A program made the translations under genes and the position numbers. DNA of 64,000 nucleotides from Leptotrichia sp. oral taxon 221 (lineage in GTDB: Bacteria; Fusobacteriota; Fusobacteriia; Fusobacteriales; Leptotrichiaceae). The notes below the pieces were generated by a model. It was given only the letters and a program-made list of their open reading frames with translations. It had not been told where the DNA came from and did not search any database. This document shows, in pieces, positions 1 through 64,000 of this stretch (the stretch's first letter is position 1; each line of letters opens with the position of its first letter). The stretch covers positions 1,488,001 through 1,552,000 of the forward strand of contig NZ_CP072378.1 of the NCBI RefSeq assembly GCF_018128245.1, written 5' to 3'.

Positions 1-495
1 TATTTCTCCACGTACCTCAAACCCTTGTTTTATCAGCACTCTTTGCATCGGAATATTTTCTGTATGAGTATCCGCCCTCAAATTTGCAATTCCATTTTCA
101 CGACAAAAATTCTCAGAATAACTCAAAATTTTCGTAGCCATTCCTTGATTTTTCACGCTATTATCAACGGCAACCCTGTGAATTGCCACATAAGGTTCTG
201 TTGTCTTCCAACTTCCATCTATATTATCATAAGCCGTCTCAGGTTCTGGTGATAAAACAATTGTCGCAACAATTTTTTTATTGTTATTTTTATCAAAATC
301 TGTATTTTCAGTTATTGATTTTTCTATTTCTAAAACATAACTTATCCCTTTATTTACATCATTTTCTATCTTTTCTCTATTCGGATATCCATTTTGCCAT
401 TGGTCAATCCCCATCTCTTTTAACGAACTTTTAGCCATTTCTATAAGCTCCAAAATTCTATCAACATCTTCCATTTGAGATTTTCTAAAATTCAT
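1..495 (-). CDS. GNAT family N-acetyltransferase (3' end cut by window)
   Basis: This frame is open from an ATG at 495 to the window edge, giving 165 visible residues with no stop, so the C-terminus is missing. The start is set by a strong Shine-Dalgarno (GAAAGGAGGC) just upstream. The N-terminus (MNFRKSQMEDVDRI) is the usual GNAT opening, and the acetyl-CoA loop region reads VAVDNSVKNQGMATKIL, matching the (Q/R)xxGx(G/A) motif A. It is followed by the late-domain pattern NIPMQRVLIKQGFE seen in small-molecule acetyltransferases. GNATs transfer an acetyl group from acetyl-CoA to an amine; the substrate cannot be told from sequence. It lies upstream-to-downstream after ung on the same strand, 26 bp apart, and may be the last or a later gene of that cluster. 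Confidence 0.85.
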   Translation of the reverse strand, partial: MNFRKSQMEDVDRILELIEMAKSSLKEMGIDQWQNGYPNREKIENDVNKGISYVLEIEKSITENTDFDKNNNKKIVATIVLSPEPETAYDNIDGSWKTTEPYVAIHRVAVDNSVKNQGMATKILSYSENFCRENGIANLRADTHTENIPMQRVLIKQGFEVRGEI

Positions 496-521
496 AAACC
501 GCCTCCTTTCTTCAAATCTAT

Positions 522-1193
522 CTATATTTTCCAGTCAATTTCCTTTTCACCTAATTCTCTTAAAATTTCATTCGCTCTAATAAAATGGTTACATCCAAAA
601 AATCCACGATTTGCAGAAAGCGGACTTGGATGAACACCTTCCAAAATATAATGTTTTTGCGTATTAATCAATTTTTTCTTACTCTTCGCATTATTTCCCC
701 ATAAAATGAAAATTAATGGTTCTTCTCTATCATTCAAATATTTTATCACATTATCTGTAAATATTTCCCAACCAATTTTTGAGTGCGAATTCGCATTCCC
801 AGCAACTACAGTTAACGCTGTATTTAAAAGCAATATCCCTTGTCTTGCCCATTTTTCTAAGTATCCACTATTACTCATTTCATAACCGTATTCATTGTGA
901 ATTTCTTTATAAATATTTTTTAATGACGGTGGCAACGGTACGCCTTTTTTCACAGAAAAAGCCAATCCATGTGCCTGATTTTCACCGTGATAAGGATCTT
1001 GTCCAAGCAAAACAATTTTACAATCTTTGTAACTTGTCAACTTAAAAGCTGTAAAAATTTCATCTGCTTTAGGATAAATCGTTTTCGTCTTATACTCTGA
1101 TATCAAAAATTTTCTCATTTTTTTGTAATAATCTTTTTCAAATTCCTTGTGTTCCTCAAAAATTCCATCCCAATCATTCCCAATATTTACCAT
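522..1193 (-). CDS. ung: Uracil-DNA glycosylase, family 1
   Basis: Removes uracil from DNA, starting base-excision repair of deaminated cytosine or misincorporated dUMP. The 223-residue length is typical for bacterial Ung. The catalytic water-activating loop GQDPYHG lies at residues 64-70 (Asp66), the uracil-binding LLNTALTV segment is in the middle, and the DNA-intercalating loop HPSPLSANRG is near the C-terminus, so all key motifs are intact. It sits 15 bp downstream of the dCMP deaminase gene on the same strand. That pairing makes sense, because dCMP deaminase makes dUMP and Ung removes uracil that reaches DNA. The identification is secure from motifs. Confidence 0.97.
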   Translation of the reverse strand: MVNIGNDWDGIFEEHKEFEKDYYKKMRKFLISEYKTKTIYPKADEIFTAFKLTSYKDCKIVLLGQDPYHGENQAHGLAFSVKKGVPLPPSLKNIYKEIHNEYGYEMSNSGYLEKWARQGILLLNTALTVVAGNANSHSKIGWEIFTDNVIKYLNDREEPLIFILWGNNAKSKKKLINTQKHYILEGVHPSPLSANRGFFGCNHFIRANEILRELGEKEIDWKI

Positions 1194-1208
1194 TTCAACC
1201 TCTTTTCG

Positions 1209-1694
1209 CTAATCCCTAAAATTTATCACAATTTTTTCTTTATCTAAATTTATATGTGAAATTTCAACATTTGCATTCTCAAGAATTTTTTTTGAAGCCT
1301 TAGTTGTTTCCAAATCTTTGTGCTTATCTGAAAAATAGACAACTTTTTTTATACCTGATTGAACAATTGCCTTCGCACACTCATTGCACGGAAAATGCGT
1401 CACATAAATTGTACTATTTTTTAGAGATTTTATACTGTTTAAAATCGCATTTAATTCAGCATGAACAACATACGGATACTTCGTTTCCAAAAAATCTCCT
1501 TCTCTTTCCCAAGGCATCGTATCGTCAGAACTTCCCATTGGAAAACCGTTATATCCTATTCCGATTATTTTCTTATCCTCATCAATTATACAAGCTCCCA
1601 CCTGTGTCGATGGATCCTTACTCCTCATCCCAGACAAAAACGCTATTCCCATAAAATATTCGTCCCACGACAAATAATCTTCTCTTTTCGACAT
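1209..1694 (-). CDS. dCMP deaminase family protein (ComEB-like)
   Basis: A 161-residue zinc-dependent deaminase that most likely converts dCMP to dUMP for thymidylate synthesis. The zinc site is visible as HAE (His78, Glu80) and PCNEC (Cys103, Cys106). The N-terminal WDEYFMGIAFLSGMRSKDP is characteristic of the dCMP deaminase/ComEB branch rather than of CDA or tRNA adenosine deaminase. It is co-oriented and closely spaced with ung downstream and xseA upstream, forming a DNA/nucleotide maintenance cluster. A ComE-linked competence role is only a naming tradition and cannot be inferred here. Confidence 0.9.
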   Translation of the reverse strand: MSKREDYLSWDEYFMGIAFLSGMRSKDPSTQVGACIIDEDKKIIGIGYNGFPMGSSDDTMPWEREGDFLETKYPYVVHAELNAILNSIKSLKNSTIYVTHFPCNECAKAIVQSGIKKVVYFSDKHKDLETTKASKKILENANVEISHINLDKEKIVINFRD

Positions 1695-1732
1695 TTTCTA
1701 CCTCCTTCTAAGCACAACATTTTTTCAATCTG

Positions 1733-2938
1733 TTACTTCATAACAGCCTTTCTCACGCTATCTGCAAACTGAATTTCCACTTTATCCTCTCGACTAAGCT
1801 CAATTCCTCTTTTAACAATTTTGCCATCCTTTCGAGTAATTGTGTACCCTTGCTTCAAAATATCCTCCACCGAAAATTTTGAAAGTCTAGCCTTCTTTAA
1901 TTTTAAATTCTCCCTCGATTTTTCAATCCTACTTTTTATTTCTTTCGTTAATTTTTGCTCTTTTTCAATCATATCAATTTTTTTATCATTCAAAATATTC
2001 AAATAATTTTTGATGTAATAATTTTTTTCTCGTTGCTCTAATTCTTTTTTCATTAAAACAATTTTATTTAATAACGATTTTGATAATCTATTTTTTTTCA
2101 CTACTAAATTTTCTACTAATTTTTCTTTTTCTGGAATTAAGATTTCTGCAGCTTGAGTAGGTGTCGCAGCTCTTCTATCAGCAACCAAATCTGACAACAA
2201 ATTATCAATTTCATGCCCTACAGCAGAAACAATCGGGATTTTCGACTTATAAATCGCCTCTATTACAGGTTCCTCATTAAACGCCCACAAATCCTCAATA
2301 CTTCCACCTCCACGCCCTACAATCAACACATCCAAATCTAATTCTCCATTATCACAAATTCTATTAAAAAACTCTATCCCTCTAGAAACCTCTATTGCTG
2401 AACCTTCTCCTTGAACCTTCGATGGATAAAGATAAATATTAACATTTGGAAATCTTTTGTGAGTTGTATTTATAATATCTCGTATAGCAGCTCCAGTCTC
2501 AGCTGTTACAACTCCAATATTCATAGGCATTTGTGGCAATTTCTTTTTATTTGATTCATCAAAATACCCTTTTTCATTGTACTCTCTTTTCAATATTTCC
2601 ATTTTCTCATACAATGATCCAATCGTATTTGTTTTCTCAAGAAAATCAGCGATAATTTGAAATGAACCATTTGTTTCATAAAGTGATGCATTTCCTCGAA
2701 TTTTTACTTGATCCCCTTCTTTCAAATCCGTAGGCACTCCACGAAATTTATACTTAAAAATCGCACACTTTACACTCGCCTTAGCATCCTTCAATGTAAA
2801 ATACAAATGCCCTGACGAATAATAAGTAATATTCGAAAGTTCACCTTTAATAAATACATTTTTGAAAGTTTGCGTACTTTCCAAATACTGCTTCACTTCT
2901 CTGTTCAACTCACTTACAGAAAGTATTGCTTGTTCCAT
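1733..2938 (-). CDS. xseA: Exodeoxyribonuclease VII large subunit
   Basis: A 401-residue protein with an N-terminal OB-fold DNA-binding domain (about residues 1-110, with FIKGELSNI and SGHLYFTLKD) and a central catalytic domain carrying GRGGGSIEDLWAFNEE and AVGHEIDNLLSDLVADRRA, followed by a charged coiled-coil region. These are the diagnostic XseA blocks. The enzyme, with many copies of the small XseB subunit, degrades single-stranded DNA to oligonucleotides in the cytoplasm. No xseB is seen next to it, so the small subunit must be encoded elsewhere. It is 38 bp upstream of the dCMP deaminase gene and 39 bp downstream of the Spx/ArsC-like gene, in one likely transcript. Confidence 0.96.
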   Translation of the reverse strand: MEQAILSVSELNREVKQYLESTQTFKNVFIKGELSNITYYSSGHLYFTLKDAKASVKCAIFKYKFRGVPTDLKEGDQVKIRGNASLYETNGSFQIIADFLEKTNTIGSLYEKMEILKREYNEKGYFDESNKKKLPQMPMNIGVVTAETGAAIRDIINTTHKRFPNVNIYLYPSKVQGEGSAIEVSRGIEFFNRICDNGELDLDVLIVGRGGGSIEDLWAFNEEPVIEAIYKSKIPIVSAVGHEIDNLLSDLVADRRAATPTQAAEILIPEKEKLVENLVVKKNRLSKSLLNKIVLMKKELEQREKNYYIKNYLNILNDKKIDMIEKEQKLTKEIKSRIEKSRENLKLKKARLSKFSVEDILKQGYTITRKDGKIVKRGIELSREDKVEIQFADSVRKAVMK

Positions 2939-2977
2939 CTTATCTCCTTTTCACGATTTTTTTTCAATGATTTTTTC

Positions 2978-3328
2978 TTAAAGTTTTTCACTCCATTCAG
3001 CTTCCTTAAACCCAACTAGCACAAAATCATCTCCAACAACAATCGGTCTTTTTATAAGCATTCCATTCGACGAAAGCAACTTTAATTGCTCTTCTTCTGA
3101 CATATCTGCCAATTTATCTTTTAACCCCATATTCTTGTAAACCAAGCCACTTGTATTAAAAAATTTCTTCAACGGCAACCCGCTCTTTTTATAAATCGCC
3201 GTCAACTCTTCCAACGAAGGAATTTCCTCAACAATATGTTTTTTCTCACATTCCACACCATTGTCATCTAGCCATTTCAAAGCTCTTTTACACGTTGTAC
3301 ATCTTGGATAATAATATACTTTTATCAT
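2978..3328 (-). CDS. ArsC/Spx-family thioredoxin-fold protein
   Basis: A 116-residue protein of the arsenate reductase/Spx superfamily. The N-terminus MIKVYYYPRCTTCKRALKWL holds the redox CxxC pair at Cys10 and Cys13, as in Spx and in the YffB-like 'arsenate reductase family' proteins. The later block IKRPIVVGDDFVLVGFKEAEW matches the conserved substrate-binding Arg-Pro region of the fold. Whether it works as an Spx-type RNA-polymerase-binding stress regulator or a reductase cannot be decided: it lacks other ars genes as neighbours, and Spx-specific residues are not certain. It is the first gene of the xseA-ung group, with a promoter about 150 bp upstream. Confidence 0.85.
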   Translation of the reverse strand: MIKVYYYPRCTTCKRALKWLDDNGVECEKKHIVEEIPSLEELTAIYKKSGLPLKKFFNTSGLVYKNMGLKDKLADMSEEEQLKLLSSNGMLIKRPIVVGDDFVLVGFKEAEWSEKL

Positions 3329-3481
3329 AATTCTCTACCTCTCATAATTTTTATTATTTATACTTTTTTTCATTTTAAAATTTCAATTTTTTCCTTAATT
3401 TTTACAACCATTTAACAAACTAAATAGCACTAAAAATTTGTAAATTTTATTTTTATCAGTTTGAATATCAATTATGTTTTT

Positions 3482-3490
3482 ATTATACCA
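3482..3490 (-). promoter_or_regulatory. Extended -10 promoter for the Spx-like/xseA/ung cluster
   Basis: On the minus strand this reads TGGTATAAT, a perfect -10 hexamer with the TGn extension, upstream of the gene starting at 3328. No good -35 is seen at 17 bp, which is tolerated by extended -10 promoters. The rest of the 3329-3661 interval is AT-rich and shows no gene. Confidence 0.55.
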
Positions 3491-3661
3491 CATGTAAAAA
3501 TTTTTTTGAAATAAATATCGTAAAAATTATTTTTTTCTAGAAAATTATTTTTTAAATCGATTTTATATAGTAAAAATGCTTTAAAACCAAACTCAAAAAA
3601 TATGGCTATTTTATTCAACTCCTAAATTTATATAATTTTTAATAATTTAATTTTAAATTAT

Positions 3662-3736
3662 AAAAAACAGCCTCCAAATGAACCGCATCCCTGTCTTGTC
3701 TATCCAAGAGTTTGGCGCAGCTCAATTAGAGACTGT
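3662..3736 (-). terminator. Long, branched intrinsic terminator of autotransporter 1
   Basis: On the minus strand an outer stem ACAGTCTC/GAGGCTGT (3729-3736 with 3667-3674) encloses a second stem GAGCTGCG/TGCGGTTC (3716-3723 with 3680-3687) and a small CCAA-NNNN-TTGG hairpin, then runs into TTTTTT. It is larger and more GC-rich than a simple terminator in this genome. Confidence 0.65.
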
Positions 3737-3737
3737 C

Positions 3738-3777
3738 CTTTTGTTTTATATATTATGACAAATAATTTAAAACCATA
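3738..3777 (-). repeat. Conserved 40-nt 3' tail block shared by both autotransporter genes
   Basis: This block downstream of autotransporter 1 is nearly identical to 26243-26282 downstream of autotransporter 2 (both contain TATGACAAATAATTTAA on the plus strand). It lies between the stop codon and the terminator in each case, so it is part of a conserved 3' untranslated region, either from gene duplication or because it has a function. Confidence 0.75.
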
Positions 3778-3789
3778 TTCATTCTAGAA

Positions 3790-6700
3790 TTAGTAAATCG
3801 CTCTAAATCCGATTCCACCTCTGATGTTTTCACCTTTAGTGTCATATCCTGCGTTTACTGTTACTCCAAATCTTGTGTTATCAAATCCGATATTTAAGTC
3901 AAATTTACCATTTCCTTTTCTATCTTCTTTATCTCCTCTCAATTCGTAGTAATCTGCTGTTGTTCCTTTCAATCTAGCTTTGTTTCTAACATCGTTTACT
4001 TCTCCTAATTCGTTTGTATACGCTGCTGTCAAACTAGCTTTAAAGTGACTCTTAACTCCCACAGGTTGGATATAGTTGAATGCTACTCCTAATTCTGGTT
4101 GTACTGAGAAGTAATCGTTTCCTTTTACTTCCAATGCCATAGGCCCATCTTCTTTAATATTAGAATATCTTCCATATTCCAAGTTCAATGCTCCATATGG
4201 TCTTATACTTGTTCTTTCACTAGTTCTAAAGTCTTTTCCAATTTCATTTTTCAAAGCAACTCCGTATGTTGTGTAATCTGATTTCGCTTCAAATGTATCA
4301 TCTACGATCCAGTATCTACGTGTCATATTATTAACACCTGCAAATGCTTCTCCTGCAATTGTCCAAGTCAATGAACCATTGTGATCATTGTAAGGCGATA
4401 CTGTCTTGAATAATCCAGCTTTTATCATAGTTTGAGTTTCTTTCGATTTACCTAAATCTTTGAATTCAAATCTATTTGTTACAGCTCCTGCATACCATCC
4501 TGATTTACGTCCAAGTTTAACAGTTTCATTTTCATGAACATAAGCCACTCCGTAAGCATTATCTGTATAATCAACTACGCCAGCTGTATCAGTATTGTAT
4601 TCTCCTCTATGACCAAACATTTTAATCTTGTTATTATCTTTAGTAGGATTTCTCCATTCATCTTGCAAGTAATTAAATTCTTGACTCAAAATATCTCCAG
4701 TTTCTTTGGTTCTTTGTTGGATATTTGAGTATTGGTGACCTTTCATTTCGTCGATTGCTTGAGCTAAAATGTGTCCTTCTCCACCGTTTAAGCTATTAAT
4801 CTTATCAAAGATAGCTTTTTCTCTAGTTCCAACTCCTTCTTGTCCATATTTTTGTTCAAGACTTGCCAAGAAGTTATATGTTTGTGTATCTCCTTTTTTC
4901 GCAAATAATGTATAAGGAATTTTAACTAAGTAAACTTTATCAAGAAGTCCAGTCGCTGCATTCTTAGTAGGCTGTGCCATCCAAGTTAATGAAGCAGATG
5001 TTACATTTAATGTAGTTCCTGCTGTTACAACTCCACTTAACGCATCATTGTAAGGTTTCAAGATATTATCTCCAACTTCAATTGCTCTAGCAGTAGTATA
5101 TCTAGACGCTTCTGTTCCAAAGAATAAGTTAACGTCTGTCAATCCTGTTAAATTACTCAATCCTTGGATTGGATTAGTGTAATTAACTCCTGAAGTATCT
5201 ACATACATTCCCATACTTGTAGCTTCTGAAGCTGATGGGAAGTTCAATAAATTACTTGTAGCAAGGTTTATTGAAGTAATTCCTGAAGGTGATGTTACAA
5301 TAGCTGTAGTTGGTGCTGGTGCTGCAACATCTGTATCAACTTTAAATATTGGGATAACATTACCTTGTGCGTCAGTTACTGTAGGCGGTGTCATTCTAGG
5401 CGGAACTTTAATTGTGATTCCTCCCATTTCTTTCATGTCATCAGCTGTTACTACTTTCATTCTAGGTGTTGAAGTTCCTGTTTGACTAACTCCTGTTATT
5501 GGATTTACTCCTGTTGCAGTATCATCAACATTTGCTACAGATTGAGTATCAGTCCAAACACCTGCACTCTTAGGATCTGATGCTGCGATATTTATTGTAC
5601 CGTAGTTTTTAACGTAACTTCCATTAGCTACATAAATACCTTTTACTGATGTAAGACCACTAGCTGTTGTTTGAATAGTTCCCCAGTTTTCTCCAGTTGC
5701 TCCTCTATCAATATACATTCCAATTGTATTGCTTCCAGAAAGATTAATAGTATCATAGTTAATTGCTTTAGAACCCGATCCTACTGCATACATACCCATT
5801 GTATTTGGTTGACTTACTTCAATAGTTCCTCTATTTATTACAGTTCCTTGATTAAATGTTTGACCATGTGTTGGTGAACCTGGAGTATCATCATAATATC
5901 CAGTCGCCATACCTACACCATATTCTTTAGCTGCTGTATTAGAAGCCCCTACTTTAATATTTGCATAGTTAGTTGCAATTCCACCAGTTGAGTAAATTCC
6001 TACGTTTCCGTTACCAGTTGAGAAGTTAATATTTCCTCGATTTTCTATTGTTCCATTTCCGTATAATCCGTAGTTTCTATCTCCAGTTGATGTTAATGGT
6101 GTATAGTTAAATACATGACCTGTACTGTCATTTTGATAAATATAAACTGCATCAGTTCCTAATGTTACTGGGTTTGTTGTGTTAGATGTTACAGTATTTC
6201 CTGATCCAACATTTACAATTCCAAACGAATTATCTCCAATAGTCATACTAGAACCTGCATTTGCATTAATATTTTGTCCAGAACCAACTGCATAAACACC
6301 TACAGCTTGATTTTTACCTACTGTAATTGTAGATCCTGAATTTAAGTCAACTGTTGTTAATGGTGTTCCTTGAGTATAAATTGCAACTCCATTATCTCCA
6401 GCTTTTATGTCTTTATTATTATTAACATTGTATCCGTAAATACCAATTGCATTATCTCCAACAGTAACCTTGTCATTATTAGTTATTTTATTATTAGATT
6501 TTGCATAAATACCAACATTTGCATCTGTTTGTGATGCCGCATTTCCTAATGTAATAGTTTTATTATTAACTATATCTGCTCCATCTGATACAATACCAAA
6601 TTCAAGTGCTGTCGATGAACCAGTAATATTTCCATTATTTGTAAGAGTATTTCCTGATCCAGCTGTCGTATAAACTCCAACCATTCCACCTGTTGTATTT

Positions 6701-9700
6701 GTAGCGTTTGTAAGTTTTACATCTGCATTGTTAGTATGTGTTGCTGCTCCAATTTGATCGTAAACGATACCCATTCCTGTTCCTGTTGTACTTCCGTTGT
6801 ATTTGTATTCAAGAGTTCCTGTTACGTTTGTGTTTCCTGAGGCGAAGATTCCGATTCCTTTTTCAGGTGTTTCAATTATGTAATTTCCTACTAAATTAAT
6901 ATCAGAATTTTGTGCATAGATACCTTTTCCGTTTACTCCTGTTATGATGTCAGAACCTGTTCCTATTGCAGTTACTGTAATTGTACCACCTTCATTAGAA
7001 GTTGCTCCATGATCAACACCTGCTACGTGAGCTCCATTTTGAGTTTGTCCAGTTTCAACAGGACTTGCCATAACTGCAATTCCCACACCATCTGTTCCTA
7101 CTGTTAATTGAGCATCATTCTTTACTACTACTTTTGCTCTTGCTGCTCTAGTGTTGTTGTCAGCATAAATTCCTATTGGGCTAGAACCTGCCACATTTAA
7201 TGTACCATGATTATCAATTTCTATTGTATTTGAAGTTAAAGGTGATTGTACATCCGTTCCGTAATTTTGTTTTACATTTTTATCTGTTCCTCTTGCTGCA
7301 ATTCCTGCTCCTGAACCTGTTACATTTATAGTTCCATAATTTTCAAGTTTACTTCCATTAGTTCCATAAATTCCTGCACCATTATCAATTGTTACTGAAG
7401 CTGCTGAACCAGCTGCAGTTCCATTTTTAATTGTTCCATAACTTACGTTCATTCCTGCGATACCATTTGCAGCTGTACCACCTGTTACATTTATAGTTCC
7501 TTCATTTACAAATCCTGAAGTTGTATTTGAAGGTGTTACTCCTATTGGAAGTTGTGTACTTGGAAGATTTCCCATTGAAAGTCCTTGTCCTTTAATACTT
7601 GTTGCTGACACATTTCCTGTAACAGTTGTTGAATTATTGATTGTTACAACTTCATTTGCCATTGTAATTCCATTATACTTGTCTGATAAACTATCTAATG
7701 TTACAGTTGGTGCAGTAACATTTAATGTCCCATTAGTTAATATAGTTTTATAGGTATGACCATTTAAATGTATTCCACCTCCTGATACTCCACCATTATT
7801 AAATTTAGCAATTCCAGGTAAAGCATTTTGGAATGTCAAGGATGCATCACTACTGCTATCCCAATTCAAACTTTTTCCACTAAAAGAACCTATTGTAACA
7901 TTGTCGCTTTTTAGTTCAACTTTTACATTTTGTAATCCTTGATATTTCTCAGATCCTCCTACATTTGAAGAATAATCTGAATCTTCGCCTGTTATAAGTA
8001 CTCCATCATACATATCAATTGTTGTATCCCCATTGAACTTAATCTTACCATTAGTCTCTGCATAAAAAGGTGTAACATTTTCATGGTCATTAACAGATGT
8101 CCCTAATGTTCCATTATTTTTATTTGTTATTGTCCCACCTGAATAATTTATTACTCCTTTATTTTTAGTTACTAACGCTCCTTTAGTTCCTGTATCTATA
8201 TTTGTTGTACCATTCAAATTTACTACAGCATTTTCTCCATCAGCATATCCACCTAAACCATAAATTTGAGTTGTTGTACCTGTTGTTCCTAAATTTACTG
8301 TTGTTGTAGAAGTATTTCCTGTACTATTAGTTGCATATCCTCCTATATTATGATACTTGTATGCAAGTGTTGCTTGATCAGTTGTTGCCGAATCACTTTT
8401 TGCAGTTATATCTCCTAAATTAGCATTAACAGTTCCACCATCTTTAGCATATCCTATTATTGATCCATAACCATGAGCTGTTGTTTTTCCTTTTGCATTA
8501 ACAATACCATCATCTAATGCAGCATAAGCTATCGCATAAGACTCTGAGCCACCATCATTTGTAAAATCATGATATTTCCCTGATAATTCTACATCAGTTC
8601 CTATATTAATCACACTTTTTTCATTTTTTAAAGCTCCTGTTGTTGTTGAACTCATTGAAGTCATATTTCCAGTAGAATCGCTCCATTTTCCTTGAGCTAG
8701 AGCTATTATTGTACCTGTAGCCGCTTCATTAGAATTTGTTTCAGAAGCTACCGGAACAGTTGTTGTTGATGTAGAACTTACTTTTCCATAGTCAGTTAAA
8801 ACATTTTGGGTAATTGTTATATTTTTTTGTTCATTTCCGCTCTCCAGTACATCAAGTTGCGTCCCATTTTTTGAAACCAACATTACACCTTCTTTAGAAT
8901 ATTTACCAAATGTAAAATTTGCTCCATTTAATTGAAGAGAATGAATAATATCTTTTGAAAAATCATTTCCATTTGTTGAACCTGATGTTGCTCCCAAATC
9001 ATTTGGTGCACTTATTCCACTTCTTTGACCTGAAGCTGCTAATACTCCAACATTTTTTTCAACCCAATGATTATTTCCAGTATTTCCTTGTGTTGTTTGT
9101 GTACTTTGTGTTGGATCAATTTGTAAATTTTGACCAATTACTGCTCCAGCATTTATTTCACCTTGATAAATTCCAATAACAGATTTATTCCAATTTGCAC
9201 GACTTCCACCAGAATAAGGAGTAGTATTTGTCTGAACATGATCACTAAAGAATAATCCTATATTTTCATCTCCTGTCATTCTTATCTTTGAAGCATCAAA
9301 ATTCATATATGGCTTCCAATTTGCTTCACCACTACCCGTTCCATTTGAAGAAGCTTGTGCTCCTATAGTGGTACCAGTAGTACTTCCCAACATTTTTCCG
9401 TAATTTGCTTGATATCCTAATCCTGAATAAAATGTATTTCCAGAACCTTCTAAATTATAAATTCCATGATTAGTATCAATTACAAAAGAACCAGCATTTC
9501 CTATTACTGAATAAACAATATTTTTTTTCGTTGTTAAATCTGCATTTACTGATCCAAAAAATTTTCCTCTATTTCTGTTTGAAAATCCACCTAATGTAGT
9601 TTCGTAAGGAGAAGGATATACATTAAAAATAACATTTTCACTTGCTATACCTGTACCATCATCTTTTATCTTTACATCTACATTATTAAAAGTCCAATTA

Positions 9701-10806
9701 TGCATTTGCCAAGTTTCTAATGAAAATGCATTTGCCTTCCCGTGTAAATCTACTTCTATATTTTCCAACGAAGTTTTTCCAAATAAATGAAACGCTATTT
9801 GTCCCTCATGTTTTTTATTGTCTATTTGTTGAGTTACTGCTACACCATCATATACGGTATTATCACCATACATTCCAGATTTTCCAGCATTCCCTATATT
9901 TCCAGCAGCATGTACATAAATTTTCCCAAATGCATTATCACCATATTTATTAGTTCCATTACCTATATAAATTAAAACACCAGGTCTTTGATTAGTTACA
10001 TTTACACCCGTACTATTACCAAATCCTTGTGTATATCCTGTTCCTGGTTTATATCCGGCCCAAAACGTTTTTCCTGTATCATTTAAATTTCCTCTGTTCC
10101 AAAATCCATCATTAAAGGTAAAATCAGAAAATGGAGTAGTATTTGGTCTTGGCAATTCAGGATTTATTTCTGGAAGCTCTGGCTTTACGATAGCAATTTC
10201 CTTAGGTGCCCTAACACTAATATTTAAATTTGGAGTAGTCGGCGCCCCAATCTTAGGTAAATTAATATTCAAAGCTGTTTTTTGAATATCTTTAGGCTTA
10301 ACTGCAGCATCCACTGGTACCGCCGAAATTGGTTCAATAACTTTATTATTTAAAGCTGTTGTTCCATATTTCCCACCATCGAATGTTCCAAATTTACTAC
10401 TGGCGTCTCTTTTGTATTTAATATTTTCTGTTTTGTCTCCACGACCTTTGTATTTTCCTTGCCAGTCGTTGTAGAAGAAATTCATTCCATATTGCCAGTT
10501 ACTCCAAGGCGATTTTACTGCTTGGTCACCTTGTTCCATTAACTGAATCAATTCTAAATTGTAATTTTTTACTAATTTGTCGTTTTCTGATTTGACTTTT
10601 TTAAATTCTTGTCGCATATCGCCTATTGAAGTCGATATTTCTTGTCTTTTAGTTTGAATTGCTTTATCTGTCGGTGTTACATCAGAAAAACCTAGTATTC
10701 CGCATAACAAAAATACGAACAACATTTGTTCTGTATATTTAAAATCTTTACATCTCTTTGCAAAAGCTTTTAAATCTTTCGACAATTTTCTTAGGTCATT
10801 AGTCAT
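3790..10806 (-). CDS. Giant autotransporter 1 (type V secretion, adhesin-like)
   Basis: A 2338-residue surface protein. Residues 1-45 form the conserved leader found on Leptotrichia/Fusobacterium autotransporters: a basic segment, then the hydrophobic LFVFLLCGILGFSDV acting as signal. Residues about 50-95 are a predicted coiled coil, followed by a conserved WSNWQYGMNFFYNDW block. The passenger (about 200-1950) is a Gly/Asn/Thr-rich array of short beta-helix-like repeats (patterns such as GIYANN, NNGTITVG, VGMYAVGSGS). The last roughly 280 residues are an autotransporter beta-barrel (PF03797 type) ending in the aromatic residue expected for BAM recognition. The barrel and leader are closely similar to the second autotransporter at 26339, but the passengers differ. 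The function is probably adhesion or aggregation, which is inferred. The start has AATGGGGTGATATGTA upstream as ribosome-binding site. Confidence 0.93.
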   Translation of the reverse strand: MTNDLRKLSKDLKAFAKRCKDFKYTEQMLFVFLLCGILGFSDVTPTDKAIQTKRQEISTSIGDMRQEFKKVKSENDKLVKNYNLELIQLMEQGDQAVKSPWSNWQYGMNFFYNDWQGKYKGRGDKTENIKYKRDASSKFGTFDGGKYGTTALNNKVIEPISAVPVDAAVKPKDIQKTALNINLPKIGAPTTPNLNISVRAPKEIAIVKPELPEINPELPRPNTTPFSDFTFNDGFWNRGNLNDTGKTFWAGYKPGTGYTQGFGNSTGVNVTNQRPGVLIYIGNGTNKYGDNAFGKIYVHAAGNIGNAGKSGMYGDNTVYDGVAVTQQIDNKKHEGQIAFHLFGKTSLENIEVDLHGKANAFSLETWQMHNWTFNNVDVKIKDDGTGIASENVIFNVYPSPYETTLGGFSNRNRGKFFGSVNADLTTKKNIVYSVIGNAGSFVIDTNHGIYNLEGSGNTFYSGLGYQANYGKMLGSTTGTTIGAQASSNGTGSGEANWKPYMNFDASKIRMTGDENIGLFFSDHVQTNTTPYSGGSRANWNKSVIGIYQGEINAGAVIGQNLQIDPTQSTQTTQGNTGNNHWVEKNVGVLAASGQRSGISAPNDLGATSGSTNGNDFSKDIIHSLQLNGANFTFGKYSKEGVMLVSKNGTQLDVLESGNEQKNITITQNVLTDYGKVSSTSTTTVPVASETNSNEAATGTIIALAQGKWSDSTGNMTSMSSTTTGALKNEKSVINIGTDVELSGKYHDFTNDGGSESYAIAYAALDDGIVNAKGKTTAHGYGSIIGYAKDGGTVNANLGDITAKSDSATTDQATLAYKYHNIGGYATNSTGNTSTTTVNLGTTGTTTQIYGLGGYADGENAVVNLNGTTNIDTGTKGALVTKNKGVINYSGGTITNKNNGTLGTSVNDHENVTPFYAETNGKIKFNGDTTIDMYDGVLITGEDSDYSSNVGGSEKYQGLQNVKVELKSDNVTIGSFSGKSLNWDSSSDASLTFQNALPGIAKFNNGGVSGGGIHLNGHTYKTILTNGTLNVTAPTVTLDSLSDKYNGITMANEVVTINNSTTVTGNVSATSIKGQGLSMGNLPSTQLPIGVTPSNTTSGFVNEGTINVTGGTAANGIAGMNVSYGTIKNGTAAGSAASVTIDNGAGIYGTNGSKLENYGTINVTGSGAGIAARGTDKNVKQNYGTDVQSPLTSNTIEIDNHGTLNVAGSSPIGIYADNNTRAARAKVVVKNDAQLTVGTDGVGIAVMASPVETGQTQNGAHVAGVDHGATSNEGGTITVTAIGTGSDIITGVNGKGIYAQNSDINLVGNYIIETPEKGIGIFASGNTNVTGTLEYKYNGSTTGTGMGIVYDQIGAATHTNNADVKLTNATNTTGGMVGVYTTAGSGNTLTNNGNITGSSTALEFGIVSDGADIVNNKTITLGNAASQTDANVGIYAKSNNKITNNDKVTVGDNAIGIYGYNVNNNKDIKAGDNGVAIYTQGTPLTTVDLNSGSTITVGKNQAVGVYAVGSGQNINANAGSSMTIGDNSFGIVNVGSGNTVTSNTTNPVTLGTDAVYIYQNDSTGHVFNYTPLTSTGDRNYGLYGNGTIENRGNINFSTGNGNVGIYSTGGIATNYANIKVGASNTAAKEYGVGMATGYYDDTPGSPTHGQTFNQGTVINRGTIEVSQPNTMGMYAVGSGSKAINYDTINLSGSNTIGMYIDRGATGENWGTIQTTASGLTSVKGIYVANGSYVKNYGTINIAASDPKSAGVWTDTQSVANVDDTATGVNPITGVSQTGTSTPRMKVVTADDMKEMGGITIKVPPRMTPPTVTDAQGNVIPIFKVDTDVAAPAPTTAIVTSPSGITSINLATSNLLNFPSASEATSMGMYVDTSGVNYTNPIQGLSNLTGLTDVNLFFGTEASRYTTARAIEVGDNILKPYNDALSGVVTAGTTLNVTSASLTWMAQPTKNAATGLLDKVYLVKIPYTLFAKKGDTQTYNFLASLEQKYGQEGVGTREKAIFDKINSLNGGEGHILAQAIDEMKGHQYSNIQQRTKETGDILSQEFNYLQDEWRNPTKDNNKIKMFGHRGEYNTDTAGVVDYTDNAYGVAYVHENETVKLGRKSGWYAGAVTNRFEFKDLGKSKETQTMIKAGLFKTVSPYNDHNGSLTWTIAGEAFAGVNNMTRRYWIVDDTFEAKSDYTTYGVALKNEIGKDFRTSERTSIRPYGALNLEYGRYSNIKEDGPMALEVKGNDYFSVQPELGVAFNYIQPVGVKSHFKASLTAAYTNELGEVNDVRNKARLKGTTADYYELRGDKEDRKGNGKFDLNIGFDNTRFGVTVNAGYDTKGENIRGGIGFRAIY

Positions 10807-11058
10807 TACATATCACCCCATTAAAAAAATTTGTAACTTCCTAAAACTACTCTTAAATTGTTATTATTAACTTTTTCTATTAGAACAATAAATTAAAATG
10901 AAAAAAGTTAAAGAAAAAAAGACAGTATTTATTTTTTAGTTTATTTTCCCGTAGAAAAATATAATAATTGAACTTAAAAAGCTAGTTTTATTGTAATAAA
11001 TTTTGTAAAAACATTTATTAATACAATAAAATTATATAGTTTAAGTTAGCTATACCTT
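10807..11058 (-). promoter_or_regulatory. Long 5' UTR of autotransporter 1
   Basis: About 250 nt between the predicted transcription start and the ATG, with no ORF. Segments are conserved with the 5' UTR of autotransporter 2 (31886-32131): a CAATTATTAT...TTCTA block, and further down a TTAACTTTTT...TTTAATTTAT block. This suggests a shared post-transcriptional element or a recent duplication. Confidence 0.5.
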
Positions 11059-11087
11059 AGTATAACATAAAAAAAAAAAAAAAACAA
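11059..11087 (-). promoter_or_regulatory. Autotransporter 1 promoter with homopolymeric T spacer
   Basis: On the minus strand: -35 TTGTTT (11082-11087), a 17-bp spacer made of 13 T then ATGT, and -10 TATACT (11059-11064) with a TG extension. The T tract totals 16 (plus-strand A run 11069-11084) and spans the end of the -35 into the spacer. Slippage in this tract would change the spacer from the optimal 17 bp, so the promoter is probably phase-variable (inference). Confidence 0.6.
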
Positions 11088-11167
11088 TTAATTAATTGAA
11101 AATTTTTCTTAATTTTATATTTAATAATTTTTACTGTTACAAATCTTCTGAAAGTATCTAAATATCA

Positions 11168-11197
11168 TTGACAACCGATTTATATTTTTGATAAAAT
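11168..11197 (+). promoter_or_regulatory. Sigma70-type promoter for the tandem ATPase genes
   Basis: Consensus -35 TTGACA (11168-11173), 18-bp spacer, and an extended -10 TGATAAAAT (-10 hexamer 11192-11197). A possible in-frame start at 11188 would lie inside this promoter, which supports choosing the ATG at 11227 for the gene. Confidence 0.7.
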
Positions 11198-11226
11198 TAA
11201 AAAAAGATATAAAAGGGAGGAGCATC

Positions 11227-12924
11227 ATGAAAACTAGGAAAAAACGGCTACCAATCGGTATTTCTGATTTCAAGGAAATCATTACAAAAAATTACTACTA
11301 TTTTGATAAAACAAAATTTATTGAAAATATTTTAGACGACGGCTCAAAAGTAAAATTATTTACTCGTCCAAGAAGATTTGGAAAAACGTTGAATATATCA
11401 ATGTTACGATATTTTTTTGATGTTAAAAACAAAGAGGAAAATAGAAAATTATTCGATGGATTAAATATTTCTAAAAGTGAATATTTTGAGGAGCAAGGGA
11501 ATTATCCAGTAATTTCGATTTCGTTTAGAAATTATGATGAAGAAAATTGGGAAAATGGATTTAAAACACTAAAAAAAGAAATCAAACGACTGTACAATCA
11601 ATTTCAATTCTTAAGAGAAAATTTGAATAACATTGATTCAAAAGATTTTGACGCGATTTGCTTAAAGGAAGATGAAGCAGAATGGCAAGAGGCTCTTTTG
11701 AATTTATCAAAATATTTGTACGAATATTACGGAAAGAAAGTCATACTCTTGATAGATGAATACGACCAACCGATAATAGATTCTTACATAAAGGGTTATT
11801 ACAACAAGGCAATTAGTTTTTTCAAAACATTTTATGGCTTAGTTTTAAAAGACAATGAATATCTTGAAATGGGGATTATGACTGGTATTTTGAGAGTTGC
11901 GAAAGAAAATATTTTTTCAGGGCTGAATAATTTGGAAGTTCACACGATTTTGGATAGTGAATTTACAGAATATTTTGGAATTATAGAAAATGAAGTGGAA
12001 GAATCTTTGAAAGATTTTGATTTAGAATATGAATTAAGTGACGTTCAGAGATGGTATAACGGGTATTTGTTTGGCGATACAAAAGTATACAATCCGTGGT
12101 CAATTATTAATTTTTTAAAGAAAGGAAAATTGAAGCCTTACTGGGTAAATACAAGTGGAAATGGCTTGATAAAATTATATTTACAAAAATTGAAACATGA
12201 AATTTTTGAGGATTTTTCAAAATTATTAAAAAAGGAAACGGTTTTAAAAAGAATTAATGACAATACGACCTTTGAAAATTTGGAAACTAACTTTGAAAAA
12301 AATATTTGGAATCTATTTTTTCACAGCGGATATTTAACTTTAGCAGAAGAATATGATACGATGAAAAAAAATGTAAATGTAAAAATTCCAAATAAAGAAA
12401 TTCTAGAAATGTTTTCTGAAATGTTTATTGAAATATATTTTAAAAATTCCGATAATTTTTTAGATATGACAGATGCCTTAAAAAATGGGGATATTGAAAA
12501 ATTTAAACTAGAATTAAATAAAATTTTACTAGAAAATACTGGAATTTTCGATGTCAGTGGAATTTACAAAGAACAGTTTTATCACGGACTTATGCTTGGA
12601 ATAATTTTGATTTTAAGAAACGAATATGAAATTATGTCAAATGGTTTTGCTGGAAAAGGCAGATATGATTTGCTTTTGAAACCTAAAAATATTTCAAATG
12701 GAAAAGAAGGCATTATTTTTGAATTAAAAATTTTAAAGAATTCAGAAAATTTAAATAGTGATAAAATTCATGAAAAACTTGAAAATGAATGTAAAATTGC
12801 ATTAAAGCAAATTGAAGAAAAAGAATATGTTTCAGTACTAAAAAATGCTGGGGTTGAGAAAATTTTAAAAATTGGAATTGCATTTTTTGGGAAAGAATTT
12901 GAGATAAAGTATGAAAGAGAATAA
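11227..12924 (+). CDS. AAA-ATPase-like / PD-(D/E)XK nuclease-like protein, copy 1
   Basis: A 565-residue protein of the family combining an N-terminal AAA-ATPase-like domain (PF09820) with a C-terminal PD-(D/E)XK nuclease-like domain (PF08011/DUF1703). The start is chosen for its ribosome-binding site (AAAGGGAGGAG) and for being downstream of the promoter. Residues 1-60 carry RLPIGISDFKEII, the YYFDKT block and a P-loop-like TRPRRFGKTLN. VILLIDEYDQPI is the Walker B-like segment. Near residue 499 the motif FELK, preceded by a YDLLL Asp, gives a nuclease-fold signature. The function of this family is not established; it is multi-copy in many anaerobes. The gene is followed 34 bp later by a close paralogue, likely co-transcribed. 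Confidence 0.88.
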   Translation: MKTRKKRLPIGISDFKEIITKNYYYFDKTKFIENILDDGSKVKLFTRPRRFGKTLNISMLRYFFDVKNKEENRKLFDGLNISKSEYFEEQGNYPVISISFRNYDEENWENGFKTLKKEIKRLYNQFQFLRENLNNIDSKDFDAICLKEDEAEWQEALLNLSKYLYEYYGKKVILLIDEYDQPIIDSYIKGYYNKAISFFKTFYGLVLKDNEYLEMGIMTGILRVAKENIFSGLNNLEVHTILDSEFTEYFGIIENEVEESLKDFDLEYELSDVQRWYNGYLFGDTKVYNPWSIINFLKKGKLKPYWVNTSGNGLIKLYLQKLKHEIFEDFSKLLKKETVLKRINDNTTFENLETNFEKNIWNLFFHSGYLTLAEEYDTMKKNVNVKIPNKEILEMFSEMFIEIYFKNSDNFLDMTDALKNGDIEKFKLELNKILLENTGIFDVSGIYKEQFYHGLMLGIILILRNEYEIMSNGFAGKGRYDLLLKPKNISNGKEGIIFELKILKNSENLNSDKIHEKLENECKIALKQIEEKEYVSVLKNAGVEKILKIGIAFFGKEFEIKYERE

Positions 12925-12958
12925 TTAAAGTAAAATTATAAAAAAAGGGAGGATTATT

Positions 12959-14656
12959 ATGAAGATTAGAAAAAAACGACTACCAATCGGTGTATCTGAT
13001 TTCAAGGAAATCATTACAAAAAACTACTACTACTTCGATAAAACAAAATTTATTGAAAATATTTTAGACGATGGCTCAAAAGTAAAATTATTTACTCGTC
13101 CAAGAAGATTTGGAAAAACGTTGAATATATCAATGTTACGATATTTTTTTGATGTTAAAAACAAAGAAGAAAACAGAACGTTATTTGAAGGTTTGAATAT
13201 TTCTAAAAGTGAATATTTTTCAGAACAAGGGAATTATCCAGTAATTTCGATTTCGTTTAGAAATTATGATGAAGAAAATTGGGAAAATGGATTTAAAAGC
13301 ATTAAAAGTGTTATAAAGCGATTGTATGGAGACTACAAATTTTTGACAGAAAAAATGGATGATATTGAAACTGAAGAATTTAATTCTGTTCGACGAGGTC
13401 TTGATTCAGTCGAATGGGAAATAACTCTCCTTAATTTATCAAAATATTTGTATGAATATTACGGAAGGAAAGTTATAATTTTAATTGATGAATATGACCA
13501 ACCGATAATAGATTCTTACATAAAAGGCTATTACGACAAAGCAATTAGTTTTTTCAAAAGTTTTTATGGTTTGGTTTTGAAAGACAATGAATATCTTGAA
13601 ATGGGGATTATGACGGGTATTTTAAGAGTTGCGAAAGAGAATATTTTTTCAGGGTTGAATAATATAAAAGTTCATAGTATTCTTAATAAACGTTTTACAG
13701 AATATTTTGGAATTTTAGAAACTGAAGTGGAAGATGCTCTAAAAGATTTTGGATTAGAATACGATTTATTAGATGTTCAAAAATGGTACAACGGATATTT
13801 ATTTGGCGATACAAAAGTGTATAATCCGTGGTCTATTATTAATTTTTTGGACGAAAAAAGACTCGGAGCTTATTGGGTAAATACAAGTGGAAATGGCTTA
13901 ATTCATCTATATTTACAAAAATTGAAAGATGAAATTTTTGAAGATTTTTCAAAATTGTTGAATAAAGAAGAAATTTTTGAAACGATTAATGACAGCATGA
14001 CTTTTGGAAATCTAGAAGCTGATTTTGAGAAAAATATTTGGAATCTATTTTTTCATAGCGGTTATTTGACTTTAGCCAAAGAATACGATGAAATTAATGA
14101 AGAAGTCTACTTAAAAATTCCAAATGAAGAAATTTTAAAAATGTTTTCAAAAATGTTTATTGATGTTTATTTTGGAAACTCTAATAATTTTTCAAAATTT
14201 GCAAATGCATTAAAAAATGGAGATATCGAAAAATTTAAGTTTGAATTAAATAAAATTTTACTCGAAAATACAGGTATTTTCGATGTCAGCGGAACTTACA
14301 AAGAGCAATTTTATCATGGACTTATGCTTGGAATAATTTTGATTTTAAGAAACGAATATGAAATTACATCGAATGGCTTTGCTGGAAAAGGTAGATATGA
14401 TCTACTTTTGAAACCTAAAAATATTTCAAATGGAAAAGAAGGCATTATTTTTGAATTAAAAATTTTAAAGAATTCAGAAAATTTAAATAGCGATAAAATT
14501 CATGAAAAACTTGAAAATGAATGTAAAATCGCATTAAAGCAAATTGAAGAAAAAGAATATGTTTCAGTACTAAAAAACGCTGGAATTGAGAAAGTTTTAA
14601 AAATTGGGATTGCGTTTTTTGGGAAAGAATTTGAGGTAAAGTTTGAGAGAGAATGA
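12959..14656 (+). CDS. AAA-ATPase-like / PD-(D/E)XK nuclease-like protein, copy 2
   Basis: A 565-residue tandem paralogue of the preceding gene with the same length and domain order: P-loop-like TRPRRFGKTLN near residue 50, Walker B-like IILIDEYDQPI, and C-terminal FELK. The first 65 and the last 125 residues are almost identical to copy 1, while the middle (about residues 100-140 and 260-420) has diverged. That pattern suggests either gene conversion at the ends or selection for change in the middle. A GGGAGGATTATT Shine-Dalgarno precedes the ATG. Transcription probably stops at the hairpin 14704-14749. The family's biological role is unknown; defence or element-associated roles are speculative. 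Confidence 0.88.
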   Translation: MKIRKKRLPIGVSDFKEIITKNYYYFDKTKFIENILDDGSKVKLFTRPRRFGKTLNISMLRYFFDVKNKEENRTLFEGLNISKSEYFSEQGNYPVISISFRNYDEENWENGFKSIKSVIKRLYGDYKFLTEKMDDIETEEFNSVRRGLDSVEWEITLLNLSKYLYEYYGRKVIILIDEYDQPIIDSYIKGYYDKAISFFKSFYGLVLKDNEYLEMGIMTGILRVAKENIFSGLNNIKVHSILNKRFTEYFGILETEVEDALKDFGLEYDLLDVQKWYNGYLFGDTKVYNPWSIINFLDEKRLGAYWVNTSGNGLIHLYLQKLKDEIFEDFSKLLNKEEIFETINDSMTFGNLEADFEKNIWNLFFHSGYLTLAKEYDEINEEVYLKIPNEEILKMFSKMFIDVYFGNSNNFSKFANALKNGDIEKFKFELNKILLENTGIFDVSGTYKEQFYHGLMLGIILILRNEYEITSNGFAGKGRYDLLLKPKNISNGKEGIIFELKILKNSENLNSDKIHEKLENECKIALKQIEEKEYVSVLKNAGIEKVLKIGIAFFGKEFEVKFERE

Positions 14657-14676
14657 TTAATGAATAAAAAATATCA

Positions 14677-15405
14677 TTATTCTTTCATCTCAAAAATTTT
14701 CAAAAAAATACGTCTTTTATGTAAAAACATAAATATTAGACGTATTTTTAATTTTCTATAATATGGAATGAAACTTGGTTTTGTATCTTTTTCTCTATTT
14801 CCAAAAATTTTTTTATGAACAAATTTTGCAATAAAATATGAAAGAATAATGCTTGTAACAACATCAGTTGTCCAGTGACGCAACAAATAAATACGGCTTA
14901 TTCCTACTAAAATTCCTAAGACAAATAACGGTATTTTTATTGCTTTACTTTTTATGATAAAAGATAAAATCCAAATTGTTCCCCAAATAGTGATTGTGTG
15001 TCCTGATGGAAAAGATACATAACTTCCTTTCCAATATGAAGTATTTTTAATCAAAGTCATAATTCCATAAAACTTATCAGGATTTACAGTTATCGACGGT
15101 CTTGCTCTTGCGAATAGAACTTTCATTACATTCACTGTAATTTGAGTAGAAAGCAAAGTAAAAATTACTGCTAAAATATATTTTTTTAAATAATTATATT
15201 TCTTTTTATTGATTAAAAAGAATGATAGCAATACAACTGTAAGCAACAATTCAAAATATCCTTCTCCAAATTTAGTAATAAAACGAAAAAATTTTTCAGT
15301 AATTTCTGAATGGCGAAAAATACTTGACTCTGAAGTATATGATAAATGTTTAAAAAAGAACTTATCTACAGAAAAAATATAATTTGTTAATTTCAATTGT
15401 ATCAC
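14677..15405 (-). CDS. PAP2-family membrane phosphatase
   Basis: A 242-residue multi-pass membrane protein with the three-part PAP2 lipid phosphatase signature: KVLFARARP (KxxxxxxRP), FPSGH, and SRIYLLRHWTTD (SRxxxxxHxxxD). Such enzymes dephosphorylate lipid phosphates such as undecaprenyl pyrophosphate or phosphatidylglycerol phosphate; the substrate here is undetermined. The predicted start is GTG at 15405 with GAAGGAGAA very close upstream, so a nearby alternative start is possible. The last 25 residues are unusually basic and are encoded by DNA that also forms a terminator hairpin (14704-14749). The gene is divergent from the two-component system and convergent with the ATPase pair. Confidence 0.85.
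   Translation of the reverse strand: MIQLKLTNYIFSVDKFFFKHLSYTSESSIFRHSEITEKFFRFITKFGEGYFELLLTVVLLSFFLINKKKYNYLKKYILAVIFTLLSTQITVNVMKVLFARARPSITVNPDKFYGIMTLIKNTSYWKGSYVSFPSGHTITIWGTIWILSFIIKSKAIKIPLFVLGILVGISRIYLLRHWTTDVVTSIILSYFIAKFVHKKIFGNREKDTKPSFIPYYRKLKIRLIFMFLHKRRIFLKIFEMKE
14704..14749. terminator. Bidirectional terminator inside the PAP2 3' end
   Basis: A perfect 12-bp stem (AAAAATACGTCT with AGACGTATTTTT) with an inner TATG/CATA pair. It gives a T-run on the plus strand for the ATPase genes and also a T-run on the minus strand. It lies wholly within the coding sequence of the convergent PAP2 gene. Confidence 0.7.
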
Positions 15406-15479
15406 TTCTCCTTCTTTGTATTTATAAAAAAATTATTAGTTTATTTGATTTATATCTTTTTATTTTTCCAAAATTAGGA

Positions 15480-15485
15480 TATAAT
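15480..15485 (+). promoter_or_regulatory. Possible -10 of the two-component operon
   Basis: A perfect TATAAT preceded by GGA, 92 bp before the response regulator start. The -35 region is poor, so this is tentative. Nothing else is recognised between 15406 and 15577 apart from the ribosome-binding site AGAAAGG. Confidence 0.35.
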
Positions 15486-15577
15486 ATTTTTAATATAGCT
15501 TATAATACCATAAAAAATAAATTTTTAAATGAATTTAAACTGAATAAATTTTTAGAAAGGAAAAAAATAAAAGAATA

Positions 15578-16225
15578 ATGGGGAAAATATTAGTTGTTGA
15601 AGATGATAAAAAAATATCAAGAATTTTAAAATTGCAGTTGGAGCGTAAAAATCATGAAATTACGATAATCGAAAATGGAATTGATGCTTTGAATGAAATT
15701 GATAACAAGAGGGATTTTTATGATTTGATGCTTTTGGATTTGGGGCTTCCTTTGATGGAAGGGAATGATGTCTGTAAAAACGTTAGAAAAATATCTAAAG
15801 TTCCAATAATCGTTGTTTCTGCGAAAAATAACATTGAAGAAAAAGTTGATTTACTGAAATCTGGAGCAAGTGATTATGTTACGAAACCTTTTGATTTTCT
15901 TGAGCTTGAAGCAAGAATTGATATAAATATTAGAAAAAATAAAATTTCTGAAATCGTTTATAAAACTTTAAGATTAAATTCAGAAAATTATTCTGTTTAT
16001 TTGGAAGAAATGCCTATTTTATTGACAAAAACGGAATTTGAACTGGTTAAACTTTTGATTGAAAATAAAGAAGAAATCGTTTCACGAGATAAAATTGTTG
16101 AAAAAATATGGGATTGGGAAGCAAGTGACAATCTGCTTGACAGTACGATTAAAAAAATCAGAAAAAAATTAGGAAAAGAAAAAATTAAAACTGTGAGAGG
16201 AATTGGATACATTTTAAAAATATGA
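15578..16225 (+). CDS. OmpR/PhoB-family response regulator
   Basis: A 215-residue DNA-binding regulator. The receiver domain (residues 1-115) has the acidic pair at 9-10, the phospho-acceptor Asp54 in LLDLGLP, and the conserved Lys104 in DYVTKPFDF. The C-terminal winged helix (about 125-215) has the typical LTKTEFELVKLL, DSTIKKIRKKLG and VRGIGYIL blocks. Its stop overlaps the start of the histidine kinase gene by 4 bp (ATGA), so the two are translationally coupled and form a cognate pair. The stimulus and regulon are not evident. The divergent PAP2 gene is a possible target, by position only. Confidence 0.95.
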   Translation: MGKILVVEDDKKISRILKLQLERKNHEITIIENGIDALNEIDNKRDFYDLMLLDLGLPLMEGNDVCKNVRKISKVPIIVVSAKNNIEEKVDLLKSGASDYVTKPFDFLELEARIDINIRKNKISEIVYKTLRLNSENYSVYLEEMPILLTKTEFELVKLLIENKEEIVSRDKIVEKIWDWEASDNLLDSTIKKIRKKLGKEKIKTVRGIGYILKI

Positions 16226-17535
16226 AAAAAATAAAATCAAAAAAAATAAAAGATGAAATAATTTTTGCAAATACAATAAGTCTAGCTTTTATTTCATTTA
16301 TAATCATTTTAGGAATGACTATATTTTTAGTTCATAAAGCTGTTGAAGCCGAAACTGAGGAAATGGACAAGCTAGTTTTACCCACTATCAAAAAATTAAA
16401 TAATGTTACAACTGATAAATTGAAAGAAACTTATAAAAATTACGATTATGCAGACAAACAATATATTTCTCTTGCAGTTGAAAAAAATGGGAATTTCATT
16501 TATTTAACGGACGACGAAAATCGTTCGGATTTTAAAAAGATTGAAGCGAATAAACTTGAAACAAAATGGGACAGATTTGTCTACAAAAGAATTTACACTG
16601 TGAACAATACAAAATATTATGCAATAAGAAATTTTAAATTTATGGAAGCACACGAAATTTTGTATGTTATGCTTTTAATGTTTGTTTTAATTACAATTTC
16701 GATTATCGTAATTTCCAAAATTGTAGCCGAAAATGTATTAAACCCTTTAACAAATATAATTTCTCAAAGTATAGAAATGAGGAATCACAATATCGACGCT
16801 CAATTGACAAAGACAAGAGATGACGAAATTGGAGAATTAATTGATGTTTTGAATGAAACTTTTAAGAAAAAAGAGGAAATTATCAAAAGTCAAAAAACAT
16901 TTTCTTCTGATGTATCACATGAATTGAAAACCCCACTCTCCATACTGAAAGGATACTTGGATGTTTTAAAATGGGGAAAAGATGACGAAAAATTGTTAGA
17001 AGAAGCTATTGAAAACATGGATATCGAAATAAAAAATATTGAAAGAATTATAAATACGCTATTTTTAAGTTCCAATCTTGAAAAAATTACTATTAAAAAA
17101 GAAATTATCAATGTAAAACAACTTTTTGAAAAAATAAAAAAAGATTATGAACTTTTGAATATCGAAAGAGAAATTTTAGTAAAATCTGATGATAATGTTA
17201 ACATTTTTGTTGATAAAAACTTAATTTCAGAAGTTTTGCGTGGATTGATTGACAATAGTATAAAATATTCTAATGGAAATATTGAATTAATTGCCAAAGA
17301 AAGTGAAATAATCAAAATTATCGTAAGAAATTACGGAGAAGGAATTCCTGAAGAAGAAAAGAAAAAAATATTTAATCGTAATTTTCAAGGAAAAAATGCA
17401 AAAAAAGGAGCAGGACTTGGACTTTCTATTATACGAGATATTATTTTGCTAAATGATGGAGAAATTTATTTGGAAAATAGAAAAGACGGAGTTAATGTGA
17501 GAATGGAATTTAAAAAAGTTGAAATTGAAGAATAA
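16222..17535 (+). CDS. Sensor histidine kinase
   Basis: A 437-residue membrane kinase. A first transmembrane helix (about 15-40) and a second (about 146-170) bracket a roughly 105-residue extracytoplasmic sensor. A HAMP linker follows (NPLTNIISQSIEMRN to DEIGELIDVL). The HisKA domain carries the phospho-acceptor His233 in SSDVSHELKTPLS, and the ATPase domain shows the N box (GLIDNSIKYS), GEGIPEE and GAGLGLSI. All catalytic motifs are intact. It overlaps the response regulator by 4 bp. The sensor domain has no recognised ligand fold, so the signal is unknown. Confidence 0.95.
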   Translation: MKKIKSKKIKDEIIFANTISLAFISFIIILGMTIFLVHKAVEAETEEMDKLVLPTIKKLNNVTTDKLKETYKNYDYADKQYISLAVEKNGNFIYLTDDENRSDFKKIEANKLETKWDRFVYKRIYTVNNTKYYAIRNFKFMEAHEILYVMLLMFVLITISIIVISKIVAENVLNPLTNIISQSIEMRNHNIDAQLTKTRDDEIGELIDVLNETFKKKEEIIKSQKTFSSDVSHELKTPLSILKGYLDVLKWGKDDEKLLEEAIENMDIEIKNIERIINTLFLSSNLEKITIKKEIINVKQLFEKIKKDYELLNIEREILVKSDDNVNIFVDKNLISEVLRGLIDNSIKYSNGNIELIAKESEIIKIIVRNYGEGIPEEEKKKIFNRNFQGKNAKKGAGLGLSIIRDIILLNDGEIYLENRKDGVNVRMEFKKVEIEE

Positions 17536-17551
17536 AAATAACAAAAAAAAA

Positions 17552-17573
17552 CAGAGTGGCTACAACCACTCTG
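17552..17573 (-). terminator. Intrinsic terminator ending the lysine regulon transcript
   Basis: Perfect 8-bp stem CAGAGTGG/CCACTCTG with a 6-nt loop. On the minus strand it is followed by TTTTTTTTT, so it terminates the ABC transporter/lysine operon. It probably also limits plus-strand transcription from the kinase gene. Confidence 0.9.
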
Positions 17574-17597
17574 AAATTATTTATGTAAAATAATTTA

Positions 17598-18344
17598 TTA
17601 TTTTTTCAACATTCTAGATAAAAACTCTTTCGTTCTATTATGTTTTGGCTTTTCAAAAATAATTTCTGGCTTATCGTCTTCCAAAATTATTCCTTGATCC
17701 ATGAAAACTACTCTGCTTGAAACATCGTGAGCAAAATCCATTTCATGTGTAACAACAATCATTGTAAGTCCACTTTGAGCTAAATCTTTCATTACTTTTA
17801 AAACTTCTCCAACCATTTCAGGATCCAGTGCTGATGTTGGTTCATCAAATAACAGTACTTCTGGCTCCATTGACAATGCTCTTGCAATTGCGACCCTTTG
17901 CTTTTGACCACCTGAAATTTGGCTTGGTTTTGCATTGATAAATCTTGACATTCCAACTTTTCCTAAAAATTCTTTTGCAACTTTTTCAGCTTCTTCTCTA
18001 GTTCTTTTCAAAACTTTCATTTGTCCAATGACACAGTTATCTAGAACACTTAAATTATTGAATAAATTAAATTGCTGAAAAACCATTCCAACTTTTTCTC
18101 TCAATTCAACTAAAGGAACATCTCCACTCAACACATCTTTCCCATGAATCAAAATTTGTCCACTAGTAGGCGTTTCTAGTAAATTTATACATCTTAAAAG
18201 CGTAGATTTTCCACTTCCAGAAGAACCAATGATACTCACAACTTCTCCTTCGTGCACATTAAAGTTTACATCTTTTAAAACTGTTCTATTCCCAAAATCT
18301 TTTCTTATATTTTTAATTTCTATTACTTTTTGTTTACTTGACAT
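17598..18344 (-). CDS. Polar amino-acid ABC transporter ATPase (GlnQ/ArtP type)
   Basis: A 248-residue ATP-binding subunit with Walker [10 protein letters not shown] (about residue 39), Q-loop [15 protein letters not shown], signature [14 protein letters not shown], Walker [12 protein letters not shown] and the switch His in VVTHEMDFA. It matches the polar amino-acid uptake class that powers import of glutamine, arginine, histidine or lysine. Its ATG overlaps the stop of the fused binding-protein/permease gene (TAATG), so the two are translationally coupled. Because it ends the L-box-controlled lysine biosynthesis transcript, lysine is the best guess for the substrate (inference). Confidence 0.94.
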
Positions 18345-19915
18345 TATTTTTCTCCTTCTTCAACTTCTTCTAAAAATTCAAATGTTTGAGGCCCATCTAT
18401 TTTTTTCTCAAGTTGTTTTAGAAGTAGTGATAATGTAAATGTTAAGAAGAAGTAAATCACACTTGTTATAATAAACACTTCGTAATATCTCGAATATGTT
18501 CCCGCAACAGATTTTGAAATAAAGAATAATTCTGTAACACTGATTACATTCAACACAGATGTATCTTTAATATTTACAATAAATTCATTTCCAATCATTG
18601 GTAAAATATTTCTAAACATTTGTGGGAAAATTATACTCTTCATTGTTTGGAAATTTGTCATTCCAATTGCTTTTGCAGCTTCAAATTGCCCTTTATCAAT
18701 CGAATCAATTCCACCTCTTATAATTTCACTCATATAGGCTCCAGTATTTATCGAAACAATAAACAACGCAGCCACAATCGGTGATAAATTTAATCCAAAT
18801 ACTTGTGACAATCCATAATAAATTACCATTGATTGCACCATCATAGGCGTTCCTCTAAACACCGCAATATATATCGCAAAAAATTTATTTAAAATATAAA
18901 ATCCAACTTTTTTAAATTTAGAAGTTCTATGATCAGTTTCAGCTTCTACTTGTCTTGACAACGCAACTACCATCCCAATCAAGAATCCAACTACAGTTCC
19001 TGTTAATGAAATAAATAGTGTCATAATTGTCCCTTTAACAAATTGATGCCAGTTTTTTTGAATAAAAAATGCGACCCATCCAAAAAATGATCTTGAAGTA
19101 TTTCCAGGTTGTGTTTTTATTGCCTTTTCCATTATTTTTTGTCTAACTTTTGGCGTCAAATCCTGATCAAGTATTTTATTTACTTTTTCTTCTAATTCTG
19201 TATTCCCTAACTTCATCCCAATCGCAACATTTACTTCTGAAGTTTCATACTTAAATCCTGTATTTTTATTAAATGATATAAATGTTAAATTTGGATTTGA
19301 ATATTGAGCTGCCATCGCTCCTGGTCTTTCTGACACATATCCATCAATTTTATTAGAATTTAGAGCAACTATCATCGCTGGAAAACTTTCCATTGCAGTC
19401 TGTTTACTAACACCTTTCATTTGATCAATTACATCATAATGCAACGTGTTTAACTGTCCTGTAATTCTTGCTCCCGAAAAATCATTAATTGATTTCGCTT
19501 TTGCATATTTTCCATTTTTCTTAACAACTACTACTAAATCTGATTCATAATACGGTTTGGTAAATAATAGACTTTGTTTTCTTTCAGGTGTTGCCGACAT
19601 ACCAGCTATTACCAAATCAACTTTCCCAGATGTCAATGCTGGACCTAATAAAGCATCCCATTCTGTTTTTACTATTACTAATTTTTTCCCTAATTTTTTA
19701 GCTATAACCTTAGCTATTTCAACATCGTAACCACCACAGTATCCACCATTAGTTGGAACTGCACCATTTTTATTCGTGTCTTGAAACCAGTTGAATGGAG
19801 CGTATCCACACTCCATCCCTACTTTAATTTCATTACTTGCACTATATCCTGTTACGAATGTCAACATAAAAATTAAGAATACTACTAATCTACTTTTTAT
19901 CTTGTTCATTCTCAT
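18344..19915 (-). CDS. Amino-acid ABC transporter: fused substrate-binding protein and permease
   Basis: A 523-residue fusion. A signal peptide (about 1-25, [17 protein letters not shown]) leads into an SBP_bac_3-type binding domain (about 30-255: [43 protein letters not shown]). After a linker comes a HisM/GlnP-type permease (about 285-515) with the EAA-loop [15 protein letters not shown]. The fusion tethers the ligand-binding domain to the membrane channel, a known arrangement (GlnPQ of lactic bacteria), here with a single binding domain. It lies directly after asd (8 bp) and before the ATPase. The L-box context suggests lysine or another cationic amino acid as substrate. Confidence 0.93.
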
Positions 19916-19923
19916 TTTTATTC

Positions 19924-20925
19924 TTATAATGCTCCTTCTTTAATTAATGTTTCAGCAATTTGGATTGTATTTGTTGCCGCACCTTTTCTAATGTTATCAG
20001 CAACTACCCATAAATTCAATCCATTATCAACAGTATCGTCTCTTCTAATTCTACCAACATAAACTTCATCAGTATCTTGTGCTGTTATTGGCATTGGATA
20101 AACTTTGTTTTTACCATCATTTTGAACGATTACACCTTCTTTTTCTTCAAATGCTTTAACTACATCTTCTAATTCAAAAGGTCTTTCTAATTCAACATTT
20201 ACAGAAACTCCATGTCCAAATTTAACTGGAATTCTAACACAAGTTGCTGTAACTTTTAAATCAGGCAAATTCAATATTTTTTTAGTTTCGTTTATCATTT
20301 TTTCTTCTTCTTTTGTATACCCATTTTCCAAGAATACATCAATGTGTGGCAATGCATTAAAAGCTATTTGATGAGGGAAATTTGTCGATGGTTTCCCTTG
20401 TAAATTATTTTCTAAATCATCCAATCCTTTTTTCCCAGCTCCTGCAACTGCTTGATAAGTTGAGTAAACTACTCTTTTTAATCCATATTTATCTTGCAAT
20501 ACTTTTAAAATTGGCATTACTTGAATTGTTGAACAATTTGGGTTTGCAATAATTCCTCCGTGATTTTTCAATGCTTCTGGATTTGCTTCAGGTACAACTA
20601 AAGGAATATCTTTATCCATTCTCCAAGCACTACTATTATCAACTACTACAGCACCTTTATCTCTAAATTTAGGTGCGAATTCTTTAGAAATTCCTCCTCC
20701 TGCTGAAAATAAAGCTACATCAATATCATCTTTAATATTTTCATCTTTCAATTCAATTACTGTGTAATCTTTTCCTTCCCAGTTTATAACTTTCCCAGCT
20801 GATCTAGCCGACGCATAAAGATATAAATTTTCTACTGGAAATTTTCTTTCTTTTAATACTTTTAAAAATGTTTGTCCTACTAATCCTGTCGCTCCAACTA
20901 CTGCTACATTATATTTTTTACTCAT
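19924..20925 (-). CDS. asd: Aspartate-semialdehyde dehydrogenase
   Basis: A 333-residue enzyme that reduces aspartyl phosphate to aspartate semialdehyde with NADPH, the second step of the lysine/DAP/threonine/methionine branch. The N-terminal nucleotide-binding GATGLVGQTFLKVL and the catalytic cysteine in NPNCSTIQVMPIL are intact, and the C-terminal VGRIRRDDTVDNGLNLWVVADN matches the family. It belongs to the lysine operon, between the GyrI-like gene and the transporter. With lysC and dapA in the same transcript, it supplies the dapA substrate. Confidence 0.96.
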   Translation of the reverse strand: MSKKYNVAVVGATGLVGQTFLKVLKERKFPVENLYLYASARSAGKVINWEGKDYTVIELKDENIKDDIDVALFSAGGGISKEFAPKFRDKGAVVVDNSSAWRMDKDIPLVVPEANPEALKNHGGIIANPNCSTIQVMPILKVLQDKYGLKRVVYSTYQAVAGAGKKGLDDLENNLQGKPSTNFPHQIAFNALPHIDVFLENGYTKEEEKMINETKKILNLPDLKVTATCVRIPVKFGHGVSVNVELERPFELEDVVKAFEEKEGVIVQNDGKNKVYPMPITAQDTDEVYVGRIRRDDTVDNGLNLWVVADNIRKGAATNTIQIAETLIKEGAL

Positions 20926-20948
20926 TAATTTTTCCTCCTAGTAATTTT

Positions 20949-21404
20949 TTATTTTATAGAAATATAAATATTTATTATCTCATTTTCTTCTTGAAAAGGA
21001 ATATGTTCTTCAAAATCATATTCAAAACTTCTATTTAATTTATCTTCAAAATTTTCTCTAAAGTTTTCCCAAAATTTACTAATTTCTACTTTAGGATTAC
21101 CTTTAAGTGTAAATTTTGCATATTTTCCTTTTGGAATAACTACCATACTTAAATGATATTCAGAACTTGTTCCATTTCCAACTTCATATCCTATTAAAGT
21201 ACTGTATTCAAAAATTCCATCATTTTTATAATTGAAATAAACCGAATATGTTGCTAAGCTTACCCATTCTCTAATATTTTGTGTTTCTTCTACAAACTTT
21301 TCCCATAGTTTTTTTATTTTTTCAACTTCTGTTTCGTCTTTTCTTACTCTTTCCGAAACTCCTACTATTTGTTTTTCTTCCAATTCAACAATTTCATATA
21401 CCAT
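20949..21404 (-). CDS. GyrI-like / AraC effector-binding domain protein
   Basis: A 151-residue stand-alone domain with the pattern of GyrI-like small-molecule-binding proteins (PF06445/PF14526): MVYEIVELEEKQIVGVSERV at the start, a central YSTLIGYEV, VVIPKGKYAKFTLKG, and a terminal NIYISIK strand. There is no DNA-binding domain and no signal peptide. It lies between dapA (4 bp from its start) and asd, so it is co-transcribed with lysine biosynthesis. Its ligand and role in this operon are unknown; sensing or sequestering a metabolite or a drug is possible but not shown. Confidence 0.75.
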   Translation of the reverse strand: MVYEIVELEEKQIVGVSERVRKDETEVEKIKKLWEKFVEETQNIREWVSLATYSVYFNYKNDGIFEYSTLIGYEVGNGTSSEYHLSMVVIPKGKYAKFTLKGNPKVEISKFWENFRENFEDKLNRSFEYDFEEHIPFQEENEIINIYISIK

Positions 21405-21408
21405 ATTT

Positions 21409-22293
21409 TTATACCAAAATTCCTTTTTCTTTAAATAATCTCACAAGTTTATCATGTGTTTTTTGTCCTGAATTTACTAATGGCAATCTTACATCATCAT
21501 TATTTAATCTTCCTAAAATTTTCATCGCTGTTTTTACTGTAACAGGATTTCCTTCTAAGAACATATTTCTACTTAAATCATACAAGTTTTTGTGTAATTC
21601 AAATGCTTTTTCATATTTTCTATTCAAGAATGAACTTATTAAATCACTCATTTCTTGAGGCATAATATTAGCAATTACTGAAACTACTCCTTTTGCTCCA
21701 ATTGATAGCATTGGTAAAATCAAATGATCCTCACCAGATAAGATTTCGATTTTATCTCCACATAAATCTTGAATTTTTATCATTTGTTCCAAACTTCCTG
21801 TTGCTTCTTTTACCGCTACAATTTCTGGAATTTCAGCCAATCTCGCAATAGTTTCTGCCTCGATATTTGTTCCTGTTCTTCCTGGAACATTATAAAGCAT
21901 TATTGGAAATTTTGAATCTTCTGCAATTTTTTTGTAATGCTCATAAAGTCCTCTTTGACTAGGTTTATTGTAATAAGGACACGTACTAAGTGCTGCATCT
22001 GCTCCCAATTCTTTCGCATATTTAGTAAGCTCTACTGCTCTATGCGTATTATTAGACCCTGCTCCTGCAATAACTTGTATTCTCCCTTTTACTTCTTCAA
22101 CAACAATTTTAATAACTTTTTCATGTTCTGCAAATGTCAATGTAGGAGCTTCTCCAGTTGTACCACAAGGCACTATTCCAGCCGTACCATTTTCAATATG
22201 CCAATTCACTAATTCTCTTAATTTGTCTTCATCTAATTCACCAGTTGCTGTAAATGGTGTAATTAGTGCCACATAAGATCCTTCAAATTTCAT
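21409..22293 (-). CDS. dapA: 4-hydroxy-tetrahydrodipicolinate synthase
   Basis: A 294-residue class I aldolase condensing pyruvate with aspartate semialdehyde, the committed step to diaminopimelate and lysine. The Schiff-base lysine is Lys162 in VAVKEATGS. The proton-relay tyrosine is Tyr134 in YNVPGRTG, and the substrate-binding CGTTGEAPTL is at 43-52. Length and motifs are normal. It is co-oriented with dapF upstream and the GyrI-like gene downstream. Confidence 0.97.
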   Translation of the reverse strand: MKFEGSYVALITPFTATGELDEDKLRELVNWHIENGTAGIVPCGTTGEAPTLTFAEHEKVIKIVVEEVKGRIQVIAGAGSNNTHRAVELTKYAKELGADAALSTCPYYNKPSQRGLYEHYKKIAEDSKFPIMLYNVPGRTGTNIEAETIARLAEIPEIVAVKEATGSLEQMIKIQDLCGDKIEILSGEDHLILPMLSIGAKGVVSVIANIMPQEMSDLISSFLNRKYEKAFELHKNLYDLSRNMFLEGNPVTVKTAMKILGRLNNDDVRLPLVNSGQKTHDKLVRLFKEKGILV

Positions 22294-22333
22294 TTTATCA
22301 TCCCTTCATTTATTTATTAATTCATTAATTAAT

Positions 22334-23185
22334 TTATCTTTTAAAAAGGTATTGTCCTTCAGCTACTTTTTCACTTGGTCCAGTCATAAACGCGTCATTT
22401 CTTTCTCCAGCATACTCAATTACCAAAATTCCTCCTGGAACTTTTACATTTACCTTTTCATCTGTAAATCCAAATTCTCTAGCTAGTACAGCCGAAGCAG
22501 TCGCCCCAGTTCCACAAGCCAATGTTCTTCCAGCTCCACGTTCCCAAGTTACAACTTCAATATATTTTCTATCAACTACTTTTACAAAATTAACATTTAC
22601 TCTCTTTGGAAACAATTCTGTAAAATTCTCAATTTTTGAACCAATTTTATCAATATCAAAATCTTCAAAATCATTAACAAAAATTACTGAATGGTCAGTT
22701 CCCATAAAAATATACGAAATTTCAATTTCTTTACCATCAATAGTTATTTTTTCCTTCAAAAATCTATCTTTATCAGTGTTTATCAATTCTTTTATTTCAA
22801 ATATCGGTTTTCCCATATTCACTTTTGCAACAAAATCATTGATATCTTCTCCCTGTTTTGTTTCAATTATCATATCTCCAGGCAATGTTTTTACAGTAAA
22901 TGTGTCTTCCTCTTGAATACCATTATTTTTCAAGTAATGCGCAAAACATCTTATTCCATTTCCACACATAGGTGCTTGACTTCCATCAGCATTAAAGAAA
23001 AACATAAACGGCATAGTCGCCACATATTTCAAGATAATCATTCCATCTGCACCAATTCCGTAATGTCTGTCGCACACTTCCTTAGCCAATTCTGAATAAT
23101 CTGGTATCCCTTTTTCTATTAAATCCTTTTCACTAAAAATAACAAAATCATTTCCTGTACCTTGATATTTTTCAAATTTTAACAT
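22334..23185 (-). CDS. dapF: Diaminopimelate epimerase
   Basis: A 283-residue enzyme converting LL- to meso-diaminopimelate, the substrate of LysA and a building block of peptidoglycan. The two catalytic cysteines are visible in MCGNGIRCF and ACGTGATASA, and the opening FEKYQGTGNDFVIF is diagnostic. It sits between lysC and dapA in the lysine operon. The intervening DapB and DapL/DapD steps are not encoded in this window. Confidence 0.97.
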   Translation of the reverse strand: MLKFEKYQGTGNDFVIFSEKDLIEKGIPDYSELAKEVCDRHYGIGADGMIILKYVATMPFMFFFNADGSQAPMCGNGIRCFAHYLKNNGIQEEDTFTVKTLPGDMIIETKQGEDINDFVAKVNMGKPIFEIKELINTDKDRFLKEKITIDGKEIEISYIFMGTDHSVIFVNDFEDFDIDKIGSKIENFTELFPKRVNVNFVKVVDRKYIEVVTWERGAGRTLACGTGATASAVLAREFGFTDEKVNVKVPGGILVIEYAGERNDAFMTGPSEKVAEGQYLFKR

Positions 23186-23267
23186 TTTTCTTCCTCCCTC
23201 AACGATTTCTTAACTCTTATTATATCTCATTCCTTGTTATCTGTAAACACCCCTCTTTCATAAAATC

Positions 23268-24485
23268 TTAAATATCAAATTCTCTAGCAAATAATTCTGC
23301 AACTTTTTTACCCATAACTTCATCTACAACCAACGAAATGCTAATTTCTGAAGTCGAAATTTGGTGAAAACTTATATCATTTTCAGATAAGATTTTAAAC
23401 ATTTTTGCAGCTACACCAACATTACTAATTAATCCAATTCCTACAATTGAAACTTTTGTAACATATTGGTTTATTATAAATGATGTTTTTGAAAATTTAG
23501 CTTCTATTTCTTTACCAATTTTTTCAAGTGCTGCTATATCAGTTTTTGGACAAGTAAACGCAAAACTTCCGTGATGGCTAGTTACATCATTTTGACTTAT
23601 CATATCAATATTTATTCCATTTGCTTCAGCTTTTTCAAAAATCTCATATACATTTTGTGCATTTGTAGGAATTTCTTCCACGTTTACCATTAATATATTT
23701 TCATTTATCGACACTCCAGTTATTACTTTTTCTTCCATTTCTTTAATCTCCTTTATTTTTTGAATTGAAGTTATAATCGTTCCATTTTTTTCACCAAGTG
23801 ATTTTCCAACATAGATTTCTACTCCATATTTCCCACCAAGTTCAACAGCTCTAGGCTCCATTACTCCAGCCCCTAAATAAGCCAATTCCATCATTTCATC
23901 ATAAGAAATATATGGCAATTTTTTCGCATTGCTATACACTCTCGGATCAATTGAATAAATTCCATCAACATCCGTATAAATCTCACATTTTCCTCCCAAA
24001 GCTGCCGCAAGTGCAACTGCAGAAGTATCAGAACCTCCACGCCCCAAAGTAGTTACATCTCCATCTTTATTAACTCCTTGGAATCCAGCTACAACAACAA
24101 TCTTTCCTTCATTCAAGTGACCTTTTATAACATCACCATTTATATCATCTATTTTATTTTTCATATAATGCCCACTCGTTTTTATCCCCGCTTGAGCCCC
24201 TGTCAATGAAATCGCTTCATATCCCAATGTTTTCAACGCAATACTTAAAAGCGAAATTGTTTGTTGTTCTCCAGTCGACATCAATCTATCCATTTCCCTA
24301 GAATCTGGATTTTCAGTAATTTCATGAGCCAATTTAATTAACGCATCAGTTGTTTTCCCCATAGCCGAAACTACTACAACTACATCATTTCCTGAATCCT
24401 TTACGCTACCTAAATATTTAGCAATATTCATAATTTTTTCAGTTGTGGCAACCGAAGTTCCACCATATTTATGTACAATAATCAC
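23268..24485 (-). CDS. lysC: Aspartate kinase (monofunctional)
   Basis: A 405-residue aspartokinase phosphorylating aspartate to open the aspartate pathway. It shows the N-terminal VHKYGGTSVA, the catalytic block LGRGGSDTSAVALAAALGG and YTDVDGIYSIDPR, followed by two C-terminal ACT-type regulatory domains (about 265-405, with VSIVGIGLISNVGVAAKMF). ACT domains usually confer feedback inhibition by lysine or threonine. No homoserine dehydrogenase domain is attached. It is the second gene of the L-box operon, so both transcription and activity are likely lysine-controlled. Confidence 0.96.
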   Translation of the reverse strand: MIIVHKYGGTSVATTEKIMNIAKYLGSVKDSGNDVVVVVSAMGKTTDALIKLAHEITENPDSREMDRLMSTGEQQTISLLSIALKTLGYEAISLTGAQAGIKTSGHYMKNKIDDINGDVIKGHLNEGKIVVVAGFQGVNKDGDVTTLGRGGSDTSAVALAAALGGKCEIYTDVDGIYSIDPRVYSNAKKLPYISYDEMMELAYLGAGVMEPRAVELGGKYGVEIYVGKSLGEKNGTIITSIQKIKEIKEMEEKVITGVSINENILMVNVEEIPTNAQNVYEIFEKAEANGINIDMISQNDVTSHHGSFAFTCPKTDIAALEKIGKEIEAKFSKTSFIINQYVTKVSIVGIGLISNVGVAAKMFKILSENDISFHQISTSEISISLVVDEVMGKKVAELFAREFDI

Positions 24486-24561
24486 AATAAATGCACCTCT
24501 ATCCTTTCAATCTGTCTTTTCTTTTTATCATTACAAATTTTCATTACAAAAAGAAACAAAA

Positions 24562-25872
24562 TTATAATTCAAAAATTTCATCATTTCTCAATAAATCTTC
24601 ATAAGATTCCCTTCTAACAGCAACTTTTGCTTTACCGTCTTTTACAAATACAACTCCTGGCGTAACCATTCTGTTGTAGTGGCTTGACATTGTATAACAA
24701 TAAGCTCCTGTCGTACCAACTGCAACTATATCCCCAACTTTAGTCGATTTTGGCAATTTACCATTTTGAATAATAATATCTCCCGATTCACACAATTTCC
24801 CAGCTAATGTAACATCTCTTGTGTCAGTATCTTCCATTTTATTAACAACACCAGCCTCATATTCAGCTTGATAAAGTGCAGTTCTTATATTATCTGACAT
24901 TCCTCCATCAATAAACACATAAGTTTTTCCACCAACAGTTTCTTTAATTCCACCAACTTCATATAAAGTCGTTCCAGCATTTCCGACAATACTTCTTCCT
25001 GGCTCAATACAAAGTTCTTTAAATCCAATTTGATATTTAATTTCCATTGCTTCAGTATAAGTTATAATTTCGCTAAGCACTTCTTCTATTGGTTTAGGAT
25101 CATCTCCATTTTTGTAATAAACTCCAAATCCTCCACCCATATTTACTGTGTGAACTACAATTCCTAATTCTTTTTTCAATCTATCCAAATATTTGAAAAT
25201 TTCATCTAACGCAAAAATAAAGAATGCAGATTGGAATATTTGCGAACCAATATGTGTATGGAACCCTTTAAATTCAATATATGGACTATCATTCAATCTT
25301 TTTACAATATCAATCAAATTTTCTTGGAAAAGTGAAATCCCAAATTTTGATGTAAGTCCTGAAGTTTTTATATAGTGATGCGTATGTGCCTCAATTCCTG
25401 GATCAATTCTCACTAAAACCGCTTGTTTCTTACCTTTTTCCTTACAAACTTTTTCAATTTTAGCAATTTCATCTTCATTATCTACAACAATCGTATCAAT
25501 CCCATATTCAACAGCCATTTCAATCTCATTCACCAATTTATTATTTCCATGCAAATGCACTCTTTTCATCGGAAATCCTGCTTTATGTGCCGTATACAAT
25601 TCTCCACCAGAAACCACATCTAAATCCAATCCTTTAGATTCAACCAATTTAATCATCCCAGTTGTCAAAAACGCTTTCCCTGCATAAGCTATTCTTGTTT
25701 TAAATCTTGATGATTGAAAAGCCTCTTTCATTTTATCAATAGTCGTTTCAATCAATTCCTGATCCATTACATAAAGTGGCGTTTTAAACTCTTTTGCCAA
25801 CTCTATCGTATCAACTCCTCCTATTGATAAATTCCCTTTTTCATTAATTTTTGCCGTTCCAAATAATTTCAT
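24562..25872 (-). CDS. lysA: Diaminopimelate decarboxylase
   Basis: A 436-residue PLP enzyme (alanine racemase fold type III) that decarboxylates meso-diaminopimelate to lysine. The PLP lysine lies in RIAYAGKAFL, the glycine-rich phosphate loop is MGGGFGVYY, and the substrate-binding Cys-Glu is in CESGDIIIQ. It is the first gene after the lysine riboswitch and its terminator. Its ribosome-binding site (AGGAAAGG) is somewhat far from the ATG. Confidence 0.97.
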   Translation of the reverse strand: MKLFGTAKINEKGNLSIGGVDTIELAKEFKTPLYVMDQELIETTIDKMKEAFQSSRFKTRIAYAGKAFLTTGMIKLVESKGLDLDVVSGGELYTAHKAGFPMKRVHLHGNNKLVNEIEMAVEYGIDTIVVDNEDEIAKIEKVCKEKGKKQAVLVRIDPGIEAHTHHYIKTSGLTSKFGISLFQENLIDIVKRLNDSPYIEFKGFHTHIGSQIFQSAFFIFALDEIFKYLDRLKKELGIVVHTVNMGGGFGVYYKNGDDPKPIEEVLSEIITYTEAMEIKYQIGFKELCIEPGRSIVGNAGTTLYEVGGIKETVGGKTYVFIDGGMSDNIRTALYQAEYEAGVVNKMEDTDTRDVTLAGKLCESGDIIIQNGKLPKSTKVGDIVAVGTTGAYCYTMSSHYNRMVTPGVVFVKDGKAKVAVRRESYEDLLRNDEIFEL

Positions 25873-25914
25873 ACTTTCACAAATTTTCCTTTCCTAAAAA
25901 TTTCTTCTTTAAAT

Positions 25915-25941
25915 AAAAAATGCTGACAACGAACATCAGCA
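25915..25941 (-). terminator. L-box expression platform: intrinsic terminator before lysA
   Basis: On the minus strand TGCTGA...TCAGCA (25921-25941) is followed directly by TTTTTT. It sits between the lysine aptamer and lysA, as expected for transcriptional attenuation when lysine is bound. Confidence 0.85.
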
Positions 25942-25980
25942 TATAAAATTATATAATCTAAAATCAAAATCACATTTATA

Positions 25981-26147
25981 TATCTGACAGCTCACCATTA
26001 CACATTATAATGACAGTCCTATAGATATTCTCCATAGACCCAGTAGCAAAGTTCGTCACTCTTTGTACTTCGGCGATTTCCCCTTTCAAGTTATTTCATC
26101 GAATTGACTTTCTCCATAAATCTACTCTTAAAAACCGCACCTCTATC
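25981..26147 (-). promoter_or_regulatory. Lysine riboswitch (L box)
   Basis: The minus strand carries the L-box core in order: AGAGGTGCGG at the 5' side of P1, AAGAGTAG, GAAAGGGGAAATCGCCGAAG, TTGCTACTGGG, and a closing CTGTC that pairs with the 5' GATAG. Length is about 167 nt. Lysine binding should favour the downstream terminator and switch off lysA, lysC, dapF, dapA, asd and the transporter. Confidence 0.95.
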
Positions 26148-26154
26148 TTATAAC

Positions 26155-26183
26155 ATTATACTAAATTTTTCTTTATTTGTAAA
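26155..26183 (-). promoter_or_regulatory. Promoter of the lysine operon
   Basis: TTTACA (26178-26183), a 17-bp spacer, and a perfect TATAAT (26155-26160). Transcription would begin about at 26148, right at the first base of the riboswitch. Confidence 0.85.
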
Positions 26184-26213
26184 CACTTCAAAAGAATTTT
26201 TTTCTCAATAAAC

Positions 26214-26243
26214 AAAAAATAGCCCTCATAAATTTAGGCTATC
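26214..26243 (-). terminator. Intrinsic terminator of autotransporter 2
   Basis: On the minus strand GATAGCC...GGCTAT followed by TTTTTTG, immediately before the lysine operon promoter. Confidence 0.75.
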
Positions 26244-26282
26244 TTTTGTTTTATGTAATATGACAAATAATTTAAGACCATA
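26243..26282 (-). repeat. Conserved 40-nt 3' tail block, second copy
   Basis: Counterpart of 3738-3777 downstream of autotransporter 1, differing at only a few positions. A further hairpin (ACATTTTGAA/TTCAAAATGT, 26297-26322) lies between it and the stop codon of autotransporter 2 only. Confidence 0.75.
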
Positions 26283-26338
26283 ATTGTAGAATCACAACAT
26301 TTTGAAACTTAATTCAAAATGTCATGATTATTTTTTAA

Positions 26339-29300
26339 TTAGTAAATCGCTCTAAATCCGATTCCACCTCTGATGTTGCTTCCTTTAGTGTCGTATCCTG
26401 CGTTTACAGTTACTCCGAATCTAGTGTTATCTACACCTAAGTTAAAGTCGAATTTACCGTTTCCTCTTCTATCTTCTTTTTCTCCTCTGATTCCGAACCA
26501 GTCAGCATCTGTAAATCTTACTCTTGCTTTATTATTTACATCTCCTACTTTTCCTAATTCGTTTTCATAAGCTGCTGACAATCCAACAGACAATTGTGAT
26601 TTAACTGCTACTGGTTGAACGTATTTAAATTCTACTCCAACTTCTGGTTTGATAGAATAATAATCGTTTCCATCAACTTCTAATCTGATTTCTCCGCTAT
26701 CTTCTTTAATACTGTTAAATCTTCCGTATTCCATTTTCAATGCTCCGTATGGTCTCAAATGAGTTCTTTCAGACATTCTAATATCGTATCCTAAATCTGT
26801 TTTGAACGCAGCACCATAAGAAGTGTAATCTCCTTTAGCGTTGAAGATATCATCAACTACTAAGAATTTACGTTTCATTTCATTTTTACCTAAGAATACA
26901 TCTCCAGCAATTGTCCATCTCAATGAACCATTGTGATCCATGTAAGGCGACATTGTTTTAAAGATTCCTGCTTTTACCATAGTTTGATTTTCTCTAGATT
27001 TTCCAATATCTTTGAATTTAAAGTTATTATTTACTGCTCCAGCATACCATCCAGAAGAATTTCCTAACTTAACTGTTTCATTTTCATGAACATAAGCTAC
27101 TCCGTAAGCATTACTTGTATAATCAATGATACCAGCTGTATCTGTGTTGTATTCATTTCTCATACCAAATACTTTAATCTTATTATTATCTTTAGAAGGA
27201 TTTCTCCATTGATCGTGCAAGTATCTAAATTCTTTATCAAGTAGGCTTCCAGTTTCATTGATTCTTTGTTGAACATTTCCGTATTGGTGTCCCATCATTT
27301 CATCTGTTGCTTGATAGAATAATGTTTCTTCGTTGTTTCCAATACTATTCAATTTACTAAATACTTGTCTTTCTCTCGTACTTAATGCTTCTACACCATA
27401 TCTTTGTTCTAATCCATCTAAGAAATTATATGTATCTGTACTGTTTACAGGCGTATTTTCTTTTCCTGCCCAAGCAGTATAAGGTACTTTAACCATGTAA
27501 ATGTTAGTCATTGTACCATCAGTTGGATTCAATGTTGGTGTTGCTAACCAGTTTAATCCTGCTGAATAAATATTCCAGTTTGAAACTCCACTAGATCTCA
27601 TCGCATTATTATATGGATTTAAAATCTTAGGATCATTTACTAAAATAGATTTACTATTTGTCATTTCAGTAGCTTCTGTACCAATAATTAAATCTGCTTC
27701 ACTTGTTAAGTTTCCTAATCCATTAATAGAATTTGTATAATCTACTCCTGAAGTATTAACGTACAATCCAATACTTGAAGCTGATACATTTATTGGGTTT
27801 TTAGCAAATGTATTTACTGTTACTGGATTTTGTTTAACACCATTTATTGTAACTGTAGCACTTGTAGCTCCTGCTGGTGCATTGATTATTGCTCCTCCTA
27901 CACCTTTTCCTGTTGCTGGTGTTGTAAATGTATACACTGTATCATCAGGATCACTACTTCCATTTACTGTAATATTACCGTAGTTAGCAATAGTTCCTCC
28001 TTTTAAGTATACACCAACTGCATTAGAACCATCAATTGTAATTGAACCAGTATTATTCAATGTTGAACCTTGTCCTAAGTAAACTCCCACTACATTAGAG
28101 TATGATCCAGAACCAGTTGAAATTGAACCTGTATTTATTGCAGTTGCTCCGTTATCAGCGTAAATTCCTGTTGTATTATTTCCATTTAATACTATGTTAC
28201 TAGCATTTGTTGCTGTACTTCCTGCTCCACTTGCAAACATACCGATTCCATAATTACCATTTACATTAATTGTTCCATTATTAGTTACATGTCCAGTGTC
28301 TGTAGTTCCATAACCTGCGGCCATACCTATACTGTATGAATTTGCAGCTGGATTAGATCCTCCTACTGTAATTACTCCACCGTTGTTTGTTGCATTACCT
28401 CCTCCAACTGAGTAAATACCTACATTTCCTGTTCCATTTCCAAAGTTCATATCACCTGTATTTATAACATTTCCTGCTGAGTAAATACCGTAATTTCCTC
28501 CACCTGATGCATTTAATGTTGTAGAGTTGTTTACTGTTCCTCCAGTATCACTCGAATAAATATAAATATTGTTTGTTCCTAATCCTACATTTCCTACTGT
28601 TGAGTTAATTGTATTACCAGTTCCAGCATTTGCTATTGCAACTGATGTATCTCCTAAATTGAATGCAGTTCCACTGTTAGTAATTGTTTGTCCACTTCCT
28701 ACTGTATACACACCTACTGCTTCAGATGCTCCTGTTGTAATTGTTCCTCCTGTAAGGTTTACATTTCCTCCTTGAGAATATACACCTACACCTGTATCTC
28801 CTACTGTAATTGTTCCTCCAGATACATCAGAAGCATATCCAAACATACCAATACCATTATTACCTACTGTAATTGTTCCTAGGTTAGATGTAACGTAGTT
28901 TGTTGCTGTATTTTCTCCATACAATCCAACACTCGAATTTCCTAAAATAATAGTTCCTGTATTACCTAAAACTGTTCCTGTTGGAATAGTACTAGCTGGT
29001 TTATACAATACACCTACTGAAGAAGTTCCAGCACTTGTGATTGTTCCTGCATTTGTTACACCTTGAGTTGTTGAACCTTCAGAATACATACCTGTTGAAC
29101 TATTTCCCATTGTAATTGTTCCTGTATTTGTAAGGATACTATCTTCTGTTCCATAAAGACCAGTTGATGAATCTCCTATCGTAATTGTTCCTGTTGAATT
29201 ATTATTGATAACTCCAAATTTAGCATACATACCTGTTGAATTTGTACCACTTAAATTAATTACACCATTATTATTTAATGTAACAGCTGCTCTGTTTGTT

Positions 29301-31885
29301 AATAAGTTCTCCTGTGCAATTGCAGTTTGTCCTGCTTGTGTACCTGTTATAGTATTGCTATTATTATTATCAATTGACGAATTAGATAATTCAAGTTGGT
29401 TATATGCATCATTAGTATTATCTAAATTAATTGACTGATTTAATCTAAGTAAACTGTTATACAACATAAATGTCTTGTAGTCACTTCCATTAATAGTAGC
29501 TCCTAAAGCACTTGACAATGCACTACCTACTGTATCAGATAAATTCATACTTACATCTGAAGCTATGAATAGTCTTGAACCTGAAGCCATATTAAGTGTT
29601 AGGTTATTTAAAGTTGTTGTTGCTCCATTTCCAAATTTATTTTTTGCCCATGTAGATATATCTGAAGCTGTAAATGAACTATATCCAGTTCCTTTATATA
29701 GGAATGCTGTTCCTCTTGTTGCGGGAGTATTTGAACCACCTGATATATTTGCAGTTAATGAAGAATTTACATTTATCTTTCCGCCATCATTATAAAACAG
29801 CAATGCACTTGCTCCAGTATTTGCAGTTCCTGTTCCATTTAAATTAATTGTTCCGTTTGTATCAACAGCATAGTTTACTGCTCCATCAGCAGTGTCTGTA
29901 TTATTTTGTAAAACTGTAGCTGTTCCATTTTTTGCATATATTCCAACTGAATTTTTCCCTGTTACATTAGCTGTGACTGTTCCACTTCCAGTAGCTGTAA
30001 ATGTACCGCCGGAAGCTATAATACCAGCTGCTCCTCTTCCGTTTGAAGAAGTATTTCCAGTTACACTAATTGTCCCTGTATTATTAACTGTTCCTCCAGT
30101 TGCAATTGCTCCTGTTGAACCATCAGCAGTCACAGTAATTGTCCCTTTATTATTAGCAGTTCCAGTTCCTGCTGACATAATTCCAATATTTTCTCCTGCT
30201 GTTATTGTAACATTACCTGTCGTATCATCATTTTCAACTGTTCCTGTTGAAGTATAAAGTCCTATATTTTCTTTCCCTGTACTTGAAATATTTATATCTT
30301 TTTTATTTATTAATACAGCTGTGTTTCCTGATCTTAATCCTATATTACTGTCCCCGGCAGTTATATTAATTTCACCATCATTATTTAGTGGTCTTGCTAT
30401 TTCAGAATATATCCCGAAAGAGTTTTTCCCTGAGATATTAATTTTTCCTGTATTTTCAATCCCACCTGTCATATCTTTCTGTACAGCTATCCCACCTGAA
30501 TTTTCACCAGTTATATTAATAGCCCCCACGTTTTTAGCAGAAGACCCGGCACCAATATTCGTAGAAGCTGTTCCAATTCCAATACCATAACTGTTTTTAC
30601 CATTCATAGTTATGGTTCCACCGGCACTGTTTAAAGCGTGACCGACCCATCCCGTAGTTATTTCTAGGCCATATCCTGTTGAATCATCACCATTCATAAT
30701 AACTGTTCCATCATTTCTTAATGTATAAGAACCTGTTGAAGACCCTTCATCTGTAAAGATAAGAGCTACTTGTTTATTACCGTTCCCATTTATATTTCCT
30801 GCGTTTATCCCTAAAACTGGCGTATTATTTTGGTGTGTCTGTACTTCTATTCCACCAGTTTTTTCTGCTATAAGATTGATTGTTCCATTATTTGTAAACG
30901 TAAGACCGCTATTAGTTCCACTATTATAGATTGGATCTAATGTTACGGCTCTCATTCTTTCACTGTTTATGTTCATTACTGAATTTGCTGAAGCATTAAA
31001 GTTTCCTTCCCTTACTGTATATTCCGCTACACCATATGCATTTCCGGTGCTGAAAGCAGGGGTAGTTGGTAATAAATCGTAATTCCCGTTTATATTCGTT
31101 TCCTTCCGTAACATGGTATAGGAACCACCATTACTATATGAAGACAATGTTACAGTTGTCACATTTATATTTGCCGGATTTGGCGAAGGTGTTTCTATTG
31201 TTGGTGGTACAAAATTAATAGCTTCAGGTAAATTAGGCTGTGTTGCATTAAGTGGAGTGACAACCGGTGTATTAAATATTCTTGGATTAATTCCGGCATT
31301 TACTTCAAATCCTACAATTGGCTCTTTTACCGCTTTAGTACTAGCAATACCATACCCTTTCATTCCTTGTCTATTATTAGATGAAGCAGATTTTACATTA
31401 GTCGTTTTTGACAATAAACTGTAATTTTTGCTGTCTGTTGATACATTTCTTTCATAAGGATCTGAACTTCTTTCAAGAATACCTTCATAAGGATATTTTT
31501 CAGCCTTATCTCCTCTACCTTTATAAGAACCTTTCCAATCATTTAAGATTGTGTTAGCTCCATATTGCCAAGAACTCCAAGGCGATTTAACTACATGATC
31601 TCCTTGTTCCATTAATTGGATCAATTCTAAGTTGTAGTTTTTCATTAATTTGTCGTTTTCTGATTTTACTCTTTTGAATTGTTGTCGCATATCTCCAATC
31701 GACGTTGTTATTTCTTGTCTTTGATTTTGAATAGCTTTATCTGTTGGCGCTGTTGTTACATCAGCAAAACCAACTATTCCACATAACAAAAATACAAACA
31801 ATGCTTGTTCTGTATATTTAAAGTCTTTACATCTTTTAGCAAAGGCTTTTAAATCTTTTGCTAATTTTCTTAGGCTATTTGTCAT
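26339..31885 (-). CDS. Giant autotransporter 2 (type V secretion, adhesin-like)
   Basis: A 1848-residue paralogue of autotransporter 1. The leader (residues 1-45, with LFVFLLCGIVGFADV) and the coiled coil plus conserved Trp-rich block (about 50-125) match copy 1 closely. The passenger (about 230-1430) is a separate set of Gly/Asn/Thr-rich repeats (NNGTINVNG, GIGMFGYAS, SVGLYGENT types), predicted to form a long beta-helix. The final roughly 280 residues are the beta-barrel translocator ending in an aromatic residue, again nearly the same as copy 1. It is likely an adhesin or aggregation factor (inference). The ribosome-binding site GAGGTGAAAGATT precedes the ATG. It has its own promoter and terminator. 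Confidence 0.93.
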   Translation of the reverse strand: MTNSLRKLAKDLKAFAKRCKDFKYTEQALFVFLLCGIVGFADVTTAPTDKAIQNQRQEITTSIGDMRQQFKRVKSENDKLMKNYNLELIQLMEQGDHVVKSPWSSWQYGANTILNDWKGSYKGRGDKAEKYPYEGILERSSDPYERNVSTDSKNYSLLSKTTNVKSASSNNRQGMKGYGIASTKAVKEPIVGFEVNAGINPRIFNTPVVTPLNATQPNLPEAINFVPPTIETPSPNPANINVTTVTLSSYSNGGSYTMLRKETNINGNYDLLPTTPAFSTGNAYGVAEYTVREGNFNASANSVMNINSERMRAVTLDPIYNSGTNSGLTFTNNGTINLIAEKTGGIEVQTHQNNTPVLGINAGNINGNGNKQVALIFTDEGSSTGSYTLRNDGTVIMNGDDSTGYGLEITTGWVGHALNSAGGTITMNGKNSYGIGIGTASTNIGAGSSAKNVGAINITGENSGGIAVQKDMTGGIENTGKINISGKNSFGIYSEIARPLNNDGEINITAGDSNIGLRSGNTAVLINKKDINISSTGKENIGLYTSTGTVENDDTTGNVTITAGENIGIMSAGTGTANNKGTITVTADGSTGAIATGGTVNNTGTISVTGNTSSNGRGAAGIIASGGTFTATGSGTVTANVTGKNSVGIYAKNGTATVLQNNTDTADGAVNYAVDTNGTINLNGTGTANTGASALLFYNDGGKINVNSSLTANISGGSNTPATRGTAFLYKGTGYSSFTASDISTWAKNKFGNGATTTLNNLTLNMASGSRLFIASDVSMNLSDTVGSALSSALGATINGSDYKTFMLYNSLLRLNQSINLDNTNDAYNQLELSNSSIDNNNSNTITGTQAGQTAIAQENLLTNRAAVTLNNNGVINLSGTNSTGMYAKFGVINNNSTGTITIGDSSTGLYGTEDSILTNTGTITMGNSSTGMYSEGSTTQGVTNAGTITSAGTSSVGVLYKPASTIPTGTVLGNTGTIILGNSSVGLYGENTATNYVTSNLGTITVGNNGIGMFGYASDVSGGTITVGDTGVGVYSQGGNVNLTGGTITTGASEAVGVYTVGSGQTITNSGTAFNLGDTSVAIANAGTGNTINSTVGNVGLGTNNIYIYSSDTGGTVNNSTTLNASGGGNYGIYSAGNVINTGDMNFGNGTGNVGIYSVGGGNATNNGGVITVGGSNPAANSYSIGMAAGYGTTDTGHVTNNGTINVNGNYGIGMFASGAGSTATNASNIVLNGNNTTGIYADNGATAINTGSISTGSGSYSNVVGVYLGQGSTLNNTGSITIDGSNAVGVYLKGGTIANYGNITVNGSSDPDDTVYTFTTPATGKGVGGAIINAPAGATSATVTINGVKQNPVTVNTFAKNPINVSASSIGLYVNTSGVDYTNSINGLGNLTSEADLIIGTEATEMTNSKSILVNDPKILNPYNNAMRSSGVSNWNIYSAGLNWLATPTLNPTDGTMTNIYMVKVPYTAWAGKENTPVNSTDTYNFLDGLEQRYGVEALSTRERQVFSKLNSIGNNEETLFYQATDEMMGHQYGNVQQRINETGSLLDKEFRYLHDQWRNPSKDNNKIKVFGMRNEYNTDTAGIIDYTSNAYGVAYVHENETVKLGNSSGWYAGAVNNNFKFKDIGKSRENQTMVKAGIFKTMSPYMDHNGSLRWTIAGDVFLGKNEMKRKFLVVDDIFNAKGDYTSYGAAFKTDLGYDIRMSERTHLRPYGALKMEYGRFNSIKEDSGEIRLEVDGNDYYSIKPEVGVEFKYVQPVAVKSQLSVGLSAAYENELGKVGDVNNKARVRFTDADWFGIRGEKEDRRGNGKFDFNLGVDNTRFGVTVNAGYDTKGSNIRGGIGFRAIY

Positions 31886-32131
31886 AATCTTTCACCTCAT
31901 TTATCAAATTTTCATTTTTATTAAGCTTTTTTAATTTTTCTTATTATTTTTCCCTATAAAACGATAAATTAAACAAAAAGTTAAGAAGAAAAGTTATATT
32001 TTTTATTATTTAACCTAATATTTCATAGAAATCCATAATAATTGCATTTTAATGATTAATTCATTTTAGTATTTTACAACATTTCCATAATTATTCCAAT
32101 GAATTAATATAATTTAATTTAGCTTTATCTT
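31886..32131 (-). promoter_or_regulatory. Long 5' UTR of autotransporter 2
   Basis: About 245 nt of untranslated leader without an ORF. It shares blocks with the leader of autotransporter 1 (10807-11058), notably the ATTATTATNNNTTTCTA and TTAACTTTTT stretches, so both genes keep a similar leader. Confidence 0.5.
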
Positions 32132-32159
32132 AGTGTAACATAAAAAAAAAAAAAATCAA
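32132..32159 (-). promoter_or_regulatory. Autotransporter 2 promoter with homopolymeric T spacer
   Basis: On the minus strand: -35 TTGATT (32154-32159), a 16-bp spacer of 12 T plus ATGT, and -10 TACACT (32132-32137) with TG extension. The T tract is 14 long in all (A run 32142-32155). Spacer length differs by one from the autotransporter 1 promoter, as expected for slippage-prone tracts. Confidence 0.6.
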
Positions 32160-32192
32160 TTAATTTTTGACGTTTTTTTACCAACTTTTATA

Positions 32193-32355
32193 CTGAACCT
32201 CTCACGACTGAAGTCGCGAGGTTCTTAAGTACTATTTAGTTTCTTTTGAATATCTAATATTCAAATACTAGCTAATTTCCTTAAGACTTTAATGGACAAG
32301 CTCTCCGTTGAGAACATTTACATCCTGTTGGCTCGGTTCAAAACCAGTTTTTATT
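32193..32355 (-). ncRNA. Probable omega RNA (TnpB guide RNA) region
   Basis: The 163 nt between the tnpB stop and the transposon right end are non-coding and hairpin-rich (for example GAACCTCGCGACT...AGTCGTGAGAGGTTC). In IS605 elements this region is the 3' part of the guide RNA. The guide would be the flanking DNA after the right end, beginning TATAAAAGTTGG. Confidence 0.6.
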
Positions 32356-33783
32356 TTAAAATCCCATACACTTTAATGTTTTTACATTTCCTTTTTTTAT
32401 TCTTTCAATTTCTTCATTATGCAATTTAACAAAATTTTTAAATTCTTTTTGAGCTTTTTCTATATTTACCTCTTCTAAATTTTCTTTTACATTCTTTATT
32501 AAAAATGCAGAATACAAATCTCTTTGTATTTTATTTCCTAATATTTCTATCCATCTTTTTGATAGACTTTTCTTTTCATATTCATTTGTACTATGATTTA
32601 ATTGACTAGCTTTTACTTTAAAAGTATCAATTTTTATTATATTTTTTCCAATATATTCTAATTTTCTATTTATTATTTCAATTAATAATGCAGGTGCTCT
32701 ATTTGATAAAGATTTTCCAAATCTCTTTTTCTTTTTAAATTTTCCAGTCTTTTCAGATATTTCAGTTTTCTTACTTCTTCTCTGTAAAGCTTTAAAACTC
32801 ATATTTTCAACTTTTACTATTGTTCCAATTTCTAGTATACTATTCGCTAAAATATTATGAGATTGCTCCCTTTTCTCTGCGATTTTTTTCTGTAAATTTG
32901 AAAGTTTTAACTTTGTTTTTAGATATGATTTGCTCTTTTTCCATTTTTCTTTATTTTCTATATTAATAGTACCATCAGCATTGTATTTATTAGGATTGTT
33001 TGCTCTTCTCTGTCTATCTAGTTTTCTTTGTAGTCTTATTTTTTCTTTTTCATTTATTTCTATATTTTCAGCTAAAATCTTTAATTCTACTTTATTATCA
33101 CTAACGATTGCTATTGTTGAAGTTCCTATATCAATTCCAATTTCATTTTCTCCACCAACTTTATGTTTTTTAGGAGGTGTCCCCTCAAAAGTTATTTGAA
33201 CGTAGTATTTATTTTTTCCATTTACAACTCTCTTAAGTAATCTACAATACAATAACTTATCTAAAAAACAACTTTGTGCATATTTATCATTATTTTTTAT
33301 TATTACAGGAATCTTTAAGCCTAACCAAGATATGCAACAATCTTCTTTAAAAAATCTAAGTCCCGTAATATTACCTTTTTCTCTAACAGAATAGAAATTT
33401 TCATAACTTTTAAAATATACTTTTTTAGCTTTACCATACTTAAATTTTTCATAAGTTGCAAAAGCTCTTTCAGCTAATTCTTGTCCCATTTGAGAACCTA
33501 TATTCTTTTTAAATTTTTGTGTCATAGGTTTCACATACTTATTTAATTCAAATTTAGATATTAAATATTTTTTATCTAATTCTTTATATCTTTTAGATTG
33601 CTCTTTTTTATCTAAATTACTGATTTCTTTATATTCAGAAGAATTTATCATTTTTCTATGTCTTTTAAGAATTTCACTAAGGCAAGAATTATATATCATT
33701 CTGGCTATGTTTAGTCTCTTTTCTAAAATATGTTCTTGCCATAGTTCAGTTTTTAAAGCTAATGTCAATACATAATTCGCCAT
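32356..33783 (-). CDS. tnpB: TnpB RNA-guided nuclease of the IS605 element
   Basis: A 475-residue OrfB/TnpB. The split RuvC site is complete: Asp218 in IGIDIGTS, Glu326 in VKVENMSF and Asp422 in QRDLYSAF. The CxxC zinc finger usual before the last Asp is missing; the region KASQLNHSTNEYEKKSL has no cysteines. The N-terminal helix-turn-helix/REC part begins MANYVLTLALKTELW. TnpB proteins cut DNA matching the omega RNA guide and help retain the transposon after excision. It lies 12 bp downstream of tnpA. It is clearly a different lineage from the two IStron TnpBs. Confidence 0.9.
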   Translation of the reverse strand: MANYVLTLALKTELWQEHILEKRLNIARMIYNSCLSEILKRHRKMINSSEYKEISNLDKKEQSKRYKELDKKYLISKFELNKYVKPMTQKFKKNIGSQMGQELAERAFATYEKFKYGKAKKVYFKSYENFYSVREKGNITGLRFFKEDCCISWLGLKIPVIIKNNDKYAQSCFLDKLLYCRLLKRVVNGKNKYYVQITFEGTPPKKHKVGGENEIGIDIGTSTIAIVSDNKVELKILAENIEINEKEKIRLQRKLDRQRRANNPNKYNADGTINIENKEKWKKSKSYLKTKLKLSNLQKKIAEKREQSHNILANSILEIGTIVKVENMSFKALQRRSKKTEISEKTGKFKKKKRFGKSLSNRAPALLIEIINRKLEYIGKNIIKIDTFKVKASQLNHSTNEYEKKSLSKRWIEILGNKIQRDLYSAFLIKNVKENLEEVNIEKAQKEFKNFVKLHNEEIERIKKGNVKTLKCMGF

Positions 33784-33795
33784 AGTTCCTCCTTC

Positions 33796-34197
33796 TCATC
33801 TTTCTTTTTGAGTTTGGATATATCTTTTTATTTGTTCTTCAGTATTTTCTGAAACAGTTGCAACAAAATAACTAGGGTTCCATAAGTGTCCATTCCATAA
33901 CTTATTTTTTATCTCGGGATGTTTTAAAAAAAGGTTTCTTGCAGAAATTCCTTTGAATATTTTCAAAATATTAGGTATGAAATGTTGAGGACTACACTCA
34001 ATTAATATATGAATATGGTCTAAATCTGTTTCCATTTCTATTATTTTTATATTATTTTCATTAGAAATTTCAATTAATAATTCTTTTAAAGTTTTTTCAA
34101 TATCATCAATTAATACTTTCCTTCTATATTTTACACACCACACTATATGATATTGAATTGAATATACATATCCTCTTCCAAAATTAATATTTGACAT
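33796..34197 (-). CDS. tnpA: IS200/IS605 TnpA transposase (HUH-Y1)
   Basis: A 133-residue Y1 transposase that cuts and joins single-stranded transposon ends. The HUH motif is His61-Ile-His63 in DLDHIHILIE, and the nucleophile is Tyr126 in EEQIKRYIQTQ. It also contains the family block NGHLWNPSYFVATV. It is intact and is the only tnpA in the window, so it is the candidate enzyme for moving the tnpA-less IStrons at 41904 and 46415, whose end hairpins resemble those of this element. Confidence 0.95.
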   Translation of the reverse strand: MSNINFGRGYVYSIQYHIVWCVKYRRKVLIDDIEKTLKELLIEISNENNIKIIEMETDLDHIHILIECSPQHFIPNILKIFKGISARNLFLKHPEIKNKLWNGHLWNPSYFVATVSENTEEQIKRYIQTQKER

Positions 34198-34336
34198 TAT
34201 TTATCACCATTTTTATTATACCTTATGTATTTAACTATTTCAAATTTTTTGTAAACAAAAAATACGCCATTCATCTCACGACTAAAGTCGCGAGTGTTTT
34301 GGCATAATTCATAAAAATATTGAAGAAAAGAAAAAG

Positions 34337-34366
34337 TTTCAAATTTATAAAAAAATATGTTAAAAT
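34337..34366 (+). promoter_or_regulatory. Probable promoter of the MATE gene
   Basis: TTTCAA (34337-34342), an 18-bp spacer, and an extended -10 TGTTAAAAT (hexamer 34361-34366), just outside the IS605 left end. A Shine-Dalgarno AGAAAGG precedes the ATG. Confidence 0.5.
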
Positions 34367-34438
34367 TATCAAATAGAGTTTATATTCATTGTAAAAATAA
34401 ATAATAGATAATCAAAATATTATCAGAAAGGAAAAATT

Positions 34439-35791
34439 ATGTTATTCAAAAAACAATCAACGGAAGAACGCCGTAACATGATTTTAAATGGAAATATCCT
34501 AAGGACGCTTTTATTTTTATCAGTTCCTACGCTTATGGTCGGGATTATTCAAGCTCTTATTCCTTTGTCAGATGGACTTTTTCTGAATAATTTAGGAGGA
34601 GTGCTTGTTGCTAGTTCGGTTTCATTTAGTCAGCCGATTTTAAATATTATGATTGCATTGTCGCAAGGACTTGGTGTTGCTGCTATGGCTATGATTGGGA
34701 ACCTTTATGGTCGTGGAATTATTCGTGCAGTAAAAGAAACGACACTTCAAATTTTTGTCTTTAGTTTTTTAGTTGGTTTAGGATTGATTCCTGTTTGTAT
34801 TTTTCTAGCATTTTTCATAGCTAAATTTACGACACCTGAGATAAAACAGTACGTGTTTATCTATATTTCCCTTTACTCGTTAGTCATTCCATTCAATTTT
34901 CTTGCTTCAATTTATAATGCGGCAAAAAATTCTGTTGGACGACCAGAAGTGCCATTTATTAGGGTTTTCATTCTATTAATTTTAAAAATAATTTTCAATA
35001 CAATTTTCTTGTATTTTTTAAGAATGGGAATTGTTGGAGCTGTTTTAGCAACACTTTGTTCATACATTGTCGTTACAATTTGGATGTATCACGATTTATT
35101 TATAAAAAAAGACGAAATGCGATTGGAATTAAAAAAATACAAATTTATAGCACCAATTGTAAAAAAACTGTTACGAATTGGATTTCCATCAATGATTAGC
35201 TACATGTTAATTTATTTAGGATTTTTCCTAATTAATAAAGAAGTTGAACATTATGGAGCTGTCGCATTAAATGCTCAAGGAATTGCCTCAAACATTAATT
35301 CTATTTGTTTCATTTTACCAGCTTCAATCGGAACAACCGTAACAAGCATGATTAGTATGAATTTAGGTATTGGAAACATTGAAAAATCAAAAAAAATATT
35401 TTATTGCGGAATTACTACAAGTATTGTCATCGCTTTATTTATTATTGCATCAACACTACCTTTTTCAAATGTTTTTACGCTTTCATTTACAAGAGAAAAA
35501 GCCGTTTTAGACATTGCTAACAGAGCATTGAATATTTACACATATTCCGTTATCGGATTTGGAATTTTCTGTGTCTGTCAAGGAGTTTTCATCGCTCTAG
35601 CCCGTACAAAAGTTCCAATGTTTATGTCAATTTTAAGAATTTGGTTTTTTAGATATTTATTTATCTTATTCACAAAATCAACTTTAGGACTTTATTCAGT
35701 TTTTTGGGGAAATTTATTTTCAAACCTTTTAGCTGGAACAGTTTTTTTCATATTAGTTCTAAACATTGACTGGAATAAAAATTATTCTTAA
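34439..35791 (+). CDS. MATE family efflux transporter
   Basis: A 450-residue, 12-helix membrane antiporter exporting organic cations or drugs in exchange for Na+ or H+. The N-terminal half opens with NGNILRTLLFLSVPTLMVG and has the conserved LNNLGG / SFSQPILNI region. The second half repeats the fold from LLRIGFPSMISYMLI, showing the internal MATE duplication. The substrate is not predictable. It is transcribed on its own, away from the IS605 element, and ends at the hairpin 35804-35850. The marR gene beyond converges on it and could be functionally related, since MarR regulators often control efflux pumps (inference). Confidence 0.93.
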   Translation: MLFKKQSTEERRNMILNGNILRTLLFLSVPTLMVGIIQALIPLSDGLFLNNLGGVLVASSVSFSQPILNIMIALSQGLGVAAMAMIGNLYGRGIIRAVKETTLQIFVFSFLVGLGLIPVCIFLAFFIAKFTTPEIKQYVFIYISLYSLVIPFNFLASIYNAAKNSVGRPEVPFIRVFILLILKIIFNTIFLYFLRMGIVGAVLATLCSYIVVTIWMYHDLFIKKDEMRLELKKYKFIAPIVKKLLRIGFPSMISYMLIYLGFFLINKEVEHYGAVALNAQGIASNINSICFILPASIGTTVTSMISMNLGIGNIEKSKKIFYCGITTSIVIALFIIASTLPFSNVFTLSFTREKAVLDIANRALNIYTYSVIGFGIFCVCQGVFIALARTKVPMFMSILRIWFFRYLFILFTKSTLGLYSVFWGNLFSNLLAGTVFFILVLNIDWNKNYS

Positions 35792-35803
35792 TAAATCTAA
35801 TAA

Positions 35804-35855
35804 AAAATGTACTTTTGAAATTTTCACAGTTAATTTCTCGAGTACATTTTATTTT
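35804..35855 (+). terminator. Terminator of the MATE gene
   Basis: Perfect 10-bp stem AAAATGTACT/AGTACATTTT (35804-35813 with 35841-35850), followed by ATTTT. Confidence 0.7.
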
Positions 35856-35899
35856 ATCATTTTACTTCAATTAATTTTCACAAATCCTTAATTCTCTAC

Positions 35900-35926
35900 A
35901 AAAAAGCAGGAGCCAAAACTCCCACT
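35900..35926 (-). terminator. Terminator of the marR gene
   Basis: On the minus strand AGTGGGAG...CTCCTGCT (35905-35926) followed by TTTTTT, directly after the stop codon of the second marR exon. Confidence 0.8.
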
Positions 35927-35929
35927 ACT

Positions 35930-36061
35930 TTATTTATAGTTTAATTTTTTTTCAGCTATTTCAGAATTTCTTAAAACTCTGTTTAAGTAATTTTCTAATT
36001 CTATAATTTCTTCATCTTTAAAATCTTTAAAAATCTCTGATACTAAACCTTCTACTATATT
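35930..36061 (-). CDS. MarR-family regulator, exon 2 (after group I intron)
   Basis: 44 codons (43 residues plus stop) that continue the marR reading frame after the intron. The product reads NIVEGLVSEIFKDFKDEE and onward, matching the C-terminal dimerisation helices of MarR proteins, where a similar helix ends near 'FSDEEIEKFENYL'. The exon has no start codon or ribosome-binding site of its own. Joined after Asp106 of exon 1 it gives a 149-residue protein of normal MarR length, with 14 residues between the FD and the KDF landmarks as in family members. The exon border is set by the intron end ATTCAG, which equals the GGTTCAG end of the IStrons. Confidence 0.8.
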   Translation of the reverse strand, partial: NIVEGLVSEIFKDFKDEEIIELENYLNRVLRNSEIAEKKLNYK

Positions 36062-36559
36062 CTGAATCTTACCACAACCAAGCCTTATTTTATTTAAACT
36101 CAATTGTTTTAAAGATTGTCGTTCACATAAGTTCGTTACTTCTCATGCAGTTCTCTCAATATTCTTATTCCTTAATTTGTTAAAGAAACAAAAATATCTT
36201 GAACTTCTTAATATTTCTATTAAGCACAGACTATATCTTATCCTACGGCTTTACCCGTTTAGGTCTACCCACTTCCACCAACTTTGGTGTACTTCCCTCA
36301 AGAGGAATAGTCGTTGAACTTTACTTTTCAGTCTTAGCTGCTGATCTTCCATTACTCTAGCACTTAGGATTTAACCTTATGCCATCTAGTTTGTTTTTTC
36401 TGCTTTCGCCACATTCACACCTACATCTCAAAATATTTTTAAGATATTATGTTGTAGTCAAACTAGCTTTAGGATTTTCCAGCAATTCGAGTAGTATTGG
36501 ATGGCTCTCATATCCATCTCTACGCATATATTTCTATATACGCTGACTAAATTTTTTTA
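36062..36559 (-). ncRNA. Stand-alone group I intron in marR
   Basis: A 498-nt group I intron without an ORF. On the minus strand it has the R element GTTCAACGACTA (36308-36319) and the S element AAGATATAGTC (36229-36239), which pair as P7 (GACTAT/ATAGTC). The Q element ATCAGCAGC and a P element TTGCTGGAAAA are also present. The 5' exon ends TTGAT, and the internal guide GTCAG (36543-36547) pairs with it, giving the required U.G wobble at the splice site. The intron ends CAG, the omega G. It is about as well conserved with the IStron introns as they are in core, but lacks transposon end hairpins and tnpB. Confidence 0.88.
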
Positions 36560-36877
36560 ATCAAATTTCTTTTTCAATCTCTTAGACTTTCTTGTCAAAC
36601 TTACAATCGTCTTTCTTCTATCATTCTCATCTACTTCTTTCATAATCAAACCAGCATCTTCCATCCGATTCAGCATTGTTGTTAACGTATTTAATGCCAA
36701 TCCTGATTTTTGAGAAATTTCTTTATTACTGATACTTCCTTCTTCCCAAAGAACTTCTAAAATCCTACTTTGCTCAGCATTGTAGTCCTTCACATTTTCT
36801 TTAATCAAAGCCTTATTCAAAAGTCTTCCATGTACTTGTTTTATTTTATTTATATATAAATTACAACGATGTCTCAT
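36560..36877 (-). CDS. MarR-family regulator, exon 1
   Basis: 106 codons encoding the DNA-binding part of a MarR repressor: AEQSRILEVLWEEGSISNKE, then the recognition helix LALNTLTTMLNRMEDAGLI and the wing MKEVDENDRRKTIVSLT. Read without splicing, the frame stops at TAA inside the intron right after KKKFD, losing the C-terminal dimerisation helix. With exon 2 (35930-36061) the protein is 149 residues. A TAG in frame precedes the ATG, so this start is the earliest possible; the ribosome-binding site is weak. Targets are unknown; the convergent MATE pump is a positional candidate. Confidence 0.85.
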
Positions 36878-37127
36878 ATACTAATACTTTTCGATTTATA
36901 ATTAAAACAAATTAAAAGACAAATGTGTTTTCTTGATTTGAGTAGAGAATAAAATGTATATTTGCTATTAAATCTTAACTTGTTTTTATGTGACTTTCTA
37001 AATCGAATCTTTCTCCTTTCACGTAATCTTCATTGATTAAAATTTTGTTTTTTCATTGTTTTTTTACTTGAAATAACATTATTAACTAATGTTTACTCAA
37101 CAAAAACAAAGCAAAAGTGTGTAAACT
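36878..37127. other. Upstream region of marR, no gene
   Basis: 250 bp of AT-rich DNA without an ORF or a clear promoter. An imperfect inverted repeat GTTTACTC...GTGTGTAAAC (37091-37126) could be an operator, but the support is weak. Confidence 0.3.
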
Positions 37128-37174
37128 AAATAAGAAACGAACCTCCTTTAGAATTGTTGGCTCATTTCTTATTT
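37128..37174 (-). terminator. Terminator of glmS
   Basis: Long stem AAATAAGAAATGAGCC / GGTTCGTTTCTTATTT on the minus strand (one mismatch region), ending in a T-rich arm, 29 bp after the glmS stop. Confidence 0.7.
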
Positions 37175-37202
37175 TTCTTTAGCTTATTTCTTAATCCTTT
37201 TA

Positions 37203-39032
37203 CTATTCAACTGTTACTGATTTTGCTAAGTTTCTTGGTTTATCAACATCATTACCTTTTAATTTTGATAAGTAATATGCTAATAATTGGTGAATAATAA
37301 TTGATAAAAATCCTGTATACTCATCTTCAACAGCAGGTATATAAAACACTTCATCGGCTACTTCTTCCACTATTGTATTACCTTCTTTAGCTATTGCAAT
37401 TACATAAGCTCCTCTTGCAGCTACTTCTTTTATATTTGAAACTGATTTATCAAATAAGTCTGATTGAGTAACATTAATTACTACTGGTACTCCCTCATCA
37501 ATTAATGCAATCGTTCCGTGTTTCAATTCTCCTGATGCAAAGGCTTCTGAGTGAATATAAGAAATTTCTTTAGATTTTAAAGCCCCTTCTACTGCTATCA
37601 TATAATCTAAACCTCTTCCTAAATAGAAGATACTATGTTGATCCAATATTTTAGCTGCAGCTTTTTCAACATTTTCTGAATGTTCCAATACTTTTTCAAC
37701 ATGTTCTTTTAAATCATACAATGAATTAATATCATGCTCATATTCTTCTCTTGTTATTTTATTAAATTTGTAAGCCATATCGATTGCTAATAAGTATAAA
37801 ATCATCATTTGAGTACTGTATGCTTTAGTTGAAGCAACGGCTATTTCAGGTCCTGCCCATGTATAAATTACATGATCAGCTTCCCTAGCTATTGACGATC
37901 CAACAACATTTGTTATAGCTACGATTTTCGCACCATGTCTCTTACCTTCTTTCATAGCTTCCAACGTATCCAATGTTTCACCTGATTGACTTAAAACAAT
38001 AATCAATGTTTTGTCATCAATCACTGGATTTCTATATCTAAACTCAGATGCTACTTCTACATCTACTTTTATTCTAGTTTTTTTCTCAATAATATATTTT
38101 CCAACTAATCCAGCATGATAAGCAGTTCCACAAGCTACAATATAAATGCTTCTAACGCCTTCTAAGTATTCTTTTGTCAATCCTGCATCATCAAAATTAA
38201 TATTTTTATTTTCGTCTACTCTACTATTTAAAGTTTCCATTAAAACTTTTGGTTGTTCGTAAATTTCTTTTTCCATGAAATATTCGTAACCACCTTTTGA
38301 AGCTGCTTCCATATCCCATTCAACATGTGTAACATCTCTAGAAACTTCATTTCCTTCTGTATCCATTATTTTTACTGAATCTTTTTTAATTTCAACAATT
38401 TCATTATTTTCAATCAAATAAACATCTCTCGTATATTTTAATATAGCTGGAATATCAGAAGCAATAAAATTTTCACCTTTTCCTAAACCTACGATTAATG
38501 GACTTTCTTTTCTAGCCGCTATAATTCTATCTGGCTCTGAAATAGACATCATTCCTAAAGCATAAGCTCCTTTAATAATTTTCAATGATTTTTTTACTGC
38601 TTCTAACAAGTCTCCTTCGTATAAGCTATCCAACAAGTGAGCTACAACTTCTGTATCTGTTTCTGAAATAAATTCATACCCTTTAGCTTGTAAATCTTTT
38701 TTCAATTCCAAATAATTTTCAATAATTCCATTATGCACAACAACTAAAGTTTTATCTTTATTAAAATGTGGATGCGAATTTACATCAGATGGTTTTCCGT
38801 GAGTTGCCCATCTTGTATGTCCTATTCCACTATGACCTTTTAAAGGATGCTCTTTTAAAGCATCTTCCAAATTTTGTAATCTTCCTACTTTTTTTACAAT
38901 TTCAAAACGATCTTTCCCTGTATTTACAGCTATTCCCGCTGAATCATATCCTCTATACTCTAATTTTTCCAATCCATCAATTACAAAATCTTGTGCATTT
39001 TGTGAACCGATATATCCTACTATTCCGCACAT
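37203..39032 (-). CDS. glmS: Glutamine-fructose-6-phosphate aminotransferase
   Basis: A 609-residue enzyme making glucosamine-6-phosphate, the entry step to cell-wall amino sugars. The N-terminal glutaminase domain starts MCGIVGYIG with catalytic Cys2 exposed after Met removal and contains GHTRWATHG. Two SIS isomerase domains follow (VACGTAYHAG, LSQSGETLDTL, SVTVE at the C-terminus). Length and motifs are standard. Expression is controlled by the glmS ribozyme in its leader, which cuts the mRNA when glucosamine-6-phosphate is abundant. Confidence 0.97.
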   Translation of the reverse strand: MCGIVGYIGSQNAQDFVIDGLEKLEYRGYDSAGIAVNTGKDRFEIVKKVGRLQNLEDALKEHPLKGHSGIGHTRWATHGKPSDVNSHPHFNKDKTLVVVHNGIIENYLELKKDLQAKGYEFISETDTEVVAHLLDSLYEGDLLEAVKKSLKIIKGAYALGMMSISEPDRIIAARKESPLIVGLGKGENFIASDIPAILKYTRDVYLIENNEIVEIKKDSVKIMDTEGNEVSRDVTHVEWDMEAASKGGYEYFMEKEIYEQPKVLMETLNSRVDENKNINFDDAGLTKEYLEGVRSIYIVACGTAYHAGLVGKYIIEKKTRIKVDVEVASEFRYRNPVIDDKTLIIVLSQSGETLDTLEAMKEGKRHGAKIVAITNVVGSSIAREADHVIYTWAGPEIAVASTKAYSTQMMILYLLAIDMAYKFNKITREEYEHDINSLYDLKEHVEKVLEHSENVEKAAAKILDQHSIFYLGRGLDYMIAVEGALKSKEISYIHSEAFASGELKHGTIALIDEGVPVVINVTQSDLFDKSVSNIKEVAARGAYVIAIAKEGNTIVEEVADEVFYIPAVEDEYTGFLSIIIHQLLAYYLSKLKGNDVDKPRNLAKSVTVE

Positions 39033-39074
39033 ATTCTCTCCTTTTCAAATATTAATTTTTATCTGAAAAACAAT

Positions 39075-39228
39075 CACTATAATACTTTTGTGCTATAATT
39101 TCTTAATAGTTTTGTATATTATTAAGGTTGTGATAACCTAAAGAGCATCCGCCGAATTTTCGATAACTCTTTTTCCTCGTCATCTTTATTTAATATAATT
39201 TTTATATTTAAAATTAAGATCTGGCGCT
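39075..39228 (-). ncRNA. glmS self-cleaving ribozyme
   Basis: The minus strand leader carries the glmS ribozyme landmarks: cleavage site A/GCGCCAG (39221-39228), GATGACGAGG, the catalytic-core ATCGAAAATTCGGCGGATGC, and a GGTTATCACAACC segment, then an ATTAAG hairpin before the glmS ribosome-binding site GGAGAG. Glucosamine-6-phosphate is the cofactor. The exact 3' border is approximate. Confidence 0.93.
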
Positions 39229-39269
39229 TTTTAATTTTTATTTTTTATTTTTCAGACTTTTCACTTTAT

Positions 39270-39298
39270 ATTATACAATAAAAATTAAATATGGTCAA
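39270..39298 (-). promoter_or_regulatory. glmS promoter, nested in the upstream terminator
   Basis: TTGACC (39293-39298), 17-bp spacer and perfect TATAAT (39270-39275). The -35 and part of the spacer lie in the distal arm of the preceding gene's terminator hairpin. Transcription would start about 35 nt before the ribozyme cleavage site. Confidence 0.8.
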
Positions 39299-39344
39299 GT
39301 TTTATGAAAAAAACAATCTTTATCATAAAAACATGACCATATTT
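39287..39344 (-). terminator. Terminator of the SurA-like gene
   Basis: Stem AAATATGGTCA/TGACCATATTT (39287-39297 with 39334-39344), plus an inner ATGA/TCAT region, followed on the minus strand by AATTTTTATT. Confidence 0.75.
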
Positions 39345-39375
39345 CAAATAATTTAATTTACTTTTTTATTTTTGT

Positions 39376-40185
39376 TTATTTTTCTTCAGCATATTTTTTT
39401 GTTAATTCTTCTACTTTGTAATCTTCTGCAATTTTGTTGATTAAATTATTTCTTTCATTGATTGCTTTATTGTTAATTAATCCATTTCCAATTTGTTGGT
39501 AAGCATCGTTAGGTGTAATATTTCCTAATTTACCTTTTTCATTTTCATAAATTTCAACGATTTCTTCTTGAGTTACTGTTACAGTTTTTCTAATTTGTAA
39601 ATCTAAATAGAAATTGATGTAAACATTGTTTTCGATAGTTTCGATATCTTCTTTATTTTTTTCCAAGAAGTCTCCTTTATTCATTTCTTCTGAAATAACT
39701 TTACTAATGATAATAGTTTTGATTACTTCTGAATTTCCTTTTGAGAAAATAATTTCTTTTTTTGTGATTTCTACTGAATTAGCCATTTCATCTACTAATC
39801 TTGAAATTTCATCTCCTTCTAAAACTGCAACTTGTTGATTTAATAAATCTCTTTGGATTCTTTCTCTTGCTTGAGAAAAAGGAATATTTTGTGCATCAAA
39901 ACTAGCTTTGTTTTCTGTATAAATTTTTGTAATATCATTTTCATTGATTGAAATTTTATCTTCGATAGATTTAGCAATGAAATATTTACATTTTTCATTT
40001 GTGAAGAAATAATCAAATTCTTCTTTTTCTTCATCAGTGAATTTATATTTTTTTGCTTCTTCTAAGATTGCTTTATTAACTAATAAATTTCTAATTTCGT
40101 CTTCGTTTAATCCTTCTCTTTCTTTTTTTGTTAAAGTTAATTCTTTAACTGCTTCTTTCACTTCTTTTTCATTTTTTTTAGACAT
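39376..40185 (-). CDS. SurA/PrsA-like chaperone-domain protein, cytoplasmic
   Basis: A 269-residue acidic, helical protein. Twice it shows the pattern of SurA/trigger-factor-type chaperone domains: NENDITKIYTENKASFD with ARERIQRDLLNQQ, and TQEEIVEIYENEKGKLG with AYQQIGNGLINNK. No rotamase (parvulin) domain and no signal peptide are present, so unlike SurA it should be cytoplasmic. The role is not established; a holdase-like function is an inference from the repeated fold pattern. It has its own promoter (40231-40259) and terminator, and AAGGAGAATAAT precedes the ATG. It follows uvrB by 173 bp. Confidence 0.55.
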   Translation of the reverse strand: MSKKNEKEVKEAVKELTLTKKEREGLNEDEIRNLLVNKAILEEAKKYKFTDEEKEEFDYFFTNEKCKYFIAKSIEDKISINENDITKIYTENKASFDAQNIPFSQARERIQRDLLNQQVAVLEGDEISRLVDEMANSVEITKKEIIFSKGNSEVIKTIIISKVISEEMNKGDFLEKNKEDIETIENNVYINFYLDLQIRKTVTVTQEEIVEIYENEKGKLGNITPNDAYQQIGNGLINNKAINERNNLINKIAEDYKVEELTKKYAEEK

Positions 40186-40230
40186 TATATTATTCTCCTT
40201 ATTTTCTTTATTTAATTAATTATCTCGTCT

Positions 40231-40259
40231 ATTTTACAATATTTTTCGAAAAATTTCAA
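40231..40259 (-). promoter_or_regulatory. Promoter of the SurA-like gene
   Basis: TTGAAA (40254-40259), 17-bp spacer, TAAAAT (40231-40236). Confidence 0.65.
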
Positions 40260-40358
40260 TAGATTTTTATTAAATTTTGTTTTATTTTTTCTTTTACTTA
40301 ATTTATTATTAGCTTCTAAGTCAATATTTATATATCTTTTAGGCTATATTAATTTTTT

Positions 40359-41903
40359 TTACAATTCTAACAATATTTTCTTCAATTCATTCATTTTATC
40401 TCTTAACTTAATCGCTTCCTCAAAATTAAGTTCTTCTGCCAATTTTTGAATCTTTTTATTAAGTGATTTAATTTCTTTTTCAATTTCAAATTGACTTCTA
40501 TATTCTTTTTTAGCCTTATTAATTTTATCTTCTTGTTCAATTTCGTAATCTACAAGCGATTCTTCTATTTGTCTTTCAACAGTTTTTGGATTTATATTAT
40601 GCTCTTTATTGTATTTTTCTTGGATTTCACGCCGTCTGTTAACCTCATCAATTGCTTCTTGCATCGAACCTGTCATTCTATCAGCATACAAAATAACCTG
40701 TCCGTGTGCATTTCTTGCAGCTCTACCCATCGTTTGAATCAATGATCTTCTAGAACGTAAATATCCTTCTTTATCGGCTTCTAAAATTGCTACAAGCGAA
40801 ACTTCAGGAATATCAAGGCCCTCTCTCAAAAGGTTTATCCCAACCAAAACATTGAATACTCCTTTTCTCAAATCCCTTATAATTTCCGTTCTTTCAAGCG
40901 TATCAATATCCGAGTGCATATATTTTACCTTTATCCCAAATTCCAAATAATAATCTGTTAACTCTTCAGCCATTTTCTTCGTTAATGTCGTTACAAGGAC
41001 CCGTTCTCTTCGATTTGTTCTCTCTTTTATTTCATCCATCAAATCATCAATCTGATTTTTAGTTTCCCTAATTTCAATATCTGGCTCCACAATTCCAGTC
41101 GGTCTAACCAATTGCTCAACAATTTCTCCATTAGAATGTTCCAATTCATAATCACTTGGAGTTGCAGAAACATAAACTACTTGTGGTATTTTCCCAAAAA
41201 ACTCTTCAAATTTCAATGGTCTGTTATCGTACGCACTTGGTAGCCTAAATCCGTTGTCAATCAATGATTGCTTTCTTGCTCTATCCCCTTTGTACATCCC
41301 ATTTATTTGTGGCACAGAAATATGCGATTCATCAAGAAATACAACCAAATCATCAGGAAAATAATCAATCAACGTATCTGGTGCCTCTCCTTCAGATTTC
41401 CCAGTCAAATATCTAGAATAATTCTCAATTCCCTTACAATAACCAATTTCATTAATCATTTCCAAATCGTATTCTGTTCGCTGTTTTATTCTTTGCGCTT
41501 CCAACAATTGTCCATTTTTTTGAAAAAAATGAACTCTTTCTTCCATTTCTTTTTTTATTTGAGAAAATATTTTTTCAGTATCTTCAGTCGATAAATAGTG
41601 TGTCGCCGGCATTATTGTTACTCTTTTTATTGTCTTAATTTTTTGTCCTGTAAGCGTATTTATCTCAGAAATACTTTCTAAATCATCTCCAAAAAACTCA
41701 AATCTATATCCTGTATCCAAATACGATGGATGCAAATCAATAATATCACCTTTCACTCTAAATTTCCCACGCTCAAAAGCTATATCATTTCTCTCATATC
41801 TCAATAAAATCAATTTTTTTATCAGCTCATTCCTATCAATACCATTTGTTTCAACATCAATTGGTATTGATTTTTCCTTATACGCTTCTGGCGATCCCAA
41901 TCC
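40359..41903 (-). CDS. uvrB: Excinuclease ABC subunit B, exon 2 (C-terminal part)
   Basis: 515 codons including the stop, continuing UvrB after the IStron. The frame resumes with GLGSPEAYKEK, exactly where the conserved UvrB segment [14 protein letters not shown] was cut. It contains domain 2, helicase motifs IV-VI (VLVGINLLREGLDIPE, QTMGRAARN) and the C-terminal UVR motif (LNKKIQKLAEELNFEEAIKLRDKM). A TTG codon four residues in could look like a start, but it has no ribosome-binding site. Exon 1 (147 codons) plus this exon gives a 661-residue protein, the normal UvrB length, with no codon lost or gained. UvrB verifies DNA damage with UvrA and loads UvrC. Confidence 0.92.
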   Translation of the reverse strand, partial: GLGSPEAYKEKSIPIDVETNGIDRNELIKKLILLRYERNDIAFERGKFRVKGDIIDLHPSYLDTGYRFEFFGDDLESISEINTLTGQKIKTIKRVTIMPATHYLSTEDTEKIFSQIKKEMEERVHFFQKNGQLLEAQRIKQRTEYDLEMINEIGYCKGIENYSRYLTGKSEGEAPDTLIDYFPDDLVVFLDESHISVPQINGMYKGDRARKQSLIDNGFRLPSAYDNRPLKFEEFFGKIPQVVYVSATPSDYELEHSNGEIVEQLVRPTGIVEPDIEIRETKNQIDDLMDEIKERTNRRERVLVTTLTKKMAEELTDYYLEFGIKVKYMHSDIDTLERTEIIRDLRKGVFNVLVGINLLREGLDIPEVSLVAILEADKEGYLRSRRSLIQTMGRAARNAHGQVILYADRMTGSMQEAIDEVNRRREIQEKYNKEHNINPKTVERQIEESLVDYEIEQEDKINKAKKEYRSQFEIEKEIKSLNKKIQKLAEELNFEEAIKLRDKMNELKKILLEL

Positions 41904-41982
41904 CTGAACCTCCCACGACTAAAGTCGCAGGGTTCTAAAATCTTTAAAAACATTTAAAAATTTTCTAAGAAGTTTGATAGCT

Positions 41983-43230
41983 TTACACTACCCTTATTCT
42001 TTTAGGTGTGTTCAGCTCACCTCTATTGTATAGGACACTTAAGTCCACAACTTTACTTTTTCTTAGAATATTTAATGCTCCATTACAATCTGCATTTATG
42101 AGTTTACCTGCGCTTGTTTGATATAGTCCTCTTTTTATTCTTTTTCCACTGAATATATATTCTTGCAGATTTTCCTTATCATATATTGGAATTTCATCTC
42201 CATCAAAGAAACTTGCTTTTGATGTATAACTCTCTTCTTGTAGTTTAAATTCTATTCCATATAGTTTACATAGATATATTAATTTATCTCTTAATTTTCC
42301 ATATGGTATATTTACAAAGTTTTGATTATTTATACTTCCAATATTTGATTTTCTTTGAAAATCCTCGTTATATCCTAGAACTATTCTTCCTATATCATTA
42401 TTAAGACAATAATTTACAATTATTCTTGCTGTTTTTGAAAGATAATCTTCTATACGATTATTTCTCTTTCTGGCTATTCTCTTTTGTCTTAATGTTGTTC
42501 GCTCAATCTTTTGCTTATCTTTTATACTTTGTAATTTTGCATTTATCTTATTATAGTATTGATTAATAGATTTTAATTTTCTACCATCTATTATGAATGA
42601 GGATCCAGTATTTGTAACACAAGTGCAAAGATTGTCTATACCTGAATCAATTCCTAGTACATTTTCTTTATTTAATTCCCTTTGAACTTCTTCTACCTCA
42701 TAAGTATATTGAATTTCAAAGTACCTAGAATGTTGTTTTGGTATTATTCTAATTTCTTTTATCTTCTTGCCTTTTAATACTGGTGGTAGCTTAATTTTAA
42801 CTTCCTGATGAGTTTTCTTAAACGAATTTGAATAAGGAACTATCATCATATCATCTTTTAATCTAACAAAACCTATAACAAGAGTTGTAAATCCATCTTT
42901 AGCAAGATATTTAGGTAATTTTATTTTCTTATTATCATATTGACCATTTTTAGCAAGTTTTAAAAGTCCAAAAAATGATTTGAAACTTCCGTCTACTTCT
43001 TTTAGAATTTGTTGAGCCATATTAGAATTTAACTTCTTATAGTTCTCACTATTTTTAAGCATTTTATAGTTTTCATTATAACTTAAATACTTTTTCTTAT
43101 TAAAATAGTATTGTCTAATATTGTATATAGCTTCATTAGTTAAGTTCTTGGCTATATGAGATAAATATTTTAAATTTCTAAACTCTTTTTTACTAAGATG
43201 TTTTATTTGTTGTTTTAATGTTAAATACAT
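41983..43230 (-). CDS. tnpB: IStron TnpB nuclease, copy A
   Basis: A 415-residue TnpB. The RuvC Asp195 (LGIDSGIDN) and Asp381 ([10 protein letters not shown]) are present. At the usual Glu position the motif reads IVLGYNEDF, with Gly286 instead of Glu. The nearby [10 protein letters not shown] (Glu332/333) is the likely alternative acidic residue, as in other TnpBs with this motif (inference). There is no zinc-finger cysteine pair. A strong AAGGAGGTGA precedes the ATG. It is expected to use an omega RNA from the element's 3' end, whose guide would be the uvrB exon 2 sequence beginning GGATTGGGATC. The reading frame is undamaged. Confidence 0.9.
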   Translation of the reverse strand: MYLTLKQQIKHLSKKEFRNLKYLSHIAKNLTNEAIYNIRQYYFNKKKYLSYNENYKMLKNSENYKKLNSNMAQQILKEVDGSFKSFFGLLKLAKNGQYDNKKIKLPKYLAKDGFTTLVIGFVRLKDDMMIVPYSNSFKKTHQEVKIKLPPVLKGKKIKEIRIIPKQHSRYFEIQYTYEVEEVQRELNKENVLGIDSGIDNLCTCVTNTGSSFIIDGRKLKSINQYYNKINAKLQSIKDKQKIERTTLRQKRIARKRNNRIEDYLSKTARIIVNYCLNNDIGRIVLGYNEDFQRKSNIGSINNQNFVNIPYGKLRDKLIYLCKLYGIEFKLQEESYTSKASFFDGDEIPIYDKENLQEYIFSGKRIKRGLYQTSAGKLINADCNGALNILRKSKVVDLSVLYNRGELNTPKRIRVV

Positions 43231-43324
43231 ATATAATCACCTCCTTTTCATCAGAGATATTATACCGTATATTCTACATTTTATCTATTAAAAAGTAATA
43301 TTTTTTAAATATTTTTAAAGTTTT

Positions 43325-43804
43325 TAAAACCCCACAATAGTGGGAAGCGTCGTTCACATAAGTACGCTACTACTTACGCAGTTCTCTTATGAACTTCTTG
43401 TTATCTCTAACAAGCACAGACTATATCTTATCCATATCCTATTTCAAGGACTTAGGCGAAACCACTTCCAATACCAATCGCTTGTATTGTACTCCCCTCA
43501 CGAGGGATAGTCGTTGAACTTTCCTTTTCAGGATTAGCTGCTGATTGTCTATTATCATAATGTTTAGGATTTAACCTTGCATTATCTAGTATATTTTTTC
43601 TGCTTTCGCCACCATCACACCTATACCATATTTTAACGAAGGTATTATGTTGTGGTTATACTAGCTTTAAGAGTTCCCAGCAGTTCAGTTTCTTTGTTGC
43701 ACGGTTTTGCTCCGTGTCTACATACAAGTTTCCCTATATGCTTACTAAAATTTTCGTGCAATTCATCTCACGACTAAAAGTTGCGAGTGTTCTTGCACTA
43801 TTTA
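43325..43804 (-). ncRNA. Group I intron core of IStron A
   Basis: The 5' 480 nt carry the group I core: guide GTAAG (43741-43745) pairing with exon end TTTAT, P element TGCTGGGAAC, Q AATCAGCAGC, R GTTCAACGACTA (43508-43519) and S AAGATATAGTC (43419-43429). R and S pair as P7. The transposon left-end hairpin is inserted in the loop between the 5' splice site and the guide. The 3' splice site is the far end of the element (41904). Confidence 0.88.
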
Positions 43805-44245
43805 ATAAATAGCTGAAACTGACGCTACAATAATTACATCTCTTCTGTTTAAAAGTGCCGCCGTTGCCGCATGTCGCAGTTTATCAATTTCATCATTAAT
43901 CGAAGAATCTTTTTCAATATATGTGTCAGTTTGCATAATGTAGGCTTCTGGCTGGTAATAATCATAATATGAAACGAAATATTCTACTGCATTTTCTGGA
44001 AAAAATTGTTTATATTCATTATACAACTGTGCAGCCAAAGTTTTGTTTGGAGCCATTATTAATGCTGGTCTATTTACTCTTTCGATAGCATTTGCAATAG
44101 TAAAAGTTTTTCCAGAACCTGTAACTCCTAACAAAATTTGATCCGAAATCCCATTTTCTAGATTTTCGACAATTTTTTCAATTGCTTCAGGTTGATCTCC
44201 AGTCGGTTTAAATTTTGAATGTATCTTAAAATCCATATTCATCAT
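43805..44245 (-). CDS. uvrB: Excinuclease ABC subunit B, exon 1 (N-terminal part)
   Basis: 147 codons of UvrB with Walker [13 protein letters not shown], the motif [12 protein letters not shown], and the beta-hairpin region [11 protein letters not shown] that clamps damaged DNA. It runs to ASVSAIY and then meets the IStron, whose first codon is TAA. Unspliced, this would give a useless 147-residue fragment. Ribosome-binding site AGAGGA precedes the ATG pair. It is the last gene of the operon that begins with the corrinoid adenosyltransferase, 18 bp after a TPR gene. Confidence 0.93.
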
Positions 44246-44263
44246 CTCTTTTCCTCTAAGATA

Positions 44264-45013
44264 CTATTTCACCTTTTGAATGTAATCATAAGTATCTTGC
44301 ATTTCTTTTTTTACAGCTGTATCATCAGAATCTTTCGATTTTTTAGCTAAATCTAATCCTTTAATTACCCATTTTTCAGCAGTTTCATAATCTCCCAATT
44401 CAATATACGTAGTAGCTAAATTGCTATATCCCCATAGATATCCTTTTTGTGCAGAAGTTTGATACCATTTTAATGCTTCTTTTTGATTTCCTTCATTATC
44501 TGCCATTAATCCTAAATGATTTTCAGAAAATCCATCTTTTTCAGTTTTTAGTGCTTTAAAATACCACTCTCTTGCATTTTTATAATCTTCCAAATTTTCA
44601 TATGCCGCTGCTATCCAAGTATAATTTCTAGGATTATCTGCTACTTTTTCATACTCTTTATAATATTTTATTGCTTTTTCGTAATCTTTCAATTGAGAAT
44701 AATTATCTGCCAAATTTGAAATTGCTGTCAAGTTCCCATTTTCAATAGCTTTTAAATACCATTTTTCTGCTTCCTTGTAATTATTTTCGTTAGCATACAA
44801 AACTCCTAATTTATTCAAGTAATCAGCATTATTAGGAAACTCTTTTACATATCTTGAAACTAAAGATATCGTTTTTTTATTGTCATTCTTATCATACGCT
44901 TCATCTATTTGTTTTTCCAAACTTATTTTTTCTTCTCTCGTCATAGCCGAAAAACCTTGTATTCCTAATCCTAAATTTGCCACTAATAATAATAAAATCA
45001 AATATTTTTTCAT
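44264..45013 (-). CDS. TPR/Sel1-like repeat protein, exported
   Basis: A 249-residue protein with a signal peptide (MKKYLILLLLVANLGLGIQG, cleavage near FSA) and about five to six tandem helical repeats of the TPR/Sel1 type (for example YKEAEKWYLKAIENGNLTA, DYKNARE WYFKALKTEK, with alternating Tyr/Ala/Leu/Gly). Such proteins act as periplasmic or surface scaffolds; the partner is unknown. It is a paralogue of the frameshifted gene immediately upstream. It lies 18 bp before uvrB in the same operon. Confidence 0.8.
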   Translation of the reverse strand: MKKYLILLLLVANLGLGIQGFSAMTREEKISLEKQIDEAYDKNDNKKTISLVSRYVKEFPNNADYLNKLGVLYANENNYKEAEKWYLKAIENGNLTAISNLADNYSQLKDYEKAIKYYKEYEKVADNPRNYTWIAAAYENLEDYKNAREWYFKALKTEKDGFSENHLGLMADNEGNQKEALKWYQTSAQKGYLWGYSNLATTYIELGDYETAEKWVIKGLDLAKKSKDSDDTAVKKEMQDTYDYIQKVK

Positions 45014-45031
45014 ATTTTCCCCTTTCTGTTT

Positions 45032-45816
45032 TTATTCTTGAGAATCTTTTACATCTTTTATCATTTCTTTTATTTCTTCCATTTTTTCAGTATCTTTATC
45101 TTTTCTCGCTGTTTCGTAGGCTTTTTCCAACCATTTTAACGATTCTTTTTTATCATTTAGTTCATAATAAAGTGATCCCAAATTTGCTTGAGCTCCTGAA
45201 TTTCCTTTATCTGAAGATTTTAAAAACCATTTTTGAGCTTCTTTTTGATTTCCTTCCTCCCAGTAAATCATCCCTAGAACATTTTCTGACGCCCCTATTT
45301 TATCATAAGTATATGACTGCAACAAATATTTTTTCGCTTCTTCATAATTTTCTGCCTGAAAATTAACAATTCCTAAAAAATTCCCTTTTCCTCGTCTGTA
45401 GATTTGTAAAATTCTTTATCGTCAACTTGTTTTAACCATTTTAACGTTTCATCATAATCATTCTCTGAAAAATAGATTATTCCGATTAATAATCTCACAT
45501 CATATTTTTCACCATTTTCAGCAAAAAAAGGATATTTTTTCTGTAATTCTACAACTTCGTTAAATTCTTTTTCCGCTTCACTTTTTCTTCCCATTTCCTC
45601 ATATGCAAAACCAAGTATCACTTTATAAATAATTTTTGAAGGGTCTTCAGCTATTTTCTTTTTTAATGTTGATATAGCTTTTTGAGGGTTCCCCTTATCA
45701 AACTCCTTTGTTACTTGCTCCAAAATTTTATCAGTTTCTTTTGAATCTAAAGACATTTTTTGTACTCCGAAAGTTAAGTTAGATAAAATCAATAAAAATA
45801 TTAATATTTTTTTCAT
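45032..45816 (-). pseudogene. TPR/Sel1-like repeat protein split by a frameshift at an A/T run
   Basis: Two adjacent frames form one exported TPR protein of about 260 residues, a paralogue of the gene downstream. The first (45373-45816) starts MKKILIFLLILSNLTFG, a signal peptide, and ends at TAG just after EEKGIF. The second frame continues with FLGIVNFQAENYEEAKKYL and repeats such as EAQKWFLKSSDKGNSGAQA, to 45032. The frame changes by -1 at a run of six T on the coding strand (A run 45375-45380). It could be a mutation, a sequencing error, a length-variable tract or a slippery site (T TTT TAG). The neighbours are intact. Confidence 0.75.
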
Positions 45817-45840
45817 TCAAACACCATCCTCTTATATAAT

Positions 45841-46414
45841 CTATTTTTTAGTTCTGAATACTTTTGGACTTCTTTTATAAACTGTTTCTTCCACTTTCAA
45901 TTTCAAATTAACGACACATGCGATTACGAAAAAATAATCTGACAAACGATTTATGTATATCAAGCCAGTCTCATTTACAGCCTCACCTTCATCAATTAAT
46001 GCCACCATTTTTCTCTCTAATCTCCTTGTTGCTGTCCTAACCATATGAAGAAAACTTGAAACTTTACTTCCTCCAGGAATTATGAAATGTTCCATTTTAG
46101 GTAAAATTGAAATATATTCATCCATTCTTTGCTCAAGATACTTAACGTCTTCTTCTTTCTGTTTATAAGGTCTCAATTCTCTTGGAGTCGCCAAATCACT
46201 TCCACAATCAAAAAGTTGTTGCTGAATTTCCTCACACTCTTTTCTAATATCGTCCAAAATCTCATTTTCTCTCATTTCTGCAACAACTACTGCAAGCAAA
46301 GAACAAACCTCATCTGCAGTCCCACAAGCCTCTATTCTTTTATGAGTTTTTTTTACTTTATCGCCACCATACAATTTTGTGAATCCTTTATCTCCATATT
46401 TTGTATATATTTTC
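45841..46414 (-). CDS. pduO: Corrinoid (cob(I)alamin) adenosyltransferase, PduO type, exon 2
   Basis: The coding part after IStron B. With the upstream AT from 48325-48324, the G at 46414 makes ATG, followed by KIYTKYGDKGFTKLYGGDKV, the signature N-terminus of PduO-type enzymes. Further on are RIEACGTADE, the conserved RTATRRLER block and YINRLSDYFFV. The total is 191 residues, normal for the family. It transfers the adenosyl group of ATP to cob(I)alamin to make coenzyme B12. Without splicing the start codon and ribosome-binding site are 1.9 kb away; a TTG at 46374 is a poor internal alternative. It leads an operon with two TPR genes and uvrB. Confidence 0.9.
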
Positions 46415-46493
46415 CTGAACCTCCCACGACTAAAGTCGCAGGGTTCTAAAATCTTTAAAAATATTTAAAAATTTTCTAAGAAGTTTGATAGCT

Positions 46494-47741
46494 TTACACC
46501 ACCCTTATTCTTTTAGGTGTGTTCAGTTCACCTCTATTGTATAGGATACTTAAATCCACAACTTTACTTTTTCTTAATATATTTAATGCTCCATTACAAT
46601 CCGCATTTATGATTTTACCTGTGCTTGTTTGATATAGTCCTCTTTTTATTCTTTTCCCACTGAATATATATTCTTTTTGATTTTCTTTATCATATATTGG
46701 AATTTCATCTCCATCAAAGAAACTTGCTTTTGATGTATAACTCTCTTCTTGCAGTTTAAATTCTATTCCATATAGTTTACATAAATATATTAATTTATCT
46801 CTTAATTTTCCATATGGTATATTTACAAAGTTTTGATTATTTATACTTCCTATATTTGAATTTCTTTGAAAATCTTCATTATATCCTAAAACTAATTTTC
46901 CTATATCATTATTAAGACAATAATTTACAATTATTCTTGCTACTTTTGAAAGATAATCATTTATACAATTATTTCTCTTTCTAGTTATTCTCTTTTGTCT
47001 TAATGTTGTGCACTCAATCTTTTGCTTATCTTTTATACTTTGTAATTTTGCATTTATCTTATTATAGTATTGATTTATTGATTTTAATTTTCTACCATCT
47101 ATTATGAATGAAGTTCCAGCATTTGTAACGCAAGTACAAAGATTATCTATACCTAAATCAATTCCTAGTGCATTTTCTTTATTTAATTCCCTTTGAACTT
47201 CTTCTACCTCGTAAATGTATTGAATTTCAAAGTACCTAGAATGTTGTTTTGGTATTATTCTAATCTCTTTTATTTTCTTACCTTTTAATACTGGTGGCAG
47301 CTTAATTTTAACTTCCTGATGAGTTTTCTTAAACGAATTTGAATAAGGAACTATCAGAATATCATCTTTTAATCTTACAAAACCTATAACAAGAGTTGTA
47401 AAACCATCTTTAGCAAGATATTTAGGTAATTTTATTTTTTTATTATCATATTGACCATTTTTAGCAAGTTTTAAAAGTCCAAAAAATGATTTGAAACTTC
47501 CGTCTACTTCTTTTAGAATTTGTTGAGCCATATTAGAATTTAACTTCTTATAGTTCTCACTGTTTTTAAGTATTTTATAGTTTTCATTATAACTTAAATA
47601 CTTTTTCTTATTAAAATAATACTGTCTAATATTATATATTGCTTCATTAGTTAAGTTCTTGGCTATATGAGATAAATATTTTAAATTTCTAAACTCCTTT
47701 TTGCTAAGATGTTTTACCTGTTGTTTTAAAGTTAAATACAT
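46494..47741 (-). CDS. tnpB: IStron TnpB nuclease, copy B
   Basis: A 415-residue TnpB, about 95% like copy A and also intact. The start is placed at the ATG with GGAGGTGAT upstream; an in-frame GTG nine bases earlier is part of that ribosome-binding site. Motifs are [18 protein letters not shown] -> in this copy LVLGYNEDF with Gly at the usual Glu position, [10 protein letters not shown], and [10 protein letters not shown]. Copy B has its own promoter-like TTGACA and TGGTATAAT (20-bp spacing) at 47769-47800, whereas copy A has lost the TTGACA. The guide would begin GAAAATATATAC, from the start of the adenosyltransferase gene. Confidence 0.9.
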
Positions 47742-47768
47742 AGATATCACCTCCTTTTCATCAGAGAT

Positions 47769-47800
47769 ATTATACCATGTATTCTACATTTATCTGTCAA
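47769..47800 (-). promoter_or_regulatory. Internal promoter for tnpB copy B
   Basis: TTGACA (47795-47800) and an extended -10 TGGTATAAT (hexamer 47769-47774), spacer 20 bp. It would drive tnpB and the omega RNA independently of the host transcript. Confidence 0.5.
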
Positions 47801-47844
47801 AAAAGTAATATTTTTTATTTATTTTTAAATATTTTTAAAGTTTT

Positions 47845-48323
47845 TAAAACCCCACAACAGTGGGAAGCGTCGTTCACATAAGTGCGCTACTACTTATGCA
47901 GTTCTCTTATGAACTTCTTGTTATCTCTAACAAGCACAGACTATATCTTATCCATAGTGTATTTCAACACCTTAGGCGAAACCACTTCCAATACCAATCG
48001 CTTGTATTGTACTCCCCTCACGAGGGATAGTCGTTGAACTTTCCTTTTCAGGATTAGCTGCTGATTGTCTATTATCATAATGTTTAGGATTTAACCTTGC
48101 ACCATCTAGTATATTTTTTCTGCTTTCGCCACCATCACACTTATACTATATTCGCACTTAGGTACTATGTTGTGGTTATACTAGCTTTAAGAGTTCCCAG
48201 CAATTCAGTTTCTTTGTTGCACGGTTTTGCTCCGTGTCTACATACAAGTTTTCCTATATGCTTACTAAAATTTTCGTGCAATTCATCTCATGACTAAAGT
48301 TGCGAGTGTTCTTGCACTATTTA
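47845..48323 (-). ncRNA. Group I intron core of IStron B
   Basis: Same core as IStron A: guide GTAAG (48261-48265) against exon end TTTAT, R GTTCAACGACTA (48028-48039), S AAGATATAGTC (47939-47949), with P7 pairing intact. The 3' splice site is at 46415 after GGTTCAG. Confidence 0.88.
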
Positions 48324-48338
48324 ATAAATTCTCCCTCT
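48324..48338 (-). promoter_or_regulatory. 5' exon of the adenosyltransferase gene: Shine-Dalgarno and split start codon
   Basis: The minus strand reads AGAGGGAG (48331-48338), then AATTTAT, ending at the splice/insertion point. The final AT is the first two bases of the start codon. The spacing to the reconstructed ATG is 5 nt. Confidence 0.85.
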
Positions 48339-48406
48339 GTAATTTTCCAAAAAAAATTTTTATAAAATAATTAAACTAACTATTCTTGTTTTATAAGTTG
48401 AAAAAT

Positions 48407-48434
48407 TTCACTATATTTTTTTCACTATATTTTT
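48407..48434. repeat. Two tandem copies of a 14-bp repeat
   Basis: TTCACTATATTTTT occurs twice head to tail in the leader region of the adenosyltransferase operon, overlapping its probable promoter area. No function is evident. Confidence 0.8.
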
Positions 48435-48443
48435 TTAAAAGAA

Positions 48444-48488
48444 GAAAATTGCTCCAAAATAGATTTTAACCATCTTGAAACAATTTTC
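48444..48488 (-). terminator. Terminator of the glucokinase gene
   Basis: On the minus strand GAAAATTG...GCAATTTTC followed by TTCTTTT, 44 bp after the stop codon. Confidence 0.6.
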
Positions 48489-48531
48489 CAATCTACAAAT
48501 ATTATTAAATTTCATTGAATAAAAAATTTAA

Positions 48532-49476
48532 TTACATCATTCCTAAATAAGCGGCACCTAAAATTCCTGCATCATTTCCTAAACTAGCTGCAACAATTTT
48601 TAGATTTTCTGTTGTTGAAGGGAATGCGTATCTTTTCAATCTTTCTTTAACTTTGTTGAATAAAATATCTCCAGCTAAAGAAACTCCACCACCAACTACT
48701 ACTATTTCAGGGTCTAAAACATTAAGTAAATTTCCGATTCCCAAAGCAATATAATCTGCTTCATAATCTACTAAATCCAATGCAAATGCATCTCCTTCTT
48801 TGGCAACATCAAAAATATCTTTTGCTTCCAAATCTCTACCTATTACTTGTTCATACAATCCATTAGTTTTGTTAACTGCCAATCTACTTTGAGCTTCTCT
48901 TATCAATCCTGTCGCTGATGCATATGCTTCCCAACATCCTTTTTGTCCACATCCACAAAGTTTTCCATCTCTTTCAACTTTAATGTGACCAACTTCTCCA
49001 CCAGCTCCATTTTCACCACTTACTAATTTACCATCGACGATAATTCCACCACCGATTCCAGTTCCAATTGCTAATCCTAAAACATTTTTATATCCTTGTG
49101 CAGAACCTTTCCACATTTCTCCCAATGTAATAACATTTACGTCATTATCTGCTTTTACTGGTTTCCCAAGATTTTTTTCAAATTCCAATGCCAAATCAAC
49201 ACCATTTTTCCAAGGAAAATTCGCCCAAAATTTAACAACTCTCGAATTTAATACAGGCCCTGGTACTCCAACCCCAACAGATTGCACATCATCAAAGTTC
49301 AAGTCAAAACTTTTTACTTGTTGTAATAAGATTTTTGATAATCTTTGAATTGTTTTTTCAAATCCTTCCATCGAATCAGTTTTTACAATAGTTGTAAAAA
49401 TAATATTTCCATCTTCATCAACTAATCCTATTTTTGTATTTGTTCCCCCTAAATCGATACCTGCGTAGTATTTCAT
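48532..49476 (-). CDS. ROK-family glucokinase
   Basis: A 314-residue sugar kinase phosphorylating glucose to glucose-6-phosphate. It opens with the phosphate-1 motif GIDLGGTNTKIG, has the sugar-binding ADNDVNVITLGE and GTGIGGGIIVDG loops, GEVGHIKVE, and the ROK zinc signature CGCGQKGCWEAYAS. All are intact. It is most like bacterial GlcK-type kinases; fructo- or N-acylhexosamine specificity cannot be fully excluded. It is monocistronic by context, with a promoter at 49518-49546 and a terminator downstream. Confidence 0.92.
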   Translation of the reverse strand: MKYYAGIDLGGTNTKIGLVDEDGNIIFTTIVKTDSMEGFEKTIQRLSKILLQQVKSFDLNFDDVQSVGVGVPGPVLNSRVVKFWANFPWKNGVDLALEFEKNLGKPVKADNDVNVITLGEMWKGSAQGYKNVLGLAIGTGIGGGIIVDGKLVSGENGAGGEVGHIKVERDGKLCGCGQKGCWEAYASATGLIREAQSRLAVNKTNGLYEQVIGRDLEAKDIFDVAKEGDAFALDLVDYEADYIALGIGNLLNVLDPEIVVVGGGVSLAGDILFNKVKERLKRYAFPSTTENLKIVAASLGNDAGILGAAYLGMM

Positions 49477-49517
49477 GATTACACCATCCTTATTTTAATT
49501 AATTTATCCTTACAATT

Positions 49518-49546
49518 ATTTTACTTTATAAAATCAAATTTTTCAA
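49518..49546 (-). promoter_or_regulatory. Promoter of the glucokinase gene
   Basis: TTGAAA (49541-49546), 17-bp spacer, TAAAAT (49518-49523), 42 bp upstream of the ATG. Confidence 0.65.
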
Positions 49547-49667
49547 TATTTTATTTATATTTTTTATTTATAATTATTTTTTTATCAAAATTTTACTCTA
49601 TATTTAATTTTTTACGAACCACTTTTAGTTAATAAATATAATACAATAAAATTATTTACAATAGTTT

Positions 49668-52600
49668 TTATTCTATTATTAATAATTTTGGAATAACCTC
49701 ATACTCTCTACCAAGTCTATTTTCCAATATTTCCTTATACTCCTCAATCTGCAACTGATACTTCTCATTTTCTTCAGGATTATCCCCTGTTTTATAATCA
49801 AAAATATAAACTTTCTTATTCTCTTCATCAATATTTATTCTATCGATAACTCTTTTTTTACCATCTTTATTCAAAATCTCAAATTCAGTATACACCTTAT
49901 ATTTCGAATCATAAATTTCAGCATTTTCCAAAATAAATTTATCCAATCTCTCTACCAAATTCTCAACAATATTTTTTCCAAGCATATTTCCATATCGACT
50001 GTACAACGCTGATTTTGCCATAATTTTATCATTTTCCAAATCATTTAAAATATGCTCAAAATAATAGTGCATTGCAAGACCTTTTTTACGCTTAAACTCA
50101 TTTTCCAACGTATTTGAAGATTTTTCCATTCTTAATTTATCATCGTTAAAATATGTTTTAAATAAACTATCGCTAATTTTTACATCTGAAGTATCTGTTG
50201 TTTCTTCTGGAATTTCCGATTCTACAATTTGACCCGTTTCATATTCATATTCATTTTCATTTTCTTCCTTGTAAACATCAATTATTCTCTTTGCCAAAGG
50301 ATCTGTATACCCTTTTTCCTTCGTAACCTCGGCATCAAAAAGTAATATCAAATTTTTCTTAGCACGAGTCAACGCAACATAATCATTATTAATTTCTTCC
50401 ATTTCTTCTTTTTGAATATTTTTATCTATTAATTTTCTTAAGTCATTTCCAATCATTTTTTTATCATAACCCGAAAATAATAGCATAAATTTTTTCACAT
50501 CAACAAATTTTTCATCGAAATCTAAATAGCCTTTTAAATTGCTCTTGTCAGTATTTCCTTTATTTGATTTATGTTTATAGTAAAATACTGTGTCAAATTC
50601 CAATCCCTTTGAAGCATGAATCGTCATTAAGTTTATTGCATTAACATCTCTACTGCTAACCTGTCTCAAATTTTCCTTTTCTTCCTCAATAAACGTAATA
50701 AATTCGTACAAATTATTATATTTTTTCAAAATATTAAAAAATATAAAAATATTCTTCAAGTCACTGTTTGTCGAATAATATTTTGTTATTTCAAAATTTT
50801 CTACAAGTTTTCTCGAAAAATTTTCATTTTCATATTTATTATTCAAGTCTTTCGACAATCTTTTCAATTCCCTAACCTTCTCAAGAATTTCCTCAAAAAT
50901 CAAATTATTTCTCTCTAAAACATTAATTTCTTTATATTTCAAAAGTTCTTCTTTTACATTTTCATCCTTTTGCATATCAATAAATTCTTTAAAACTAATT
51001 GCTTTTGAATCTTTATTATCATTTTTTTTCTTTTTATTAACCTCTTTAGAAGCTTCTATTTTTTGATATCCGTTAATAAATTGCATAATCTCATTCTTAT
51101 TCTCAAGCAAGTATTTCACATGACTATTCAATCCACCAATTAAATCACTTCTCATGAATTCCAACAAATATTTGAAATTACCAAATGCAAAAAATTTAAT
51201 TAACTGATACATTGGAACAATTGGCTTATACTCTAAAATTGTCGTTTTACTTTCAAGCGTGTACGGAATTTTCGCTTCATTCAGTAATTCCGCAATCTCC
51301 TTCAAATGTGGATTTGTACGGCATATAATTGCACTTTTTCCTAAATTTTTCACTTGACCGTTTTCTATCATTTCAACAATTTTCGTATAAATTTTCGGTG
51401 TTTCTTCTTTTGTATTTCGAATAAAATATCCAAAATATCCTTTCTGATACTCTTCATCATCTCTATAACCTGAATCAACATAATTCCATTTCGTATCATA
51501 ACCATTAAAGATTTTATTAACATTTTCAATAATAGCCTTATAACTTCTATACGATTTATCCAAATTCTGAACATTTCCTTCAATTATCGTTTCTAATTTT
51601 TCAAATAATTCCTTTTCACCACCACGCCAGTTATAAATACTCTGTTTCTCATCACCAACGCAAATAATATTTTCCGAAGTATTCATAAGCAATTTCAAAA
51701 TTTTCCACTGTAAAACACTCGTATCTTGGAACTCATCAATCATAATCGTATCTATTTTTCCACCAATCAACTCAAGAAATTCTTCTGTAACTCTATCATT
51801 TTCCACAAATTTTAAATCTTTATTGAAAATAAATTCGTATGTATACACTAAAATATCATTGTGAGTAAGTCTTTTTGAAGAAATTTTTATTTTTTTAGCA
51901 ATATCAAATATTGTTTGAGCTATATTTTTTAATTTTTTATCTAATGGTAAAACTTTTTCGATGAAAACATATTCTGATAACTTTTCTTTTAGCTCTTCAG
52001 ATTTTGTTTCCAATTCTTCCCTGTCATCTTTATTTTTTTCCCCTTTAGTTTGAGTTCCATTCCAAAGTTTCTTTTCAAAAAACAAATCAATTTCAGGAAC
52101 GATTAACTCCAATTTCTCTTTTATTTTTTGATTTTCATTTTTACTTTCATCCTTCGACAGATTGCTATACTTTTCATAAATATTATAAAATGCTTTTGTC
52201 AAAACATCTGTAACATTTTTATTTTTTTTATTAGCAACTTCCTCAATCTTTTCAAATATTCCATCCAATTCATCTATAAATTTGTAAGACACCTTCTTAA
52301 CTTCCGACATTTTAAAACCTTTAGTCAATACAAACTTCGGACGCATATCCAATACTTCCTTAATTATTTCCATATACCTTTTAATATTCTTCTTTTCTTT
52401 TTTCTCATCAAAAATGAATTTAAAATCTTCAAAATTATCCTTATTTTCAATAATTTTAATCAAAATTTTTGAATAAAATTCATCAGTTTCCTCGTCCAAA
52501 GTTTCGTAATTATAAATATTAAAATATGGTGCAATTGCATTTTTAAAGATTTTATTTGTAAATCCGTCAATTGTAGAAATTCTAATATCCTCTTTATTTC

Positions 52601-52892
52601 TTATCATCTCAAAATAAATATTTTGCAATTCCTTTTTATTCAAATCATCAAATTTATAAATTTCTTTTAAGTTTTTCTCTAATTCTGCCCCATTTCCTTC
52701 ATCGAAAGCAATTTGATGTAAAAAATCATAAATTCTTTCTTTAATTTCAGCAGTCGCCTTTTTAGTAAATGTCATTACAACTATATTTTTGTAATTAACA
52801 CCTCTTATTAAATTAGCTATGAATTCTAGCGATAATCTATACGTTTTCCCCGTTCCTGCACTAGCCTTTAAAATTATATTATTCTTCTTCAT
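49668..52892 (-). CDS. addA: AddA/RecB-like UvrD-family helicase-nuclease
   Basis: A 1074-residue protein. Walker A ASAGTGKTYRL is at residues 9-19, DEFQDTSVLQWKIL is motif II, GDEKQSIYNWRGG motif III, and VALTRAKKNL motif VI. The C-terminus is a PD-(D/E)XK nuclease (VIDRINIDEE and VYIFDYKTG, with the conserved Asp and Lys). With the gene upstream it forms an AddAB-type complex that resects double-strand breaks for RecA recombination and degrades linear phage DNA. The genes overlap by 14 bp, so translation is coupled. Assignment to AddA over RecB is by partner and size; 1074 residues is slightly short for AddA. Confidence 0.85.
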   Translation of the reverse strand: MKKNNIILKASAGTGKTYRLSLEFIANLIRGVNYKNIVVMTFTKKATAEIKERIYDFLHQIAFDEGNGAELEKNLKEIYKFDDLNKKELQNIYFEMIRNKEDIRISTIDGFTNKIFKNAIAPYFNIYNYETLDEETDEFYSKILIKIIENKDNFEDFKFIFDEKKEKKNIKRYMEIIKEVLDMRPKFVLTKGFKMSEVKKVSYKFIDELDGIFEKIEEVANKKNKNVTDVLTKAFYNIYEKYSNLSKDESKNENQKIKEKLELIVPEIDLFFEKKLWNGTQTKGEKNKDDREELETKSEELKEKLSEYVFIEKVLPLDKKLKNIAQTIFDIAKKIKISSKRLTHNDILVYTYEFIFNKDLKFVENDRVTEEFLELIGGKIDTIMIDEFQDTSVLQWKILKLLMNTSENIICVGDEKQSIYNWRGGEKELFEKLETIIEGNVQNLDKSYRSYKAIIENVNKIFNGYDTKWNYVDSGYRDDEEYQKGYFGYFIRNTKEETPKIYTKIVEMIENGQVKNLGKSAIICRTNPHLKEIAELLNEAKIPYTLESKTTILEYKPIVPMYQLIKFFAFGNFKYLLEFMRSDLIGGLNSHVKYLLENKNEIMQFINGYQKIEASKEVNKKKKNDNKDSKAISFKEFIDMQKDENVKEELLKYKEINVLERNNLIFEEILEKVRELKRLSKDLNNKYENENFSRKLVENFEITKYYSTNSDLKNIFIFFNILKKYNNLYEFITFIEEEKENLRQVSSRDVNAINLMTIHASKGLEFDTVFYYKHKSNKGNTDKSNLKGYLDFDEKFVDVKKFMLLFSGYDKKMIGNDLRKLIDKNIQKEEMEEINNDYVALTRAKKNLILLFDAEVTKEKGYTDPLAKRIIDVYKEENENEYEYETGQIVESEIPEETTDTSDVKISDSLFKTYFNDDKLRMEKSSNTLENEFKRKKGLAMHYYFEHILNDLENDKIMAKSALYSRYGNMLGKNIVENLVERLDKFILENAEIYDSKYKVYTEFEILNKDGKKRVIDRINIDEENKKVYIFDYKTGDNPEENEKYQLQIEEYKEILENRLGREYEVIPKLLIIE

Positions 52893-55758
52893 CGCCTAAT
52901 TCATCCTCCCCTCTACAAATATTTTTATACTCTTTGTAAAAATAATTTTTTGGATCTTTAAAATTTTTTCTTAGATCTTTACCATTTAAATTTCTTCCTA
53001 AATCATAAAATTGAGAATTTCGATAGTTACTAACCACCTCTTCAACAGCCTTTTTAGTCAATATTTTATCCTCACTTCTATTATCTGGAACCAATTTACC
53101 TTCCCAAGTGTCAACAACAATCTTCTCAATATTTTCTTTACCATCATTTTCCAACATTATCGAATAATAATCTAACTGTTCCATCGCTTTATAAACCTTA
53201 TCATTTTTATAACTATTGTAACTATCCTTCAATTTTCCAGACTTATAATCAAATAAATAATCCTTGTCACTAGTTTTTATATGTAAATCCGTAACCCCAT
53301 TGATAAACACATTTTCAAACAATTCTTTTTCTGAAGATAATTTTATTCTCTCCTCAAAATGAATTTCGATATTCTTTTCTGCTTCTAATTTTTCAATCAA
53401 TTCTTTAAAATATTTCTCTGCCGAATTCAAAATCTCTTCAAACGAAACTTTTCTATAAAATTCCAAATATTCCTTAGGAACCTTATAATCAAATGAATTT
53501 AGCACTTTTTTCAAAATTTCTGATAATTGATCTCGATCAATTTTAAAAGTTTTATTCTCCAAAGCAACCTTATTTTCCATTACAACCTTTTCATAAAAAG
53601 CATGAATTATAGTTCCAAAAATCTTAACGTTTATTTCATCTTCAATTTCTTCGACTTCCTGCTCACCAATCGCTTTTTCCAAATAATATCCATACTCAAA
53701 ATCTCTCATTTTCTCAAACGAATAGTATCCCAAACTCAATTTTTCATTTTTTATTTTCTCAAGATTTTTCTCCAATTTCGATGGAATAAACTCTCCAATT
53801 TCCTTTTTCTCCCATTTCTCTTTTCTATCCTTCAAGAAATATTTTTTTACAAAATAAAGCTCTTCCGCTTCACTTATTTCACCTTTCGTAACTTCAATTC
53901 CATACTTCAACTTCAATTCTTCAATAACACTCGCTGAATCAATATTCTTCTCCAAATCCTTGATATACGCCAAATACACATTTTTCGCCGCAAGAATATT
54001 TTGATAAATTTTAAACAATTCAATCAATTTTTTATCATCACTTGTAGGAAGCCCCATTTTTGCACGCTGAACTTTTGAAAACAAAAAATTATGAATTTTT
54101 ACTTTTGGAAATGAATCCTGTAAATTCAAAATAATTATATTTTCCTTCGTATTTTCAGAAATATTTTCAAATGAATTTATCGAAAAGCTGTCTTCAGACT
54201 CATCTTCAGCACTATCTTCCAAAGTCAATCCAATCGATTTTTTATCCAAATATTTCAAAAATAATTTCAACAAATTAGCCGAAACATTCTCATTAAAAAA
54301 CTTATCCCACAGATTATCAAAACTAAAATCTTCAAGCACAACCATTTCTGACAAAGCCTCAAAATATTTGTCTTTTACATTCTTGTCCTGTTTCACTTTC
54401 TTCTCATTATCCAAATAAATTTTTTCCAAGTAATCGCTATATTCTTTCAACGTAGTATATCCATAAATTTCTTCCAACTTTTCAACAAATTTAATAATTT
54501 TACAAACAGCTGTCATTCTTTGATTGTAAATTTCCTTTTGGTTCTCTTTTTCTAATTTTTCTAAAACTTCTTGATTTATTCGCTCCAATTCCTCTTTTGA
54601 AATGTACTTATAATCCTTTGAAACCAAATCTTGAAAAATATAATAACTTTCCTTCAAGTCAAAAATCTCCAATAAATCATTTGATTTATAGGCATCATAA
54701 AAATCTTTCACTCGAAATAAAAGTAATTTCTCCTTATCTTTCCTATCAATTTCCTTCACATTATCTAACAAATTGTAAATCAAATTCAAAATTCGATAGA
54801 TTTTCGTATCCTTCATCGTTATTTCCAAATTTGAAGAAATCTTTTTCTGTCTCAAAAGCTGATAATCACTTTTTGCCTCTTCAGCATTTTCCTGTGCCTC
54901 AAAAATCCGATAATTTTCTTTCAAATCATCATTTTCCTTGCTCACTTTTCTATTCTCTTTCTCAACTTCCTCCAACTTTCTAACTAGCCCCAACAATTCT
55001 CCAAATTTACTACTAAATTCATGAATTTCCACATTTATATTCTTTTTATCAAAAATTTCCTTCGCTGGCAATGAAAAATTTTCAGATATTTTCAATTCTT
55101 TTTCATTAAAATCATTTTCTGATAATTGCAAGATATTTTCCACAATCAGACCTTTTTCCTCAAATTTTTCCACAATTTCCTTTTCAAACGGAGAAAATCT
55201 CACTTTATTCACAAAATAAATTTTTTTGTATCTTTTCAAAAAATTATCTGAAATATTTTCCACATTTCTAAGCATATACGGTAAAATCAGTCCTTTTAAC
55301 TGACAAGTTTCTTTTACCTTTTCATCCACCATTTTTAGCGTTTCAAACAATTCTTCCTGCCATTTTTCCAACTCAACTTTTTCCAAATCAATCTTATATT
55401 CTTGCAATTCCGCAAACAAGTTGTAATAATTATAGGCAATGTCGATAATATCGTAATAACTCGACACCTCCAATTTTTTTTTCAACTTCTCGTTCAACGA
55501 ATTGTAAAATAATACAACCTGCTTTTCCTCTTTCACAACAATTTTGTCTGTAACAAAAAGATTTTCATAAAAATCATAATTATTCATTAATCTAAAATTA
55601 TTAAACAACTGATTTTCACTATCTTTTAGCAATTCTCTCCTCAACTCATAATAAGTCATTGGATTTTCAAATACATAAAGTGCTTCTTCATTTTTTGTAA
55701 ATTCTTGAAACAAGTATTCTTTCAAATTCGTTCCCAATCCTAAATATTTTGTATCCAT
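52879..55758 (-). CDS. addB: AddB-like nuclease subunit
   Basis: A 959-residue partner of AddA. The start is placed at the ATG at 55758, with AAAGGAGTAAGGAG directly before it; an earlier in-frame ATG at 55878 would overlap secG and a terminator. The N-terminal part has no Walker A, as in the inactive helicase half of AddB. The C-terminus is a PD-(D/E)XK nuclease (VTDLHIKTSDKDYLFDYKSG). The four cysteines that form the AddB iron-sulfur 'staple' are not found (only isolated Cys, such as NICRGE near the end). Sequence divergence is high, so the name rests on context, size and the nuclease motif. Confidence 0.75.
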   Translation of the reverse strand: MDTKYLGLGTNLKEYLFQEFTKNEEALYVFENPMTYYELRRELLKDSENQLFNNFRLMNNYDFYENLFVTDKIVVKEEKQVVLFYNSLNEKLKKKLEVSSYYDIIDIAYNYYNLFAELQEYKIDLEKVELEKWQEELFETLKMVDEKVKETCQLKGLILPYMLRNVENISDNFLKRYKKIYFVNKVRFSPFEKEIVEKFEEKGLIVENILQLSENDFNEKELKISENFSLPAKEIFDKKNINVEIHEFSSKFGELLGLVRKLEEVEKENRKVSKENDDLKENYRIFEAQENAEEAKSDYQLLRQKKISSNLEITMKDTKIYRILNLIYNLLDNVKEIDRKDKEKLLLFRVKDFYDAYKSNDLLEIFDLKESYYIFQDLVSKDYKYISKEELERINQEVLEKLEKENQKEIYNQRMTAVCKIIKFVEKLEEIYGYTTLKEYSDYLEKIYLDNEKKVKQDKNVKDKYFEALSEMVVLEDFSFDNLWDKFFNENVSANLLKLFLKYLDKKSIGLTLEDSAEDESEDSFSINSFENISENTKENIIILNLQDSFPKVKIHNFLFSKVQRAKMGLPTSDDKKLIELFKIYQNILAAKNVYLAYIKDLEKNIDSASVIEELKLKYGIEVTKGEISEAEELYFVKKYFLKDRKEKWEKKEIGEFIPSKLEKNLEKIKNEKLSLGYYSFEKMRDFEYGYYLEKAIGEQEVEEIEDEINVKIFGTIIHAFYEKVVMENKVALENKTFKIDRDQLSEILKKVLNSFDYKVPKEYLEFYRKVSFEEILNSAEKYFKELIEKLEAEKNIEIHFEERIKLSSEKELFENVFINGVTDLHIKTSDKDYLFDYKSGKLKDSYNSYKNDKVYKAMEQLDYYSIMLENDGKENIEKIVVDTWEGKLVPDNRSEDKILTKKAVEEVVSNYRNSQFYDLGRNLNGKDLRKNFKDPKNYFYKEYKNICRGEDELGDEEE

Positions 55759-55792
55759 CTCCTTACTCCTTTCACAATTTATTAATAAAAAG

Positions 55793-55814
55793 AAAAAGCC
55801 GAAATAAATTCGAC
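55793..55814 (-). terminator. Terminator of tpiA-secG
   Basis: On the minus strand GTCGAATTTATTTCGGC followed by TTTTTC, 10 bp after the secG stop and before the addB start. Confidence 0.75.
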
Positions 55815-55823
55815 TTTTCCTGA

Positions 55824-56030
55824 TTATCTTACCACTTGGAATAACACTGCAACAATCAAGAATGCCGCTGCTGTCCATTCAGTAAATTTTTCAATTCCTT
55901 CTTTTTCTTCATCTAAAATATTAGCCGCACTTTTTGCTAAACCTTGGCTTCTATCTGGTTGAAGTAAAATAACTCCTATCATAACGATAGCTAATATTAC
56001 TAAAATTACGATTAATAAATTTTCTAACAT
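55824..56030 (-). CDS. secG: Preprotein translocase subunit SecG
   Basis: A 68-residue membrane protein; the start at MLENLLIVILV is chosen because GGAGGAAACG forms its ribosome-binding site. It has two transmembrane helices (about 4-23 and 49-67) and the conserved cytoplasmic loop LLQPDRSQGLAKSAANIL between them. SecG assists SecYE-SecA protein export, which would include the autotransporters and TPR proteins here. It follows tpiA by 39 bp in one transcript. Confidence 0.92.
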   Translation of the reverse strand: MLENLLIVILVILAIVMIGVILLQPDRSQGLAKSAANILDEEKEGIEKFTEWTAAAFLIVAVLFQVVR

Positions 56031-56069
56031 CGTTTCCTCCATTTATTTTTTTGAAGCAAACTTAGCTAA

Positions 56070-56831
56070 TTATAAAGCATCTCCAGCTTTTGCGATTACT
56101 GTAAATTTAGCTGGAACTAAACTTGCTCCTCCAACTAATCCACCATCGATATCTTTTTGAGCTAATAATTCAGCTGCATTTGCATCGTTCATAGATCCAC
56201 CATATTGGATAGTTACGTTTTCAGCAACTTCTTTTCCATATAAATCAGTTAATAAGTTTCTAATGAAAGCGTGAACTTCTTGAGCTTGTGCAGGAGTTGC
56301 AGTTTTACCTGTTCCAATTGCCCAAACTGGTTCGTAAGCTAATACAACGTTAGCCATTTCTTCAGCTGTTACATTTTGTAATCCACCAATAATTTGGTCT
56401 TTTATAACTGCTTCCATAGTTCCAGCTTCTCTTTCTTCTAATTTTTCTCCAATACATAAAATTGGTTTCAAATCGTGTGCTAAAGCTGATTTAACTTTTT
56501 CATTAATGATTTCGTTAGTTTCTCCGTAATATTCTCTTCTTTCAGAGTGTCCTAAAATTACGTATTCTACACCTAAATCTTTTAACATTAATGGTGAAAC
56601 TTCTCCAGTATATGCTCCACTTTCTTTAGCATTCATGTTTTCAGCTGCTATTTTAATGTTTGATCCTTTAGTTTCTCTAGTTGCAGTTTCTAATGCTGTA
56701 AAAGGTGCTCCAATTATAATTTCAGCATTTTTAACGTCTGCTACTAAAGGTTTAAATTCTTCAAAAAAAGCTTTTGCTTCTGATGCAGTTTTATTCATTT
56801 TCCAGTTTCCTGCTACGATTATTTTTCTCAT
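56070..56831 (-). CDS. tpiA: Triosephosphate isomerase
   Basis: A 253-residue TIM-barrel enzyme interconverting dihydroxyacetone phosphate and glyceraldehyde 3-phosphate in glycolysis. The start MRKIIVAGNWKMNKT follows GGAGGACAGATTA. Catalytic Lys is in GNWKMN, His in ILGHSERREYYGE and Glu in LAYEPVWAIGTGKTA; the phosphate loop is QYGGSMNDANA. Its promoter is TTGATA-17-TAAAAT at 56874-56902. It is co-transcribed with secG. Confidence 0.97.
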   Translation of the reverse strand: MRKIIVAGNWKMNKTASEAKAFFEEFKPLVADVKNAEIIIGAPFTALETATRETKGSNIKIAAENMNAKESGAYTGEVSPLMLKDLGVEYVILGHSERREYYGETNEIINEKVKSALAHDLKPILCIGEKLEEREAGTMEAVIKDQIIGGLQNVTAEEMANVVLAYEPVWAIGTGKTATPAQAQEVHAFIRNLLTDLYGKEVAENVTIQYGGSMNDANAAELLAQKDIDGGLVGGASLVPAKFTVIAKAGDAL

Positions 56832-56873
56832 TAATCTGTCCTCCAAATATTTTTATTTTTTAATTCCTTTATC

Positions 56874-56902
56874 ATTTTACCACAAAATATTACTTTTATC
56901 AA
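56874..56902 (-). promoter_or_regulatory. Promoter of tpiA-secG
   Basis: TTGATA (56897-56902), 17-bp spacer, TAAAAT (56874-56879), 43 bp before the tpiA start. Confidence 0.7.
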
Positions 56903-56914
56903 CGGTTTTGTAAG

Positions 56915-57820
56915 CTATTCTCCAATTTCATTTTTTTTTGTTAATTCTGAAAACGCTGTCGCAATACTTGCTAGATTTTGCATATTGCTAGGAATAATAA
57001 TTTTGGTAGCTTTCCCATCAGCAACTTTTTCAAACGCTTCTAATCCTCTTAAAGATAAAACTTTTTCATTTGGTGACGCTTCATTTAACAATTTCAAAGC
57101 TTCTGCTTTTGCCCTTTGAACTGATAAAATAGCTTCTGCTTCCCCTTCTGCTTCTTTTATTTGTTGTTCTTTTTTAGCTTCTGCTCTCAAGATTGCAGCT
57201 TGTTTTTCTCCTTCAGCCACTAAAATTGCAGCTTCCCTTTTTGCTTGTGCTTCCAAAATATTTGCTCTTTTTTCACGTTCAGCTTTCATTTCTTTTTCCA
57301 TCGCAACACGAATATCTGCAGGTGGCAAAATTGATTTCAATTCAACCCGATTAACTTTAATTCCCCAAGGATCAGTCGCATCATCAAGCTCTTTTCTCAT
57401 TTTCGTATTAATTACATCTCTTGACGTCAATGTTTGGTCAACTGTCATATCTCCGATAATATTTCTCAAAGTTGTAGCAGTCAAATTTTCAATCGCAGAA
57501 AGCGGTCTTTCCACTCCATAAGTATACAATTTTGGATCAGTTATTTGAAAATAAACAACTGTATCAATTTGCATTGTCGCATTATCCTTTGTAATAACTG
57601 GTTGTGGCGGGAAATCAACAACTTGCTCTTTCAACGATACAATTCTTGCAACATTATCAAAAAACGGATTTATAAAATTCAATCCAGAATTTAAAGATTG
57701 ATAATATCTCCCCAATTTTTCAACAATATAAACTTTTGATTCTGGTACAATTCTAATAGCTTTTAACACCAAAATTCCGAAAAAAACTAATAAAATCAAT
57801 ATTACTATTGGTATAGCCAT
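56915..57820 (-). CDS. SPFH/Band 7 (stomatin/QmcA-like) membrane protein
   Basis: A 301-residue protein anchored by one N-terminal helix (PIVILILLVFFGILVLKAI). The SPFH domain follows (VPESKVYIVEKLGRYYQSL, ATTLRNIIGDMTVDQTLTSRD), then a long Ala/Glu coiled coil (about 175-245) and the short QmcA-type tail. Such proteins form large oligomeric membrane microdomains and work with NfeD proteins and membrane proteases. The NfeD partner is encoded immediately upstream (12 bp), which supports this pairing. Confidence 0.92.
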   Translation of the reverse strand: MAIPIVILILLVFFGILVLKAIRIVPESKVYIVEKLGRYYQSLNSGLNFINPFFDNVARIVSLKEQVVDFPPQPVITKDNATMQIDTVVYFQITDPKLYTYGVERPLSAIENLTATTLRNIIGDMTVDQTLTSRDVINTKMRKELDDATDPWGIKVNRVELKSILPPADIRVAMEKEMKAEREKRANILEAQAKREAAILVAEGEKQAAILRAEAKKEQQIKEAEGEAEAILSVQRAKAEALKLLNEASPNEKVLSLRGLEAFEKVADGKATKIIIPSNMQNLASIATAFSELTKKNEIGE

Positions 57821-57832
57821 TAATATCTCCTC

Positions 57833-58261
57833 CTATTTTTTTATTTTTTCTAAAATAATTTTATTTCCTTCAAAATCCTCAATTTTTACAATTTCACCTT
57901 CTCTAAAAATCTCAGAACTCACACCCTTCCAAATTACACCTTTAAACTTAACTTCATATACCTTTTTCGGACTTTCCAAATCCACAACTTTTTCTATTTT
58001 CAACTCTTGCCCAACCATTTTTGAACTAAAATTCGTCTTTTTATCTTCCAAATATTTTTTCAAAACTGGTCTCGTGAAAATTACAAAAACTATGGATAAA
58101 ACTGTAAAAATCACAAATTCTATATTAGGATTTTTTATAAAAAAGGATATCGCCGTCAGTATCAATGCAGCTAATGCAAGCCAAATAGTAACAAGCCCAG
58201 GTATAACAATTTCTAAAATTGAAAAAATTGCTGTTGCCATCGTCCAAAACAACGCTCCCAT
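57833..58261 (-). CDS. NfeD-like membrane protein
   Basis: A 142-residue protein with three hydrophobic segments in the first 80 residues (FWTMATAIFSILEIVIPGLV, IWLALAALILTAISFFI, FVIFTVLSIVFVIFT) and a C-terminal OB-fold (GQELKIEKVV ... VYEVKFKGVIWKGVSSE). This short NfeD type lacks the ClpP-class protease domain. It is the obligate neighbour of SPFH proteins and probably modulates the oligomer. It is preceded by GGGAGGAAG. Confidence 0.9.
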   Translation of the reverse strand: MGALFWTMATAIFSILEIVIPGLVTIWLALAALILTAISFFIKNPNIEFVIFTVLSIVFVIFTRPVLKKYLEDKKTNFSSKMVGQELKIEKVVDLESPKKVYEVKFKGVIWKGVSSEIFREGEIVKIEDFEGNKIILEKIKK

Positions 58262-58289
58262 AATTTCTTCCTCCCAATTTTATTTTTCA

Positions 58290-58403
58290 CTAAAATCCGA
58301 TTCCGATTCCTCCGTGGATTCCTCCAGTTCCTACTCCAATTCCAGCACTTAAACATGATGTCAAAGCCAATAACATCAATATTGCAATAATAATTTTTTT
58401 CAT
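58290..58403 (-). CDS. Small lipoprotein of 37 residues
   Basis: An ATG with GGAAGATAAATT upstream opens a 37-residue frame. Residues 1-16 are a lipoprotein signal peptide with lipobox LTSC (Cys17), and the mature peptide is a Gly/Ile-rich tail of about 20 residues (GIGVGTGGIHGGIGIGF). It is the first gene of the SPFH/NfeD transcript, 28 bp before nfeD. No family is recognised. Its glycine-rich, hydrophobic mature form and its constant promoter position suggest a real membrane-anchored peptide, but coding status should be checked by conservation. Confidence 0.6.
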   Translation of the reverse strand: MKKIIIAILMLLALTSCLSAGIGVGTGGIHGGIGIGF

Positions 58404-58448
58404 AATTTATCTTCCTTTCATTTTTTATTTTTGGTTGCTACCCTTTAT

Positions 58449-58477
58449 ATTTTATAATTTTCTTAACTTTCTTGCAA
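58449..58477 (-). promoter_or_regulatory. Promoter of the lipoprotein-NfeD-SPFH operon
   Basis: TTGCAA (58472-58477), 17-bp spacer, TAAAAT (58449-58454). Confidence 0.65.
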
Positions 58478-58494
58478 GTATTATTTTCAAAAAA

Positions 58495-58540
58495 GCCATC
58501 TCATAAGTTTAAAAATTTATTTTTACTTACAAGATGACCT
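58495..58540 (-). terminator. Terminator of valS
   Basis: On the minus strand CATCT and TAAGT pair with ACTTA and AGATG (two short mismatches), closing with GGC then TTTTTT. Confidence 0.7.
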
Positions 58541-58580
58541 CCTAATTAATATTTATCGCTATCTCTTAGATCATCTACAA

Positions 58581-61229
58581 TTATCCTTGATACAATTTAA
58601 TAGATTCTTTAAATTTAGCAATTTTGTTTTCTAATTCTTCTTTTATGCCATTTTCTTTGTCGATAACTTCTTTTGGTGCTTTAGACAAGAATTTTTCATT
58701 TGATAATTTTCCTAAAACTCTGTCTAATTCTTTTTGTGTTTTTTGAATATCTTTTTCAAGTTTTGCGATTTCTTTTTCTTTGTCGATTAAATCAGCAAGT
58801 GGAACGTAAATTTCTGTTGTTTCAACTAATTTGAATCCAACTAATGCAGGAATTTCTGTATTAAATTCATATTTTTCAACATTTGATAATTTATCTAATA
58901 TTTTCGCATTATGTTCTAAAATTTCTTTTTCTCCATCATTTACGATTTTGAAGATTACTTCGATTTTCTTCGCTGGTGAAACATTTGCTTCCCCTCTAAT
59001 ATTTCTAATCGCATTAACGATTTCTTTCAAGTAATCAAATTCTTTTTCAGCTGCCAAATCAACATATTTTTTGTTTTCTGTTGGGAATTCTGATAACATA
59101 ATTGTTTCTTCGTCTAATCCTAATTTTTGCCAAATTTCTTCAGTTATGAACGGCATAAATGGATGAAGCATTCTCAATCCTTTATCAAGAACTGTTTTCA
59201 ATACATATTGTGCCACAGTTTTATCTGAACCTTCTTGTCCATAAACTCTAGTTTTCGCAATTTCAACATACCAGTCACAGAAATTTCCTCTGAAAAATTC
59301 ATAAGCAACTTTTGCTGCTGAATCCAATTCATATTTATCCATATATTCGTTAATTTGTCTTGAAGCTGTTTGCAATTTAGATAAAATCCATCTATCTTCT
59401 AGCTTAAATTCCTTCTCATCAATAACTACATTTGCATCAAAGTCTTCCAAATTAGATAATACAAATCTTGAAGCATTCCAAACTTTATTTGCAAATGTAG
59501 AACCCATTTCCAATAATTTTTCAGAAAAATGAATATCTTGTCCTTGCGAAGTATTATACAAGAAACTGAATCTTATCGCATCTGCTCCATATTTTGCAAT
59601 CAAATCCAATGGATCAGGTGAATTTCCTAATGATTTCGACATTTTTCTACCTAATTCATCTCTAATAATTCCGTGCAAATATACATAACTAAATGGAATT
59701 TCATCATTAATGTACAAACTCATCATAACCATTCTCGCTACCCAGAAAAATAAAATATCTGCTCCTGTTACTAACGCATTTGTTGGGAAGAATTTTTCCA
59801 AATCTGGAGTTTTGTCAGGCCAACCTAATGTTGAAAATGGCCATAATGCTGATGAAAACCAAGTATCTAGTACATCTGTTTCTTCTCTTAATGAAACTTC
59901 TTTTCCAAATTTTTCTTTCGCTTGAGCTTTTGCCTCTTCCATATTTCTAGCGACAAATACTGTTCCATCTTCAGCATAGTATGCAGGAATTCTGTGCCCC
60001 CACCAAATTTGTCTAGAAATAGTCCAATCTCTTATATTTTCAAGCCAGTTGTAATAAACTTTTTCCCATCTTTTTGGAGTAATTTGAATTTGTCCATTTT
60101 TTACAACTTCCAATGCTCTTTTTGCAAGTGGTTCCATTTTTACAAACCATTGAGTTGAAACTCTTGGCTCAATAATAGAATCACATCTGTAACAATGTCC
60201 CACAGCATGATTGTGTTCTTTTGTACCAACTAATAATCCTTCAGCTTCTAAATCTGCCAAAATCGCTTTTCTAGCCGCAAATCTTTCTAATCCTTCGTAT
60301 TTTCCACCATTTGAATTTACGTGCGCATCTTCAGTAAAAATGTTTATAAATTCAAGTCCAGTTCTTTTTGCTACTTCAAAGTCGTTAGGATCGTGTGAAG
60401 GTGTCATTTTTACTACCCCTGTACCGAATTCCATATCTACATATTCATCTGCAACAACTGGAATTTCTCTATTCATCAACGGTAAAATAACTTTTTTACC
60501 AATTAAATGTTTGTATCTGTCATCATTTGGATTTACTGCAACCCCTGTATCTCCTAACATTGTTTCAGGTCTTGTTGTCGCAATAATTACATAATCATCA
60601 GTATCTTTTATTCTATATTTGATTTCCCAAATTTTCCCTTTTTTATCAATGTGATTAACTTCATCATCAGCCAAAGCTGTTTTATCATGAGGACACCAGT
60701 TTACAATGTACTCTCCTCTATAAATTAAACCATCATTATACAATTTTATGAAAACTTCTTTTACAGCTCTTGAAAGACCTTCATCCATCGTAAATCTTTC
60801 TCTATCCCAGTCAAGCGAAACTCCCAATTTTCTCAACTGTTTAGTGATTAATCCACCATGTTTTTCTTTCCATTCCCAAGTTCTTCTCAAAAATTCATCG
60901 TATCCAATTTCTTCTTTTGAAGTTCCTTCTTCTTTTAACATTCTCTCAACTTTATTTTGAGTCGCAATCCCAGCATGATCCATCCCAGGAATCCAAAGTG
61001 TTTCAAATCCACTCATTCTTTTATATCTAATAATTGCATCTTGAATCGCATTATTCAACATATGTCCCATATGCAAAATCCCAGTTACATTTGGTGGCGG
61101 AATAGCAATCGAATATCCTGGTTTTTCGCTATTATGCTGTGCGTTAAAATATCCTTTTTCTTCCCAAATTTTGTACCATTTGTCTTCTATTTCTGTTGGT
61201 GAATATGTTTTACTTAATTCATTTGACAT
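58581..61229 (-). CDS. valS: Valyl-tRNA synthetase
   Basis: An 882-residue class I synthetase charging tRNA-Val. The HIGH motif appears as PPPNVTGILHMGHMLNNA, the KMSKS loop as GRKMSKSLGNSPDP. The CP1 editing domain contains ATTRPETMLGDT, and the C-terminus is the ValRS coiled coil (EKEIAKLEKDIQKTQKELD ... LSNEKFLSKAP). Length is typical. Only 113 bp separate it from the upstream helicase gene, and no T-box leader is recognised there. An extended -10 (TGTTAAAAT, 61274-61279) may be its promoter. Confidence 0.97.
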   Translation of the reverse strand: MSNELSKTYSPTEIEDKWYKIWEEKGYFNAQHNSEKPGYSIAIPPPNVTGILHMGHMLNNAIQDAIIRYKRMSGFETLWIPGMDHAGIATQNKVERMLKEEGTSKEEIGYDEFLRRTWEWKEKHGGLITKQLRKLGVSLDWDRERFTMDEGLSRAVKEVFIKLYNDGLIYRGEYIVNWCPHDKTALADDEVNHIDKKGKIWEIKYRIKDTDDYVIIATTRPETMLGDTGVAVNPNDDRYKHLIGKKVILPLMNREIPVVADEYVDMEFGTGVVKMTPSHDPNDFEVAKRTGLEFINIFTEDAHVNSNGGKYEGLERFAARKAILADLEAEGLLVGTKEHNHAVGHCYRCDSIIEPRVSTQWFVKMEPLAKRALEVVKNGQIQITPKRWEKVYYNWLENIRDWTISRQIWWGHRIPAYYAEDGTVFVARNMEEAKAQAKEKFGKEVSLREETDVLDTWFSSALWPFSTLGWPDKTPDLEKFFPTNALVTGADILFFWVARMVMMSLYINDEIPFSYVYLHGIIRDELGRKMSKSLGNSPDPLDLIAKYGADAIRFSFLYNTSQGQDIHFSEKLLEMGSTFANKVWNASRFVLSNLEDFDANVVIDEKEFKLEDRWILSKLQTASRQINEYMDKYELDSAAKVAYEFFRGNFCDWYVEIAKTRVYGQEGSDKTVAQYVLKTVLDKGLRMLHPFMPFITEEIWQKLGLDEETIMLSEFPTENKKYVDLAAEKEFDYLKEIVNAIRNIRGEANVSPAKKIEVIFKIVNDGEKEILEHNAKILDKLSNVEKYEFNTEIPALVGFKLVETTEIYVPLADLIDKEKEIAKLEKDIQKTQKELDRVLGKLSNEKFLSKAPKEVIDKENGIKEELENKIAKFKESIKLYQG

Positions 61230-61343
61230 TTTATTTATATCCTCCTGTTTTTCTTTTTTTAAACTTATATTTCATTTTAACATAATATTATGGATTTTTC
61301 TATCAAAAATTAATTACTTCTATTCGACTTTAGCAAAAAATTT

Positions 61344-64000
61344 TTACGCCAATAAATCCATCAATTCCTTATCACTCATTTCAAACAATACTTTGTCATT
61401 ATCTTTACTTTCTAACAGATTTTCACTAAGCTGCTTTTTATTTTCCTGAATTTTAATAATTTTTTCTTCAATCGTTCCTTCTGTCACTAATTTAATGACT
61501 TGAACGCTCTTCTTCTGTCCAATTCTGTAGGCCCTGTCACTCGCTTGATTTTCAACTGCCACATTCCACCAAGGATCGTAGTGAATTACAACATCCGCTC
61601 CTACTAAATTTAATCCAGTTCCTCCAGCCTTCAATGAAATAAGCACAACTTGTCTTTGCCCAGCATTGAATTTTTTAGAAATCTCCATTCTTTCTTTAGA
61701 TTTTACATTTCCATCAATATAGAAATACTCAATTCCCAAATCAACTAATTCCTTCTCAATTTCCTTCAATGTCCCAACAAATTGCGAAAAAATCAACAAT
61801 CTGTGACCATTTTCTGTAATATCAGGCAATAAATCTCTCAATACTTGAAGTTTTGCAACCTCACCTTTATAATCTTCCTTAAACAATGTTGGCGAATTAC
61901 AAATTTGTCTCAATTTAGTCAAAATCGCCAATATTTTCATTCTATTATTTTCATTTTCATTGAATTTTTTCATTTCTTTTTTCGCTTGTTTTACATACGA
62001 TAAGTAAAGTTGTTTTTGCTCACTGCTCAATGTTACAATCATATTCGATTCCATTTTTTCAGGCAACTCTGTCAACACTTCTTTTTTAGTTCTTCTTAAA
62101 AGAAATGGCGCAATAATTTCTCTTAAATTAGTAACTTTCGCAGAATTAGGATTTACCAGCGCTTCCTTGTAAGTTTTTTTAAATTTCGTAAGATTATCCA
62201 AATATCCTGGCAACACAAAATCAAATATCGACCACAATTCCAAAATATTATTTTCAACAGGTGTCCCTGTCAATGCAAAATTAACTTTACTATTTAATTT
62301 CATAACCGCTTTTTTTATTTGCGAAGTAGCCGTTTTTATATTTTGTGCCTCATCTAAAACTACTATTTCAAATTTTTTGTTTTTATACTCATCAATATCA
62401 TTTCTCAATGCCTGATAAGTCGTAATTAACAATCCTTTTTTCTTTTTCTCAATCAATTCTTTTCTATGAGCAGCCGTTCCTTCAACCAAAATCGGTTTTA
62501 TCCCAGAAAATTTAATAATTTCCTCTTTCCAGTTATAAAGCAACGAACTTGGAACAATTATCAATGCAAAAAAATCTTTTTTCACACGATAAATTTCATT
62601 CAACAACGAAATTGTCTGCAATGTTTTTCCCAATCCCATATCATCCGCTAAAACTCCACCAAATCCAACATCATACATATTTTTCAACCAGTTGAATCCT
62701 AATTTTTGATACGGAAATAATTTTACGTTAATATTAGTTGGTTCCTGTTCCTTACGATTCTTAATTTTATGAAACAATTCTTTAAATTCATCCAATTTCT
62801 CTAATTCATCTTGTACCGTTCTAGAAACCTGTGCCAATTGCAACGCCTTAATCTTAGAAATTTTATTTTCTCCCAATTTTATATTCGAAATCGAATCCAC
62901 AATTCCTAGCAATTCTTCAACACTTTTATTTGCTATTTTTACAAGCTCTCCACTTGAAAGAGTCACATATTTTCTCTCATTTTTAATAGCTTCTATCACA
63001 TTCTCAATCTCAATTGGATCTATTCCTTCCACCTCAAAATTAATATTTAACATATCACTTTGAGCCTTTTTTACTTCAATGTTCACATGAATATCCTTAG
63101 CCTTTTTTATATTCGTATCCAAATGAATTTTCACTTTATCACGATATTTTTTATCAATAATTTCTGAAAGTTTTCCAAGTGCCTCATAATCCATTATAGA
63201 AGTATCCTCGTTAATTTCCTCTTCATAATCCTCAGTTTCTTTAAACGTCAATTCCTTAATAAGCGTTTTCAATTCTTCAAATACTTCAACATTTTTTCTT
63301 GGAATAAAATATTTCCCATTTTTTTCTATCGATTGAACGATATTTGATAAACTAATTCTCAATAATTGCCTATTTTCCATTTCTTGAACATAAACATCTA
63401 CAGTCCCAGATTTATCAACATATTCAGCAATATTAATATTTTCATTTTCCAAAATTTCTTTTAATTTTTGATTTGTTTCATCTGGAAGTTGATTCAAGCC
63501 TATCAAATTCATTCCCGACAATTTTCTCAATAATTTTTCTTCATTTTCAGCCATTTTAAAAATTTTCGTCGTATCATTTGCAAATGTGAAAAATCCACCA
63601 AAAGAAGTCATTCTTCTAATTTTTCTCAATTTAATTTTCCCATTTTCCAACAAAAATATCGGCTCATAATTATTCAAAATTTGTCTACGTTCTCCTAAAA
63701 AGAGAATATTTCTACCATCTTTCATAGCCAACAATAGCTTATTCAACAGCATTTCATACACTTTTAAACCTTTTTTATCCTTGATTCCATTATCGACAAC
63801 ACTACTAATCTCTTTATGATATTCATAAATTGCCTCAATAATTTTTTTGTCACTTTCATTAAAATAACAATTTACAGGATTATATTTAATTTTTGTACTA
63901 ATACTGTACTCGCTTTCCTCAATTACCGCATTCACAAATTTCAAAATATCTTTTATATAATATGTTTTTGAAAAACCTGTTTTCAATCTCAATACATATC
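61344..64000 (-). CDS. SNF2-family DEAD/DEAH helicase (5' end cut by window)
   Basis: At least 885 residues; the frame stays open to the window edge, so the true start lies outside (a TTG at 63992 is not convincing). The C-terminal half is a Swi2/Snf2 ATPase: GGVLADDMGLGKTLQTI (I/Ia), VVLDEAQNIKT (II), LTGTPVENN (III), ISLKAGGTGLNLVGA and QASDRAYRIGQ (V/VI). The preceding region resembles the bacterial SNF2-associated domain. Such proteins move along duplex DNA and displace proteins; the bacterial RapA-unrelated HepA/SNF2 group is often linked to DNA repair or transcription. The exact role is unknown. Confidence 0.9.
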   Translation of the reverse strand, partial: YVLRLKTGFSKTYYIKDILKFVNAVIEESEYSISTKIKYNPVNCYFNESDKKIIEAIYEYHKEISSVVDNGIKDKKGLKVYEMLLNKLLLAMKDGRNILFLGERRQILNNYEPIFLLENGKIKLRKIRRMTSFGGFFTFANDTTKIFKMAENEEKLLRKLSGMNLIGLNQLPDETNQKLKEILENENINIAEYVDKSGTVDVYVQEMENRQLLRISLSNIVQSIEKNGKYFIPRKNVEVFEELKTLIKELTFKETEDYEEEINEDTSIMDYEALGKLSEIIDKKYRDKVKIHLDTNIKKAKDIHVNIEVKKAQSDMLNINFEVEGIDPIEIENVIEAIKNERKYVTLSSGELVKIANKSVEELLGIVDSISNIKLGENKISKIKALQLAQVSRTVQDELEKLDEFKELFHKIKNRKEQEPTNINVKLFPYQKLGFNWLKNMYDVGFGGVLADDMGLGKTLQTISLLNEIYRVKKDFFALIIVPSSLLYNWKEEIIKFSGIKPILVEGTAAHRKELIEKKKKGLLITTYQALRNDIDEYKNKKFEIVVLDEAQNIKTATSQIKKAVMKLNSKVNFALTGTPVENNILELWSIFDFVLPGYLDNLTKFKKTYKEALVNPNSAKVTNLREIIAPFLLRRTKKEVLTELPEKMESNMIVTLSSEQKQLYLSYVKQAKKEMKKFNENENNRMKILAILTKLRQICNSPTLFKEDYKGEVAKLQVLRDLLPDITENGHRLLIFSQFVGTLKEIEKELVDLGIEYFYIDGNVKSKERMEISKKFNAGQRQVVLISLKAGGTGLNLVGADVVIHYDPWWNVAVENQASDRAYRIGQKKSVQVIKLVTEGTIEEKIIKIQENKKQLSENLLESKDNDKVLFEMSDKELMDLLA

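Follow-up and report, generated by a model that had tools for sequence, protein, structure and literature searches.

How the start codon of a gene can be read when a mobile element lies inside it is the question raised by pduO of Leptotrichia sp. oral taxon 221. The gene, coding for a PduO-type corrinoid adenosyltransferase, is located in a window of 64,000 nucleotides (contig NZ_CP072378.1, positions 1,488,001 to 1,552,000), to which all plain coordinates below refer. An IStron of 1909 bp was found at positions 46415-48323 of the minus strand, directly at the beginning of the gene. It is considered highly probable, on the basis of sequence comparison, that the element belongs to the group A IStrons and was inserted after TTTAT at the start of pduO, that splicing would create the AUG codon, and that unspliced RNA would have no usable start.

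The insertion site at pduO

On the minus strand, the element begins with TAAATAG at 48323 and ends with GGTTCAG at 46415. The 5' flank is AGAGGGAGAATTTAT, ending at 48324, and the 3' flank is GAAAATATATAC, beginning at 46414. When the flanks are joined, AGAGGGAG-AATTT-ATG-AAA-ATA-TAT is obtained, i.e., the N-terminus of PduO with a Shine-Dalgarno sequence 5 nt before ATG. Such a rebuilding of the initiation region, through splicing or precise DNA excision, had been proposed in the initial annotation of this locus, and the sequence supports it. The element coordinates given there proved exact, as judged by the element ends and by empty sites in relatives.

The pduO gene 3' of the element is complete. 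Its reading frame is open over 190 codons, the PF01923 match starts from profile position 1, and the TIGR00636 score lies above the cut-off of 108 (Table 1). A PduO homologue was present in 26 of the 60 genomes searched with the protein, this genome counted. The insertion was found in this genome only; in the 25 other genomes with a homologue, no element was found within 70 bases upstream of the PduO match.

In all 17 loci from the same family (L014-L030), ATG immediately precedes codon 2, and in nine of them it is part of TTTATG. Since this ATG is uninterrupted in all the same-family homologues, the pduO start codon is split between AT and G, in agreement with the initial annotation. The empty sites in the PduO loci of relatives also fix the element boundaries from outside.

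Table 1. Features at the pduO locus and elsewhere in the window
Feature	Position	Strand	Basis
IStron between AT and G of the pduO start codon	46415..48323	-	Ends common to sibling copies; empty sites in relatives
5' exon AGAGGGAGAATTTAT: Shine-Dalgarno AGAGGGAG, spacer AATTT, AT of start codon	48324..48338	-	Sequence
TTTAT, target motif and exon part of P1	inside 48324..48338	-	TTTAT at 55/57 copies
G that would complete ATG once spliced	46414..46414	-	Sequence; empty sites of relatives
pduO from codon 2, stop included (PduO-type corrinoid adenosyltransferase)	45841..46413	-	PF01923 2.7e-53; TIGR00636 183 bits
Group I intron catalytic core	47917..48265	-	RF00028 54.7 bits, gathering 50, E 2.9e-13, core scanned alone
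P1 3' strand with internal guide (UUUAGUAAG), pairing with exon/intron UUUAU/UAAA, U.G at splice site	48261..48269	-	
P7 5' strand GACUAU; partner AUAGUC at 47939-47944	48027..48032	-	Invariant in 30 copies
Left-end subterminal hairpin, IS200/IS605 type (CUCGCAACUUUAGUCAUGAG), within P1 extension	48287..48306	-	Sequence/fold
Inverted-repeat arm 1, AU-rich, encloses tnpB	47821..47852	-	32 nt, 94% complementary
Inverted-repeat arm 2	46441..46472	-	32-nt arms, 94% complementary
tnpB, start GTG 47750 or ATG 47741	46494..47750	-	PF01385 6.6e-29; PF07282 7.9e-9
Right end GAACCCTGCGACTTTAGTCGTGGGAGGTTCAG, with a subterminal hairpin and, as its last base, the predicted terminal G of the intron	46415..46446	-	Same or similar end in 56/57 copies
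Second IStron, 1901 bp, 95% identical, splitting the uvrB coding sequence	41904..43804	-	Sequence
uvrB exon 1	43805..44245	-	Named by eye from translation
uvrB exon 2	40359..41903	-	Named by eye from translation
Intron-less IS605-type element after TTTAT, similar end hairpins, GGTTCAG end	32193..34310	-	Sequence

Structure of the element and its intron

The element had been annotated as an IStron, and both parts of such a chimera were identified: a group I intron core and, 3' of the intron, a tnpB gene of the IS200/IS605 type, with subterminal hairpins at both ends of the element. No ORF A (tnpA) was seen inside it. The flanks of tnpB, folded as a duplex, reach -43.8 kcal/mol, and long duplexes flank tnpB in the 50 copies folded. 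A tnpB promoter recognized by eye (TTGACA, 20-nt spacer, TATAAT) was absent from a promoter scan and is not claimed; comparison of TnpB with the PDB yielded no useful match.

For comparison, sibling copies were collected. An intron match was obtained in 10 of 33 same-family genomes, and 54 loci from relatives together with the three in this genome, 57 copies from nine genomes, were examined. Copy numbers per genome (at least 19 in the relative G029) are lower bounds, since the search scored only part of the candidates in copy-rich genomes.

The Rfam group I model passed its threshold only with the core scanned alone. Scans of the whole window and of a 2.1-kb stretch did not report the intron, and in five loci containing siblings or solo introns no group I intron was matched either. 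The fold was drawn by hand on the pduO copy, in which all helices are present: P1, the P1 extension, the left-end hairpin, P2, P2.1 and P3 to P7, followed on the 3' side by P7.1, P7.2, P8, P9, P9.1 and P9.2.

Conservation of this fold was counted on 30 of the 57 copies; six copies without exact GAACGA, 20 near-duplicates and L129 were left out, while L081, L107 and L118 were retained irrespective of the near-duplicate filter. Over the 95 pairs, 97.5% of the cells pair. Two-sided changes were present at 23 pairs, compared with 7.3 in shuffles, which ignore the relatedness of the copies; none of 500 shuffles reached 23. With the partners slid, pairing was only 33-44%, a drop due in part to the use of one of these rows for drawing the fold.

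Group I traits are all present in the pduO intron, namely the U.G pair at the 5' splice site, the P3-P7 core and the terminal G. The target is TTTAT at 55 of the 57 copies and TTGAT at two (L128 and L129). The guide GUAAG was found in 54 copies, each after TTTAT. It is lacking in L127, where the stretch is lost, and in the two copies after TTGAT, which carry GUCAG. Two solo group I introns of this genome likewise follow TTGAT, with the guides GUCAG and GUCAA. Because guide and target change together, the 5' splice site is placed after TTTAT, and the empty sites place the 3' splice site after the terminal G of TTCAG. Among the 55 copies after TTTAT, L127 alone was seen to be without a guide; its insertion point leaves just two codons of the reading frame, and splicing there would hardly be needed.

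An alternative hand pairing, AAUUUAUU with GAUGAAUU, would move the 5' splice site one base further. It was rejected, as the exon would then differ from the empty sites; the GUAAG guide of 54/57 copies, covarying with the target, also stands against it.

Distribution of copies in related genomes

A GGTTCAG-type end was found in all copies except L113, leaving 56 sites that could be joined. With genes called by a simple gene caller, 43 of these sites lie in called genes in the sense orientation, three in start codons and ten elsewhere; none is antisense. Two of the ten (L096 and L129) are in long sense frames overlooked by the caller. As a background, TTTAT sites without an insertion, over 222 kb of the window and its flanks, were classified with the same caller, giving 855 sense and 1210 antisense sites. 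The sense bias of the copies against this background was pronounced (p 6e-17, or 8e-16 without three same-site repeats). A first background, obtained with a slightly different caller and with occupied sites included, comprised 746 sense, 1017 antisense and 10 start sites. For the reading-frame phase, no clear difference from the background was observed (p 0.08).

Pfam matches of the exon pieces of 45 loci included DnaB, guanylate kinase, MutL-like, RuvB, RecG-like, SmpB and Mfd-like proteins, as well as QueA in three genomes; five of the 45 loci had no match at 1e-5. Such a distribution fits retention of the elements only where RNA splicing would repair the message.

Several further observations were made on these copies. 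The QueA-family gene is interrupted at three different positions in three genomes (L103, L104 and L123). A single insertion site in a glucosamine-6-phosphate isomerase-like gene is occupied in three genomes (L090, L111 and L117), and one site in a DUF956 gene is occupied in two genera (L044 and L124). Remnants of 45 bp follow TTTAT in L143 (516-565) and on the minus strand of L144, near its 5' end; they join the IStron left end directly to the right end at a common hairpin and look like deletion scars.

Start codons split in other genomes

Splitting of a start codon between AT and G was observed at three of the 56 sites: pduO in this genome, gmk in G029 (L081) and an O-methyltransferase gene in G024 (L107). 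Among the loci listed for these two genes, the interrupted locus counted, ATG stands directly before codon 2 in 19 of 24 for gmk and in 18 of 24 for the methyltransferase; the empty target TTTATG occurs in three and eight of those ATG loci, respectively. There is one strong gmk match in G029, and the IStron in its start codon is 95% identical to the pduO copy. The gmk gene is essential in E. coli and B. subtilis.

At both of these loci an in-frame start is present in the 3' part of the element, TTG in L081 and ATG in L107, with no Shine-Dalgarno sequence evident by eye. These codons weaken the predicted strict dependence on splicing at the two loci. In another copy, L118, the 5' exon contains the Shine-Dalgarno sequence AGGAGG, and the 3' exon has ATG from its second base on.

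The enrichment of start codons (three start and 43 sense sites among the copies; eight and 855 in the background) corresponded to p 0.015, and to 0.084 without the pre-selected pduO; the earlier caller gave 0.016 and 0.087, respectively. This enrichment is weak, and chance hits on TTTATG may be enough to account for it.

Expression of pduO and alternative explanations

According to the proposed mechanism, an IStron composed of a group I intron and a tnpB-only IS200/IS605 element was inserted after TTTAT of the TTTATG at the pduO start. In the primary transcript, the internal guide GUAAG would pair with UUUAU, and the ribozyme would cut after AU and ligate this end to the G located directly beyond the element's terminal G. 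The joined exons would yield AUG 5 nt after AGAGGGAG, whereas the unspliced RNA would remain without a usable start. That the pduO copy splices we infer from three observations: the ribozyme fold is conserved, the copies in called genes are all in sense orientation, and a relative has a copy in its gmk start codon.

It would be conceivable, though unlikely, that splicing at this copy is poor or absent, so that pduO is knocked out and an EutT-like enzyme covers the need. A second PF01923 member is indeed encoded in this genome (C1:161650-162117), its nearest NCBIfam family being EutT with 70 bits, below the cut-off of 226. This second adenosyltransferase may make pduO dispensable, and the restriction of the insertion to this one genome among those with a homologue also speaks for a knock-out. 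On the other hand, pduO has kept its frame of 190 codons open, no helix of the fold has been lost, and copies with 95% identity are situated in uvrB and, in a relative, at the start codon of its single gmk gene.

The same second protein bears on the earlier proposal of a splicing-dependent B12 adenosylation. Searches of the genome matched EutB and the PduC family, both of which use adenosylcobalamin as cofactor, and gave no match to the CobA-type family. From these matches, the lack of a CobA-type match and the second PF01923 protein, it follows that PduO is probably useful, but perhaps not the only enzyme of its sort. The mechanism proposed at pduO is largely supported by the sequence; its extension to B12 adenosylation as a whole was overstated.

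It had further been claimed that unspliced mRNA contains a ribosome-binding site without a start codon, followed by a gene without a ribosome-binding site. The first part is borne out, as no in-frame ATG, GTG or TTG occurs on the unspliced pduO strand from the last stop to codon 2, and the first one after it is TTG at codon 15. The second part has to be corrected, because GGGAGG, a Shine-Dalgarno-like run, is located in the right end of the element, about 9 nt 5' of an in-frame ATA (codon 3 of pduO), and recurs at the element end in sibling copies. Translation of unspliced mRNA from this AUA, with initiation driven by GGGAGG, would agree with the spacing and recurrence of the run, but is very improbable given that AUA is a very weak initiator codon and that no standard start codon is available in frame before codon 15. 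Since only ATA is in frame at a fitting distance from GGGAGG, dependence of pduO on splicing is still expected, and the gene is probably translatable only once the RNA has cut itself out.

Expression of PduO from cells with precise TnpA-mediated DNA excision instead of RNA splicing is hardly credible: it would give an identical junction, and two Y1 tnpA genes are present in the genome, one of them in the window element at 32193-34310 with matching end hairpins, but the 43:0 sense-only distribution is expected of RNA splicing and not of strand-neutral DNA excision, and the intron fold is maintained with covariation.

With splicing as the preferred explanation, the pduO insertion is most likely a tolerated selfish insertion and not an evolved switch. 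Regulation by splicing is possible but unsupported, and the more general idea that IStrons splitting start codons act as translation gates, with protein output following ribozyme activity, appears quite unlikely. If it were true, output would follow the guanosine cofactor, Mg2+, RNA-binding proteins and competition with TnpB guide-RNA processing. In G029, a guanosine-dependent ribozyme would then gate the GMP-phosphorylating enzyme encoded by gmk, a possible feedback loop.

With a split start codon, IStron splicing could be followed in vivo by a clear yes-or-no readout, since without spliced RNA there is no AUG. Should gmk be essential in its host, survival of that bacterium would rest on the activity of a ribozyme that a transposon has carried into a start codon. 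The family, with its sense-only copies in which guide and target covary, constitutes a large natural set for studying IStron origins, and the intron-less relative and the solo introns of this genome are also useful for asking how IStrons arose.

Comparison with known systems

The type of element is already known; new is the recurrent start-codon position, found also in two related bacteria. Judged from its target, end, intron traits, position of the IS part and tnpB, the pduO element is assigned to group A, which includes CdISt1, FnISt1 and LbISt1 of Leptotrichia buccalis (Tourasse et al. 2014, PMC4227781). Group A IStrons are described there as using the targets TTGAT, ATTAT or TTTAT without target duplication and as ending in TCAG. 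Like them, the pduO element lies in a gene directly after TTTAT, with no duplicated target, and has the TCAG 3' end; its intron possesses P7.1, P7.2, P9.1 and P9.2 (IA2 traits), its IS part follows GAACGA downstream of P9.2 (exact in 51/57 copies, the pduO copy included), and its ORF B is a TnpB of the IS200/IS605 class (PMC4227781).

No ORF A was seen in the pduO element, much as ORF A is truncated in several published group A elements. Certain differences were noted with respect to the same description (PMC4227781). The 32-nt AU-rich repeat around tnpB contrasts with the short, balanced repeats of 6-10 bp, a trait described for group A but not used to define it; a long AU-rich inverted repeat is given as a trait of group B. 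One LbISt1 per strain was reported, against the at least 19 copies in G029. The terms "start codon" and "initiation codon" are absent from the main text of that paper, in contrast to the start-codon insertion found here. Five IStrons at TTGAT have been described in Fusobacterium nucleatum, and the available passages of that report do not mention "start codon" (PMC1924603). No published IStron-split start codon was named in the titles and abstract openings surveyed, a coverage that takes in few subscription papers.

Splicing that controls initiation has its nearest precedent in C. difficile, where a c-di-GMP aptamer is combined with an allosteric group I ribozyme (Lee et al. 2010, as described in PMC3984707). 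In both systems, the presence of a functional initiation region on the mRNA would be determined by group I splicing. The c-di-GMP ribozyme moves the ribosome-binding site by a shift of the 5' splice site, whereas here a mobile element splits the start codon (PMC3984707). No riboswitch family or aptamer near the element was reported by Rfam, a weak negative since the same scans also missed the intron.

For IS607-type IStrons, a conflict between TnpB guide RNA and splicing was reportedly described by Zedaveinyte et al. in 2024. As is said of those elements, the intron 3' end and a guide-RNA scaffold would share the right end of the pduO element; theirs are reportedly of the IS607 type (group B), while the present one is of the IS200/IS605 type (group A).

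Further elements in the window

Three full IStron copies were found in this genome; those in pduO and uvrB have the same orientation and are about 4.5 kb apart. Both uvrB exons are open. The initial annotation had suggested that uvrB might become splicing-dependent through the operon. This was not confirmed: uvrB has its own IStron (41904-43804) within the coding sequence and would therefore depend on splicing directly.

The intron-less element at 32193-34310 has an open tnpA and a 475-aa tnpB-like frame. It is a candidate for supplying TnpA in trans, by which the IStrons without tnpA could be mobilized. The solo intron with guide GUCAG occupies 36119-36559 (minus strand; 3' end provisional), at the end of a MarR-like frame (36557-36877; PF01047 3.4e-14), with no IS part in the stretch examined; the second one, with guide GUCAA, was found in L045. 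Solo introns related to IStrons have been described in some Fusobacterium strains (Tourasse et al. 2014, PMC4227781).

A TnpB search of genome contigs matched two Synergistales relatives. Relatives with 69-74% identity over 85-89% of the element were found in the plasmid records NC_010371.1, NZ_CP085956.1 and NZ_CP019656.1, which belong to Finegoldia magna (two records) and Paenibacillus larvae, both species absent from the 2014 table of IStrons (PMC4227781). The window also contains a lysine riboswitch at 25980-26153 and a glmS ribozyme at 39068-39239 (minus strand), both above the Rfam gathering threshold.
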